Origin: Salinivibrio sharmensis
GTDB taxonomy: Bacteria > Pseudomonadota > Gammaproteobacteria > Enterobacterales > Vibrionaceae
Direction of reading: 5' to 3'
Length of the DNA stretch: 52,498 nt
Assembly (NCBI RefSeq): GCF_001995985.1
Contig: NZ_MUFC01000017.1
Location: 1 to 52,498, forward strand
Shown here: positions 1 to 52,498 of the stretch, piece after piece
Position numbering within the stretch: position 1 is the stretch's first letter
Layout: the number at the start of each line of letters is the position of its first letter
The notes under the pieces: model-generated
Seen by the model: only the letters and a program-made list of their open reading frames with translations
Told to the model about the DNA's origin: nothing
The model's database searches: none
Position numbers and translations under genes: made by a program

Positions 1-177
1 ATTTATAAAGACAATGGGGCCGCGAACTTTGCCTGTCTGCGACACATGGCCTCAAACATGGTGCGGGCTGAGCCGACCAAGATCAGCTTGGTGGCCAAAC
101 AGAAGCGCTGTCTCATGAATCCCAGCTTCTTAGAGAAGGTTTTAGCCGCAGGCATACCGGCGATGGTTGAAAAATGA
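1..177 (+). pseudogene. C-terminal fragment of ISAs1-family transposase
   Basis: An open frame enters from the left edge and ends at the TGA at 175-177, giving 58 residues. The pattern LRHMASNM, then KQKRC, then FLEKVL matches the C-terminal end of ISAs1-family (H-repeat type) transposases as I know them. Only the tail lies in the window, so I cannot tell whether the copy is complete upstream. The stop codon overlaps the ATG of the following membrane-protein gene (ATGA), and no terminal inverted repeat separates them. The right end of the element therefore seems to be missing or to lie inside the next gene. Confidence 0.72.
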
Positions 178-1202
178 ACACTCATGCGCTCGCCCTGGTA
201 CTTACACTGTCCTTAGCGCTATATAATATTTTTGTTGATGGCAGTTTTTCCTTTGCAGATGGCTCTTATTTCCCGTATCTAAAAATACTCTTTGAGATAC
301 TGGTATCACTGTTCTTAGTGAGTTATTTTATATATCTAATTCTTATTAGAGAAAGGCAGCCGATAAAGCGGTTTAGCTATCTAGTTAAACCTGTTTTTTG
401 TAAGCGTTATGAAATTTTATCAAGTTTGTTCTTGTTCTATGCAACAGGTTTCTTTTTGAGTGCTTTTTCAACAGCAAAGGGAGCAGTATATACAGTTGGA
501 GAGTTTGCATGGGATAGTGCATTTTCTGAAATGGATAGACTTCTTTTTTTCGGCAAAGATGCTTGGCATTTTTTTGATTGGCTGTACCAGTATCCAGTAT
601 TTATAATGCTACTCAACCTCTTTTATAATGTATGGCTGTTTGCTGTCCTCGGCGTTTTTGCGTTTTTTTGCTTTCAATTACCGAGTCGAGTGAGAAATAC
701 GTATTTATATTCTTGGCTTGCATGTTGGGTGGTTTTAGGTGTTGTGTGTGCAACCCTTTTCTCCTCTGCGGGACCTGCTTTTTTCTCGCGCGTTCACCCG
801 GATCTATCAGTTGAACCTTATCAGGATTTGATGGAGATATTACGAAGTATCGACGCTTACCTTATCGCTTCGGATTTCCCCTTTCCGCTGTGGGCGTTGT
901 CTACGCAAGATTGGCTATATAACCTTCACGTAGAGCAAGGTGTTAAGGCGGGAGCTGGCATTTCAGCCATGCCAAGCATGCATGTTTCAATGGCGGTATT
1001 AATGGCTTTAGGGTTAACACATATCCAAAAATGGATTGGTATTATCTTTTGGTTCTATGCTTTCATTATTTATATTGGCTCTTTTTTGCTAGCTTGGCAC
1101 TACGCAGTAGATGGTATCGTGAGCTTCATATTGACGTTACTCATCTGGTATGTTGTTGGCTTATTTGTAAAAGATCCTAAAAGAGTGAGCCCCTATCAAT
1201 AG
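174..1202 (+). CDS. PAP2-superfamily membrane phosphatase (Aur1/Ipt1-like)
   Basis: 342-residue integral membrane protein with about six to seven hydrophobic segments. It carries the PAP2 (type 2 phosphatidic acid phosphatase) signatures AMPSMH at residues 265-270 (His270 in the SGH-equivalent position) and WHYAVD at 308-313 (His309 and Asp313, the HxxxD pair). The spacing is that of the Aur1/Ipt1-like subfamily, which acts on lipid phosphates or phosphoinositol lipids at the membrane; the substrate is unknown. The start codon overlaps the stop of the transposase fragment upstream and has no Shine-Dalgarno of its own. The true start may lie downstream, or the gene may be read by coupling. Base composition is clearly more AT-rich than the metE region, which suggests acquisition by transfer. 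Confidence 0.75.
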   Translation: MNTHALALVLTLSLALYNIFVDGSFSFADGSYFPYLKILFEILVSLFLVSYFIYLILIRERQPIKRFSYLVKPVFCKRYEILSSLFLFYATGFFLSAFSTAKGAVYTVGEFAWDSAFSEMDRLLFFGKDAWHFFDWLYQYPVFIMLLNLFYNVWLFAVLGVFAFFCFQLPSRVRNTYLYSWLACWVVLGVVCATLFSSAGPAFFSRVHPDLSVEPYQDLMEILRSIDAYLIASDFPFPLWALSTQDWLYNLHVEQGVKAGAGISAMPSMHVSMAVLMALGLTHIQKWIGIIFWFYAFIIYIGSFLLAWHYAVDGIVSFILTLLIWYVVGLFVKDPKRVSPYQ

Positions 1203-1250
1203 CCATTATATAGCACTTAAGGCTCATCTCTTTTATTAGATATTATCTGA

Positions 1251-3524
1251 CTACTCTTCGCGAAGCGCTTTCGCCGCAGCGACCATGTTTTCTAATGCTG
1301 GGATCACTTCGTCCCATTGGCGGGTTTTTAGACCGCAATCTGGGTTCACCCACAATCTCTCTTCAGGAATACGGGCGGCGGCTTTGTTCATCAAGCCAAT
1401 AATTTGTGCTTGATTAGGCGTATTGGGCGAATGAATATCGTAAACGCCTGGGCCAATATCATTGGGATAGTCAAAGTGATCAAACGCGTCCAGTAGTTCC
1501 ATATCCGAGCGCGATGTTTCTATGGTGATCACATCAGCATCCATGTCAGCAATGGACGCAATAATATCGTTAAACTCGGAATAACACATATGGGTGTGGA
1601 TTTGCGTCTCGTCATTAACACCATTGGCGGCAATTTTAAACGCGTTAATCGCCCAATCCAGGTAGTGTTGCCACTCACTGCGACGCAAAGGTAAACCTTC
1701 ACGCAGTGCCGCTTCATCTATTTGAATGATTTTAGTGCCAGCTTTCTCGAGATCTTGCACCTCTTGACGGATCGCTAGCGCCAGCTGGTTACAGGTCTGC
1801 GATCGTGGCTGATCATCGCGGACAAATGACCAATTAAGAATCGTCACCGGCCCGGTAAGCATGCCTTTTAGCGGCTTATCGGTGAGAGATTGCGCGTACT
1901 GCGTCCATTCTACGGTCATTGCTTTCGGGCGTTCGATATCACCAAATAAAATCGGCGGCTTGACACAGCGAGAGCCATACGATTGCACCCAACCGAACTG
2001 GCTAAACACATACCCATCCAGCTGTTCGCCAAAGTACTCCACCATATCGTTACGCTCAGCTTCACCGTGAACCAAGACATCGAGCCCGAGAGCTTCTTGT
2101 TTTTCCACCGCATGGGCGATCTCTTTGCGCATAATGTCCTGATAGGTCACCGCATCAATCTCGCCTTTTTTGTATTGCAAGCGCGTTTGGCGAATAGTGC
2201 TCGTCTGCGGGAATGAGCCAATGGTAGTGGTCGGGAAGCGTGGTAGGTTGAGCTGCTCGTGTTGTACGCGAATACGCTCGGCAAAAGGACGCTGCCGTGT
2301 CCCTAAGTGCGGTGTAATTGCTGCCAATGCGGCTTGCACCTTAGGGTTGTGTACGCGTGGTGATTGCTGGCGGCTTTCGATTGCCTCACGATTATTGTCC
2401 AGTGCTGACTGAACGGTTTGACGGCCGTGATTAAGCGCGCAAGCGAGTACATCCAGCTCCTCGAGTTTTTGATGGGCAAAGGCAAGCCAGTTTTTTACCT
2501 CAGGATCGAGCTTTTGTTCGCTCGCCAAATCGACCGGCACGTGCAGCAAAGAGCAAGAGGGTGCGAGCCAGAGGCGATCCCCTAGAGATTGATGAATCGG
2601 TTCGAGCCATTCTAACGTGGCATCAAGGTTAGTTTTCCAAACGTTGCGACCATTTATCACACCGAGAGAAAGAACGTGCTGATCGCCGAGCGTTTCAAGG
2701 TAGGACGTCACATCCCCTCGGCCACGAATAGCATCCAGGTGCCAACCGTCAACGGGCAAGGATTGCGCCAATGGTCGATTTTCAGCTTGCTCGCCAAAGT
2801 AGCTTGCCAGCAATAACTTCACCTGGGCTTGGCTTAGCGCCTTATATGCAGTTTGTAATGCCGTTTGCCACTCAGGGGTAAGCTCAGTCACCAAAACAGG
2901 CTCATCAATTTGTACCCATTCAACCCCTTTTTTTGCCAGCTCGCTTAGCAGCGTTTGATACACAGGTAAGAGCCTATCAAGCAGATCCAGCTTGTTAGAG
3001 GCATCTTTTTCTTTACCCAGCCAAAGATAGGTGACGGGGCCAAGCAAAACCGGTTTGGCCTGAATACCAGCTTGTTTGGCTTCTTCCAACTGTGCCAATA
3101 GGCTTTCAGCATGCAAGCTAAAGGTGGTTTGTGCTGTGAATTCTGGCACGATGTAGTGATAGTTGGTGTCAAACCATTTGGTCATTTCACCAGCGTGGAC
3201 ACACTGGCAGCCAGTATCGTTTGCCGAGCGACCACGGGCGACGCGGAAATAGTTATCGAGGATATTATCTTGATGATCAGCCACACGATCAGGGACATTG
3301 CCAACTAAAAAGCTGGTGTCGAGTACATGGTCATAAAAAGAAAAGTCACCCGCTGGAACGGCATCGAGCTTACCTTGTTGTTGCCAATGGGTACGGCGTA
3401 GAGCCGCCGCAGTATTAGTTAAATCTTGCTGTGATGAATCGCCACGCCAATAACGCTCGAGTGCAAATTTGAGTTCACGCTGTGCGCCGATACGTGGAAA
3501 GCCGAGATTATGAGTTTTAGCCAT
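1251..3524 (-). CDS. metE: Cobalamin-independent methionine synthase MetE
   Basis: 757 residues, the usual family length. It transfers the methyl group of 5-methyltetrahydropteroyl-tri-L-glutamate to homocysteine in the last step of methionine synthesis, in the cytoplasm. The N-terminal half starts with the conserved [14 protein letters not shown] stretch. The C-terminal catalytic barrel holds the zinc ligands in HTHMC, downstream of [11 protein letters not shown], and in the NPDCGLKTR motif near the end. The start has a strong AGGAGG ribosome site six bases upstream. It is transcribed divergently from metR across a short intergenic region that holds two MetR-type boxes, so activation by MetR with homocysteine is expected. 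It ends tail-to-tail with the PAP2 gene. Confidence 0.97.
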
Positions 3525-3581
3525 CTATACGTCCTCCTTTAAGTTGAGTTCAGCATAGGGCTTTCCCGTTATGAACTAAAG

Positions 3582-3615
3582 TGGCATTATTTCATTAATC
3601 GATGAAATTTTGTCA
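3582..3615. promoter_or_regulatory. Tandem MetR-type operator between metE and metR
   Basis: Two 13-bp sites resemble the MetR consensus TGAA-N5-TTCA: TGGCATTATTTCA at 3582-3594 and TGAAATTTTGTCA at 3603-3615. Their starts are 21 bp apart, two helical turns, so bound dimers would sit on one face of the DNA. On the metE side a weak -10-like TATGCT (complement of 3552-3557) lies downstream, placing the boxes just upstream of the metE -35 region as expected for an activator. They are also immediately upstream of the metR start at 3626, which fits autoregulation. Box calls were made by eye. Confidence 0.6.
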
Positions 3616-3625
3616 TGGAGTGGGT

Positions 3626-4522
3626 ATGTTAGAACGTCACCATTTGCATATTCTGCGTGCAATTAAAGAGCAAGGGTCGCTCACCGCAGCGGCAGACACC
3701 CTTTATCTCACCCAATCTGCCATTAGCCATGCGATGAAAAAACTGGAAAGTCAGTTAGGGGTGAGTTTATGGAAAAAGTCAGGCAGGCAGTTGCATTTCA
3801 CTCAGGCTGGTGAGTACTTGCTGACCCTTTCTGAGCGCATGCTCCCCCAGTTTGAACACGCCGAGCAGCAGCTTAAACAGTTTGCTCAAGGTCAACGCGG
3901 CACACTGCGTATTGGTATGGAGTGCCACCCTTGCTATCAATGGCTGTTGAAAGTGGTCGAGCCGTTTTTGCACCAATGGCCAGATGTGGATGTTGACGTT
4001 AAACAAAAGTTTCAGTTTGGCGGGCTAGGCGCGCTCTTTGGCCATGATATTGATGTGCTTGTCACCCCTGATCCTTTGTTTAAACCTGGCATCGAGTATG
4101 TTTCCGTATTTGACTACGAGCTTGTGCTTGTCACCAGTCCGCAAAGCCCGCTAGCCGAGCAGACATACGTTGAACCTCATCAGATCACATCAGAAACACT
4201 TATCACTTACCCTGTCGATCAGGCTCGCCTCGATGTGTTTACTCAGTTTATGGCGCCTGCACACTGTGCACCACGCAAACATAAAACGATTGAAACAACA
4301 GACATTATGCTACATATGGTTGCTGCAGGCCGAGGCATCGCAGCTCTGCCCAAGTGGCTGGCTAAAGAATACCAACAGCAACTAAATTTACATATTCTTC
4401 GTATGGGTGAACAAGGTATTGATAAGGCAATTCACCTTGGGGTGCGAGAAGAAAAACGGGATGATTATATTGATGATTTTATCGTCAAAGCACGTGAGAC
4501 GATGATATTTGGTAACGCATAA
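3626..4522 (+). CDS. metR: LysR-family transcriptional activator MetR
   Basis: 298 residues. The N-terminal winged helix-turn-helix (residues 1-60, with GSLTAAADTLYLTQSAISHAM) is followed by a LysR co-inducer domain. The divergent position next to metE identifies it as MetR, which uses homocysteine to activate metE and other methionine genes and represses its own promoter. The frame is open from 3602, but I chose the ATG at 3626. It gives the canonical MLERHHL beginning and has GGAG five bases upstream, whereas the earlier ATG lies inside the second MetR box. Its last 38 bases overlap rimI tail-to-tail. Confidence 0.92.
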   Translation: MLERHHLHILRAIKEQGSLTAAADTLYLTQSAISHAMKKLESQLGVSLWKKSGRQLHFTQAGEYLLTLSERMLPQFEHAEQQLKQFAQGQRGTLRIGMECHPCYQWLLKVVEPFLHQWPDVDVDVKQKFQFGGLGALFGHDIDVLVTPDPLFKPGIEYVSVFDYELVLVTSPQSPLAEQTYVEPHQITSETLITYPVDQARLDVFTQFMAPAHCAPRKHKTIETTDIMLHMVAAGRGIAALPKWLAKEYQQQLNLHILRMGEQGIDKAIHLGVREEKRDDYIDDFIVKARETMIFGNA

Positions 4523-4955
4523 CCAGTGCGTCTTCTGTGGTGCCATCCGGGCAGGAGTAATAGCCTGCTCGATGGCTTATAAGCTCAAATCCCTGTTTTT
4601 GATATAGCGCCCGTGCGCCATAGTTACTTTGTCGCACTTCCAGCCACAAGGTTTTCGCGCCTGCAGCAACGAGTGTCTTTTTAAGCAAGGTGAGAAGCTG
4701 GTGAGCGACGCCTTTGCCTTGAAAAGGGCGGTCAACGGCAAGGTTTAACAGCTCTGCTTCGCCCGCAATGCAACGCGCGTAAAAATAACCGATGATCTGA
4801 TCATCTTGGCTGATTAACGCATAGTGGTGATCGAAGCATCCCTGAGCCGGCGCAAGCTGTGTTTTTGACCAAGGCGCGATATGCACGGTTTGTTCAATGC
4901 GCTCGATATCCGTCAGGTGCCTATCGCCGATAGGTTGAAGTGTGTAATCACTCAT
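4485..4955 (-). CDS. rimI: Ribosomal protein S18-alanine N-acetyltransferase RimI
   Basis: 156 residues with one GNAT domain. Acetyl-CoA motif A is visible as AVDRPFQGKGVAHQLL (about residues 72-87), and the family-specific WLEVRQSN plus GFELISHRAGYY region follows. RimI acetylates the N-terminal alanine of ribosomal protein bS18. It overlaps the end of holD by 8 bases, so the two are translationally coupled, the classical gammaproteobacterial holD-rimI arrangement. The 3' end overlaps metR on the opposite strand. Confidence 0.93.
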   Translation of the reverse strand: MSDYTLQPIGDRHLTDIERIEQTVHIAPWSKTQLAPAQGCFDHHYALISQDDQIIGYFYARCIAGEAELLNLAVDRPFQGKGVAHQLLTLLKKTLVAAGAKTLWLEVRQSNYGARALYQKQGFELISHRAGYYSCPDGTTEDALVMRYQISSSHVL

Positions 4956-5340
4956 ACTGACAAATCTGACGCCAAAGATCGCGCTTAGCCGCAGGATTAT
5001 CGTGCATCTGCGCTAAGGGCTGTGAGTACAAGCTTTTCACGCCATCGACAATGATCTCGGGCGACTCAATATACCAACACCAGCTAAGGTGATGTTCGCC
5101 AAGAGCTGGCAACGCAGCGTGGGGAAGTTGGCGAGCCTGTTCAGCACCCAATTTCATGCTTTTTAGGATGTTGCCAAATAGCCAAGCATCTTGATCACTG
5201 AGTGCGTGATCACAGACCAGCAAGAGTTGGCAGTGGTTAGGCAATTGGATCACCTCTTGCTCACGGCCGTATATTTGTGGATGTCGCAACTGCCACACCT
5301 CGAGATCCATGGCTTGTAAACGCTGGATATCTGTTAACAT
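4948..5340 (-). CDS. holD: DNA polymerase III psi subunit HolD
   Basis: 130 residues, typical for psi. The sequence begins with RLQAMDLEVWQLRHPQIY, which fits the N-terminal region of psi that contacts chi/clamp loader. It contains LLLVCDHALSDQDAWLFGNILKSM, typical of the psi core. Psi links the clamp loader to chi and through it to SSB on lagging-strand templates. It is the middle gene of a leftward group (GNAT-like protein, holD, rimI), with a 13-base gap from the upstream gene and an 8-base overlap with rimI. Confidence 0.88.
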   Translation of the reverse strand: MLTDIQRLQAMDLEVWQLRHPQIYGREQEVIQLPNHCQLLLVCDHALSDQDAWLFGNILKSMKLGAEQARQLPHAALPALGEHHLSWCWYIESPEIIVDGVKSLYSQPLAQMHDNPAAKRDLWRQICQYE

Positions 5341-5353
5341 AGTTGGCTGACTC

Positions 5354-5758
5354 TCACGTTGAAGTTGCGGCAGCGAGTTGTTTATACCACCAAGTATCGT
5401 CCGGATCTAAGGGGGCAAACTCCGCCTGTTCGGCGGCGTCACTGGGCGCAACTTTTAACAGGCTGTAGCCCAGCTCAAACAAGGTAGACTCAGCCTCGTC
5501 TAACAGCGGCATCACCAAGTCTGCATCTGGGCTGTGCCATAACGTAATTTCTTGGGTGTTATTGGCGGTTTGAGCATCGGTGACGGCAATGTGCCCTAAT
5601 ATCTCTCCCATATCATCGGTCGCCAGGAGAGAAAGCGAAATCTGCCCCGTTTCGCGCAGCTGTTGGAGCTGATCGGCTTGCACAGGGCACATGAGTGTCT
5701 CACGCCACCAACCGTCTAGTCGAACTAGGTCGGCGGGCGCTTCTGTACGAATCATCAT
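5354..5758 (-). CDS. GNAT-like protein of the holD-rimI operon, degenerate acetyl-CoA motif
   Basis: About 134 residues from the ATG at 5758 (a second ATG follows at 5755). The frame stays open to a TTG at 5818, but no ribosome site favours that. The N-terminal part (IRTEAPADLVRLDGWWRE, then ISLSLLATDDMGEILGHIAVTD) has the beta-strand pattern of YhbS-type GNAT N-acetyltransferases, including the GHIA strand. The usual Q/RxxGxG/A pyrophosphate loop is absent: after the GHIA strand the chain runs LWHSPDADLVMPLLDEAE instead. It may be a non-catalytic relative or a diverged enzyme. The role is unknown; the tight spacing to holD suggests co-transcription. Confidence 0.55.
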   Translation of the reverse strand: MMIRTEAPADLVRLDGWWRETLMCPVQADQLQQLRETGQISLSLLATDDMGEILGHIAVTDAQTANNTQEITLWHSPDADLVMPLLDEAESTLFELGYSLLKVAPSDAAEQAEFAPLDPDDTWWYKQLAAATST

Positions 5759-5818
5759 CACAGAGGTCGTGGTTATTAAATGGTGTAGCCAGAATAACGG
5801 ATTCCCGATCCCGTGCAA

Positions 5819-6092
5819 GAGGTGACTGTCGTGTGTGTTTGATGCTTACGCAGCTAAATGCATAAATAGTCAGCAAATTGTGTAATATGGCGACACAGTC
5901 TCTCCTGTTTACTGATTTTGAGTCCTTTATCTATTTTTACAGTAAAATATGCGGTATATAGTGAGAAAAGCTTGAACCCATGACGCGTGCCTCATAAAGT
6001 GCTACTGACAACAAAGTTAAAAGTGTCTAATATATGAGACGCTTGTCTCGACAGTGAGATGGTCGAGAGTGATTCCCAGATGTGAGCTTTTC
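5819..6092. other. Divergent intergenic region, holD operon / GGDEF-EAL gene
   Basis: AT-rich stretch without a convincing gene. It holds -10-like hexamers around 5945-5962 (TAAAAT, TATATA) and a short inverted repeat, GAGAC-GCTT-GTCTC at 6036-6049, upstream of the GGDEF-EAL start. No terminator was seen. It presumably carries promoters for both directions. Confidence 0.4.
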
Positions 6093-8201
6093 ATGCCAAT
6101 ATCGTCGTTAAATGATTGGTTCTACTGCTTAACCGATAATAGTCCGTTTCTTTTTGCCATTCTCGACAGCAATGATTGCTATCTTTACGCTAACCAACGC
6201 TACAGCGAGCTGTCTGGCTTGGCTTCGCCGTCGTTAAAAGGGTTATCCGATATCGATACCTTAGGCGAGGCGTTTTATCAGTCGGTCAAACCGCATTATG
6301 ACAAAGCCAGACGGGGTGAATGTGCCGAGGGAGAGGTGCTTCTTGCTGATAACTACCACAGCACTAGCTTTCACTTCAGTGTTGCACCATTGCCGAATAT
6401 CGCTGATGAAAGTGGCAAGCCCTGCGTGATTTTTCATGCCGCAGATACATCCGAACGCCAAGTATTAGCCAGTGCGCTCGAAGAGGCGGAGGAAAAATAC
6501 CACCATCTCAGTCAACTTATCGATGACGGCTGCTGCGTGGTTGAAGATGGCTGTATATTATCAGCAAACCCTGCGGCGGCTGGACTACTGGGCGTCGGGA
6601 GTCTCGATGCGTTGATCGGTGAACCTTTATCAGAGTATCTCGTGGCGGCAGAGGCATCGACCTCCACCATTGATAGCCTATTGCGTGCGCCGCATGGGCA
6701 AGGTGTGTCGGTGGTGAGCGCAAAAAACAGCGCGCCGCTGACGGTGAACCAATCGCCGATCCATCTTTTGGGCAAAAAAGCGCATATGCTGCGCTTGCAG
6801 CCGACAATCATTGACTCGTCGGTTAAGCGCCTAAAACCCGCCGAAAAAGAGGATGTCAGCAAAGTCGGTGAGCAACAATCCGCTTATACGGATGCCTTAA
6901 CCGGTCTGTATAACCGTTACGGGTTCAGTCGAGAGCTGGATAGGCTGATCAAAACGCAAACGCCATTGGCCATGTTGTACCTTGATGTCGATAATTTTAA
7001 AAATATCAATGATTCTCTCGGACACCATGTCGGCGATCGTGTGCTTCAGGATATCGCTCAGCGCTTACGCGCCTTGCTCTCCGCGGATACCATTATTGGC
7101 CACTTAGGCGGTGATGAATTTGCGGTGTTGCTTCCTAAGCCTGCAACGGCAGACGCGCCTGATCAGTTGGCTGACAAAGTGGTCGGGGCCATTAGTCAGC
7201 CTTTTGAATTGCATTATTTTAGTAAGTACTTGGCGTGTTCAGTGGGGATGGTGCGTTATCCCGACGATGGTAAAGACGCCCGCCAGCTGCTGCAAAATGC
7301 GGATACCGCAATGTATGAGGCCAAAGAGCAAGGCCGAAACCGTGTGGTCGCCTATCATGACAGCATGAGTAAAGAGGCACGGATGCGACTTTGGTTGGAA
7401 ATCGAGCTACAAAAGGCCTTACAAAATAATGGGCTGGAAGTGTGGTATCAACCTAAGGTCAGTGCCAGTGATTATCGCATCAACGGTGCTGAAGCCTTGG
7501 TGCGTTGGAAACACCCGGTTGAGGGTTATATCAGTCCTGGGCGTTTTATTCCGGTTGCCGAGCGCTGCGGACTGATTGAAGCGCTTGGACGACATGTGAT
7601 GCGCGAGGTCTTTCAAAACGTGCGTCGCTGGAGTCAACAAGGCATACTGCCGGGGCGAGTGGCGATTAACTTATCGCCAGAGCAATTTAGCAGTCCCAAG
7701 CTGACCGAGCACATGGAAAAGCTGATTAAAGCCACGGGAGCGAAACCAGAAGATATTACGTTTGAGTTAACGGAAAGCGCGGTGATGAAAAACGATGAGC
7801 ATGCGCTGAATATGCTTAATGCGATAAAATCACTGGGCTTTGCCCTCTCGATTGATGACTTTGGCACGGGCTACTCATCCTTGTCTTACCTTGCCCGTTT
7901 TCCCCTTGATGAGCTTAAAATTGATCGCGCGTTTATTCACGATATGGATGCTTTGAGTAAACAGGTGACGCTGGTGGAAAGCATTATTCATATCGGCCGA
8001 GCCATGGAAATGACGGTAGTGGCAGAGGGAGTCGAAACCCGTCAGCAGGCGTCCGTGCTTACTAACCTGCACTGTGACACCATTCAAGGTTATTATTTTC
8101 ACTCGCCCATGCCCAAGTACGCGTTTGAAAAGCTATTGCTGAAAAGTAAGCCCAACAAGCAACCACCACAGGCACTGGCACCCAGTGCGCAGACAAGCTA
8201 A
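6093..8201 (+). CDS. PAS-GGDEF-EAL cyclic-di-GMP protein
   Basis: 702 residues from the ATG at 6093; the frame extends to a GTG at 6054, but MPISSLNDWF looks like the natural PAS-domain beginning. Two PAS-like segments (about 5-130 and 140-230) precede a GGDEF domain with the intact signature at residues 339-343 and an EAL domain with EAL at 467-469. The phosphodiesterase residues look present: AEALVRW, ELTES, IDDFGTGYSS, KIDRAF and AEGVET. The inhibitory I-site RxxD before GGDEF is not intact (LSAD instead), so product inhibition at that site is unlikely. There is no membrane segment, so sensing is cytoplasmic through PAS. Net cyclase or phosphodiesterase activity cannot be told from sequence. 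A bidirectional terminator follows. Confidence 0.92.
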   Translation: MPISSLNDWFYCLTDNSPFLFAILDSNDCYLYANQRYSELSGLASPSLKGLSDIDTLGEAFYQSVKPHYDKARRGECAEGEVLLADNYHSTSFHFSVAPLPNIADESGKPCVIFHAADTSERQVLASALEEAEEKYHHLSQLIDDGCCVVEDGCILSANPAAAGLLGVGSLDALIGEPLSEYLVAAEASTSTIDSLLRAPHGQGVSVVSAKNSAPLTVNQSPIHLLGKKAHMLRLQPTIIDSSVKRLKPAEKEDVSKVGEQQSAYTDALTGLYNRYGFSRELDRLIKTQTPLAMLYLDVDNFKNINDSLGHHVGDRVLQDIAQRLRALLSADTIIGHLGGDEFAVLLPKPATADAPDQLADKVVGAISQPFELHYFSKYLACSVGMVRYPDDGKDARQLLQNADTAMYEAKEQGRNRVVAYHDSMSKEARMRLWLEIELQKALQNNGLEVWYQPKVSASDYRINGAEALVRWKHPVEGYISPGRFIPVAERCGLIEALGRHVMREVFQNVRRWSQQGILPGRVAINLSPEQFSSPKLTEHMEKLIKATGAKPEDITFELTESAVMKNDEHALNMLNAIKSLGFALSIDDFGTGYSSLSYLARFPLDELKIDRAFIHDMDALSKQVTLVESIIHIGRAMEMTVVAEGVETRQQASVLTNLHCDTIQGYYFHSPMPKYAFEKLLLKSKPNKQPPQALAPSAQTS

Positions 8202-8230
8202 CCGGATACCTGTTGGTATTACTCAGGATC

Positions 8231-8261
8231 AAAAATAGAGCAGTGAGCCTGCTCTATTTTT
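8231..8261. terminator. Bidirectional intrinsic terminator
   Basis: Perfect 13-bp stem (AAAAATAGAGCAG at 8231-8243 with CTGCTCTATTTTT at 8249-8261) and a 5-base loop. It has A and T runs at the outer ends, so it can serve both the GGDEF-EAL gene and nlpI, which converge here. Confidence 0.9.
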
Positions 8262-8288
8262 GTAGTTGAAAGGCTATCGAGTGAGGCG

Positions 8289-9167
8289 CTATGGTCGACG
8301 GTAAGCGAGTCGGTTTAGCTCAAGTAACGCATAGCGGTGTTCGACAAACTCATACACGTTGCCCGACATGGCAAGCTTATACAATGCCACGGCGCGATCC
8401 TTGTCGCCTTGGAATTGATAGCGTTTAGCAAGGTAAAAGTAAGCTTCACATAAGCGTTCTGCTAGCAGTTCATTGTCTTCACCTTGCGAGGCAAGTTGCT
8501 CCAGCATCTCACGTTCACTGAGCTTACCAAGGTACATATCGACAAGCTGCCAGCCCCAACCCGAGGCCTGCGCATTCGCTTTTCGCTTTGCCAGCGCTTG
8601 TTGCGCCTTGGTTTCCCCCTTCCAATCGCGCTCCACCAAATAAAGCCAAATCAGGCGATAAGGATCGTCGCGATCTTCTTGGTAGTGATGGAGTAAGTCT
8701 TGATGGGCCAGGCGATAGCGGCCGCCGTAATATAAGGCGATCCCACGATTACGCGCGGCATAGCTGTGGCTATTATCCAGCTCTAACGTCGAGTCAAAGG
8801 CCTCATAGGCAGCATCATAGTGGCCGTTTTGAGTAAAATAGACTCCAAGAATATTGAACACATCAGGTTGATCCGGCTTTAGCGAGAGAGACTGGTTAAA
8901 GTCCAATCGTGCCAAATCGCGCATCCCCAAGCTGTCGTGCATCAGTCCACGCTCATAATGCAATTGAGCGCGTGCATCGTCACTCAAATCATTGCGCGCA
9001 AGCAGTTGATCAATCCGTGCTAGGTGCACTTCCTGCTGCAGGGTGGGCTGTAAAGGGACGGCCATAGGAGGAAAGGTCCACTGGCTGGTACAGCCGGTTA
9101 AAAATAACAGCGCCAGGATCGCCAAAGGCTTGAAAAATACCGCCCGTGGCTGAATAAAAAAGGTCAT
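8289..9167 (-). CDS. nlpI: Lipoprotein NlpI, TPR-containing adaptor
   Basis: 292 residues. The signal peptide ends in the lipobox LTGC with lipidated Cys26, followed by a chain of tetratricopeptide repeats (for example AQLHYERGLMHDSLG, PDVFNILGVYFTQNG, SYAARNRGIALYYGG at about residues 65-165). NlpI is an outer-membrane lipoprotein adaptor that brings the protease Prc to murein endopeptidases and tunes cell-wall turnover. It lies directly downstream of pnp in the same direction, as in other gammaproteobacteria. An intrinsic terminator lies in the pnp-nlpI gap, so part of the transcription probably stops before nlpI. Confidence 0.93.
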   Translation of the reverse strand: MTFFIQPRAVFFKPLAILALLFLTGCTSQWTFPPMAVPLQPTLQQEVHLARIDQLLARNDLSDDARAQLHYERGLMHDSLGMRDLARLDFNQSLSLKPDQPDVFNILGVYFTQNGHYDAAYEAFDSTLELDNSHSYAARNRGIALYYGGRYRLAHQDLLHHYQEDRDDPYRLIWLYLVERDWKGETKAQQALAKRKANAQASGWGWQLVDMYLGKLSEREMLEQLASQGEDNELLAERLCEAYFYLAKRYQFQGDKDRAVALYKLAMSGNVYEFVEHRYALLELNRLAYRRP

Positions 9168-9184
9168 GAAGGCGCATCTCCGTG

Positions 9185-9210
9185 TAAAAAAAGGGGGCCT
9201 CAGCCCCCTT
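9185..9210 (-). terminator. Intrinsic terminator between pnp and nlpI
   Basis: Stem of 8 bp (AAGGGGGC at 9191-9198 with GCCCCCTT at 9203-9210) and a CTCA loop. On the minus strand it is followed by a run of T, so it ends or attenuates pnp transcription before nlpI. Confidence 0.82.
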
Positions 9211-9234
9211 TATACCATGAATGACGATATGACT

Positions 9235-11373
9235 CTAAGCGTCAGTGCTTGGTGCTTCTTCTGCTGGCGCAGCATCAGCAGCAGGGGCTTTTTCTGCCGA
9301 CGCTTCTTTCATGCTCAAGCGGATACGACCTTGACGGTCAACTTCCAGCACTTTCACGTCTACTTCTTGGCCTATTTCGAGATAATCAGACACCTTCTCA
9401 ACGCGTTGATCAGCGATTTGAGAAATGTGAACCAGACCATCTTTGCCGCCAATCACTGAGACGAAGGCACCGAAGTCAACGATACGCTGAACCTTACCGG
9501 TATAGATACGGCCCACTTCGACTTCTGCAGTGAGTGCTTCGATGCGTGAAATGGCATCTTTGGCAGCTTCACCGTCGGTGGCCGCAATTTTCACGGTACC
9601 GTTGTCGTCGATTTCAATGGTGGTGCCAGTTTCTTCGGTCAGCTGACGGATCACGGCGCCACCTTTACCAATGACATCGCGGATCTTATCTGGGTTGATG
9701 CTCATGGTATGGATACGAGGCGCGAACTCAGAGATGTCGTCGCGTGCCGAGCCGATTGCTTGGTCCATCACATCCAGGATGTGTAAACGTGCGCCTTTGG
9801 CTTGGTTCAATGCGATTTGCATGATCTCTTTAGTGATCCCTTCGATTTTGATGTCCATCTGCAAAGCAGTGACACCGTCATCAGTACCGGCCACTTTAAA
9901 GTCCATATCACCTAAGTGATCTTCATCACCCAAGATGTCGGAAAGCACAACGAAGTCGTTGTCTTCTTTCACCAGACCCATCGCGATACCGGCCACGGAT
10001 TTTTTCACCGGTACACCAGCGTCCATCAGTGCTAGAGAGGTACCACATACCGACGCCATTGAAGATGAGCCGTTTGACTCAGTGATCTCAGAGACCACAC
10101 GCAGTGTGTATGGGAATTCGTCTTGGCTTGGTAGAACCGCTGCAATACCGCGCTTCGCTAGGCGACCATGGCCGATTTCGCGGCGCTTTGGTGAGCCAAC
10201 AAAACCGGTTTCACCGACACAATAAGGAGGGAAGTTGTAGTGCAGCATGAAGCCTTCTTGGCGCTCACCCATGATTGAGTCAATGGTTTGCGCGTCACGC
10301 TGAGTACCGAGTGTGGCGGTGACCAAAGCCTGTGTTTCACCACGGGTAAACAAGGCGCTGCCGTGAGTACGTGGTAATACGCCAGTACGCACGTCGAGGG
10401 CACGAACCATGTCTTTTTCACGACCATCAATACGTGGTTCACCCGCAATGATGCGGCTACGCACGACTTTCTTTTCCAGGTCGCCAAGCATGCCTAGGAT
10501 TTCACGCTCATCCAAGGTTTCGTCTTCACCGAGTAGTGCAGCAACCACTTCCTGCTTCACCTGACCAATTTGCTCGTAACGGGCCATTTTTTCAGTGATT
10601 TGGTATGCCTGAGCCAGTGGGCCTTGTGCCATTTCAGCCACACGGGTTTGTAGCGCAGCGTTAATTTCCGGCGCTTGCCAATCCCAAGTAGGCGTTCCCA
10701 CTTCGGCGGCAAATTCTTTGATTGCGTTGATCGCGGTTTGCTGTTGCTCATGACCAAACATCACCGCTTGCAGCATTTGCTCTTCGCTTAGGCGGTCAGC
10801 TTCGGACTCTACCATCAGCACCGCACCTTCAGTACCCGCGACGACGAGGTCAAGCTTGCTGTCGTCTAGCTCAGCAGGGCTTGGGTTAAGCACGAGTTCA
10901 TCATTGATGTAGCCGACGCGTGCCGAACCGATTGGGCCGTTAAATGGGATGCCTGAAATGGCCAGCGCTGCCGAGGTACCCAGCATGGCAACGATATCAG
11001 GGCTAACCGCTGGGTTAACAGATACGACGGTTGCGATGACCTGTACTTCGTTTTTGAACGAGTCCGGGAATAGCGGACGGATAGGGCGGTCAATCAGACG
11101 TGCGGTCAGTGTTTCTGACTCAGAAGGGCGGCCTTCGCGCTTGAAGAAACCACCTGGGATTTTACCTGCGGCGTAGGTACGCTCTTGGTAGTTAACTGTT
11201 AATGGGAAGAAGCTTTGGCCTTCAGCGGCTTCTTTTTTTCCGACTACAGAAACGAATACCGAGGTATCGTCCATGCTGACCATGACAGCACCATTGGCTT
11301 GACGTGCCATCACGCCCGTTTCCAATGTCACTGTATGATTGCCGTATTGGAATGTTTTTACGATTGGATTCAC
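9235..11373 (-). CDS. pnp: Polyribonucleotide nucleotidyltransferase (PNPase)
   Basis: 712 residues, full length. There are two RNase PH-like domains (the first with [12 protein letters not shown], the second with [13 protein letters not shown] and the [15 protein letters not shown] metal/catalytic region), then a KH domain ([15 protein letters not shown], about 560-575). An S1 domain follows ([19 protein letters not shown], about 622-640) and then an Ala/Glu-rich tail. It degrades RNA 3' to 5' phosphorolytically and is part of the degradosome. The usual upstream neighbour rpsO is not there. The gene has its own promoter and a long leader hairpin. Confidence 0.98.
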
Positions 11374-11396
11374 AGATTATTTCCTTGTTGCTAAGG

Positions 11397-11555
11397 GATA
11401 AACCCGTTGGTTTATCTCACTAAGTGTCGGCTTTCAGCTGCTCACCATCGCGACTAATGACAGCACGCTGCGCGGATGTTTGGCCTTCTTGGGCAGTATG
11501 CTGTCAATAGTCGCGACCTTATGGTCGACGTTGTTGACTGTGTTACAGCTGAAAG
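11397..11555 (-). ncRNA. pnp 5' leader with long RNase III-type hairpin
   Basis: The minus-strand leader can fold into an extended hairpin. Outer arms are CTTTCAGCTG (11431-11440) and CAGCTGAAAG (11546-11555). Inner arms are TCGCGACTAATGACAGCA (11448-11465) and the complementary block at 11499-11516 with one mismatch. A separate perfect 8-bp hairpin (GATAAACC / GGTTTATC, 11397-11416) lies nearer the start codon. In E. coli the pnp leader is a comparable long duplex cut by RNase III, after which PNPase represses its own messenger. By position and architecture I infer the same autoregulation here. Confidence 0.68.
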
Positions 11556-11563
11556 TGGCGCTA

Positions 11564-11569
11564 ATTATA
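11564..11569 (-). promoter_or_regulatory. Probable pnp promoter -10 element
   Basis: A perfect TATAAT on the minus strand lies immediately upstream of the leader hairpin, so the transcript would begin about at the outer arm. The -35 region is poor (TGTCGT-like about 17 bp upstream). The absence of rpsO upstream makes an own promoter necessary. Confidence 0.5.
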
Positions 11570-11788
11570 CACGTGCTTGGCCGATAACGACACCACGAGG
11601 CGGTCAAATGGCTACATTTGTGATGTGTTTGGCAAGCAATATTGACCCTAATGGATACAGATAACAGTGCCAAGTCGGATTTGTGAATTGAAGCTGACTA
11701 CAAGATCAGCGAAAATACGCCACCTTTGTGAATGACCCTCTCAGCTGGCGCCTGATTGCCGCCTGAAGCCAACAAGAAGATTACCTCT

Positions 11789-13378
11789 ATGTCAAATACA
11801 CTGCTGCAACAGGAAGTTGATAAACGCCGCACCTTTGCGATTATCTCGCACCCGGATGCGGGTAAAACCACCATCACCGAGAAGGTGCTGTTATTCGGAC
11901 GAGCCATCCAAACAGCGGGTACCGTGAAAGGGCGCGGCTCTAACCAACATGCTAAGTCTGATTGGATGGATATGGAAAAAGAGCGTGGCATCTCGGTGAC
12001 CACCTCGGTGATGCAGTTTCCTTACAACGACTGCTTGGTAAACCTGCTTGATACGCCAGGGCACGAAGACTTCTCGGAAGACACCTATCGGACATTGACC
12101 GCCGTGGACTCGTGCTTAATGGTGATTGATGCGGCGAAAGGTGTCGAAGATCGTACCCGCAAGCTGATGGAAGTCACCCGTTTACGCGATACCCCGATCA
12201 TCACCTTTATGAACAAACTTGACCGTGATATCCGCGATCCAATGGAGCTGCTTGATGAAGTAGAAAGTGAACTCAACATCGCCTGTGCACCAGTATCGTG
12301 GCCGATTGGTTGCGGGAAAGGTTTCCAAGGTGTGTATCACATTCATCGTGACGAAAGCATCCTCTATCAATCTGGGCAAGGCCATACCATCCAAGATGCG
12401 CGTATCATCAAAGGCTTGGACAACCCTGAGCTCGATGAGGCGATTGGTGCCGACATTGCGCAAGATTTGCGCGATGAGTTGGAGCTGGTAATGGGGGCGT
12501 CACATGAGTTTGACCATGAGCTGTTTTTAAGCGGTGAACTCACGCCTGTTTTCTTCGGGACGGCATTGGGTAACTTTGGTGTGGATCATATGTTGGATGG
12601 TCTGACCGAGTGGGCACCGAAACCCATGGCACGCCCAACCCATGACCGTGAAGTAAGCGCTGGCGAAGAGAAATTCTCGGGGTTTGTGTTTAAAATCCAA
12701 GCCAATATGGATCCGCGCCACCGTGACCGGATCGCCTTTATGCGTATTGTCTCGGGTAAATACCAGCAAGGCATGAAACTGCGCCATGTGCGGCTAGGTA
12801 AACAAATCAATATTTCTGATGCGGTGACCTTTATGGCCGGCGACCGCTCTCGTGCTCAGGATGCGTTTGCGGGCGACATTATTGGCTTGCACAACCATGG
12901 CACCATTCAAATTGGCGATACCTTTACTCAAGGGGAAGATCTGAAATTCGCAGGGATCCCCAACTTTGCCCCAGAGCTGTTCCGCCGGATCCGTCTCAAA
13001 GATCCACTACGTCAAAAGCAGCTGCTTAAAGGTTTGATTCAGCTGTCTGAAGAAGGTGCGGTACAGGTGTTCCGTCCGCTACAATCGAACGACTTAATTG
13101 TCGGTGCGGTCGGTGTGCTCCAGTTCGATATGGTGGTGGCACGCTTGAAAGCCGAATACAACGTGGATGCGTTGTATGAGCCGATTAATGTGGCCACTGC
13201 GCGTTGGGTGGAGTGTAAGGATGAGAAGAAGCTGGACGAGTTTCAGCGTAAAAACCAGGCGAACTTAGCCTTGGATGGTGGTGATAACTTGACGTACATT
13301 GCGCCGACCATGGTTAATCTGAACCTCACGCAAGAGCGCTTCCCGGATATTGAGCTCAGAGCGACCCGCGAACACTAA
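11789..13378 (+). CDS. prfC: Peptide chain release factor 3 (RF3)
   Basis: 529 residues from the ATG at 11789, exactly the usual RF3 length; the frame upstream only offers a TTG at 11756 without a ribosome site. Translation-GTPase motifs are intact: HPDAGKTT (G1, about 21-28), [10 protein letters not shown] (G2), DTPGHEDF (G3) and MNKLDRD (G4). RF3 recycles RF1 and RF2 from the ribosome after termination using GTP. It is divergent from pnp and is followed by a good terminator. Confidence 0.97.
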
Positions 13379-13468
13379 GCGGCAGGGTTGAGGGCCGGAT
13401 CGCCTAGTGTGATTAAAAACTCGTACCGGATAGAGGTGACACTCTCCTCGTTCGCGCCATGCTATACT

Positions 13469-13494
13469 GCCGTCTGTAACCAGACGGCTTTTTT
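13469..13494 (+). terminator. prfC terminator
   Basis: GCCGTCTG / CAGACGGC stem (13469-13476, 13481-13488), TAAC loop, then six T. It ends prfC transcription just before the small DUF5363 gene. Confidence 0.87.
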
Positions 13495-13529
13495 AATGGC
13501 ACAAGATTTACAAAACAAGGATGCCAATA

Positions 13530-13676
13530 ATGATGATCGCGCGTATTAAACGTTGGGTGGCACGGTACGATGCTTGGTGTCAGCAAATGGGACTTGGCGA
13601 GGATAACCGTCGTAGCTGTGTGCCTATCAAGCGTTCAGAAAAAACACCATCTACACCAACGTCTCAGCATGATTGA
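13530..13676 (+). CDS. DUF5363-type small protein
   Basis: 48-residue reading frame that begins MMIARIKRWVARYDAWC and contains GLGEDNRRSCVPIK. The pattern of an amphipathic helix with YDxWC followed by ENRRxCVP is what I know from the small Vibrionaceae DUF5363 family; function unknown. The ATG at 13530 has AGGA eight bases upstream, and an in-frame ATG at 13521 overlaps that site. The stop overlaps the start of yjjV by several bases, so the two are translationally coupled. Confidence 0.75.
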   Translation: MMIARIKRWVARYDAWCQQMGLGEDNRRSCVPIKRSEKTPSTPTSQHD

Positions 13677-14439
13677 TACCCATTGCCATTTTGATTTTTC
13701 TCCGTTTCGTGAGGCGCCAGAGTCATACTGGCAGGCGGCACGCGAAAGCGGTGTGACTCGGATGGTGATCCCCAGTGTTAGTGAGGATAACTGGTCGGCG
13801 GTGCTGTCGTTGACTGAACGCCTACACGATGTGTATGCCGGAGTGGGGTTACACCCGTGTTTTCTCGATGCTCATACTGACGACAGCCTGGATAAACTTG
13901 AGCGGGCATTGGCCTTGCGCCCTGCGCGCTGTATTGCCGTCGGGGAAGCCGGGCTCGACTTTTTTGTCGCGAACCAAGATACCACTCAGCAGCGCCAGTA
14001 CGCGCTATTAGAGGGCCAGCTTTGGCTCGCTCGCCACTATGATCTCCCCATTATTCTGCATAGCCGTAAAACGCATAATCAATTATTGCGCGCGGTTAAA
14101 GCCTACCCAGGGATACGCGGGGTGTTACATGCGTTCAGTGGCAGTGAGCAGCAGGGTAAACAGTTTATTGATGCGGGACTGATGCTTGGGGTTGGCGGTA
14201 CCGTCACCTATTCTCGCGCGCAAAAGACTCGCCGCGCCATTGCACAGCTACCTTTGGAGCACCTCGTCCTTGAAACCGATGCCCCCGACATGCCTTTGGC
14301 TGGATTTCAAGGAAAACCGAACACTCCGTCGCAGGTATCAAGGGTTGCTGATGTGGTGGCAGCGTTAAAAAGCTGTGACAGAGATCATCTGGTGGCTGAA
14401 ACATCAGACAATGCTGAAAGATTGTTTGGCTTTGATTGA
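13669..14439 (+). CDS. yjjV: TatD-family metal-dependent hydrolase YjjV
   Basis: 256 residues. The TatD signatures are present: IDTHCHFD (metal-binding HxH, residues 2-9), GEAGLDFF, LHSRK, LHAFSG and LETDAPD near the end. TatD family members are metal-dependent nucleases or phosphoesterases; the exact substrate of YjjV is not settled. I chose the ATG at 13669 because the family starts at MIDTHCH, although the frame is open further upstream. Its place before nupC and the deo genes matches the yjjV-deo neighbourhood in other enterics and vibrios. Confidence 0.9.
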   Translation: MIDTHCHFDFSPFREAPESYWQAARESGVTRMVIPSVSEDNWSAVLSLTERLHDVYAGVGLHPCFLDAHTDDSLDKLERALALRPARCIAVGEAGLDFFVANQDTTQQRQYALLEGQLWLARHYDLPIILHSRKTHNQLLRAVKAYPGIRGVLHAFSGSEQQGKQFIDAGLMLGVGGTVTYSRAQKTRRAIAQLPLEHLVLETDAPDMPLAGFQGKPNTPSQVSRVADVVAALKSCDRDHLVAETSDNAERLFGFD

Positions 14440-14540
14440 GCGGGAACGGGCAAAAGACAAACGTTTGCGGTTGCATAAGCTCACAAAACTAGATCAAAGT
14501 CATACTTATTGATGCATTACAAAATAGTTTTACAGCGAAC

Positions 14541-14583
14541 TGTGATTGGAATATTACTTTAATGTGACTGCGATGCGTATAAT
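14541..14583 (+). promoter_or_regulatory. nupC promoter with possible CRP half-site
   Basis: TTACTT (14554-14559), an 18-bp spacer and a perfect TATAAT (14578-14583) form a good promoter. A TGTGA half-site at 14541-14545 lies where a class II CRP site (about -41) would sit; its second half is poor. Nucleoside uptake genes are commonly CRP/CytR controlled, so this is plausible but unproven. Confidence 0.55.
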
Positions 14584-14648
14584 CTCTCTCGGAAACCAAA
14601 TTCCACTTTGTCGAGACGCCAACTTTTTACTTTGAGGATGCCAATACT

Positions 14649-15935
14649 ATGAGCCTGCTGATGAGCGTGATCGGGATGGTTGTACTGCTAGGGATAGCTG
14701 TTCTTCTTTCCGATAACCGCAAAGCCATTAACCTCCGTACCGTGGGTGGCGCATTTGCTATCCAACTCTTTTTCGGTGCTTTCGTACTGTATGTCGATGT
14801 CGGACGCGACATTCTTTACGGCGCATCACAATACGTTGCTAACGTCATCGCATACGGTGACGAAGGGATCAGCTTCATCTTTGGTGGGCTGGTTTCTGAC
14901 AAAATGTTTGAACTGTTCGGCGGTGGCGGTTTCGTCTTCGCCCTGAAAGTTCTCCCTGTTATTGTCTTCTTCTCATCACTGATCAGCGTGCTTTACTACC
15001 TGGGTATTATGCAGGTTGTGATTAACGTGCTCGGTGGTGGTCTGCAAAAAGCACTGGGTACCTCACGTGCCGAGTCTATGTCAGCAACCGCTAACATCTT
15101 CGTAGGACAAACCGAAGCCCCCTTGGTGATCCGTCCATTCGTACCTCGCATGACACAGTCAGAGCTGTTCGCGGTCATGTGTGGTGGTCTGGCCTCTGTT
15201 GCCGGTGGCGTACTGGCCGGTTATGCCTCTATGGGTGTACCGCTAGAGTACTTGATTGCGGCATCATTCATGGCTGCACCAGGTGGTCTACTGTTTGCGA
15301 AAATCATCAAACCTGAAACCGACGAGCCGGTTGAGCAGATGGCTGACGCGACCGCTGAAGGCGCAGAGAAGCCAGCGAACGTGATTGATGCAGCTGCAGG
15401 TGGTGCCTCTTCAGGTATGCAACTGGCGCTTAACGTTGGTGCGATGCTACTTGCGTTCATTGGTTTGATTGCCCTGATTAACGGCATGCTAGGCGGTATC
15501 GGTGGCTGGTTCGGTTACCCAGACATTACTCTGGAGCTGATCTTGGGTTACCTGTTTGCACCGTTTGCGTTCCTTATCGGTGTACCATGGGAAGAAGCGG
15601 TGGTCGCAGGCTCTTTCATCGGTCAGAAGATCGTGGTTAACGAATTTGTGGCTTACCTGAACTTCACGCAATACCTTGGTGACGGTGCGCAAGTTGTTGC
15701 AGCAACCGGCATGGAAATGACAGAGAAAACCAAAGCGATTATCTCGTTTGCTCTTTGTGGTTTTGCTAACTTGTCATCTGTGGCTATCTTGCTGGGTGGC
15801 TTGGGTGGCCTCGCGCCAAACCGTCGCCCAGAAATTGCGCGCTTCGGTGTGAAAGCGGTGATCGCCGGTACCTTGTCTAACTTGATGGCGGCGACCATTG
15901 CAGGTCTATTTGTCACCTTAACCCTGGCGGGCTAA
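14649..15935 (+). CDS. nupC: Concentrative nucleoside transporter NupC
   Basis: 428 residues with the CNT-family layout of alternating hydrophobic segments. The family signatures [20 protein letters not shown] (about residues 145-164), [20 protein letters not shown] and the re-entrant loop around VPWEEAV are all visible. It imports nucleosides with an ion gradient across the inner membrane. A hydrophilic insert with many Ala and Glu lies near residues 225-255. It supplies the substrates of the deo enzymes encoded just downstream. Its own promoter and a strong terminator make it a separate unit. Confidence 0.95.
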
Positions 15936-15967
15936 TCGTCTTATCGCGATAGCACACAGTGTTAAGC

Positions 15968-16003
15968 AAAACGCCACACAGGCTACCTGTGTGGCGTTTT
16001 TTT
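15968..16003 (+). terminator. nupC terminator
   Basis: Stem ACGCCACACAGG / CCTGTGTGGCGT (15971-15982, 15986-15997) with a 3-base loop. It is extended by A/T pairs and followed by a T run. Confidence 0.92.
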
Positions 16004-16094
16004 ATTGGGCTAACGGAGTGTGTATGCTTTCCCCTGTCCTTGCTGAGGGGTGTATACTCATCAATAGAGGCTTGTGACTACATAAGGTAAAACC

Positions 16095-16265
16095 ATGCAG
16101 GAAGTGCTTCTCGCCCTCGTGGCCGGCTTTTTAGTGGGCGTATTGTTTAGTGCGATAAAACTCCCCATTCCCGCACCACCTGTTTTATCAGGGGTGATGG
16201 GTATTGTCGGGGTGTATTTAGGTGGTGTTGGCTATCAATGGATTGTGACGCGTTTTTTCAGTTAG
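16095..16265 (+). CDS. XapX-domain small membrane protein
   Basis: 56-residue protein with two hydrophobic helices joined by a KLPIPAPPVLSG turn, the hallmark of the XapX/DUF1427 family. A GVMGIVGVYLGG segment follows. XapX proteins are tiny inner-membrane proteins of unknown function. It lies between nupC and the deo operon on the same strand. The ribosome site is modest (AAGGTAAAACC before the ATG). Confidence 0.82.
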   Translation: MQEVLLALVAGFLVGVLFSAIKLPIPAPPVLSGVMGIVGVYLGGVGYQWIVTRFFS

Positions 16266-16631
16266 GAAGATTGGTTCCACCGCGCAACAGTGTATTTTTC
16301 AACATAAACGGTAAAATCTAGTTTTGCTGAAACGGCGTTGGTAAAATAAGTGAACGCCGTCAAAGTTTGCTGGCGCCACAATCCTTATTTTCCTCTCATG
16401 GTTAGCGGCAAGGTGTGGCTAGCCCAATCTGAAACGTCCAACGGCGAAACCGCAAATACCCAGGTATTTGCACGCGGCAACAAGGATGGTTGGTTGAAGG
16501 CGGCGCGATGTCCAGCCTCAAACTTCATGGAGCCAAGTCCGCTGAGCAATGACCGGAAACGACATCCGGTTATTCACACAGTGGCCAACCCTATACCTGT
16601 TTGGCAAAAGAATGAGGACTGGAGATATCCA
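16266..16631 (+). promoter_or_regulatory. Long hairpin-rich leader upstream of deoC
   Basis: 366 bases without a believable gene (the in-frame extension of deoC from 16350 looks non-coding). Several stable hairpins lie in series. ACGGCGTT / AACGCCGT (16332-16339, 16353-16360). GCAAATAC / GTATTTGC with a 4-base loop near 16452-16471, flanked by CCGC-like and GCGG arms. ACCGGA / TCCGGT (16552-16557, 16565-16570). GCCAA / TTGGC just before the ribosome site. I recognise no known riboswitch class. It may be a structured leader regulating the deo operon. Confidence 0.45.
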
Positions 16632-17408
16632 ATGAACGAATTACAAACCGCTGCTCTGCGCGCACTGAAACTGATGGATTTGACCACGCTGAATGATGAT
16701 GACACCGATGAAAAGGTGATAAGCCTGTGTCATAACGCGAAAACCGCCGTTGGCAACACTGCAGCCATTTGCATCTATCCGCGCTTTATCCCTATTGCGA
16801 AGAAAACACTGCGCGAACAAGGCACGCCAGGCGTGCGTATCGCCACCGTGACCAACTTCCCACACGGCAATGATGACATTGATATTGCGGTGGCAGAAAC
16901 GAAGGCAGCCGTCGCTTACGGCGCCGATGAGGTCGATGTGGTGTTCCCGTATCGCGCGCTGATTGCCGGTGACGAACAAGTGGGTGCTGAGCTGGTCAAA
17001 CAGTGTAAAGCCGCGTGTGGCAGCGACGTATTACTTAAAGTGATCATTGAAACCGGTGAGCTGAAAAGCGAGGCACTGATCAAGCGCGCGTCTGAGATTG
17101 CTATTGATGCAGGTGCTGACTTTATTAAAACCTCTACGGGGAAAGTGGCGGTGAATGCCACCCCTGAAGCGGCGGAGATCATGCTCAACGTGATTAACGA
17201 TAAAGGCGTGGCTGACACGGTTGGCTTTAAACCTGCGGGCGGTGTACGTACCGCAGAGGACGCGCAACAGTATCTCGCAATGGCCGATCGCATTCTCGGC
17301 GAGCAATGGGCTGACAGCCGTCACTACCGCTTTGGTGCATCGAGCCTGTTGGCAAATCTGTTGCACACCTTAGGTGAAGGTGAAAAAGCAGCAGAAGGCG
17401 GTTACTAA
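16632..17408 (+). CDS. deoC: Deoxyribose-phosphate aldolase DeoC
   Basis: 258 residues, class I aldolase. It splits 2-deoxyribose 5-phosphate into acetaldehyde and glyceraldehyde 3-phosphate. The Schiff-base lysine lies in FIKTSTGK (about residues 164-171), with a second active-site lysine in GFKPAGGVR and the [10 protein letters not shown] strand before. I chose the ATG at 16632 because it gives the normal family start [12 protein letters not shown] and follows a GGAG-containing site. The frame is open upstream to 16350, but that stretch looks like leader. First gene of deoC-deoA-deoB. Confidence 0.96.
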
Positions 17409-17432
17409 CCGTTGATTGTCACTCGGCACCAC

Positions 17433-17452
17433 GGGCAAGGCGAGCCTTGCCC
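17433..17452 (+). repeat. Intercistronic stem-loop between deoC and deoA
   Basis: GGGCAAGG / CCTTGCCC with a CGAG loop, extendable by ACCA / TGGT. There is no T run, so it is probably not a terminator. It could stabilise or set the ends of the deoC message upstream of the strong deoA ribosome site. Confidence 0.6.
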
Positions 17453-17473
17453 ACTGGTCGGTAAGGAGGATGC

Positions 17474-18805
17474 ATGATCTTACCTCAAGAGATTATTCGT
17501 AAGAAACGCGACAACCTCGCGTTGAGCAAAGAAGAAATTTACGCGTTTATTCACGGTGTCGCCGATGAGTCGGTCTCAGAAGGACAAATTGCTGCGTTTG
17601 CTATGGCGATTTACTTTAATGACATGACCATGGATGAGCGTGTGGCATTGACGTGTGCGATGCGCGATTCTGGCATGACCTTAGATTGGTCTCATATGCA
17701 ATTTGATGGCCCTGTGGTTGATAAGCATTCAACCGGTGGGGTCGGCGATGTCACCTCACTGATGCTGGGCCCCATGGTTGCAGCCTGTGGTGGCTATGTG
17801 CCGATGATCTCCGGTCGCGGGTTGGGACACACTGGGGGCACGCTGGACAAACTGGAGTCAATCCCAGGTTATAACATCATGCCAAGCAACCAAGTGTTTG
17901 GTGATGTGACCCGTGATGCCGGTGTGGCAATCATTGGGCAAACCGGCTCGTTAGCGCCTGCGGATAAACGTGTGTATGCCACCCGTGATGTGACTGCCAC
18001 GGTGGATAATATATCTCTGATCACCGCATCAATTCTGTCGAAAAAACTGGCCGCAGGTCTGGATGCCTTGGTCATGGACGTCAAAGTGGGATCGGGTGCG
18101 TTTATGCCGACGTATGAAGACTCAGAGGCGTTGGCCAAATCGATCGTGGGCGTGGCCAATGGCGCTGGAACCAAAACCAGTGCGTTGCTGACGGACATGA
18201 ACCAAGTGTTAGCATCGTCTGCTGGCAATGCCTTAGAAGTCAAAGAAGCCGTCGACTTTTTGACCGGTCGTTACCGTAATCCACGATTGTACAATGTGAC
18301 CATGGCGCTATGCGCCGACATGTTGGTGGTCAGTGGACTGGCGGCCGATGTGAATCAAGCAAAACAAAAATTGGATCAAGCACTGGACAGCGGTCGTGCT
18401 GCTGAGTGTTTTGCCAAAATGATTGCAGGGCTTGGCGGGCCGGCAGACTTTGTTGAGTCGCCAGATCAATACCTGGCCACTGCGTCAGTGATTAAGCCTG
18501 TCTATGCCGAGCAATCAGGTATTGCCAATGCCATGGATACACGGGCATTGGGCATGGCTATTATAGAAATAGGTGGTGGCCGTCGGGTTGCCAGCGATAA
18601 AATTGATTATGCCGTTGGGTTGAACGAAATGATTCGTCTGGGGCAACAAGTGGATGAGCACACCCCGCTCGCCATGCTCCATGCTCAGACTGAAGAGCAA
18701 TGGCAACAAGCGGCGAATGCGGTGCGAGCCGCAGTGAAAGTCGCTGATGAGGCGCCGAGTGCAACGCCAGACGTATATCGTCGCATCAGCTTACAAGACG
18801 TCTAA
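17474..18805 (+). CDS. deoA: Thymidine phosphorylase DeoA
   Basis: 443 residues. It phosphorolyses thymidine or deoxyuridine to base and 2-deoxyribose 1-phosphate. The pyrimidine nucleoside phosphorylase signature is visible ([20 protein letters not shown], about residues 115-134), as is the phosphate loop KHSTGGVGD (about 84-92) and the VGSGAFMP segment. The start has an AAGGAGG ribosome site. The TAA stop is followed immediately by the deoB ribosome site, so the genes are co-translated. Confidence 0.97.
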
Positions 18806-18816
18806 TGGAGGCGATC

Positions 18817-20037
18817 ATGAAACGCGCAATTGTATTAGTTTTAGACTCATTTGGTATTGGCGCCACTGAAGACGCCGTCAAATTCGGTGACCAAGGTGCA
18901 AACACCTTGGGCCACATTGCACAAGCGTGTGCGAAAGGCGAAGCGGATAATGCAGATCGTCAAGGCCCATTATCTTTGCCGAACATGACCAAATTGGGCT
19001 TGGGTAAAGCGTGTGAAGAGTCGTCAGGTTACTTCCCAGAAGGCTTAGACTCACACGCAGAAATTATCGGTGCTTATGCACACGCTAAAGAGCTATCTTC
19101 TGGTAAAGACACGCCGTCTGGTCACTGGGAAATTGCCGGTGTGCCTGTCTTGTTTGAGTGGGGCTACTTCTCAGACTTAACCAACAGCTTCCCGCAAGCT
19201 CTGCTAGATCGCATTGTTGAGCGAGCGGGTGTACCTGGTTATCTCGGTAACTGCCATGCGTCGGGCACCCAAGTGCTGGATGACTTGGGCGAAGAGCATA
19301 TGAAAACCGGGAAGCCGATTTTTTACACCTCAGCGGACTCGGTGTTCCAAATCGCGTGCCATGAGGAAACCTACGGGCTAGATAACCTGTATGAGCTGTG
19401 TCAGATCGTGCGCGAAGAGCTGGAAGACTATAACATTGGTCGCGTGATCGCCCGTCCTTTCATTGGACCAGCAAAAGGCCAGTTTGAGCGTACCGGCAAC
19501 CGCCGTGACTTGTCTGTCGAGCCACCTTCTCCTACCGTGCTACAAAAGCTGGTGGAAGAAAAAGGCGGTGATGTGATCTCGATTGGTAAGATTGCAGACA
19601 TTTACGCGCACTGTGGTATCACCAAGAAAATCAAGGCGACAGGCCTAGAAGCCTTGTTTGATGCAACCAAAGACGCGATTAAAGAAGCAGGGAACAATAG
19701 CTTGGTGTTCACCAACTTTGTTGACTTTGACTCGGCGTACGGCCACCGCCGTAATGTAGCTGGTTATGCCGCGGCGTTGGAATATTTTGACCGTCGCTTA
19801 CCCGAAATCATGGAAATGCTTGAAGAAGACGATGTGTTGTTGCTAACGGCTGACCATGGTTGCGATCCAACCTGGCCTGGCACCGATCACACCCGTGAGC
19901 ATATCCCTGCACTGGTCTATGGCAAAAAAGTGCCAGCAGGCTCACTCGGTCGTCGCGACACGTTCGCGGATATTGGCCAGTCATTGGCGGAATACTTTGA
20001 TGTGTCGCCAATGGATTACGGGAAATCTTTCCTGTAA
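18817..20037 (+). CDS. deoB: Phosphopentomutase DeoB
   Basis: 406 residues. It interconverts deoxyribose 1- and 5-phosphate (and ribose phosphates), linking DeoA to DeoC. It is an alkaline-phosphatase-superfamily metalloenzyme: [12 protein letters not shown] (first metal Asp, residues 7-18), [14 protein letters not shown] (phosphorylated Thr), [13 protein letters not shown] and [18 protein letters not shown] (metal ligands). The start at 18817 has GGAGG upstream; an earlier ATG at 18805 overlaps the deoA stop and is less likely. It is followed by a strong terminator. Confidence 0.97.
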
Positions 20038-20057
20038 TGCGTTGATCTCCCCTAGAT

Positions 20058-20091
20058 AAAAAGAGATGGCGAACAGCCATCTCTTTTTTTT
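20058..20091 (+). terminator. deo operon terminator
   Basis: 13-bp stem AAAAAGAGATGGC / GCCATCTCTTTTT (20058-20070, 20076-20088), 5-base loop, then further T. It also faces the end of ytjB. Confidence 0.93.
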
Positions 20092-20130
20092 ATCTCGGTT
20101 TCTCGTACTGGTCGCCGTATTGTTGTCGTT

Positions 20131-20715
20131 TTACCAAGATACACGCGCAGAACGACGCGTGAGCATGACCGTCAATAGCGCCCCCAACAGTAGTGCAAGG
20201 CCAACGAGGAGCCGGAATTCGGTCATATTCGACTGTAGCTGCTGCTTGGCTTCATTGATAACAGAGTGGTGTTCTACGGTAAGGCGGAGAAACCCGACAA
20301 TATCGCCATCACGGCTAATCGGCGTCATCAGCTGCTGTCGTCCTTGGCTTTCTAACCCCAGTGGGGTGGTTAAACCAACGGCGGTTTCCAGTGGCAAAGC
20401 ATTCGTCGAACGCACCACAGGACTACCGTTGAGCTGATAGAAACTGGCATCACGGATCAGAGGCTCGGTTGCCAGTTCATTGGCCATGGTTTGCAAAGGC
20501 TGATAATTCTTATCAACTAAGGCGTCATAGGCTTGCACACCAACCTGGCGGGTCATCAGCTGGGCTAATTGATCGGTCTGCTGATACAGCGCTTGGTATT
20601 GGCGCTGGCTGAGTGTGGTGCTGTAAAGCATTAAGGCGGCAATAGCACTGATAGTGGTGAGCAACATCCCCCACCAGGTCACTCGCCGTAGCGTTTTGCG
20701 CGAAATTGAAAACAT
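20131..20715 (-). CDS. ytjB: YtjB/Smp-type membrane protein
   Basis: 194 residues from the ATG at 20715, which has GAGGAAGG just upstream; the longer frame has no such site. An N-terminal membrane helix (about 15-35) is followed by a periplasmic domain (about 36-160: TRQVGVQAYDALV, ISRDGDIVGFLRLTVEHH) and a second C-terminal helix. This is the layout of the SMP/YtjB family, encoded back-to-back with serB in gammaproteobacteria. Function is not established. Confidence 0.8.
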   Translation of the reverse strand: MFSISRKTLRRVTWWGMLLTTISAIAALMLYSTTLSQRQYQALYQQTDQLAQLMTRQVGVQAYDALVDKNYQPLQTMANELATEPLIRDASFYQLNGSPVVRSTNALPLETAVGLTTPLGLESQGRQQLMTPISRDGDIVGFLRLTVEHHSVINEAKQQLQSNMTEFRLLVGLALLLGALLTVMLTRRSARVSW

Positions 20716-20845
20716 ACCTTCCTCAAAGCCAGATAAACAGGAGCAATTAGCACTGGAGCTTACTACGGTTTTTATGGTATCACAGCCACATTGTGATTGA
20801 TTCATCGACCAAGCTTGCTTGGAAACCGAAAGGAAAACCGTGACC

Positions 20846-21817
20846 ATGGATAAGGCCAACCCCTTGGCAATTTACCGCACACCGCAACTTTATCGCCGCT
20901 TCCCAACAATGACGACATCTGCTTTCTCTCGCCGCCGGCAAGGAGGGTGGATTGTGTTTGGTGAGGTCATCGATCCGCGTCAGCTCGATGATATCCGTTT
21001 TTTTACCGGTGATGACGTTGAGGTTGTCGATGGCTGGCGTGTCGGGCCGTATGAGGTGTTATTGATCCGCGGTGAACTGACGGCTGACCATCGCACTGTG
21101 ATTGAGGCGTTGGCGCTTGATTGCGCTGACTTACAGGCCCTGCCGGATTTAAGCAGGCCTGGTTTGGTGGTGTTTGACATGGACTCCACTGCGATAGAGA
21201 TAGAATGTATTGATGAGATTGCGGCACGCGCTGGGGTTGGAGACGCGGTGTCTGCGGTCACCGAGCGCGCCATGTTGGGCGAGCTTGATTTTGAAGCGAG
21301 TTTGCGCCAGCGCGTGGCAGCCTTGAAAGGGGCGGATGGGTCGATACTTGAGGCGGTGAAAGCCCAGTTACCGTTGATGCCAGAAATGGCGCACCTCGTG
21401 GCCAGCTTAAAAGCCCACGGCTGGTATGTAGCAATTGCTTCGGGCGGTTTCACCTATTTCTCTGATCATCTCCAACAGCAATTAGACTTGGACTATGCGG
21501 AGTCGAACCAGCTTGGGCTCAACAATGGCCAGCTCACCGGCGAGGTGGAAGGGTCTGTTGTGGACGCGCAACGCAAAGCGGATGTGCTAACCATGCTGGC
21601 GCAAAAATACGATATTGCGCCAGAAAATACTTTAGCCGTCGGGGATGGTGCGAATGATTTGCTAATGATGGAGGCAGCGGGTCTCGGCATTGCGTATCAT
21701 GCCAAACCCAAGGTGAACGAGAAAGCGCAGGCGGCAGTCAAACACGCATGGTTGGGCGGTGTGCTGTGTGTACTCTCTGCCAGTATTCGCGACCGGATTA
21801 GCTGGCAGCCGCGCTAA
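20846..21817 (+). CDS. serB: Phosphoserine phosphatase SerB
   Basis: About 323 residues. It carries out the last step of serine synthesis, dephosphorylating phosphoserine. The HAD-fold catalytic motif FDMDSTAIEIEC (nucleophile and acid Asp) sits after an N-terminal regulatory domain of about 110 residues; IASGGFT and GDGANDLLMM complete the HAD signature. The start is uncertain: a GTG at 20840 has AGGA five bases upstream, whereas the ATG at 20846 is eleven bases away; an upstream TTG at 20819 is less likely. A palindrome CCAAGC-TT-GCTTGG (20809-20822) precedes it. Confidence 0.94.
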   Translation: MDKANPLAIYRTPQLYRRFPTMTTSAFSRRRQGGWIVFGEVIDPRQLDDIRFFTGDDVEVVDGWRVGPYEVLLIRGELTADHRTVIEALALDCADLQALPDLSRPGLVVFDMDSTAIEIECIDEIAARAGVGDAVSAVTERAMLGELDFEASLRQRVAALKGADGSILEAVKAQLPLMPEMAHLVASLKAHGWYVAIASGGFTYFSDHLQQQLDLDYAESNQLGLNNGQLTGEVEGSVVDAQRKADVLTMLAQKYDIAPENTLAVGDGANDLLMMEAAGLGIAYHAKPKVNEKAQAAVKHAWLGGVLCVLSASIRDRISWQPR

Positions 21818-21877
21818 AGGACGGCTGCCTACAACGCTGAGGTGCTATGTGACCCAGCTACCATGGCGTGGCCCCTC

Positions 21878-24235
21878 TTAGCGCCCTAAACGCATCAGCA
21901 CTTCGTCGGTGACATCAACCAGCTCACCATATGCACACAGTGCGACAAACTCATCTTCTAATTGACGAGCTTTGTGGGTGTCGCGCTTGAGTAGGGTTGA
22001 TAACTGGCTGGCATCGATGTCTTGCTCGGCATGGGCCAGTGGCGTCATCCGGTTGCGTAGCACGGCAAACGCCCCACCTTTTTGTGCCAGCTGAATGAAT
22101 TTTCGCCGCGCATCGTCAGATTCAAACTCACTATCGGCAAAAGTGTGCACCGCACGCACCCTGTCTTCTTGCATGTCTATCCAGACGAAATACTCGCGCA
22201 CCAGCTCTTTAAGCGGTTGAGAGGGGCGAGTAACTTCATGGGTGCGGGTGAAGATCTTGTCCCCAAATACCGGATAAAAAGACAGTTGGCGACCGCCGCC
22301 TGCGCGCTCGAGAAAGCGGTGTAAACGACTGGGGGGAAGGTTGATACCCACTGTAGGCACTGAGAGTACACCGTTGTCACGTCGAACAAAATAAGGCTGC
22401 ACGGTTAAGCGCGTGAGCAGCAACTGGTGCATGGCCCAAACCAGTGGTGGGTCGGGCAAGCGCTCATCAAGCTCGGTCAGTTTGTCGAGGTTATGCTCAA
22501 TTAAGCGACGCAAATATTGCCGGCGGCGGGTATTCGGTGCCTCGGTGGTGAGCTTGAGCTGAATATTGTCTCGTTTGGGGCTCACTCGAATCACCTGATA
22601 CGGCATATCGACGAGCGGCGCACGCGGGTCGATATGGACAAACGCATCGAGTGATACAGACACCAAGTCATCTTTCGCTCCTTGAAAAGGCTGCGCCAGT
22701 TTTAGGTTCAATCCCCCCGAGGAAAAATCAACCAGTTTTCCCTTCAGGGCTCCTTGCTCTGGATGCACCAGTGATACCTCAGAGCGATAGGCATAACGCG
22801 GTTCACGGCGTTGGGGTTGCCTGTCGGATGAGATTAACTGTGCCCCACAAACCGGATTACGTTGGTGTAAAAAGCGTCGCAAGGCTTGGCTGGATAACGA
22901 CGGTTTGGGGTGGGTTAAATAACTCTCCTTGCTTTCGGTATGGGTCACATCTTGCACCAACGCGACGTGTGTGAGGGTTTTTAATGTATTGAGCCAGTCT
23001 GGAGACACATCTTGTAGCCGTTCAATGTCACCCGCATTAATGGCTGACATGGTCACTTTAAACACCCGCCATGAATGGCGCTTGGCACCCAGTTGCCAGA
23101 ACAGGTGGCGCTCTTCTTCGCTCATTTCGTTGGGCGAGGCGGAATAGAAAAAGCGTTGTTTGTCCTTTTCCACATAAAAGCAGTAAAGCAAGAGCTGGCT
23201 GGTTGACGCTCCTTCCACTTGCAGTAACGCCAAGCGCTGCGCATCAAAAATATGGTTAATGACAGGTTGATTGCGGCTGTCGTGCCAGTAATCCCATAGC
23301 TCTCGGTTTTGCCGCGTTTGTAATACGTACTCTAACTTATCTTGCGCAAAGTAAAGCGGTAGCACGCTGGTGTGATGCAAGAAAGACTGTTCATAGCTTT
23401 GCAGCTTGAGAGTGAGTAGCTTGTCTTCACCATCTTGTTTGCCACGAAAGTCAGGTGAGGCCATTTCAGCGTCGAGCGCCTGCTTAATCGCATCACTGCT
23501 GGTGTCAAGCCGCAAGCGTAACCAGGCGCTGCTGGTGGATTCTTTGTTTTGATCGACCCCAACAATACGATAACTCAGCCCTTGCTCAAGATCGGGGTCT
23601 TGGTATTTTTGCGCCAGTGCGGTGAACCGAACGATAACTTCAGAGCTAGGCGGATAATCGAATGCCGCGGGGACACGCACTCGACAGCCTGAGTTAGACA
23701 AGTCGCTGGTGACCCCATGTACCTCATAGCCGGTATTCAGTGTTATTAATACTTGGGTAGCAAAATGGATGCGGCTTTCACTACGTGCTAAATAACGGCC
23801 AAAGGTGAGTTTCTCGGGTAATAATGCCGCCTGGGCGCTATCACTGACTGGGCCTTTTCCTTGTTGCTGCATCTGTTTTTCTTGTTCGTGTTTGACGCGA
23901 AAGTTATTAGGGGTATTGTGCAAATCTTCCCACAATCCTTGCGTCATTTGCCCATTGTATAAAGGCAAGCGCTCGTAATAGTGGTTAATCGCCACATCAT
24001 CCAGCCAATGTTTTTTGCCGTTTAGCTCGTATTGATGACATTCACCATCGACTTTGCCACGGAGATCGATAGTACGGTTGCATGGCGTCATCAAACGTCT
24101 GATCTCCATTTTGATCAGAAGTTTGGCCGAGCTTGGCTCGTTAGCGGTGAGCTTATCGAGCAGCACCTCAAATTTGGGGGTTTGGGACATCGGAAGCAGC
24201 TGCTCAATCAGTCCCTGGTAATCATCCTGCTTCAT
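21878..24235 (-). CDS. Two-PilZ-domain cyclic-di-GMP receptor, PlzC-like
   Basis: About 785 residues from the ATG at 24235; a GTG at 24277 is in frame but also lacks a clear ribosome site. Two PilZ domains carry cyclic-di-GMP motifs: RSESR (151-155) with DLSNSG (178-183), and RREPR (476-480) with DFSSGG (503-508). Long segments between and after them have no recognised fold. The position between serB and radA is that of V. cholerae PlzC, which supports the name. Both RxxxR and (D/N)xSxxG motifs are intact, so binding is plausible. Confidence 0.82.
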   Translation of the reverse strand: MKQDDYQGLIEQLLPMSQTPKFEVLLDKLTANEPSSAKLLIKMEIRRLMTPCNRTIDLRGKVDGECHQYELNGKKHWLDDVAINHYYERLPLYNGQMTQGLWEDLHNTPNNFRVKHEQEKQMQQQGKGPVSDSAQAALLPEKLTFGRYLARSESRIHFATQVLITLNTGYEVHGVTSDLSNSGCRVRVPAAFDYPPSSEVIVRFTALAQKYQDPDLEQGLSYRIVGVDQNKESTSSAWLRLRLDTSSDAIKQALDAEMASPDFRGKQDGEDKLLTLKLQSYEQSFLHHTSVLPLYFAQDKLEYVLQTRQNRELWDYWHDSRNQPVINHIFDAQRLALLQVEGASTSQLLLYCFYVEKDKQRFFYSASPNEMSEEERHLFWQLGAKRHSWRVFKVTMSAINAGDIERLQDVSPDWLNTLKTLTHVALVQDVTHTESKESYLTHPKPSLSSQALRRFLHQRNPVCGAQLISSDRQPQRREPRYAYRSEVSLVHPEQGALKGKLVDFSSGGLNLKLAQPFQGAKDDLVSVSLDAFVHIDPRAPLVDMPYQVIRVSPKRDNIQLKLTTEAPNTRRRQYLRRLIEHNLDKLTELDERLPDPPLVWAMHQLLLTRLTVQPYFVRRDNGVLSVPTVGINLPPSRLHRFLERAGGGRQLSFYPVFGDKIFTRTHEVTRPSQPLKELVREYFVWIDMQEDRVRAVHTFADSEFESDDARRKFIQLAQKGGAFAVLRNRMTPLAHAEQDIDASQLSTLLKRDTHKARQLEDEFVALCAYGELVDVTDEVLMRLGR

Positions 24236-24358
24236 GGCAAAGTCTGGTAAAGTATTGTCCTTATATAATAACGGCACCGATTCGAAAAAGGGTCGGAATA
24301 ATTAATAAGATAGCAATCATTTTGTGAATTAGCTGACATCATACGTCTTGGAGAGCGA

Positions 24359-25735
24359 ATGGCAAAAACAAAACGAGCCTACGTATGTAACGACTGTGGC
24401 GCGGATTTTCCCCGTTGGCAAGGACAGTGCTCAGCCTGTGGCGCGTGGAACACCATTACAGAAGTGAGACTGGCAGCATCGCCCCAGGTCGCACGCAATG
24501 AAAAATATGCCGGGTACGCAGGCAGTGCCGAGGGGCAAGTACAAACCCTGCAGGATATCGACCTACAAGAAGTGCCACGCTTGAGCAGTGGTTTTAAAGA
24601 GCTAGACCGTGTGCTTGGCGGGGGCATTGTCCCGGGGGCTGCCATCTTGATTGGTGGTAACCCAGGCGCGGGGAAAAGTACCTTGCTCTTGCAAACCATG
24701 GTGGGGCTCGCACACCATTTGCCGACCTTGTACATCACAGGGGAAGAGTCACTGCAACAAGTGGCGATGCGCGCCGATAGACTCGGGCTTGCCAAAGACA
24801 GGTTGAAACTGTTGTCAGAAACGGGCGTGGAAACCATTTGTCAGGTGGCTAAAAAAGAGCAGCCGAAAATCATGGTCATCGACTCCATTCAAGTGATGCA
24901 TGTGGCGGATGTGCAATCCGCGCCCGGCAGCGTGTCGCAGGTGCGAGAGTCTGCCGCGGCACTGACGCGCTATGCCAAACAACACAATGTCGCGATTTTT
25001 ATGGTGGGGCATGTGACCAAAGATGGCACGCTGGCCGGTCCGAAAGTCCTGGAGCACTGTATAGATTGTTCTATTTTGCTCGATGGCTCCAGTGATAGCC
25101 GTTTTCGCACATTACGCAGCCATAAAAACCGCTTTGGTGCGGTCAACGAACTTGGCGTGTTTGCGATGACTGGGCAGGGGTTAAAAGAGGTCAGTAACCC
25201 GTCCGCCATTTTCCTTTCACGCGGTGAGGAGCAAACGTCCGGTAGCTCGGTAATGGTGGTGTGGGAAGGCACACGGCCGTTGCTGGTGGAGTTACAAGCC
25301 TTGGTCGACTATTCACAATTGGCCAATCCACGCCGGGTGGCGGTAGGGTTAGAGCAAAACCGTCTTGCCTTACTACTGGCGGTCTTACACAAACACGGAG
25401 GGCTGCAAATGTCCGACCAAGATGTGTTTGTCAATGTGGTTGGCGGGGTGAAAGTCACCGAAACCAGTGCCGATCTTGCCTTGCTGTTAGCGCTGATATC
25501 GAGCTTTAGGGATCGCCCGCTGCCGAGAGAGCTGGTGGTCTTTGGCGAAGTCGGTTTGGCGGGGGAAATTCGCCCAGTTCCAAGTGGGCAAGAGCGCTTG
25601 ATGGAAGCGGCAAAACATGGCTTTAAAAAAGCCGTGGTACCTAAAGCAAACTTGCCTAAACAGCGTATTGAGGGGATGACGGTCTACGGAGTCAGTAAGC
25701 TGTCTGACGCCCTGGATGTTTTAGAAGATTTATAG
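24359..25735 (+). CDS. radA: DNA recombination/repair ATPase RadA
   Basis: 458 residues. An N-terminal C4 zinc finger (Cys10, 13, 24, 27) is followed by a RecA-like ATPase domain with Walker A GNPGAGKST (100-108). The RadA-specific KNRFG motif comes next, and then a Lon-protease-like C-terminal domain without protease function. RadA is a hexameric helicase that promotes branch migration during recombination. The start has GGAG upstream. It is divergent from the PilZ gene, the conserved Vibrio arrangement. Confidence 0.97.
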   Translation: MAKTKRAYVCNDCGADFPRWQGQCSACGAWNTITEVRLAASPQVARNEKYAGYAGSAEGQVQTLQDIDLQEVPRLSSGFKELDRVLGGGIVPGAAILIGGNPGAGKSTLLLQTMVGLAHHLPTLYITGEESLQQVAMRADRLGLAKDRLKLLSETGVETICQVAKKEQPKIMVIDSIQVMHVADVQSAPGSVSQVRESAAALTRYAKQHNVAIFMVGHVTKDGTLAGPKVLEHCIDCSILLDGSSDSRFRTLRSHKNRFGAVNELGVFAMTGQGLKEVSNPSAIFLSRGEEQTSGSSVMVVWEGTRPLLVELQALVDYSQLANPRRVAVGLEQNRLALLLAVLHKHGGLQMSDQDVFVNVVGGVKVTETSADLALLLALISSFRDRPLPRELVVFGEVGLAGEIRPVPSGQERLMEAAKHGFKKAVVPKANLPKQRIEGMTVYGVSKLSDALDVLEDL

Positions 25736-25745
25736 CCGATAGTGT

Positions 25746-25768
25746 TGGGGCGAAGCACATGAGCCCCA
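25746..25768. terminator. Possible weak terminator after radA
   Basis: TGGGGC / GCCCCA stem (25746-25751, 25763-25768) with an 11-base loop, followed only by GCTTTATC. It lies between the convergent radA and M23 peptidase genes. Confidence 0.35.
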
Positions 25769-25854
25769 GCTTTATCGATATTGAGAGGTGGACGGGCAAA
25801 CATGGCTTATACAGGAAAAGGTAAGTCATGCTACCGGATTTACCCCGAGCTTAT

Positions 25855-26859
25855 TTACATTGACGCCTTCGTCGGCGCTGCCTTTACATCCGCTTCGCGC
25901 TGCTGCGCGGTATTCAGCGGCGGCTCAGCGTCGGGCATATTGGCGACTTGTACCTGAGTTTCGACCAAGTTTTCCACTACTGCGACTAAGTGCCCCCAAC
26001 TCACGCGCTTCTCGTTTTCGAGCAAGGTATCAAACTGCTCTGCACTCCACTTAATAAAGCGGCGCGGATTAAGCGCCCGCCCTAAAAAACGCACCTCGTA
26101 GTGCAAATGAGGGCCGGTGGATAAACCTGTGTTACCTGACCAAGCAATCAAGTCCCCTTTTTTCACGAATTGTCCACTGCGTACGTTGAACTTATCAAGG
26201 TGGGCGTAGAGGGTCATAAAGCCAAAAGCATGATCAATTTTTACAAAATTACCATAGCCTTTGCGGCGACTTGGCCGGACATACTCCACCACGCCATCGG
26301 CCGGGGCATACACCGGGGTGCCGATGTCAGCGGTTAAGTCTAACCCCATATGGAATTTTTCTTTGCCCGTCACCGGGTGTGTGCGTGAGCCATAACCGGA
26401 GGAGCGCCGATAACTCTGGATTGGTTTACCATTGGGGATGAGCTGTAGCATGGTGTAGCGTACCGCTGAGTTAATGGCCGCCACATCAAGCCTATGAGTC
26501 AGTGAGGCGTCTTTCGCCACCGATTGCAGCCCTAACATATCTTCTACTGTCACCACGCGCTGAGTCAGTGCAGTCAGCTCAACATCTTTGTTCTCGATGG
26601 TTTGTGACAGCTCATCGCGCTTTTGTTGCAGCATGGCCACTTCGTTATTCAATACGGCACGCTCTTCACGTAAACGGTTAACGGCAGCTTCGGCTTCAGT
26701 GGAACGCTCGGAGAGCAAATAAAGGCTGGCGAAGGTCACGGTGAGAACGGCCAGCAATACCAACGCCAATGTTTGCACTACCTTTTTGCGGGTAGGGCAA
26801 AGCGTATAATGCTTCACACCGTTTGGGTGTGAGATGGCGATATGGATGTGATCTGTCAT
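25855..26859 (-). CDS. M23 peptidoglycan endopeptidase with membrane anchor
   Basis: 334 residues. A short cytoplasmic start is followed by a membrane helix (about 28-50) and a coiled coil (about 51-108). The LytM/M23 domain (about 155-265) has zinc and catalytic residues in HMGLD (His170, Asp174) and HLH (His251, His253), so it should be an active zinc endopeptidase acting on cell-wall crosslinks in the periplasm. The C-terminal tail (after 270) is Ala/Glu-rich and probably disordered. A small PilZ gene lies upstream on the same strand, 49 bases away, so the two may be co-transcribed. Confidence 0.88.
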   Translation of the reverse strand: MTDHIHIAISHPNGVKHYTLCPTRKKVVQTLALVLLAVLTVTFASLYLLSERSTEAEAAVNRLREERAVLNNEVAMLQQKRDELSQTIENKDVELTALTQRVVTVEDMLGLQSVAKDASLTHRLDVAAINSAVRYTMLQLIPNGKPIQSYRRSSGYGSRTHPVTGKEKFHMGLDLTADIGTPVYAPADGVVEYVRPSRRKGYGNFVKIDHAFGFMTLYAHLDKFNVRSGQFVKKGDLIAWSGNTGLSTGPHLHYEVRFLGRALNPRRFIKWSAEQFDTLLENEKRVSWGHLVAVVENLVETQVQVANMPDAEPPLNTAQQREADVKAAPTKASM

Positions 26860-26908
26860 GACTGGTTACTGCTGGCCTGCGTTCGGTACCGCCCATGACG
26901 ACACGGAG

Positions 26909-27289
26909 CTAAGACTCGGGCTCCTTCATAGGGTCGGTCAACTGCGCTAGCTCGCGATGAAGGAGTTCATCGTTGCCAACGTTAAGTTCAACGAGCCTTT
27001 TTAAATGACTAGCACTATCAATGTCAATGTGATCAATATAAAGATGGAGGTAATTCTCGCAGTTATTAACAAGAATGCAGTCCATGTCTAATTCTACGTC
27101 AGAGTCATGCAGGTAAAACACCAACGAGAATGCTGTGTGTTGCGGGTCTGCTTGCCAATTATCTGGGCGAGACAAAAGCACCCCTTTCAAAGAAAGGTCG
27201 AGTACATGTGCGTGCCACGACTGTTCATTTTGCTTGAGTATCGCGGGGGCACGATACATCACGCGGGAAAATTTTCTACGCTCTGGCAT
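26909..27289 (-). CDS. Single-domain PilZ protein
   Basis: 126 residues consisting of one PilZ domain. The cyclic-di-GMP motif RRKFSR is at residues 4-9 and DLSLKG at 31-36. A helical tail of about 35 residues rich in Leu and Glu follows. A GGAGA ribosome site precedes the ATG. It lies immediately upstream of the M23 peptidase on the same strand, which hints at cyclic-di-GMP control of wall remodelling (inference). Confidence 0.87.
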   Translation of the reverse strand: MPERRKFSRVMYRAPAILKQNEQSWHAHVLDLSLKGVLLSRPDNWQADPQHTAFSLVFYLHDSDVELDMDCILVNNCENYLHLYIDHIDIDSASHLKRLVELNVGNDELLHRELAQLTDPMKEPES

Positions 27290-27454
27290 GATCGCATCTC
27301 CTCATTCCTTTGCTTAAAGTGTAGGCGATGCATGGCGGGCGACCTAATAATCTGTGTGGGCGTATCGATTCTGAAACATTTTTTGATGTTCTTGGGTGAG
27401 AAAACGAATGGAGTGCGGTTTGTCGCGGGTTGCTTTACCTGCTCAGAGGGCAAT
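27290..27454. other. Gap between ettA terminator and PilZ gene
   Basis: 165 bases upstream of the small PilZ gene, presumably its promoter; no gene or clear operator seen. Confidence 0.3.
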
Positions 27455-27480
27455 AAAAAAGGGCAGCCTTGGCTGCCCCC
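27455..27480 (-). terminator. ettA terminator
   Basis: GGGCAGCC / GGCTGCCC stem (27461-27468, 27471-27478). On the minus strand it is followed by six T (complement of 27455-27460). Confidence 0.88.
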
Positions 27481-27492
27481 AGTCGTGTGGCG

Positions 27493-29160
27493 TTACTTGG
27501 CAACGCGCTTATATTTGATGCGGTGTGGCTCAGCTGCTTGTGCGCCCAGTGTTTTCTTCAACCAATCAGTGTATTCGGCAAAGTTACCTTCGAAGAAATT
27601 CACTTGACCTTCATCACGATAGTCAAGGATGTGAGTGGCGATACGGTCGAGGAACCAGCGGTCGTGCGAAATCACCATCGCGCAGCCTGGGAATTCGAGC
27701 AGGGCTTCTTCCAAGGCGCGTAGGGTTTCAACGTCCAGATCATTGGTTGGCTCATCGAGCAGCAGTACGTTACCGCCCGCTTTCAATAGCTTAGCCAGGT
27801 GGACGCGGTTGCGTTCACCGCCGGACAAATCGCCGATACGTTTTTGTTGATCGCTTCCTTTGAAGTTAAAGCGAGAGACATAAGCACGTGCAGGTAACTC
27901 AAAGTTATTGATGCGAATAATATCGGCACCTTCCGAGATCTCATCGTAAACGGTTTTATTATCGTCCATGCTATCGCGGAACTGATCCACCGAGGCTAAT
28001 TGCACGGTGTCACCTACTTCTACGGTGCCCGCATCCGGTGTTTCGGTACCACTGAGCATTTTGAACAGTGTGGATTTACCCGCACCATTGGGACCGACGA
28101 TACCGACGATAGCGCCTTTCGGGACGCTAAAAGACAGATCGTCAATCAATACGCGATCACCAAACGACTTAGTGAGGTTGTTAACTTCAATGACTTTATC
28201 ACCAAGGCGTGGGCCAGGTGGAATAAACAGCTCATTAGTCTCGTTACGACGTTGGTAATCGGAGGTGTTAAGCTCTTCAAAGCGTGCCATACGTGCTTTT
28301 GATTTGGCTTGACGGCCTTTCGGGTTTTGACGTACCCACTCAAGCTCTTTCTCAATGGTTTTCTGGCGTGCTTTTTCTTGTGAAGCTTCTTGCTTCAAGC
28401 GGACGTCTTTTTGCTCAAGCCACGACGAGTAGTTGCCTTCCCAAGGGATGCCTTCACCACGGTCTAGCTCGAGGATCCAACCGGCAGCGTTATCGAGGAA
28501 GTAGCGATCGTGCGTGATGGCTACCACGGTCCCCGTGTAATCGACCAAGAAGCGTTCCAGCCAAGCGACTGATTCGGCGTCCAAGTGGTTAGTTGGCTCA
28601 TCAAGTAGCAACATATCTGGCTTTTCGAGCAGCAAGCGACAAATCGCCACACGACGGCGCTCACCCCCAGAAAGGTTTTTGATTTGCGCATCCCACTCCG
28701 GCAAACGCAGCGCGTCGGCGGCACGTTCTAGCGCGTTATCAAGATTATGGCCATCTTTGGCTTGGATCAGGGCTTCCAGCTCACCTTGCTCTTGCGCCAA
28801 GGCATCGAAGTCGGCGTCAGGATCGGCATAAGCGGCATAAACGGCGTCGAGGCGGGTTAATGCATCTTTGACATCCGAGACCGCTTCTTCAACGGTTTCA
28901 CGCACGGTTTTGTCTTCGTCAAGAGCTGGCTCCTGGGGCAAGTAGCCAATTTTAATGCCTGGTTGCACACGGGCTTCACCCTCAATTTCGGTATCGATAC
29001 CGGCCATGATGCGCAATAGACTCGATTTACCGGCCCCGTTGAGGCCCAACACCCCAATTTTGGCACCGGGGAAAAAACACAAAGAAATATCTTTAAGAAT
29101 TTGGCGCTTAGGTGGCACGATCTTGCTCACCCGCGACATGGTATATACGTACTCAGCCAT
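27493..29160 (-). CDS. ettA: Energy-dependent translational throttle EttA (ABC-F)
   Basis: 555 residues with two ABC ATPase cassettes: Walker A GLNGAGKSS and GPNGAGKST, signatures LSGGERRRV and LSGGERNRV, Walker B LLLDEPTNHLD and LLLDEPTNDLD. They are joined by the ABC-F linker (basic coiled coil around WVRQNPKGRQAKSK). The MAEYVYTMSRVSKIVPPKR start is that of EttA. It binds the ribosomal E site and gates translation according to ATP/ADP. Confidence 0.97.
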   Translation of the reverse strand: MAEYVYTMSRVSKIVPPKRQILKDISLCFFPGAKIGVLGLNGAGKSSLLRIMAGIDTEIEGEARVQPGIKIGYLPQEPALDEDKTVRETVEEAVSDVKDALTRLDAVYAAYADPDADFDALAQEQGELEALIQAKDGHNLDNALERAADALRLPEWDAQIKNLSGGERRRVAICRLLLEKPDMLLLDEPTNHLDAESVAWLERFLVDYTGTVVAITHDRYFLDNAAGWILELDRGEGIPWEGNYSSWLEQKDVRLKQEASQEKARQKTIEKELEWVRQNPKGRQAKSKARMARFEELNTSDYQRRNETNELFIPPGPRLGDKVIEVNNLTKSFGDRVLIDDLSFSVPKGAIVGIVGPNGAGKSTLFKMLSGTETPDAGTVEVGDTVQLASVDQFRDSMDDNKTVYDEISEGADIIRINNFELPARAYVSRFNFKGSDQQKRIGDLSGGERNRVHLAKLLKAGGNVLLLDEPTNDLDVETLRALEEALLEFPGCAMVISHDRWFLDRIATHILDYRDEGQVNFFEGNFAEYTDWLKKTLGAQAAEPHRIKYKRVAK

Positions 29161-29386
29161 TTCTGCTCACGCTAATCGTTGTGGTGTAAAAGACGCTATT
29201 CTAACGTTAACTTTGCCAAGTTTAACAGTGATTGTCATATTCGAGGGGTAATATAGCCAACGAGGCGACAAACCATCTGCTCGTGCGCGAGGGAATTTGC
29301 TGATGAGATTGTTGTCTATTCGTTGTCACACATTCCGAATGTGACACATTCGTCACGGTGTTAATTGATTAGGAGCGACCTTTAAC
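29161..29386. promoter_or_regulatory. Divergent ettA/slt control region
   Basis: It contains the perfect 7+1+7 palindrome CACATTC-C-GAATGTG (29329-29343) close to the slt start, a candidate operator. An AGGAG site precedes slt at about 29371-29375. Confidence 0.4.
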
Positions 29387-31393
29387 ATGGAACGATTCAT
29401 CGCTTTGTCCGGGCCTTTGCGCAATGCCTCTGTCGCGGCGCGTCGTGGTGTCCGTGCCTTCACCCGTTCACTGCTACCAGGAATTATTTTAGGGGCCGCT
29501 TTTTCTCCTTCTCTCGCGCTGGCGTCCGCCAGTCCAGACAGTGGACAAATGACCCCAGAACAGCGTCAGTATGAAGCTGCCATCGATGCAATAGAAAGTG
29601 GCAATATACGCCAATTTCAGCGCCTCAAAGCCAAGCTGCGCGACTACCCGTTGTACCCATATTTAGATTATCGTGATTTTACTCGCAACCTTGCAGAAAA
29701 GTCGCATGCCTCGGTGACCAACTTTGTTCAGCGTTACACCACCATGCCGTTTGCTAATAGTCTGCGTGCCGACTACCTGACACTATTAGCCGACCGTCAA
29801 GATTGGGCAACCTTGGTCGCTTTCCAACCCGATGTGCCTCGAGGTGAGCGCTATCAGTGTCAGTATTATTATGCCCACAGCCAAGCAGGCAATGCGGCCT
29901 TGGCGCGCAGCGGTGCCAAGTCGCTGTATTTATCCGGTCAATCGGTCGACAGTGCCTGTGACCCCTTGTTTGATTACCTCTCCGAGCAAAAGCAACTCAC
30001 TGGTGACTTAATCTTGCAGCGGATGTTGCTGACCTTTGAAGGGCGCAATCGCAGTTTGATGCGTTACCTGCAACGTCAGCTCCCCGACACCGACCAAGCG
30101 ATGGGAAAGCAAGTTATTGATCTTTATGACAACCCTGATCAAGTTGCTGACTTTTCCAAGCGCAGTAAAGTAACTCCCTTCAATAAAAAACTAACTCGTC
30201 TTGCGTTTGAGCGACTGGCGCGTAAAGACGAAGCACAAGCCATCCGTCATTTTCGTCGCACCGTAGAAGGGCAGCATTATGATAAGGGTGAACGACAAGC
30301 CATCGCGGATTATCTTATTGGTCAGCTGATGAATGACGATGAGCCAGCGTTAGCTGGATGGCGTGATCGTATGCTGAGACAAAGTGACGATGATGGCCTG
30401 CTCGAGAGACGGTTTCGCCTTGCTTTGCTAGACGGGGATTGGCATGCCCTGAACCAATGGCTGTCTTTGCTCAGTGATGAGGCTAAACAATCATTAAAAT
30501 GGCGATACTGGCAGGCGCGGATTCAGTTAGAGCTTGGAAACAGTCACGCGGCGAACCAGGCGTTTGAAACCCTGTTGGGTGAGCGTAATTTTTACAGTGT
30601 GGCTGCCGCTCAGCACCTGGAAAAACCGATCTATATCCCTTCGCGTACCGCGGTGTTGAAAGAGGCAGGGCTGATGCCCGTCAATGACGTGCTGGCGCGT
30701 GTGGATGAGCTGATTGCACTTGATAAAGTCTATGCGGCTAAGCGCGAGTGGTATTACGTACTTCAACGTGCGAGCGGTGAGCAGATTGCGCTCCTAGCCG
30801 CCTACGCCAATAAACAGCACTGGTATCATCTTGCGGTGCAAGCCACCATTGCCGGTAAAATGTGGGATCACTTGTCGTTGCGTTTCCCACTTGCTCACCA
30901 GTGGTGGTTTGAGTTTTTCAGTCGCGAGCGCGGGGTAGATAAAACCACATTGATGGCGCTATCACGCCAAGAAAGTGCTTTTTTCACTCGTGCGGTCTCT
31001 CACGTGGGCGCAAGAGGATTAATGCAATTGATGCCACGTACAGCCCGTGAAACTTCGCGCCGATTAGGGTTTGATTATCAAGGGCCGGCCAGTCTTAGCG
31101 ATCCTGGCGTGAATATCCGCTTGGGCAGTGGTTATTTGAAAATGATGCTCGATCGTTTTGACAGTAACCGTATTCTTGCATTTGCCGCCTACAATGCCGG
31201 GCCACACCGAGTGAGTCGTTGGCTCGAACGCACGAAAGGGCACATGGATGCGATAGCTTTCATCGAGTCGATCCCGTTTTATGAAACGCGCCATTATGTG
31301 CAGAACGTGTTGATGTTCGATATTTATTATCGTCAGCTTTTGGGGGAGCCCGTGCAATTTTTAAGAGCGCACGAGTTGGCTCAGCGTTATTAA
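29387..31393 (+). CDS. slt: Soluble lytic murein transglycosylase Slt
   Basis: 668 residues. The N-terminal signal peptide is extended by a basic stretch (hydrophobic core around residues 30-48). A long alpha-superhelical domain forms the doughnut (about 60-480). The C-terminal catalytic domain has SRQESAF with catalytic Glu529 and the following GLMQLMP and AYNAGP motifs. It cleaves peptidoglycan glycan strands to 1,6-anhydro ends in the periplasm. The stop TAA overlaps the ATG of a frame running into trpR, the standard slt-trpR linkage. Confidence 0.96.
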   Translation: MERFIALSGPLRNASVAARRGVRAFTRSLLPGIILGAAFSPSLALASASPDSGQMTPEQRQYEAAIDAIESGNIRQFQRLKAKLRDYPLYPYLDYRDFTRNLAEKSHASVTNFVQRYTTMPFANSLRADYLTLLADRQDWATLVAFQPDVPRGERYQCQYYYAHSQAGNAALARSGAKSLYLSGQSVDSACDPLFDYLSEQKQLTGDLILQRMLLTFEGRNRSLMRYLQRQLPDTDQAMGKQVIDLYDNPDQVADFSKRSKVTPFNKKLTRLAFERLARKDEAQAIRHFRRTVEGQHYDKGERQAIADYLIGQLMNDDEPALAGWRDRMLRQSDDDGLLERRFRLALLDGDWHALNQWLSLLSDEAKQSLKWRYWQARIQLELGNSHAANQAFETLLGERNFYSVAAAQHLEKPIYIPSRTAVLKEAGLMPVNDVLARVDELIALDKVYAAKREWYYVLQRASGEQIALLAAYANKQHWYHLAVQATIAGKMWDHLSLRFPLAHQWWFEFFSRERGVDKTTLMALSRQESAFFTRAVSHVGARGLMQLMPRTARETSRRLGFDYQGPASLSDPGVNIRLGSGYLKMMLDRFDSNRILAFAAYNAGPHRVSRWLERTKGHMDAIAFIESIPFYETRHYVQNVLMFDIYYRQLLGEPVQFLRAHELAQRY

Positions 31394-31434
31394 TGTTACA
31401 ATCGCGACCATCACGTAAAGAGCGAGAGGAACCC

Positions 31435-31755
31435 ATGTCGCAATCGCCTGCATTTTCTGGTTGGCAAGATGTTATCGCGCTAGTGCGCCGTGCTGGAAAA
31501 GATGATAATGATGATGCCTTGTTGACGGCGTTACTGACCCCCGATGAGCGAGATACCTTGGTGGCTCGGATTAATATCTTGCATGAGTTGTTAGAAGGAA
31601 GAATGAGTCAGCGCCAGCTTAGCCAATTATTGGGCGTGGGGATCGCGACCGTCACACGCGGCTCGAATGAGTTAAAGCGGATGGATGACGAAACCAAAAA
31701 CTGGCTAGCTGATTTACTGAAACGTGAAGCTGAAGAGCCTACCTCATCGACCTAG
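31435..31755 (+). CDS. trpR: Trp operon repressor TrpR
   Basis: 106 residues. The conserved MSQRQLSQLLGVGIATVTRGSNEL helix-turn-helix segment occupies about 58-81 and LLTPDERDTL is at about 37-46. TrpR with bound tryptophan represses the trp genes. I chose the ATG at 31435, with GAGAGGAA upstream; the frame starts at 31393 overlapping the slt stop but gives a non-family extension. A terminator follows. Confidence 0.95.
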   Translation: MSQSPAFSGWQDVIALVRRAGKDDNDDALLTALLTPDERDTLVARINILHELLEGRMSQRQLSQLLGVGIATVTRGSNELKRMDDETKNWLADLLKREAEEPTSST

Positions 31756-31782
31756 GTCTTCAACTGTTGACGCTTAAGAAGT

Positions 31783-31804
31783 GGAGCCATAAGGCTCCGT
31801 TTTT
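31783..31804 (+). terminator. trpR terminator
   Basis: GGAGCC / GGCTCC stem with an ATAA loop followed by GTTTTT. Confidence 0.82.
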
Positions 31805-31811
31805 ATTGGTG

Positions 31812-32327
31812 TTAACGATATAAGTGCGGGTGCATAAACGGAATCAGCGCCATGATTAGTGCTTGATGGTAAACACTCGAGCGCGTTAATCGATGCCCGG
31901 TGAGCATGCCAATGGCGCCCCCTTTTTGTTTTACATTTTCAGTGGCAAACATCCTGTCCATCACATCGCCAAGTTCTTCCCCTTGATGCAGGGCTTCTAA
32001 CGCCTCTTGAGGGAGTGGTAGTGAGGCAGAGCGTGCTTCGCCTCGCGTTGTCCCATCATCTATCACCATCCACGCAAAGGTGTGTTGGCCGTCTAAGCCG
32101 GCTTCTATCCCGACATAAAAATCCCCATCGTACTCCGCTTTGGCGTGATGAACACGGTTGCACGCGCCGGCATAGGTCTCTTGCTCTGTCATTGGTTGTG
32201 CGGGGACATCGCTCGCCACTGAGACGCCGGTAAAAGTGAAAAGGGTATCGGGAAAAGCGTCACAAAACGCGGTCTCAACCGCAGCGATTTTAGCGGGGTT
32301 TTTGGACGTGACGATCACCTGTTTCAT
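31812..32327 (-). CDS. yjjX: Inosine/xanthosine triphosphatase YjjX
   Basis: 171 residues. TSKNPAKIAAV (nucleotide-binding start, residues 6-16), FYVGIEAGLDG, RGEARSASLPLP and GAIGMLTGHRLTRSSVYHQA match the YjjX family, which hydrolyses non-canonical ITP/XTP to keep them out of nucleic acids. The start at 32327 is the family start; the frame runs upstream without a good site. It overlaps the 3' end of the upstream hydroxylase gene by 38 bases and converges with trpR. Confidence 0.93.
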   Translation of the reverse strand: MKQVIVTSKNPAKIAAVETAFCDAFPDTLFTFTGVSVASDVPAQPMTEQETYAGACNRVHHAKAEYDGDFYVGIEAGLDGQHTFAWMVIDDGTTRGEARSASLPLPQEALEALHQGEELGDVMDRMFATENVKQKGGAIGMLTGHRLTRSSVYHQALIMALIPFMHPHLYR

Positions 32328-33171
32328 GCGCCCAGCTCTCCTTTTTGTGTTGATAGGCGCGTTGCAGTATACGCCAACGGAGGGGCAAACGCAGCATTCC
32401 AAAAATATTACTAGCATCAGCAGGTTGGCTAATTTCGTTTAAGCCAATTCGCATATTATGGTGCCCTTTACGTGGCTGTGGCACATAGGTATTAAACCAG
32501 CGATCCCAGCATGAAAGGTTGAATCCGTAATTGGCATTGCATTCATGAGAGCGGGTAGAGTGATGTACTCGGTGCATGTCTGGTGTGACGATAAAGCGGC
32601 GTAGCCAAGCGTCTACGCGCTTGGGGAGACCAACATTGCTATGATTAAACATTGCCATCCCACTGAGTAGCGTTTCAAACACGATCACGGCGACAACAGG
32701 TGCGCCAAGTAGCGCGACTAACACGCCTTTAATGGCCATCGACAGCCAAATTTCCACTGTGTGAAAACGCGCGCCTGTAGTGACATCAATGTCCATGTCG
32801 GCATGATGCACCAGGTGTAGCCGCCATAGCCATGGTACCTGGTGGAAGAGTTTGTGTTGGTACCAAATCGCCATATCCATCACGACTAATGTGACGATAA
32901 CCGCGGCCCATTCAGGGAGCGAAAACTGATTAAAAACGCCAAAACCAGAAGCGGCGGCAAAGCTGGCCGCGCCCACCGCAGAAACCGGTGCGAGCACACG
33001 CAGCGTGAGGGTATTAAATACAGTCAGTAAGATATTCCCTGACCAACGCTCTCGCCTCGTGCGAGTGAGCTTGCGCTTAGGCCAGCGCCATTCGGCAAAC
33101 AGCATCACTAATAGTATCAAGGCAAACAGGCTGAGCCTAAACACGGCTTCGTGCGCTTCAATCCAATTCAT
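32290..33171 (-). CDS. Sterol desaturase / fatty-acid hydroxylase family membrane protein
   Basis: 293 residues. Four or more hydrophobic segments are interrupted by the diiron histidine boxes HKLFH (about 105-109), HLVHH (about 118-122), HSN and HRVHH (about 205-209). The family comprises membrane di-iron oxygenases that hydroxylate or desaturate lipids; the substrate is unknown here. The ATG at 33171 has GGGAG five bases upstream; the GTG two codons earlier is too close to it. The tail overlaps the yjjX start, so the two are coupled. Confidence 0.88.
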   Translation of the reverse strand: MNWIEAHEAVFRLSLFALILLVMLFAEWRWPKRKLTRTRRERWSGNILLTVFNTLTLRVLAPVSAVGAASFAAASGFGVFNQFSLPEWAAVIVTLVVMDMAIWYQHKLFHQVPWLWRLHLVHHADMDIDVTTGARFHTVEIWLSMAIKGVLVALLGAPVVAVIVFETLLSGMAMFNHSNVGLPKRVDAWLRRFIVTPDMHRVHHSTRSHECNANYGFNLSCWDRWFNTYVPQPRKGHHNMRIGLNEISQPADASNIFGMLRLPLRWRILQRAYQHKKESWAHETGDRHVQKPR

Positions 33172-33337
33172 AACCACTCCCTATTTATAGCTAGTTTACG
33201 CGATAAGCCCTGCCAACGTTTAGTGCCAGCGGTGAAAATAGAAGGTTGGATCCTGAGTGTCAGGCAACTAGGCTATTCATTATCAGGCCATGCATGTGTC
33301 CGTGCGGCGACACGCGAACAGGCAACAAGGAGGGATC

Positions 33338-34318
33338 GTGACACCAAGCTTGCATGATGTATACCTTGCTCGCCAAGCGATAAAGACAGTGGCAACACGC
33401 ACACCGCTTGTTTATTCACCGGCGCTTTCTGAGCGTTACCAAGCACAAATTTGGCTGAAGCTCGAAACGAGCCAGCCGACGGGCGCGTTTAAATTACGCG
33501 GCGCCACCTATGCATTGAGTCGGTTGCCTAAGGGGCTGCGTGAACGAGGGGTGATCACGTGCTCGACAGGCAACCATGGACGTGCGCTTGCCTACGCCGC
33601 GAAGCAGCTTGGGATCCCGGCGACCGTGTGTCTCTCTTCATTGGTGCCCGACAATAAAGTGGACGCTGTTAAAGCCATGGGGGCGCGAGTGTGGGTAGTG
33701 GGACGCTCGCAAGATGAGGCCGAGCAAGCCGCGCTCGAGGCCGTTTCGCGTGATGGCTTATGCTATGTCCCTCCCTTTGATCATCCCGATATTATTGCCG
33801 GGCAAGGGACCATTGGGCTCGAGATCCTCGAAGATGCGCCAGATGTTGACGTGATTGTCGCCGGTTTGTCGGGGGGCGGCTTAGTGGGAGGGATTGGCGT
33901 AGCGGTACGCACCATCGCCCCACATATCGACCTGATTGGCGTTTCCATTCGTGATGGGGCTGCTATGCATGAAAGCATAATGGCGGGTCAGCCAGTCGCG
34001 GTGCCGGAGTCTGAATCGTTGGCTGATAGCCTTGGAGGAGGTATTGGCCTTAATAACCAATACACCTTTGCCCTAGTGCCCCATGTAATGACGCAGCATT
34101 ATCAAGTGGATGAAGCGTTTATCGCCCGTGCGATGATCGATATGTGGCAGTGCGAAAATAGGTGGGTAGAAGGTGCCGCCGTAGTGGGGTTAGCCGCGGC
34201 ACGTCAACACCAGTTAGATTGGCAGGACAAGAAAGTGGTGATCGTGGTCAGTGGAAACAATGTGTCAACTGACACCCTGACAGCGGTTACAGCATTAAGT
34301 GAACAGATTCGTCCTTAG
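33338..34318 (+). CDS. eutB: EutB/BhcB-like PLP dehydratase (threonine-dehydratase family)
   Basis: 326 residues beginning at a GTG with an AAGGAGG site (the frame is open from 33290). PLP-binding Lys52 lies in GAFKLRG, with the Asn loop STGNHGRA and the glycine loop SGGGLVGG. The sequence follows the EutB pattern of ectoine-utilisation clusters (PPFDHPDIIAGQGT, DSLGGGIGLNNQYTFAL), and BhcB of the beta-hydroxyaspartate cycle belongs to the same family. The likely chemistry is dehydration of a beta-hydroxy amino acid to an imine. No ectoine-ring hydrolase or other eut/bhc genes lie in the window. Confidence 0.8.
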   Translation: MTPSLHDVYLARQAIKTVATRTPLVYSPALSERYQAQIWLKLETSQPTGAFKLRGATYALSRLPKGLRERGVITCSTGNHGRALAYAAKQLGIPATVCLSSLVPDNKVDAVKAMGARVWVVGRSQDEAEQAALEAVSRDGLCYVPPFDHPDIIAGQGTIGLEILEDAPDVDVIVAGLSGGGLVGGIGVAVRTIAPHIDLIGVSIRDGAAMHESIMAGQPVAVPESESLADSLGGGIGLNNQYTFALVPHVMTQHYQVDEAFIARAMIDMWQCENRWVEGAAVVGLAAARQHQLDWQDKKVVIVVSGNNVSTDTLTAVTALSEQIRP

Positions 34319-34356
34319 TTTGTGGTTGAATTTTGGTGAGTGCCAAAGGAGCCCGT

Positions 34357-35322
34357 ATGCAGCTATATCACCGTCAGCAAATTGAATCTGTCGCGACGTT
34401 TAATCGGCACAGCCTCAGTGTGATTGAGCGTGCCTTCAGTGCCTTGGGACGTGGCGAGGTAACCATGCCACCAGTGTTAAGCATGGTCATTCATGAGCAC
34501 AACGGCGAAGTCGATGTAAAAACCGCTCACATCCAAGGCGCTGAGCGGTTTGCGATTAAAGTCAGTCCCGGCTTTTTTGACAATCCGTCGATCGGTCTGC
34601 CGAGTCTTAATGGTTTGATGGTGGTTTTTTCAGCATCAACCGGTGTGGTGGAAGCCGTACTGTTCGATGAAGGGTACCTCACGGATGTGCGCACGGCACT
34701 AGCGGGAGCACTAAGTGCCAAGTATTGCGCGCGCGAGGATGCCAAAACAGTCACGGTATTGGGCGCGGGCACACAAGCAAGGTTGCAGGTGGCTGCGCTC
34801 AAACTGGTTAGAGAGATAGACACGGTTCATGTTTGGGCGCGAGACAGTGCACAAGCAAGGCGGTATAAAGCAGAGGTTGAGGCCGAGTTGGGAATACGGG
34901 TGATCCCTTACCAAGATGTGGCGCAGGCTTGTCAACAGGCCGATATCATTGTCACCACGACACCGGCCAAGCAGCCGATTTTGCATTGGCAAGACATTCC
35001 CAAGGGGGCTCATATCACGGCGATGGGCTCTGACAGTGCAGAGAAGCGCGAGCTTGATCCTCATATTTTGCACAATGCCGACTGGGTGCTGGTGGATAAA
35101 CGTGCTCAGTCTGAGGTGTTGGGGGAACTCAAAGGGCTGGCATTGTCACGATGTGTGGAAGAGTTGGGCAAAACAGTAGCGTCGGGGCGTCCCATCGCGC
35201 GAAGTGATGCGGCGATCACCGTATGTGACTTAACAGGAACAGGCGTGCAAGACACTGCCATAGCAAACTACGTGGTCAGTGCATTGCACCATACTCACGG
35301 CTCGGGCGATGCTGGGGCATGA
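34357..35322 (+). CDS. eutC: EutC/BhcD-like imine reductase (ornithine cyclodeaminase family)
   Basis: 321 residues from the ATG at 34357, which has AAGGAG upstream (the frame is open from 34333). It contains the NAD-binding Rossmann motif VLGAGTQARLQ (about 130-140), TTTPAKQPIL, ITAMGSD and TDVRTALAG, typical of the ornithine cyclodeaminase/mu-crystallin family. HNGEVDVKTAH, ISPGFFDNP-like (VSPGFFDNPSIGLPS) and DLTGTGVQDTAIA match EutC and the iminosuccinate reductase BhcD. It is 38 bases downstream of eutB. Together they could convert a beta-hydroxy amino acid to its deoxy form. Confidence 0.8.
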   Translation: MQLYHRQQIESVATFNRHSLSVIERAFSALGRGEVTMPPVLSMVIHEHNGEVDVKTAHIQGAERFAIKVSPGFFDNPSIGLPSLNGLMVVFSASTGVVEAVLFDEGYLTDVRTALAGALSAKYCAREDAKTVTVLGAGTQARLQVAALKLVREIDTVHVWARDSAQARRYKAEVEAELGIRVIPYQDVAQACQQADIIVTTTPAKQPILHWQDIPKGAHITAMGSDSAEKRELDPHILHNADWVLVDKRAQSEVLGELKGLALSRCVEELGKTVASGRPIARSDAAITVCDLTGTGVQDTAIANYVVSALHHTHGSGDAGA

Positions 35323-35569
35323 CTATAAAACCAAAAAGCATAACTTATTACATTATAAGTGTTTTTAACGTCACAGTTATTGCATGGATATGTAACGCAA
35401 AAGTTAAAATTTGCCGGTTTTGTTCAATTAATTAGATCTTATGCTCTAATAATTAGGCATAAGATCACGTTTCTTGTAATAGCCTGTTTCTATTGAGGTT
35501 GTTTCTTTTTACTAATGATGGGTCTCTCAGAATCGAGACACGTCTAGTTAGTGTAAAAAGGAATGATAA
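35323..35569. other. AT-rich gap upstream of the protease, with long inverted repeat
   Basis: No gene. It contains the long inverted repeat at 35435-35466 (listed separately) and AT-rich promoter-like DNA. A modest AAAGGA ribosome site lies just before 35570. Confidence 0.4.
35435..35466. repeat. 32-bp near-perfect inverted repeat
   Basis: Arms GATCTTATGC (35435-35444) and GCATAAGATC (35457-35466) pair perfectly, and the 12-base centre is itself mostly self-complementary (CTAAT-A-ATTAG). No T run follows. It could be a regulator site or a hairpin in the protease leader. Confidence 0.65.
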
Positions 35570-37477
35570 ATGCACAAACACAGCTCTCTTGCGCTGATCA
35601 TCGGCGCACTATTCCATACCTCCGGGGTATGGGCGATGGCCCAAGTGCCAGATCCTGTCGATCCTCCCACCGATCCAGACCCACAAGCGTGTGTCTCACT
35701 GGTTGGCAATAATAATATCGATGGCAGCCGCACCAGTGAAGAGCGTTGCTTGCCCGGTGACGATCCCTTTACGGCCGAACAGTGGCATTTGCTTAACCGT
35801 GGTCAAAATGCCTTTGCTCGTGAAGGAGGCAAACCGGGCAATGACCTCAACGTATGGTTAGCCCATCGCCAAGATGTGCTTGGACAAAACGTTAACGTCG
35901 CCGTCGTCGATGATGGGTTAGAAATTGCCCATCCCGATCTGGCCGCTAACGTCCGTGCTGGAAAATCTTATGACTTTGTAGAGCGTGATGATGATCCTAC
36001 ACCAGAGGGGTGGAGCAGTCGCAATACTGCTCATGGTACGTCGGTCGCGGGGATTATCGCGGCGGTTCGTAATAATGGTATTGGTGGGATGGGGGTAGCA
36101 CCGCTTGCCAACCTGCAAGGCTATAACTATCTCGAATATCAAAGCCAGAATGCGTGGGAAATCAGCCATGGCCGCGAAGGCTACTCGGATGATGTACGCG
36201 TGTTTAACCAAAGCTATGGCGGCTCTGGTATCCGTAGTTATCCTTACAGTGATGATCCGATGAGCTATGATGGTCGTCAAAACGCCCAGTACAAAAAAAT
36301 GAGCACGGAAGCCTTTGGCGGACTTGGCGCAGTTTTCATCAAATCAGCGGGTAATGGCTATAAGCGTACCTCGTTTAATCGTGAGCGTTTCCGTCCAGCG
36401 GACGATAACCATGGTTTACCGTGGCAAAATAGCAACCAATCGTCGAGTAATGCGAATTACTGGAACGTGACGGTGAGTGCGTTGAATGCGGATGGTGAGC
36501 GTTCATCCTACTCCTCCGTAGGTAGCAGCGTCTTCTTAACCGCGCCAGGTGGCGAGTATGGCACCAATAAACCGGCGCATATCACCACGGATTTGACTGG
36601 CTGTACCATGGGCTACAATCGCGACGATCGTATTCCTTATGATTCACATGACTTACATGGTGGAACAGAGATAGACAACACCTGTGACTTTAACAGTGTC
36701 ATGAATGGTACGTCTTCGGCCGCGCCAAACACCTCAGGGGCATTTGCGTTGATGATGTCAGCCTATCCAAATCTGTCACAGCGCGATATTCGTCACCTAT
36801 TAGCGACGACCGCGACACGCGTGGATGCAGACGATGCAGATGTGCTTTTAACCTATCAAACGGCACTGGGTGGTGAGCGCACGGTGACCGGCCTAGAAGG
36901 CTGGAAGCAAAATGCAGCAGGGCGCTGGTATAGCCCAACCTACGGCTTTGGTTTGATTGATGTTAATGCGGCACTCGACGCGGCGAAGACATATCAGCCA
37001 TTGCCTGCACAAGTATTCACGGATTGGACGTGGTCTTATCACAACCAAGAGGGTGAGACTGGGTTAACGATTGCGGATGCGGGAGCCGTATCAACGGCTG
37101 ATAGTGTGCAAGTCGTGGATGATCTGACTATTGAGGCTGTACAAGTTCGTACCTCAATTGAGCATAGCCGTATGTCGGATTTGCTGATTGAACTCGAGTC
37201 CCCTTCTGGTACCCGCAGCGTGCTAATGTCGCCGCGCAATAGCATGTTATCGAATACCCTAGATAGCACCTACCCAGAAGGCTTTACTGACCACTTGATG
37301 CTCAGCCATAAGTTCAATGGTGAAGCATCGCAAGGTCAATGGACACTCTACGTCACAGATACAGACGGCAAGACGCGTCAATACAGCCTCGGGGGTGAGT
37401 TGAAATCGATGGCGAATAACAGCGTTGATGGTAAATTGACGCAATGGTCACTGCGTGTCATTGGTCACCGCGGTTAA
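35570..37477 (+). CDS. Secreted kexin-like S8 serine protease with P domain
   Basis: 635 residues. The signal peptide is about 1-24. A Pro/Asp-rich linker with Cys41 and Cys60 leads into a kexin-type catalytic domain beginning near FTAEQWHL (68-75). The catalytic triad is Asp114 in VVDDG, His155 in AHGTS and Ser382 in GTSSAAP, with oxyanion Asn262. The C-terminal P/homoB domain is at about 500-635. There is no room for an N-terminal propeptide of normal size. A small secreted protein is encoded 13 bases downstream. The arrangement is that of the Aeromonas sobria protease ASP and its chaperone ORF2. Confidence 0.88.
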   Translation: MHKHSSLALIIGALFHTSGVWAMAQVPDPVDPPTDPDPQACVSLVGNNNIDGSRTSEERCLPGDDPFTAEQWHLLNRGQNAFAREGGKPGNDLNVWLAHRQDVLGQNVNVAVVDDGLEIAHPDLAANVRAGKSYDFVERDDDPTPEGWSSRNTAHGTSVAGIIAAVRNNGIGGMGVAPLANLQGYNYLEYQSQNAWEISHGREGYSDDVRVFNQSYGGSGIRSYPYSDDPMSYDGRQNAQYKKMSTEAFGGLGAVFIKSAGNGYKRTSFNRERFRPADDNHGLPWQNSNQSSSNANYWNVTVSALNADGERSSYSSVGSSVFLTAPGGEYGTNKPAHITTDLTGCTMGYNRDDRIPYDSHDLHGGTEIDNTCDFNSVMNGTSSAAPNTSGAFALMMSAYPNLSQRDIRHLLATTATRVDADDADVLLTYQTALGGERTVTGLEGWKQNAAGRWYSPTYGFGLIDVNAALDAAKTYQPLPAQVFTDWTWSYHNQEGETGLTIADAGAVSTADSVQVVDDLTIEAVQVRTSIEHSRMSDLLIELESPSGTRSVLMSPRNSMLSNTLDSTYPEGFTDHLMLSHKFNGEASQGQWTLYVTDTDGKTRQYSLGGELKSMANNSVDGKLTQWSLRVIGHRG

Positions 37478-37490
37478 TAGGAGACGAAGT

Positions 37491-37895
37491 ATGAAAAAAT
37501 TAATGATAGCCCTGGCAGTCATGGGTATCAGCCTTGGTGCAAGCGCAGGCACGGTACAGCTAAACGGTAAAGACTATGTGGTCGTCGAAACCGACAGCAA
37601 TGCGCGAGCGATAAGTGGCGAAAAAATGGGCGTGATGGTCGGCGATAAAGTCGCCGTCTCGGCACAAAGCGAGCCATTAACGGTCACAGGCTCGATTTTG
37701 GTCAAAGCCAGTGAGGCGAACGCCAACCAGCTAGCACAGAAATATGGCCTTGACCTAGTCAGCTATCTCGATGGCGTGGCGTTGCTGGAAGCGACGCCCG
37801 GTACCAATGTAGCGGAGCTAGAAAAGGCGTTAAATCAAGAGTTGGATACGCCTGTCAATCTTGAGCTAAATCTACAAAATCAGCGTCCACAATAA
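37491..37895 (+). CDS. Secreted propeptide-like chaperone/inhibitor of the S8 protease
   Basis: 134 residues from the ATG at 37491 with AGGAG upstream. The signal peptide ends about ASAG (residues 17-20). The mature part contains GSILVKASEANANQLAQKYG, then GVALLEATPGTNVAELEKAL. This alternation (VKF-like strand, helix with LAxKYGL, strand, helix) is that of subtilase N-terminal propeptides (inhibitor I9/fervidolysin prodomain type). It is encoded directly after a protease that lacks such a domain, so it probably acts in trans as a folding chaperone and inhibitor, like ORF2 of the Aeromonas ASP system. The functional link is inference. Confidence 0.65.
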   Translation: MKKLMIALAVMGISLGASAGTVQLNGKDYVVVETDSNARAISGEKMGVMVGDKVAVSAQSEPLTVTGSILVKASEANANQLAQKYGLDLVSYLDGVALLEATPGTNVAELEKALNQELDTPVNLELNLQNQRPQ

Positions 37896-37918
37896 GCAAA
37901 AATGAGCGCTGATTAACA

Positions 37919-37947
37919 AGAGCCCGCCTGTTTAGGTGGGCTTTTTT
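37919..37947 (+). terminator. Protease operon terminator
   Basis: AGCCCGCCT / AGGTGGGCT stem (37921-37929, 37934-37942, one G-U pair) with a GTTT loop, then a T run. Confidence 0.85.
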
Positions 37948-38148
37948 AACATTGCCTTTCCTCATTTTTATAGAGAAAAGTGCGGCACAATTTACCCACC
38001 AACTATTTTGTTACTAGTTATTCCAGATTGTTCATAACTTTTACATGAGTCCCGTCTAACAGCTTGGTATGCTTTATCGCTTCTTGGCGCCAAAAAAATA
38101 GACAAATCATCATTATGCAGTAATAACGCTGCGAGTAGGGAATAGATA
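37948..38148. other. Region upstream of the symporter gene
   Basis: 201 bases without a gene, presumably the symporter promoter and leader. A weak AGGGA-type ribosome site precedes 38149. Confidence 0.3.
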
Positions 38149-39393
38149 ATGTGGAAAACCCTTAGACACTCTTTGCCATTGCAAATTGCGGTAGCGGCTG
38201 CACTGGCTTGGCTTCTGGGCACAGCGTTCGGCCCAATTGAGAACGCAGAGCAGACGACTTGGTATCCATTGCTTATGCTCGCCAAGGTCAGTTATATCGG
38301 TTTACTAAAAGCCGTGGTCGGCGTGATGGTGTTGCTCTCGCTACTGGAAGGGATCAGCAACATTGGTAATGTGGTTCGCCTCAAGCGCCTAGGTGGTGCA
38401 ACACTTTTGTTTTACGGTTTTACTACCACCATTGCGATCACCCTTGGTCTTGGCGCAGCGCTGATGATGCCCGAATGGCAACCACTCACCAATGCACCGC
38501 CCGTGGATGAGAGCATTAACTTTATCAATCAAGAGGCTGCGGGAGCCGGAGCGATTGCGACCAAACTTATTACTATGGCGTTGGTGAATCCGTTCGCAGC
38601 GATCACTCAGGGGAACTTGCTGGCGATCGTGGTGTTCACCATTTTGTTTGGTATTTCGCTGATTGTCGCACTGCCAGAGTCACATCCACTATTCGAAACC
38701 ATTCGCGGGTTGAATAAAGGCATTAACACCATGGTGGCAGGGATTATCAAGCTGGCGCCGTTTGCGGTGTTTGCGATTGTTTTCCAGTTCTCCCATCAAG
38801 GGGATAACGATCTATTTGGCCAGTTATTCAGTTTTGCAGCCTTAGTGTTTGGACTGACGATGGTTCATGCACTGATTGTGTTACCTCTCATTGCGCGCGT
38901 TGCCGGTGGTGTTGGCTTTGTGAGCCTATTTCGTTCGATTTCCGCGCCACTGGCGATGGCTTTTGCCACCTCATCCAGTGCCGCGACACTGCCCGTTTCG
39001 ATGCAGGCAGCCAAAGAAGAGCTTAAGGTCACTCCGTCGACCGCGAGCATGGTCTTGCCGTTGGGCGCGGTGATGAACATGGATGGCACCGCGTTATTTG
39101 AAGGTATTGCCGCGGTGTTCCTCGCACAATTGTTCGGGATTGATCTGTCGACGACCGGCATTGTGATGATCTTCATTATGGCGATGGTCTCGTCGGTGGG
39201 CGCCCCGGGCATGCCGTCGGGCTCGATGTCGGGTATGCAGTTGGTGTTGCTGGCAGCGGGTATTCCACTGGAAGCCATTGCCATTTTGCTGATCATTGAG
39301 CGCCCACTCGACACCTTCCGTACCGCAGTCAATGTGCAAGGCGATTTGATTGGTGCCACGGTAATAGATAAGTGGCAAAAACGCTTTGACTAA
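38149..39393 (+). CDS. Dicarboxylate/amino acid:cation symporter (DAACS)
   Basis: 414 residues, multi-spanning. It carries the SLC1/GltP-type signatures: the serine-rich hairpin ATSSSAATLPVS, the NMDGT motif in MNMDGTALFEG (cation/substrate site) and the second hairpin SVGAPGMPSGSM. It imports dicarboxylates or acidic/neutral amino acids with sodium or protons across the inner membrane; the substrate is not decided by sequence. It stands alone, with a strong terminator. Confidence 0.9.
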   Translation: MWKTLRHSLPLQIAVAAALAWLLGTAFGPIENAEQTTWYPLLMLAKVSYIGLLKAVVGVMVLLSLLEGISNIGNVVRLKRLGGATLLFYGFTTTIAITLGLGAALMMPEWQPLTNAPPVDESINFINQEAAGAGAIATKLITMALVNPFAAITQGNLLAIVVFTILFGISLIVALPESHPLFETIRGLNKGINTMVAGIIKLAPFAVFAIVFQFSHQGDNDLFGQLFSFAALVFGLTMVHALIVLPLIARVAGGVGFVSLFRSISAPLAMAFATSSSAATLPVSMQAAKEELKVTPSTASMVLPLGAVMNMDGTALFEGIAAVFLAQLFGIDLSTTGIVMIFIMAMVSSVGAPGMPSGSMSGMQLVLLAAGIPLEAIAILLIIERPLDTFRTAVNVQGDLIGATVIDKWQKRFD

Positions 39394-39405
39394 TGGCCTC
39401 ATCGC

Positions 39406-39439
39406 AAAAAACCGCTCCCAACCACGGAGCGGTTTTTTT
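39406..39439. terminator. Bidirectional terminator symporter/dgt
   Basis: ACCGCTCC / GGAGCGGT stem (39411-39418, 39426-39433) with A and T runs on both sides. It serves both convergent genes. Confidence 0.88.
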
Positions 39440-40886
39440 ATCCCTCTTCAATCACATGAAAGGCGCGGTATTCGTCGAATGCGTATTGGTCGGTCATACC
39501 GCTGATATAGTCAATCAGCAGGCGAGTACGAAAATAGAATTCACGCGCAGTGGCAGAAGGGATCTGCTCCGCCAGTGCCTGTCTTTGCACCGCGTCACGA
39601 TAGGCTTTTTTATGTTTTTCAGGCAGTTTTTTAAATAGCCGCTGGGTGTATATCGACGCTTGTGGCTTGACCGGCTCGCCATTGACTAAGGCTGTAAACA
39701 CCTCACTGGGCAAGGTGAGGAGTGGACGATAGATGCTCATCAAACCATGGATGACGCGATAGCCTTGTAGCTCGCGGCGTTCCACTTCAGGGTGACAAAA
39801 GGCATGCGCTTTGGCGACGTTTTTAAAGGTGTGTACAATTAAATGATTGACGCTGTTATCTTCAATTAATGCGTGATTAAAGGTGCCATCAATGACGGCG
39901 GGTAAATGGTCGACAAAGCGTTGGGCGGCATGGCGAGGCAAGCGTTTATTGACCTCCACACGCAAGAAGACAAAAAACTGACTATCACTGCCGTGGCTGC
40001 GCTTTTCCGCATTCTCTAACATAGTCGCCATGGTGTTGGCGTCATGCCCTTCACTGGCCTGGGTAAGCTGTACAAAGGTTGCCTTTAGGGCCGCTTTCAG
40101 ATCCGCGAGAGTCAGTACGCCTTTTTCAACGGCGTCTTCTAAATCGGCAATGCCATAAGAAATATCATCGGCCGCTTCCATGATGTAACTGACTGGGGCA
40201 CGACAGCCGGGCGAGATGGCGAGCGTTTCTTGTAAATCGCCAATGTACGCGTGTTCACTGAGAAAATAGCCGACTTTCTTTTTTAGGTAAGCGCGGGCGT
40301 CGTCATCTGCAGGTTTCGGCTCGCTACCACACCGAGTGTATTTAAGAATGCCGGAGACTTGCGAATAGGTGAGGTTCAGCTGTTGTAAGGAATGGATCAG
40401 CCGTATGCCTTGTGCGTTGCCTTCAAAATGACAGAGATCGCGCTGTACCGCCTCAGGCAGTTCTTCATTAAAATGTTGGCGGTAGATATATGGGACATGC
40501 TCACTGAGCCAATCACTGAGCGCTTGCTCGCCAAAGTGTCCGAACGGTGGATTACCAATGTCGTGCATGAGGCAAGCCATCTCAACCAAGGTTTCCAAGC
40601 AGCGGTCGAGCGGGGGAGCGAGTTGCGAGGCAGACAGTTTGTCGGCAATCAGTTGACTGATATAGCGCCCGACTTGCTGGACCTCTAAAGAGTGGGTGAG
40701 ACGGCTGCGCACCGCGGCATTGCGTTCAAGTGGAAAAACTTGGGTTTTTTGTTGCAAACGGCGCACGGCGGCAGAGTTAATGATCCGTCCACGATCGCTT
40801 TCAAACTGCTTCATCAAATCGCCGTTCGTTTGCGTTCTAAAAGGCCGATCTGGACGGATTTTTTGCTCAAAGTTCACAGTCATCAT
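39438..40886 (-). CDS. dgt: Deoxyguanosinetriphosphate triphosphohydrolase Dgt
   Basis: 482 residues from the ATG at 40886 (a GTG at 40904 is in frame without a ribosome site). This is an HD-domain enzyme: FESDRGRIINSAAVRRLQ, His65 in RLTHS, and His108-Asp109 in MHDIGNPPFGHFGE. It hydrolyses dGTP to deoxyguanosine and triphosphate. The length and start match the E. coli-type Dgt subfamily. This enzyme class also limits dNTPs for phages, though dgt is a housekeeping gene here. Confidence 0.94.
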   Translation of the reverse strand: MMTVNFEQKIRPDRPFRTQTNGDLMKQFESDRGRIINSAAVRRLQQKTQVFPLERNAAVRSRLTHSLEVQQVGRYISQLIADKLSASQLAPPLDRCLETLVEMACLMHDIGNPPFGHFGEQALSDWLSEHVPYIYRQHFNEELPEAVQRDLCHFEGNAQGIRLIHSLQQLNLTYSQVSGILKYTRCGSEPKPADDDARAYLKKKVGYFLSEHAYIGDLQETLAISPGCRAPVSYIMEAADDISYGIADLEDAVEKGVLTLADLKAALKATFVQLTQASEGHDANTMATMLENAEKRSHGSDSQFFVFLRVEVNKRLPRHAAQRFVDHLPAVIDGTFNHALIEDNSVNHLIVHTFKNVAKAHAFCHPEVERRELQGYRVIHGLMSIYRPLLTLPSEVFTALVNGEPVKPQASIYTQRLFKKLPEKHKKAYRDAVQRQALAEQIPSATAREFYFRTRLLIDYISGMTDQYAFDEYRAFHVIEEG

Positions 40887-41208
40887 GACACCCAGCTTGT
40901 CCACTTTTTAAGATAGAGTGCGGCGGATTTCACTGACTGTCAATCCGCCGCTTGGCATAGCAAGACGGCAGCGACATAGATTAATGCATAGAGCGTCTTT
41001 TTCATTCTGAGCACCCGAGTTATAGGACGTGCTTATAATGAATTAACTATTTTGTTTTTAGGCGCGAGAGAAAAGCTGAGTCTAGAAGAAAAGTCACACT
41101 CGGTAGGGGAGAAAAACGATAGTTTGATTGACTTATCAAATGCGGTGCTATTGAAGGGAATAAGCACTGCAGGCAAAAGGCAGTGAATTTGCCTGCAGTG
41201 TATAGCGT
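40887..41208. other. dgt promoter region and porin 3' region
   Basis: No gene. It holds a perfect 10-bp inverted repeat GCGGCGGATT / AATCCGCCGC (40920-40929, 40942-40951) without a T run, just upstream of dgt, and the porin terminator hairpin at 41165-41200. Confidence 0.5.
41165..41200 (-). terminator. Putative porin-gene terminator
   Basis: Perfect 13-bp stem CACTGCAGGCAAA / TTTGCCTGCAGTG with a 10-base loop directly after the porin stop. The T run on the minus strand is short (GCTTATT). Confidence 0.6.
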
Positions 41209-42114
41209 TTACTTGATGGTGAAGCCTAAATAAGCTTGGAACTCGTTATTATCGAAGATATCTTTATCATTTTTATTTCCTTTGGCATCTTTGAATTCCC
41301 AGTTAAATGCTTCATAGGAAACACCTGCATGCCAAGAGAAGTGTTCATTAACTTCTTTTTTAAATTCTAATTCAGGTTGAATATGTGCCCAAGCCAATGT
41401 CGTATCTGAATCTGGTGTATGGCGGGCTTCAACATAGTTCTCGATATTAAACATGAAGCCAGCAGGCAGTGGTAGCGAGTAAGTTAGGTAGTTTTCAGTA
41501 CCAATTTGATAATCGTATTCTTCCTCGTCTGTGTCGTAGTAATCGAAGTTATACCATGCAAGGGAAAGGTTCCAGTGTTCAGACAGATCGCCGGATAGGT
41601 AAAAGTTGGTTTCGACGCCACTTTTATTCTTCAAACTCTCATCATTATCATTGCCGAGCTGTGCCCACAATTCGATGCCGAATGAAAAATCGTTTCCACC
41701 TAGGGTAACATCTTTACTGAAATAAGGCGCAATAATATATTGTTTAGTATCTGAAGAGTCGGACTCATCACTGGCTTTCCACGAGGCATCATAGCGGAAT
41801 AAATAATACATGGTTGCATCAAAATCCCCGATGCTACCTGCACCTTGTGCTAAGCCAAACTGGGTATCCCAACCTTCTTTTCTTGCTTCACCCTCATTTT
41901 TAATGAAGTCTTTGTCCACATCAAAAAGAAAGCTGTAATCGTCGCTGAGTTTATAAGATCCTTTACCGATGGTGGCTTCGGTTTTAGTGAGGCCATTTTC
42001 ATAATCATTGATTTTGACTTCACTGGTCAGTGAACCAAGCTCTCCGGCAAAACTGGTGGTGCTGGCAAGCGTGATTGCAGCGGCAATCGCTGTTTTTTGG
42101 ATAGTATTACTCAC
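41209..42114 (-). CDS. Outer-membrane beta-barrel protein, OmpG-like porin
   Basis: 301 residues. The signal peptide is about 1-23 (ending SFA). The rest is an alternating aromatic/acidic pattern typical of transmembrane beta strands (for example EHWNLSLAWYNFDYYD, FMFNIENYVEA, FSWHAGVSYEAFNWEF) and ends in a strand (FQAYLGFTIK). Length and style resemble monomeric OmpG/KdgM-type porins, but I recognise no specific subfamily. It is very acidic, fitting a halophile. A 682-bp intergenic region and a LysR regulator are divergently upstream. Confidence 0.7.
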   Translation of the reverse strand: MSNTIQKTAIAAAITLASTTSFAGELGSLTSEVKINDYENGLTKTEATIGKGSYKLSDDYSFLFDVDKDFIKNEGEARKEGWDTQFGLAQGAGSIGDFDATMYYLFRYDASWKASDESDSSDTKQYIIAPYFSKDVTLGGNDFSFGIELWAQLGNDNDESLKNKSGVETNFYLSGDLSEHWNLSLAWYNFDYYDTDEEEYDYQIGTENYLTYSLPLPAGFMFNIENYVEARHTPDSDTTLAWAHIQPELEFKKEVNEHFSWHAGVSYEAFNWEFKDAKGNKNDKDIFDNNEFQAYLGFTIK

Positions 42115-42796
42115 TTTAAAGTATCCCTTCTTTAATAAAACATCTGAGTACTGTCGCGTTTTAATTATTCCTCGTGTATGTATTACGTCATTGAACGCAA
42201 CGATACACGTATCGGCTTTTTATCCGATAAAAAACACTTAGCGACAGTCTATTCCTTGACGTTCGCTTATGTATTAGCGATGTAGATTCATTCACTTGTG
42301 TCGAGTGAACGTGGACTCATGCTAGCAATGCGTCAGTAACATGACAATGGTGTTAAGGATGAGTTAATTATCAGTTAGTACTTTTGCTCTATTTTTTCTG
42401 TTGTAAATCGCACTAATCACCATTCAGTTTCTGTTCAGCTCGAATAAATGACCATTAAATGAGTGAAAAAAAGTACTAACCCCTACTTGAATAAAATTTT
42501 AGTAATCGATTACTCGATAACTGGTCTTTTTAGCAGTGATAAGCATTGTTTGTGAATTTATATTCATTTATAGCGGTAAGGAGGGTAGGTTTTATTCTTT
42601 ATGGTCAGCGGTTATATAAAAATGGAAAGCATAATTATCCAAGGCTTAATCAGACCATAGTGGAAACAGGCTGCAGAGCACCAATGGTAATTTTGTCTAC
42701 TCTCCGAGCGTTTGTTAACCCAACGCATACCAAGAGGGCGTGTTTTGTGGTGTATTGGAGAGACTATTCATATTGGATTGTCATCTAAGTGTGGCT
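42115..42796. promoter_or_regulatory. Long AT-rich control region between porin and LysR genes
   Basis: 682 bases without a convincing gene. Structures seen: TTCACT / AGTGAA (42291-42296, 42304-42309); a perfect 12-bp inverted pair GTTAGTACTTTT (42374-42385) and AAAAGTACTAAC (42469-42480), each containing AGTACT; and the 14-bp palindrome AGTAATCGATTACT (42501-42514). These are candidate operators for the LysR protein or others. Confidence 0.5.
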
Positions 42797-43750
42797 ATGG
42801 AAGTAGAAGAGATCTATCGGCGAGACTTAAACCTGCTGGTTGCACTGCGCATTTTAGTCGAGGAGCGCAGCGTCAGTCGGGCAGCGATGCGCCTGAACCT
42901 AAGCCAATCGGCAATGAGTCGCGTGTTAGGACGGTTGCGTGATTTGTTAGCTGACCCATTGTTTAGTCGTCAGGGGCAGTCGCTTATCCCGACAGAAAAA
43001 GCGTTGTCAGTCAATCGTGCTCTGGATGAACCGCTCGCATCGTTACAGCAAATGTTAGCACCGAGTGATTTTAACCCCGGCACGTGTGATCATACCTTTA
43101 CCATCGCGACAACTGACTATGCGATGCAAACAATCTTGCCATTTGCACTGCCGCGTATCTATCAGGAAGCGCCTCAAGTGGCATTTGATTTCCAACCGTT
43201 ACAAAATGAACAGCTTAAAGAGCAACTGACATATGGTCGCGCGGATTTAGCCATTTGTCGGCCGAGCAATCCGATTGATACCTTACATCATCAGACACTT
43301 GGGCGGGTTGGGGTGCAATGCTTGGTCTCACACCAGCATCCACTGGCAGGAACGTCCATGACGCTGGATGACTACTTGCGATTCCCCCATGCGATGATTG
43401 CCATCAGTGATGGGGTGAAAGCACTGATTGAAAGCGCGCTAGCTGATAAACCGAAACGAAGAATGGTGCTCCGAGCATACCATTTAGAAGCAGCACTCGC
43501 GATTATCGACACGATGCCGTTAATTATTACCGTGCCAGCTGATCTGGCTTATCTCGTCGCGGAGCGTCATCAACTGGTGGTAAAGTCGCTCCCTTTTCAT
43601 TTTACCCCCTTTGACTACTCGATGATTTGGCATCCACGCTGTGAATATTCACCTGAACATGAGTGGCTGCGACGTGTGGTGGAAGAGGAATGTGGTAAGT
43701 TAATAGCAAAGCGAGTCGAAGACATACAGTTAGACCAAATAAGGCCCTAA
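42797..43750 (+). CDS. LysR-family transcriptional regulator (NodD/PcpR-like)
   Basis: 317 residues from the ATG at 42797 (MEVEEIYRRDLNLL), the natural family start; the frame is open from 42740. The N-terminal winged helix-turn-helix has SVSRAAMRLNLSQSAMSRVLGRLR (about 27-50) and a substrate-binding domain follows. The RRDLNLL start and DPLFSRQG pattern are those of the NodD/PcpR/LeuO branch. It is divergent from the porin gene across the long control region and converges with acuI; it may regulate either. Confidence 0.87.
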   Translation: MEVEEIYRRDLNLLVALRILVEERSVSRAAMRLNLSQSAMSRVLGRLRDLLADPLFSRQGQSLIPTEKALSVNRALDEPLASLQQMLAPSDFNPGTCDHTFTIATTDYAMQTILPFALPRIYQEAPQVAFDFQPLQNEQLKEQLTYGRADLAICRPSNPIDTLHHQTLGRVGVQCLVSHQHPLAGTSMTLDDYLRFPHAMIAISDGVKALIESALADKPKRRMVLRAYHLEAALAIIDTMPLIITVPADLAYLVAERHQLVVKSLPFHFTPFDYSMIWHPRCEYSPEHEWLRRVVEEECGKLIAKRVEDIQLDQIRP

Positions 43751-43778
43751 CGGGCCCTACTTGCGAGTACGCAATCAA

Positions 43779-44759
43779 CTAAAGCTTTATCACCGTACGG
43801 CCAGAGATTTGCCCTTTGATAATTTTTTGCGCAAATTCAGGCGTTTCACTTAAGCTAATTTCATGGCACGCTTGCTCAAAGTAACTCTCAGGCAAGTGAT
43901 TTGCCAATGCCTCCCATGCGGCGATGCGTTTTTCTCGAGGGCAGCTGACGGAGTCAATGCCTTGTAGGCGCACATTACGAAGAATAAATGGCATAACACT
44001 AGTAGGAAGGTCAAACCCACCGGCTAAGCCACAGGCAGCCACGGTGCCGCCATATTGCACTTGGCTGAGTGTTTTAGCCAACACTTTGCTACCTACGGTA
44101 TCAATAGCGCCTGCCCAGCCTTGTTTTTCTAATGGTTTTGCCGGTGTTTCCATCGCGCTGCGTTCAATAATCTCAGAGGCGCCTAATGCTTTAAGAAACG
44201 CTTGGTTCTCGTTAGCTCGGCCTGTTACTGCTCCGACTTGGTAGCCAAGTTGAGCTAGTAATGTGATAGCGATCGATCCCACACCACCGCTGGCTCCTGT
44301 AACCAATATCGGTCCATCTTCTGGTTTTATATTGGCATCCAGTAAGGCTCGAACACAGAGCATGGCGGTTAAGCCTGCGGTACCTACCATCATGGCTTGC
44401 TTAGGTGTCAGTGCATTGGGCAGGGGGACAAGCCAATCGGCTTTTAAACGCGCTTTTTGAGCCATTCCGCCCCAGTGGGTCTCACCGACCCCCCATCCTG
44501 TCAGAACAACATGGTCGCCTTCTTGGTAGCGGCTGTCGTCAGAACGGAGCACCTGACCGACAAGATCAATACCTGGCACCATGGGAAACTCGCGAATAAT
44601 TTTCCCTTGGCCTGTGATAGCCAAGCCATCTTTATAGTTCAGTGATGAGTAATCGACGGCAACGAGCACATCGCCATCAGGTAGCTGCGACTCATCAATT
44701 TGCTCGATAGATGGCACGGTTTGCTTGTTTTCTTGCTTGAGAACGAGCGCATTAAACAT
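43779..44759 (-). CDS. acuI: Acrylyl-CoA reductase AcuI/YhdH (MDR family)
   Basis: 326 residues. It is a zinc-free medium-chain reductase: an N-terminal GroES-like domain (SSLNYKDGLAITG, VPGIDLVG) and a Rossmann domain with VTGASGGVGSIA (about 152-163), AVTGRANE and GAIDTVGS. Members reduce acrylyl-CoA to propionyl-CoA with NADPH, which detoxifies acrylate from DMSP in marine bacteria. It converges with the LysR gene; no other DMSP genes are visible. Confidence 0.9.
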   Translation of the reverse strand: MFNALVLKQENKQTVPSIEQIDESQLPDGDVLVAVDYSSLNYKDGLAITGQGKIIREFPMVPGIDLVGQVLRSDDSRYQEGDHVVLTGWGVGETHWGGMAQKARLKADWLVPLPNALTPKQAMMVGTAGLTAMLCVRALLDANIKPEDGPILVTGASGGVGSIAITLLAQLGYQVGAVTGRANENQAFLKALGASEIIERSAMETPAKPLEKQGWAGAIDTVGSKVLAKTLSQVQYGGTVAACGLAGGFDLPTSVMPFILRNVRLQGIDSVSCPREKRIAAWEALANHLPESYFEQACHEISLSETPEFAQKIIKGQISGRTVIKL

Positions 44760-44917
44760 ATCAGTCTCCTAGACGATACTAATAAGGAATTGCTCTCAGT
44801 CTAGCGCTGACTCACCTATGAACTAAATGAAACTTTAGCATTAACTCTATGCGTTTAAATCATGATATATCTGCTGGAGAGTAACGACGTGCCCGTTCCC
44901 AGTTTGTATCACAGCTA

Positions 44918-45968
44918 GGCGTTGTTTCCTAAATCATTGAACTTATCATCCGAGCCGCGATCAGATCATCAACGCCTCAAACAGGTCACAGATGATGAGC
45001 AAAGCCAAGTACAAAATCAGCAATTGGAAGCAATACAATCAAGCATTGATTAACCGTGGTTCGATTACCTTTTGGGTTGATGACGCCGCTATCCAGACTT
45101 GGCACTGCAAAGAGCATCATGGCAAACGAGGCAGAGGCTTTACGTTTACCGATGGTGCCATTGAAACAGCACTGATGGTTAAAGGCATTTTCAAGCTCCC
45201 TGTTCGCGCCCTGCAAGGCTTTCTCGACTCGATATTTGGTTTGATGGACGTACCGCTAAAATCGCCGTCATACAGTTGTATCAGTAAACGGGCGAGGACG
45301 GTTGAAGTTAATTACCGATTACCCAGTCGTGGACCCGTTGCTCACGTCGTCATTGATGCCACCGGTTTAAAAGTGTTCGGCGAGGGAGAGTGGAAAATGC
45401 GCAAGCATGGCAAGGAAAAACGCCGTGTTTGGCGCAAGCTGCATCTCGCGATTGACGACAGTACACATGAAGTGATTTCTGCCGTCGTTAGCTTAGCGTC
45501 TGTTGGTGACAATGAAGCCTTGCCGACGCTGCTCAACCCGTTACGCCGAAAAATCGCCCAAGTCAGTGCTGACGGCGCTTATGATACTAAGGCGTGTCAT
45601 CAAGTGCTCAGGAGAAAAGGCATCAAACCGACCATTCCACCGCGCAGCAATGCGGGTTATTGGGAGAATGATCATCCTCGCAATGCAGCCGTCAGCGCCT
45701 TGAAATCGGGTAACTTGGCAAACTGGAAACGAGAAGAAGGTTATCACCAACGCTCTCTGTCAGAAACAGGCATGTCTCGATACAAAACGTTAATCAGCCC
45801 TGAGCTGACTCTACGTAACTACGATGCACAAGTTGGCGAAGCATTGGCCAACGTGAAAGCGATAAACAAAGTCATAAGACTTGGTATGCCTGTTAGTTAC
45901 CGAGTTGACTGATGGGAGTAATCCCATAGGGATCAGTACGTTAGGTGAATGATTTGATCAACAACGCC
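44918..45968 (+). mobile_element. IS5-family element, IS903 group, complete ends
   Basis: Terminal inverted repeats start with GGCGTTGTT at 44918 and end with AACAACGCC at 45968. The imperfect repeats share GGCGTTGTT plus the inner AAATCATT block (44931-44938 and its complement on the right). Element length is 1051 bp, close to the about 1.05 kb of IS903. One transposase gene fills it. No 9-bp target duplication is seen: the left flank is TCACAGCTA and the right flank TCTTTGAAC. This suggests deletion or recombination after insertion. The right end lies inside the frame of the ankyrin gene. Confidence 0.88.
44992..45912 (+). CDS. IS5/IS903-type transposase
   Basis: 306 residues, DDE superfamily. 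The middle shows VVIDATGLKVFGEGEWKMRKHG, RRVWRKLHLAID and SADGAYDT, and later KVIRLGMP. The overall sequence follows IS903 transposase closely by memory. There is no stop or frameshift, so it should be functional. A second ATG follows immediately (44995). Confidence 0.93.
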   Translation: MMSKAKYKISNWKQYNQALINRGSITFWVDDAAIQTWHCKEHHGKRGRGFTFTDGAIETALMVKGIFKLPVRALQGFLDSIFGLMDVPLKSPSYSCISKRARTVEVNYRLPSRGPVAHVVIDATGLKVFGEGEWKMRKHGKEKRRVWRKLHLAIDDSTHEVISAVVSLASVGDNEALPTLLNPLRRKIAQVSADGAYDTKACHQVLRRKGIKPTIPPRSNAGYWENDHPRNAAVSALKSGNLANWKREEGYHQRSLSETGMSRYKTLISPELTLRNYDAQVGEALANVKAINKVIRLGMPVSYRVD

Positions 45969-48192
45969 TCTTTGAACGCCAATTTATTATCAGCCGCTCA
46001 AGGTCAATCCGCTGGCGTGTACGAGAATCAACACATGTATCACCCCAATTAACTTGGTGATACTTTGAATCCAACATCACCTCCACGAGCTCAGCTTCAT
46101 CTAATTCGATCGCCAGCATTAAAGGTGTGTAGCCAAGCATAGCTGTGTCGTGTTTCGCATTAGGATCGGCACCATGTTCAATTAAAAGCTTCGCAATATC
46201 CCTAAAACCTTCAGCCGTTGAGTACTTTGCAATGTTTCTCCTTTCATGTTCTTTCATTGCCTCATGCACATGACGGAACAAGGGATCACGATCCTGCTCA
46301 GACATTACCCGTTTTAAGTGTTGAAGATCGTGCGGAAACAACCCAGCAGAATGAGCTCGGACAGATTTCAGATTCATTTCCGAGTATTTCATCGAATCCC
46401 AGTGAACAGCATTAGTTTGAGGTCTCGTATGGTGTGCAATAAGCCCTATTACGGTATAAAGCGGTGTCTCACCAATAATGTCGTGCCTTCTATCTACCGT
46501 AGCACCCATCTCAAGTACTCTCTTTACAATATCGAGCCGTCCTGTCTGTACGGCACATCCAAGCGGAGAGAGCTTTCTTTTGTCCGTTAGTGTATCTAGA
46601 ACACTTTTCCGATGAGGTTTTTGGCTCAATAGGTTGAACGCCTCATCACTCATCGAATTTAATGGAGTAAGGTTGACCTGCATTGCTTGGATAGCCATCA
46701 AGATCGCAGACTCATTACTTGAAGAAAGCTTGTTGACATCTGCTCCTGCATCAACCAGCGCAGAAATCGCTTCCATATCATCCTGCATGGCAAAGTAGAC
46801 GAGTTGAGGTATTTTCTTGATAAGTCCACCAGCCATCCCGACTGATAGCGCCTTATTCGGCTTTTTAATGTCTAACTCATGACTCGTTTCATCTACCATC
46901 CAAACACCACTTTTGTCGTGTGTGTCCTCTGGATAACTAGCTCCAGGAAAGAATGATTCCTTGGTAAAAAATGCGTCAAAGTACTGGCTAAAAGCAGAGA
47001 TCTCCCAATTGTCGATATCCTGGGGTTTGGCTTTAAATGCATCATTATTGACATTTGGCGGCATGAAATCGATTTTCATCACCACAGCCATTCGTCGGAG
47101 TCGATTAATAAAGCTTTTAGCCGGTTTAGGGGCACGACACGCCGCTATAATAGCCTCAACAATAATTTTCTCTGCGTTTTCTCCTTGCCTGTAAATGACA
47201 TATTCAAACGCAAGCTTGTACTCTTCAATAGCCTCTGCTAATTCTCCTGAATGCAGGTGGTAACGAGCTTTCATCCAGTGATAGTAGTAAGTCGTCTCGT
47301 TATTGGTATCAAGCTTTTGTTGTTGCTGATTGAGTTGATTCAGTAACTCTAAACAATGCTTCTGACTGCCCATTGTTTTTGGTCCTCTCAGGCGAAGTAT
47401 TTTCAGCAGCCCTAACGCAAATGAAGAAGTGGATTGATATTTTAATGTCCCTTTTTGGAGCAGTTCGACTAGTTGCTTCGCTAATGCTTCGAGGCACTGT
47501 TCAAGCGAATTATGTTTAAGGATTGCTAAATCGGTATAACCGCTACGATAAAAGAAATAGTCCCATAAACGCGCTACAACTAGGCGTGCTTTAAATGTCC
47601 CCCAGCTGTTGCCTCGTTGCCATTGTTCTCCTAATGATGCAATGCTTGTCAGTTCAGGCAATTCAGAACCAGGTCCTAAAGACCAGATTCGTAAACGTTC
47701 TTTTTGAAGCTCAGAGCTGTTGATAAGAAATTGTTGCCACTCCGTTGAACACTCAAGTTTCTCTAACACAAGGGACATCAAGGTGTTATCACTCCAAGCA
47801 ACATCTCTAGGCGTTAGCCGCATACCATCTAAAGAATCTGAGCAAATTTCAGCAACAGCAAACGTCATAAAGAATCGGTCGATAAATTGCCGAGCTAATT
47901 CAGCATTCACACCATCTAAAGGCACAGTTTTTATCAGACTCAGATAGGTTTCCGTCACACGCTCAAATTGCTCTAAGACATGATCAGCAAAGTAAATGTT
48001 TACATACTTAGTGATCGGCTCATGGATGAGCTCTCTTTTCAATGACTCCAAGTGGTATGGGTTTATTTCTGCACTCTTGCATGCATCATCAATTTTCTTG
48101 CCAGCTAAGGCTTTGGTGCCTAAGCCTTTTGCAAACTCTCTGAGCAGATACTGCACGGAGTAATAAGGTGTATTTATCGTTTTACTAGTCAT
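45958..48192 (-). CDS. Ankyrin-repeat protein with helical N-terminal domain
   Basis: 744 residues, no recognised family. Residues 1-460 are helical, with a TPR-like stretch around 310-345 (YYYHWMKARYHLHSGELAEAIEEYKLAF). Ankyrin-type repeats lie at about 464-503 (ISALVDAGADVN), 541-584 (IVKRVLEMGATVD) and 658-720 (AKLLIEHGADPNAKH, YTPLMLAIE), with a charged insert of about 75 residues. There is no signal or membrane segment. The start lies two bases after the stop of the HicA-like gene and lacks a ribosome site, so it is coupled. The last residues and stop are encoded by the right end of the IS element, so the native C-terminus may be lost. Possible defence or regulatory role is inference only. 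Confidence 0.7.
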   Translation of the reverse strand: MTSKTINTPYYSVQYLLREFAKGLGTKALAGKKIDDACKSAEINPYHLESLKRELIHEPITKYVNIYFADHVLEQFERVTETYLSLIKTVPLDGVNAELARQFIDRFFMTFAVAEICSDSLDGMRLTPRDVAWSDNTLMSLVLEKLECSTEWQQFLINSSELQKERLRIWSLGPGSELPELTSIASLGEQWQRGNSWGTFKARLVVARLWDYFFYRSGYTDLAILKHNSLEQCLEALAKQLVELLQKGTLKYQSTSSFALGLLKILRLRGPKTMGSQKHCLELLNQLNQQQQKLDTNNETTYYYHWMKARYHLHSGELAEAIEEYKLAFEYVIYRQGENAEKIIVEAIIAACRAPKPAKSFINRLRRMAVVMKIDFMPPNVNNDAFKAKPQDIDNWEISAFSQYFDAFFTKESFFPGASYPEDTHDKSGVWMVDETSHELDIKKPNKALSVGMAGGLIKKIPQLVYFAMQDDMEAISALVDAGADVNKLSSSNESAILMAIQAMQVNLTPLNSMSDEAFNLLSQKPHRKSVLDTLTDKRKLSPLGCAVQTGRLDIVKRVLEMGATVDRRHDIIGETPLYTVIGLIAHHTRPQTNAVHWDSMKYSEMNLKSVRAHSAGLFPHDLQHLKRVMSEQDRDPLFRHVHEAMKEHERRNIAKYSTAEGFRDIAKLLIEHGADPNAKHDTAMLGYTPLMLAIELDEAELVEVMLDSKYHQVNWGDTCVDSRTRQRIDLERLIINWRSKRRC

Positions 48193-48194
48193 AC

Positions 48195-48383
48195 TTAACG
48201 TTGAATATCTTTACTAAAGTTTTGGAATGCTCTTTTGTCACTTGGTGTACTAGGCACTGTGAATCGCTTACCCGTTGGTGAACAAATAGAGCCGTGTTTT
48301 TTACGATGTTGGAACTGCCAATTATTTTTTATCAATTGACACACCAACTTCTGTATATCCTTGTTATTGCTGTATCTTGGCAT
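48195..48383 (-). CDS. HicA-like small protein
   Basis: 62 residues. The pattern NKDIQKLVCQLIKNNWQF, then KKHGSICSPTGKRFTVP, then TPSDKRAFQNF resembles the dsRNA-binding-like HicA mRNA interferase fold, including a His in the GSHH-equivalent position. No HicB antitoxin is adjacent. It is encoded directly upstream of the ankyrin gene and downstream of the SMP-like gene, all in one direction. Whether it is a toxin is unknown. Confidence 0.55.
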   Translation of the reverse strand: MPRYSNNKDIQKLVCQLIKNNWQFQHRKKHGSICSPTGKRFTVPSTPSDKRAFQNFSKDIQR

Positions 48384-48421
48384 AGTTTATTGGGGAGAGA
48401 AATGTCTCCCCCTTCCCCTTT

Positions 48422-48565
48422 TTACTTGCCATTTCTCGCCGCAGTAGCCTGCGCTCTTGCAGCAAAGCTGCCCTTAGCAACTTTCCCGCCATTCACTTTT
48501 GCCTGACCTGATTGAATACGAGCTGCTGCTGTCGGTGTCATTGGGGTTGATTTTGCTTTTGACAT
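48422..48565 (-). CDS. Tiny SMP-like basic protein
   Basis: 47 residues from the ATG at 48565, which has AAGGAG eight bases upstream (an ATG two codons earlier is too close to that site). The sequence holds PMTPTAAARIQSGQAK and KGSFAARAQATAARNG. This repeats the AxRIQS / AARAQ pattern of seed-maturation-protein (SMP) motifs known from plant LEA proteins and from small bacterial relatives. Low complexity, rich in Ala, Lys and Gly. Function unknown. It leads the HicA-like/ankyrin operon. Confidence 0.55.
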   Translation of the reverse strand: MSKAKSTPMTPTAAARIQSGQAKVNGGKVAKGSFAARAQATAARNGK

Positions 48566-48740
48566 GTTCATTTCTCCTTATTTGTTTGAACACAGACAAA
48601 TTAACAAGGGCTCATAAGTCACGCACCTTGGTAAGTGGAGAGTTTTTTTATTTGCGTGTAGCTAGCCTGAATTCCAAAACAATTTCAGATATATATCACC
48701 TTAATGCATACCAACATCAATCCATTTTCAGGAGTTCACT

Positions 48741-48944
48741 ATGCACGAAAACAACTACTTTTTTGATGGTCCCGTGACAGCTGACAGGGTGCTCGACGCG
48801 GCCGCAGAAATCCTTGCAGCACGCGGCCTCAGAGGTGAACAATATTGTAATCCGAATGCGACAAAAGACTTCTTATCTTGCAAATTAGGTAGCTATGAGC
48901 GAGAGGTTTTTGCAGTAATGTTACTGATGTCAGCGCCGATGTAA
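48741..48944 (+). pseudogene. Truncated RadC-like JAB-domain protein
   Basis: The first about 60 residues (MHENNYFFDGPVTADRVLDA, ATKDFLSCKLGSYEREVFAVM) match the N-terminal part of island-borne RadC-family (YeeS-type) proteins, which normally continue with FLD and a JAB HSHP-type metal site. Here the frame passes at about 48928 into an IS21-type end and stops after a few foreign residues. The catalytic part is missing. Such genes are typical of integrated islands. Confidence 0.72.
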
Positions 48945-48980
48945 AACTGACCCACTAACGTCGATTTAAAATTGACCCAC
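48928..48980. mobile_element. Lone IS21-family end
   Basis: The sequence starts TGTCAGCGCC at 48928 and has two 21-bp repeats at 25-bp spacing: GCCGATGTAAAACTGACCCAC (48935-48955) and a variant GTCGATTTAAAATTGACCCA-type copy (48960-48980). Tandem subterminal repeats with TGACCCAC are typical of IS21-family ends. No istA or istB genes and no second end are present. It joins the broken radC-like and integrase genes. Confidence 0.6.
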
Positions 48981-49011
48981 CTGAGCCAAACTATCCGCTC
49001 GTGACATGGAC

Positions 49012-49333
49012 AAAGCGTTGTTCTATGCTTTGCTGCTTGAGCGGAGGCTTGTTCTGCTCTGTTTTCTTTTGGATCGATGTTCTGTGCGAGTAGCTTACGG
49101 GCTTCATCTCGTTGTGTTCTCGCTTCTGCGAGAGATACGGTAGGGTAGACGCCGAAACTCAGGCTGGTACGTTTTTTGGTGTGAGGACGGTAGTAATCAA
49201 ATAGCCATAGCTTGGAGCCGTTAGGCTTAATTCGCAATGCAAGTCCTTGTCCATCGGAAAGGTTATAAACTTTTTCCCTAGGCTTGGCCTATTTGATTTC
49301 AGTGTTGGTCAGTGGTTTAGTCGTCCTTGCCAT
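49012..49333 (-). pseudogene. P4-type tyrosine integrase fragment
   Basis: Reading from the ATG at 49333 gives MARTTKPLTNTEIK, then an in-frame amber codon (49289-49291), then AKPREKVYNLSDGQGLALRI, KPNGSKLWLFDYY, LSFGVYPTVSLAEARTQRDEARKLL. This is the N-terminal arm-binding domain (DUF4102) of P4-family integrases. Homology ends near QAAKHR where the IS21-type end begins; the catalytic domain is missing. Most likely a Gln codon (CAG) mutated to TAG. Doubly dead. Confidence 0.8.
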
Positions 49334-49458
49334 AGTAGTACCAATCTGCTCACTCTTTGTCGGTACTACTAAGCGTACTACTAAAAATTGGAGCTGTCGA
49401 TGACATCAAGAGACGTTAGGAGACAGGTAAATTGTTGATTTTGATATTTCAGAAACAA

Positions 49459-49482
49459 AAAAGACGTCGTGAGACGTCTTTT
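49459..49482. terminator. Hairpin with flanking A/T runs
   Basis: AAAAGACGTC / GACGTCTTTT stem with a GTGA loop. It can work in both directions. It lies between the att-like site and the integrase remnant. Confidence 0.65.
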
Positions 49483-49491
49483 TCTTTGATT

Positions 49492-49513
49492 TGGTGGGCT
49501 GGCGTAACTTGAA
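49492..49513 (-). other. Degenerate tmRNA 3'-end copy, candidate attachment site
   Basis: The plus-strand TGGTGG-GCTGGCG, then A, then TTGAA, agrees with the complement of the ssrA 3' end (TGGTGGAGCTGGCGGGAGTTGAA in E. coli) at 19 of about 23 aligned positions. P4-like integrases of vibrios often use the ssrA 3' end. The remainder of ssrA does not follow, so it is only a copied end. Confidence 0.5.
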
Positions 49514-49705
49514 TTAGGTCAATAACATCATGTATTTATTAGGTTTTTCTGGTTTGACTTTGGTGCGGTGTACCATTGGGTGTATCTAAAGTACTGATTG
49601 TATCAAGAGTCCACAATGAGACACTATGTCTAGTCTGATAACAGGTTACTGTCGAGGAGTGACCTCTACTTGTCTGCGCTGTTTAGTGGGTACAACTTCT
49701 TGTCG

Positions 49706-50404
49706 TTAACCCTCTCCAAGGGATCTTAGTATTGCAGCGTTCGCATGGATCGCTGTGGTATCAAACAGTGGCACATTAGTATGCTTTTGCTGAACAAGTA
49801 GAGCAATTTCCGTGCAACCTAGGATCACAGCCTCCGCCCCTTCATGCTTCAGCTTATCAATTACCTTCAGGTAAGCATCACGAGATTGCTCAGTAATGAT
49901 ACCCTGACACAGTTCTTCGTAGATAATGTTGTGGATCGTGTTTTTATCTTTGCTACTTGGAACGACAACGCTTATCCCATACTTATCTGTAATTCGTTTT
50001 TTATAAAAATCTTGGTCCATCGTGAATCGTGTCCCGAGGAGACCAACTTTTCTGATGCCATGCAGGATGAGCGTTTCAGCTGTTGCATCAGCAATGTGCA
50101 GAATGGGAATACTGATGTGCGACTCAATCTGAGGTGCCACTTTATGCATGGTGTTGGTGCATATCAGGAGAAAGTCAGCACCGCCGGCTTCAATCGATAC
50201 TGCCGCATCTGATAGTATCTGAGCGGTTTTATCCCACAGCCCCTTGTGTTGGAGCTCCTCTATTTCAGCGAAATTAACGCTATACATACAAATCTTGGCC
50301 GAGTTTAAGCCACCCAAGCGTTCTTTGATGCCATGATTTATCGCTGTATAGTAGCTTACAGTCGACTCCCAGCTCATCCCGCCAAGCAATCCTATCGTTT
50401 TCAT
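49706..50404 (-). CDS. ygeA: Amino-acid racemase YgeA (Asp/Glu racemase family)
   Basis: 232 residues. The two-fold Asp/Glu racemase fold shows its paired motifs: LICTNTMHK (about residues 80-88) and ILGCTEIAL (about 193-201, with catalytic Cys). The MKTIGLLGGMSWEST start and the rest follow E. coli YgeA, a broad racemase, closely. It produces D-amino acids or interconverts them in the cytoplasm. It is 73 bases downstream of an AraC regulator on the same strand. Base composition is AT-rich compared with the left part of the window. Confidence 0.88.
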   Translation of the reverse strand: MKTIGLLGGMSWESTVSYYTAINHGIKERLGGLNSAKICMYSVNFAEIEELQHKGLWDKTAQILSDAAVSIEAGGADFLLICTNTMHKVAPQIESHISIPILHIADATAETLILHGIRKVGLLGTRFTMDQDFYKKRITDKYGISVVVPSSKDKNTIHNIIYEELCQGIITEQSRDAYLKVIDKLKHEGAEAVILGCTEIALLVQQKHTNVPLFDTTAIHANAAILRSLGEG

Positions 50405-50477
50405 TTGAGGTCCTCACGTTGTATCTATGATGATCAAAACTACAAGCGCCAGGTGGTAAGAGATAGTACGTTTTTGA

Positions 50478-51317
50478 CTATCTGAGAAAGTGCCTTGCGT
50501 ATTGACTCGGGGTTACACCAATGGCTCGTTTAAAGTGCTTAGTAAAATGGCTTTGGTCGTGAAACCCGCAGAGGTTTGAGACGTCCGCCAGTTGGTATCC
50601 TTGTCGTATCAACTTCTCGGCATACCGGATACGTGCTTGTAGTTGATATGCATGTGGTGGAAGACCAAATTCCTTATTGAACGCACGCACTAGATAATAA
50701 GGATTAAGGGAAGCCATTTGGGCAAGCTCACTCAGAGAGATGTTGGTACTAGGAGAGTCGTCTAGAAAGTGCTTTACCATGCTTACTTTCTTAGTTGCCT
50801 TTTTCTCAACAGGGAGTTCGACTCTCCTTTTACCATGACTTCTCATCAAGCGAGTGAGTAGCGCGTAGAGGAGCGACTCTCTTAACAACTTGTTTTCCGA
50901 TCTCTCTAAGACGGAGAAGACGTACCGGAACTGTTTAGCCAGTGCTTCATCATGCACTACTGCATCAGGAAAGTAGGGCGTATAGGTGTCGGTTCCGACG
51001 AGCTCATGGCTTAACCGTTCAAAGTGCTCTGGTAAAGGATATAGTGCCTTGTAGGCCCAACCATTGTCGGTGTTGGCTTGGCCGTTATGAATATCATCCG
51101 CGTTGATTAAAATGATACTCCCAGCAGGTGCAAGATTATTACTGCCGCTTCTAAGGAACTTTTGGGTACCTCGTTCGATAACGCCAAAGGTGTAACCCTC
51201 ATGGCTGTGTCGAGAAAAACATTGCCTATGGTAACTCGCGTCAAGAATACCTATACCGCCAAGTTCCTGATGGTAAAGATAGTTTGCTGATTCTTTACAA
51301 GCACCAAGCTTTTTCAT
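50478..51317 (-). CDS. AraC-family transcriptional regulator
   Basis: 279 residues. An N-terminal cupin-like effector domain (HSHEGYTFGVIERGTQKF, about residues 37-54) is followed by two helix-turn-helix units (about 180-279: NISLSELAQMASLNPYYLVRAFN and YQLADVSNLCGFHDQSHFTKHFKR). It belongs to the AraC/XylS family, and effector and targets are unknown. It lies in front of ygeA and may control it. Confidence 0.9.
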   Translation of the reverse strand: MKKLGACKESANYLYHQELGGIGILDASYHRQCFSRHSHEGYTFGVIERGTQKFLRSGSNNLAPAGSIILINADDIHNGQANTDNGWAYKALYPLPEHFERLSHELVGTDTYTPYFPDAVVHDEALAKQFRYVFSVLERSENKLLRESLLYALLTRLMRSHGKRRVELPVEKKATKKVSMVKHFLDDSPSTNISLSELAQMASLNPYYLVRAFNKEFGLPPHAYQLQARIRYAEKLIRQGYQLADVSNLCGFHDQSHFTKHFKRAIGVTPSQYARHFLR

Positions 51318-51913
51318 TTCGCCGCCTAGGCCTCCATGTGTAGAGCATTATAAGCTAATCCTATACGTTCCCCTCGAGCATGTATTGTACAAAATTGACT
51401 TAGACTAAAAGCGCTCAAAAATAAGACATTGAATTTAATGATAAATTTACAGTGGAAGAGTCATATACTCACAACATTTAAGGTAATGCTTGTAAGACAT
51501 AGTGCCAGGTAGTGATACCAGCTTTGTGTACTCAAAGACACGGCTGTCTCTTGTCAAGTTGATGTGCAGGAGGTAAGCAGATAGCAGATCTACATTTTAT
51601 TAACGACTAGTGATAGCCATAAATAATGTTCAATGCTTATACGCTACCTTCAGCGAAAACCCTATAAACGCTCCGTCCAGAATCTTCAAAAACAGTCGCG
51701 CATCGATGTTATGACGATAGTATAGGACTCGTTATTCCTTCAGGGAATACCAAGAACTCTTTTATAACCAAAGGTAATATTATTTATAACCTAGCTATAG
51801 AGATGGTGCGGAATGGCGAACTAAAAAACGCAAAGTAGCTTCTCAACGAAGTCTTATGAGGGGGACACAGAACTATGAACACCTTCCTCATCGTTGAACT
51901 AGCGCCCCATCAT
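51318..51913. other. Gene-free AT-rich region
   Basis: 596 bases between the AraC gene and the MatP-like fragment. I see only frames shorter than about 15 codons with start codons and one small hairpin, TATTCC / GGAATA near 51734-51750. No repeat or RNA gene recognised. Confidence 0.4.
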
Positions 51914-52498
51914 TTACTCACTCTCCAATATATCCAAAATCTCGTCCCAATCCATAGTGTTAATGAGCTTTTTTATGACGTCTTCGGGAGTTTTTTCAGT
52001 TTGCTCTGCCAGTTTTTCAACTTTATGAAGCACAGCGTTTTCCAATAGGACTACGTTTTTTTTCTTTCTTTCTTTACTTTTCTTTACATTCCAAGCATGT
52101 CTGAAATTTTCGAAAAATTTCTTTTTTTTATTTTCAGGGATGAGGTCATAGACAGCAACAATGACTGACTTCATGTCTTCATTGCTTGAAGGTGTCCAAG
52201 TGTATCTTATTTCGTATCTTTTTTTTATGTAATCATAAGCCCACATGAGCTGATTGCTGTGACAGCCATCTAACCACTTTATCATTTCAGTCCTTCTGGC
52301 GTTTTTTCTCCATTCATTTTTTAAATGATTTGACAGAAGTTTTTCTTCATGCTCTAAAAAATTTGAATGAATGAGACAGTTCTCTATTTGTTTTCTTTTT
52401 TCTTCTGTTGTGCTTTGGCGTTTTTCCTGCAAATAAATGCCTTCTATTTTTAGAGGTTTTGTTATTTCTATATCCGTGACAACCCCTGTGTCTGTCTC
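51914..52498 (-). CDS. Partial protein, possibly MatP-like DNA-binding
   Basis: The frame ends at 51914 and is open through the right edge; the codons before the TTG at 52432 continue with TDIEITKPLKIEGIY and no stop, so the real start is outside the window. The visible 194 residues are highly charged and Lys-rich. The C-terminal stretch KKNVVLLENAVLHKVEKLAEQ, then TEKTPEDVIKKLI, has the ribbon-helix-helix pattern seen in the C-terminal domain of MatP, preceded by a KKKFFENFRHAW basic segment comparable to MatP RRKRHF. Similarity is weak. Strongly AT-rich, so it was probably acquired. Confidence 0.5.
   Translation of the reverse strand, partial: ETDTGVVTDIEITKPLKIEGIYLQEKRQSTTEEKRKQIENCLIHSNFLEHEEKLLSNHLKNEWRKNARRTEMIKWLDGCHSNQLMWAYDYIKKRYEIRYTWTPSSNEDMKSVIVAVYDLIPENKKKKFFENFRHAWNVKKSKERKKKNVVLLENAVLHKVEKLAEQTEKTPEDVIKKLINTMDWDEILDILESE

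Follow-up and report, generated by a model that had tools for sequence, protein, structure and literature searches.

The window, a 52,498-nucleotide stretch of Salinivibrio sharmensis DNA (contig NZ_MUFC01000017.1), carries a two-gene locus on its forward strand. The first gene (35570..37477) encodes a 635-aa ASP-like S8 protease with the triad motifs Asp114/His155/Ser382, in which Pfam recognizes a Peptidase_S8 catalytic domain (PF00082, E = 3.3e-42; residues 105-418, 35882..36823) and a P_proprotein domain (PF01483, E = 7.7e-17; residues 521-601, 37130..37372). Pfam gave no prodomain family for this protein up to E = 1, the sole further match being DUF2914 (0.12). An intergenic gap of 13 bases (37478..37490) follows, with a GGAG stretch resembling a ribosome-binding site by eye at 37480-37483. 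The second gene (37491..37895) starts with the ATG at 37491 and encodes a 134-aa protein, by homology an ORF2-like external chaperone, with a signal-peptide-like N-terminus (by eye) and the C-terminus Arg-Pro-Gln; within it, LVKASEANANQLAQKYG begins at residue 70 and GVALLEA at residue 95. A terminator-like hairpin with a T run lies 3' of orf2 at 37926..37941 (+ strand), a weak candidate given three such sites in the region against 3.2 expected from shuffles. The initial annotation had described a protease with this triad and a P domain, lacking an N-terminal prodomain and followed 13 bases downstream by a 134-residue protein, and its motif positions, coordinates, length, gap and cited sequence stretches are all correct.

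It had also likened the locus to the Aeromonas sobria ASP/ORF2 pair, and both genes are indeed homologous to that pair. The closest solved structures to the protease are those of A. sobria ASP (3hjr_A, 1.8e-176; 3wqb_A, 4.2e-176), followed by furin (1.9e-33), and its nearest relative among the matches listed is from Salinivibrio siamensis (97% identity). ORF2 matches ORF_2_N (PF18492, 7.5e-34) and the PDB entries 2mk4 and 3wqb_B (about 1e-12). Judged by sequence, the window pair is an ordinary member of the published ASP/ORF2 family.

To describe the spread of the pair, we searched for PF18492 in samples that overlap in genomes. Matches came from 29 of the 150 family-sample genomes (24 above cut-off), 30 of the 295 order-sample genomes (including L058, a chance match), a single class-sample genome out of 369, namely that of the window, and seven of the 398 phylum-sample genomes, the chance match included. 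The family sample held 32 matches, 30 of them with loci, and tblastn found an ASP-like protease at 30/30. A scan with the protease alignment gave 407 relatives, of which 80 titled ones were kept; ORF2 lies downstream on the same strand in 78 of these 80 loci, so the pairing is not due to chance. The two others are L095, where the contig ends just past the protease, and L167, where the triad motifs can be made out by eye and the downstream frames read hold no ORF2; the L167 assembly carries another ASP/ORF2 pair, L159, as judged by a shared accession prefix. The protease-ORF2 gap ranges from -44 to +50 bases in 76 of 78 loci and is 138 and 147 bases in the others (script-chosen starts). Altogether, 138 ORF2-type loci yielded 136 pairs, a number that reflects two overlapping collections made via ORF2 or via the protease and not 136 species.

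The initial annotation had suggested that occurrence of the pair outside Aeromonas, with a recognisable prodomain-like sequence, would point to detachment of a prodomain. The pair does occur outside Aeromonas, but this is not new: PMC5638518 already lists asp/orf2 operons from Vibrio, Shewanella, Chromobacterium and Pseudoalteromonas, and a wider host range by itself would not have shown detachment of a prodomain. In our scan of relatives, hosts beyond those four genera include Salinivibrio, Photobacterium, Enterovibrio, Grimontia, Veronia and Marinifaba.

The two proteins have diverged together. Protease and ORF2 distances were correlated across 75 pairs (r = 0.89, five of the 80 loci left out; at most 0.10 in 2000 permutations), and in 43 of 75 pairs the two proteins shared their nearest-neighbour locus. 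Where the nearest protease came from another genus (six cases), the nearest ORF2 came from that genus in four. This correlation, in which species history was not controlled for, shows joint descent and not interaction. HMMs built from fervidolysin-type or I9 prodomains had no match at E <= 1 in the 78 paired protease frames (L091-L170; L100 is a fragment only), and the ORF2 HMM weakly matched some of these proteases (best 0.035), mostly at the signal-peptide end.

We compared ORF2 with prodomains by profile, as the initial annotation had proposed for fervidolysin and I9 prodomains. The prodomain sets came from fused Gammaproteobacterial subtilases (PF22148, 24 of 30 loci used; PF05922, 7 of 11 used), and HMA domains from 30 loci served as a fold-alike control set, the HMA family having the general fold in common with the prodomain. 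With hhalign, ORF2 (36 sequences) scored 41.8 against fervidolysin-type prodomains (probability 93%, 68 columns; at most 14.6 in 200 column permutations). The ORF2 body alone, with signal peptides and N-terminal extensions removed, scored 39.8 (at most 18.1 in 150 column permutations), and the alignment covers this body of 66-68 columns. I9 prodomains did not match (15.5-16.6, probability 2-3%; I9 permutations at most 16.4), and the positive control, fervidolysin against I9, scored 40.2. HMA domains scored 20.9 over 21 columns (at most 14.0 in 200 HMA permutations), and against the body alone reached a probability of 31% over 21-22 columns. Against the N-termini of fused double-prodomain proteases, introduced below, ORF2 scored 30.8 (probability 43%) and its body alone 28.8 (55%).

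Single-sequence matches are weak. In the window's ORF2 the body aligning with fervidolysin-type prodomains at family level spans residues 57-116 (37659..37838, + strand), and its Pfam match to Fervidolysin_NPro-like (PF22148) is below that family's cut-off (E = 0.078; 13.8 bits, cut-off 21); the divergent ORF2 of L059 reaches 0.001, just under the cut-off. An ORF2 HMM run on 1575 background ORFs picked out a single stand-alone protein resembling a prodomain (L077, 0.0016), with fused prodomains at 0.24 or worse, behind an HMA-locus match at 0.031; this plain search was discarded as proof of prodomain kinship, being too weak alone. The same HMM matched the fused prodomain of L261 at 4e-5. S8_pro-domain (PF16470) had no match in 56 genomes, nor in the 14 controls, and this family therefore carries no information either way. 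Genes fusing ORF2 to a protease were absent from the PF18492 matches of the family, order and phylum samples, where no frame exceeded 202 aa except L058. That 638-aa open frame was rejected as a fusion: by eye it is an unrelated reductase, presumably a sulfite-reductase flavoprotein, and a chance match.

These weak single-sequence matches would fit a history in which a prodomain-less protease recruited an unrelated inhibitor or chaperone, its likeness to prodomains being convergence on a common fold, and the HMA scores above their permutations point the same way. So does a 2015 structural paper (Kobayashi, JBC 290:11130), whose abstract is said to describe ORF2 as a propeptide-like central body plus a tail, lacking sequence homology to known propeptides. 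Recruitment is nevertheless improbable in our view: by profile, ORF2 scores roughly double against fervidolysin-type prodomains what it scores against I9 or HMA, with the alignment running over the 66-68 column body, and a second set of separate partners, described next, matches ORF2 by profile and includes two proteins that are fervidolysin prodomains by Pfam, above cut-off. The profiles support kinship of ORF2 to fervidolysin-type prodomains.

Of 219 class genomes searched with the protease alignment, 20 had a match; 14 of them supplied the 20 regions analysed here, the window's own genome and five with weak matches (best E 6e-15 to 9e-12) being left out. In 12 of the 20 regions, an S8+P protease without a prodomain of its own adjoins a separate protein of about 190-210 residues, downstream in 11 and upstream in one (L250). 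Another region, L254 (genome G196), holds two prodomain-less S8+P proteases with no adjacent partner; the only PF22148 match of that genome is L077, a 205-residue stand-alone protein on a different contig of the draft assembly. Seven regions hold N-terminally fused forms, L259 and L260 being counted among them on weak HMM support only. The partners at L242-L244 are divergent ORF2s (3e-9, 1e-5 and 3e-6 with a custom ORF2 HMM). The other set, here called type II, comprises ten partners (L245-L252, L256 and the stand-alone L077) with the consensus pattern WYDG...SPV...ALPGN...SPNWW. Their last residue is basic in 10/10 (Arg in nine, Lys in one), as it is in a cleaved kexin prodomain. Many type II proteases look lipoprotein-like by eye.

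Ten partners were scanned with Pfam (eight type II and two divergent ORF2s; L243, L247 and L251 were left out). Fervidolysin_NPro-like exceeded its cut-off in the type II partners L256 (7.2e-5) and L077 (4.3e-5). Four other type II partners (L245, L246, L248 and L249) matched it below the cut-off, and the remaining two (L250 and L252) did not match, nor did the divergent ORF2s L242 and L244. By hhalign, type II scored 61.6 against fervidolysin-type prodomains, 60.5 against the fused N-termini, 40.0 against ORF2, 20.5 against I9 and 10.7 against HMA; the ORF2 and type II bodies scored 34.2 against each other (at most 18.0 in 150 permutations). The type II profile matched none of 143 phylum genomes and two of three genomes in the order of genome G224, both of them sources of the profile. 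In the PDB nothing matched type II convincingly (the top entry, at E 0.061, is a designed protein going by its name); the two partners scanned against NCBIfam had no match, and the L256 partner had none among plasmids. An association between the partner's basic last residue and an Asp in a protease alignment column that we take to lie near the S1 pocket (12 of the 18 rows with Asp, 6 of the 93 without) was rejected: the column ranks only 39th of 435, so the association, which we do not claim, is explained by kinship.

On the main protease tree, the separate state maps to a single change. This tree, of 58 S8 domains over 316 columns (without L060, L167 and near copies; I9-type fused proteases as the chosen outgroup), places all 31 rows without a prodomain of their own in one clade (support 99/98), within which ORF2-type (100/99) and type II (97/86) rows each group together; the type II rows include the two from L254, which have no adjacent partner. 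The sister of this clade (98/97) is formed by six proteases whose N-termini carry a fused stretch of about 160-190 residues, which we take as a double prodomain, and the union of the two has support of 100/100. Fervidolysin-type fused proteases fall outside the union in two groups, one of them joined weakly (86/61). One trans/fused change explains this tree. A quick tree of 87 rows recovered the prodomain-less clade again (49 rows, 99), and a third tree, from another alignment with six awkward rows dropped, also has one trans/fused change; in it type II is not a clade. The fused double-prodomain set scored 52.2 against fervidolysin-type prodomains by hhalign. In two of its six members, L259 and L260, the fervidolysin HMM gave no better than E 1 and 0.03. 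Of four of these proteins run through Pfam, one showed S8, SH3 and a fervidolysin prodomain, and the other three showed S8 and P domains.

Could ORF2-type and type II partners have detached independently, from different fused ancestors, the separate state arising twice or more? The two kinds of partner are unlike in length and N-terminal half, and the type II N-terminal half, set against the corresponding half of the fused double prodomain, gave a probability of 1%, not significant though the two look alike by eye. Forcing type II or ORF2-type proteases together with the fused sister gave marginal AU test values (p = 0.037 and 0.040) for groups named after the tree had been seen, so two separate detachments are rejected only weakly. 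Weighing against these points are the union of both types in one clade, the single change in the third tree as well, and the match between the ORF2 and type II bodies, above its permutations. We regard independent detachment of the two types as unlikely, although its probability is not negligible. Instead, detachment would most likely have happened once for ORF2-type and type II pairs jointly, in an S8+P ancestor that probably had a fused double prodomain.

At least one further pair may have a separate history. At L060, outside the Gammaproteobacteria, a 128-residue partner ending in Arg lies upstream of an S8 protease without a P domain, with a 4-base overlap. The partner scored 45.8 against the ORF2 profile and 39.0 against fused double prodomains (both without permutation controls). 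In the quick tree its protease falls outside the prodomain-less clade, with the fused double forms, and its placement is unsure because the branch is long (1.98); a separate detachment event may account for it.

The position of the partner bears on how detachment took place. Since the partner lies downstream in 78 of the 80 related loci and in 11 of the 12 further pairs, a simple split would not account for detachment, in which the gene would also have had to move or to be duplicated with reciprocal loss. The easiest route to a downstream partner is tandem duplication followed by loss of opposite halves. Tandem ASP-ORF2-ASP-ORF2 arrays occur at L161 and L163 (second ORF2s by eye), and no intermediate between the fused and downstream arrangements was seen among the loci examined. 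The earlier proposal that the chaperone arose by detachment of a prodomain thus finds support in the profiles, in the intermediate partner set and in the protease tree, with weak single-sequence matches and a route more complex than a split.

Taken together, we think it likely that the locus is a secreted two-gene proteolytic unit whose ORF2 is, by origin, a fervidolysin-type prodomain detached from its protease, most likely in a single event. The S8+P protease would be exported without a prodomain, and the co-encoded ORF2, exported separately, would then bind the nascent protease and aid its folding. The C-terminal tail of ORF2 would occupy the active site, inhibiting the protease temporarily in the manner of a product, and ORF2 would finally be released or degraded. 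The 2015 structural paper reportedly places the folding of ASP with ORF2 help in the periplasm. Chaperone and inhibitor functions in Salinivibrio are predicted by homology to A. sobria, for which PMC5638518 reports that ASP needs ORF2 to become active, that the last residues of ORF2, Gln-Pro-Lys, reach the ASP catalytic centre, that ORF2 inhibits ASP with an IC50 of 84.3 nM and that ASP cleaves after Lys-Lys; the terminal Lys of this ORF2 agrees with that cleavage preference. The window's ORF2 ends in Gln, and its protease may, at a guess, prefer another P1 residue.

The reported inhibition would suit a role of the Salinivibrio ORF2 as a dedicated inhibitor or immunity protein instead of a folding chaperone, and L167, with its triad motifs and no adjacent ORF2, would suit it too. 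The dependence of A. sobria ASP on ORF2 for activity argues otherwise, and the L159 pair in the same assembly could serve L167; we consider a purely inhibitory role improbable. A broader statement is slightly more likely than not. Separate prodomains would characterize a whole branch of bacterial kexin-like proteases, ORF2-type and type II, and not ASP alone, following one detachment of a fervidolysin-type double prodomain that was kept as a product-mimicking trans chaperone, its last residue able to replace the cleaved P1. In that statement G196 has its sole candidate partner and its two proteases on different contigs, and L060 represents a further, independent detachment.

In a 2022 survey (PMC9549277), the N-terminal propeptide of subtilases acts as an intramolecular chaperone and ASP, lacking one, is treated as an exception; elsewhere the survey counts AspA as one of two propeptide-less subtilases. 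The open literature searched, which did not include Kobayashi 2015, yielded no account of the origin of ASP's chaperone and no mention of a kinship between ORF2 and fervidolysin, of pairs of type II or of detachment deduced from a tree. ORF2 is now linked to a known prodomain family via an intermediate set of pairs, and the trans/fused change is placed on the protease tree. The question of the chaperone's origin thereby becomes directly testable, and the pairs offer natural systems for comparing folding help in trans and in cis among related enzymes.

Among known prodomain systems, ordinary PF22148 members are fused N-terminally to their protease, whereas ORF2, which matches the PF22148 prodomain by profile over its body, is a separate protein with an N-terminal extension and a below-cut-off single-sequence match. 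Stand-alone I9-type inhibitors, such as the fungal POIA1, are prodomain-like proteins that act in trans; they are not known to be co-encoded with a prodomain-less protease, and I9 is not the closest profile to ORF2. Type II pairs resemble the window pair in joining a prodomain-less S8+P protease to a separate prodomain protein and differ from it in the partner's length (201-212 aa), conserved N-terminal half and basic last residue. Closest of all is A. sobria ASP/ORF2, of the same family in a different genus, which has in common with the window pair the gene order, the S8 and P domains, the missing prodomain and a chaperone gene directly downstream, and differs at the C-terminus of ORF2, Gln-Pro-Lys in A. 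sobria (PMC5638518) against Arg-Pro-Gln in the window.

Two Salinivibrio socompensis loci (L009 and L100) have an intact orf2 frame together with an asp gene split over several reading frames, reflecting either a pseudogene or an assembly error. In five Shewanella loci (L113, L116, L161, L166 and L168), the ASP homologues carry ~100 extra residues at the N terminus, ahead of the catalytic domain; this region appeared Ig-like by eye, and most of the five proteins look like lipoproteins. L161 and a further uncultured Shewanella locus, L163, show a tandem ASP-ORF2-ASP-ORF2 arrangement, in which the second ORF2s (recognized as such by eye) are divergent and have Lys as the C-terminal residue. Pseudoalteromonas sp. 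OOF1S-7 encodes an ASP-like protease with the triad motifs and no adjoining ORF2 (L167), and a separate ASP/ORF2 pair (L159) is present in the same assembly.

A stand-alone prodomain protein of 205 residues (L077, G196:C1, 1147-1764) lies on a different contig from that carrying both prodomain-less S8+P proteases of the same genome (L254), and is possibly an unlinked trans prodomain. Gene order is reversed in L060 (G796, 425-1851), where a 128-residue ORF2/prodomain-like protein is encoded upstream of, and overlaps by 4 bases, a lipoprotein-like S8 protease without a P domain; this pair perhaps represents an independent detachment of a prodomain. About 1.6 kb past a full protease/partner pair, a 53-residue open frame (L267, G352:C4:93777-93890) matched type II partners, the separate ~200-residue prodomain proteins, over their C-terminal part (7.6e-6), and may be the remnant of a second partner.

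The window's own genome also contains a reading frame for a conventional subtilase with a fused I9 prodomain (L171, G000:C33). Elsewhere in the window, an ankyrin-repeat protein of 744 residues is encoded at 45958-48192 on the reverse strand (best stretch, residues 650-709). At 33290-35322, a PLP-dependent dehydratase-like gene is followed by an ornithine cyclodeaminase/mu-crystallin gene, a pair that resembles eutB/eutC of hydroxyectoine use.
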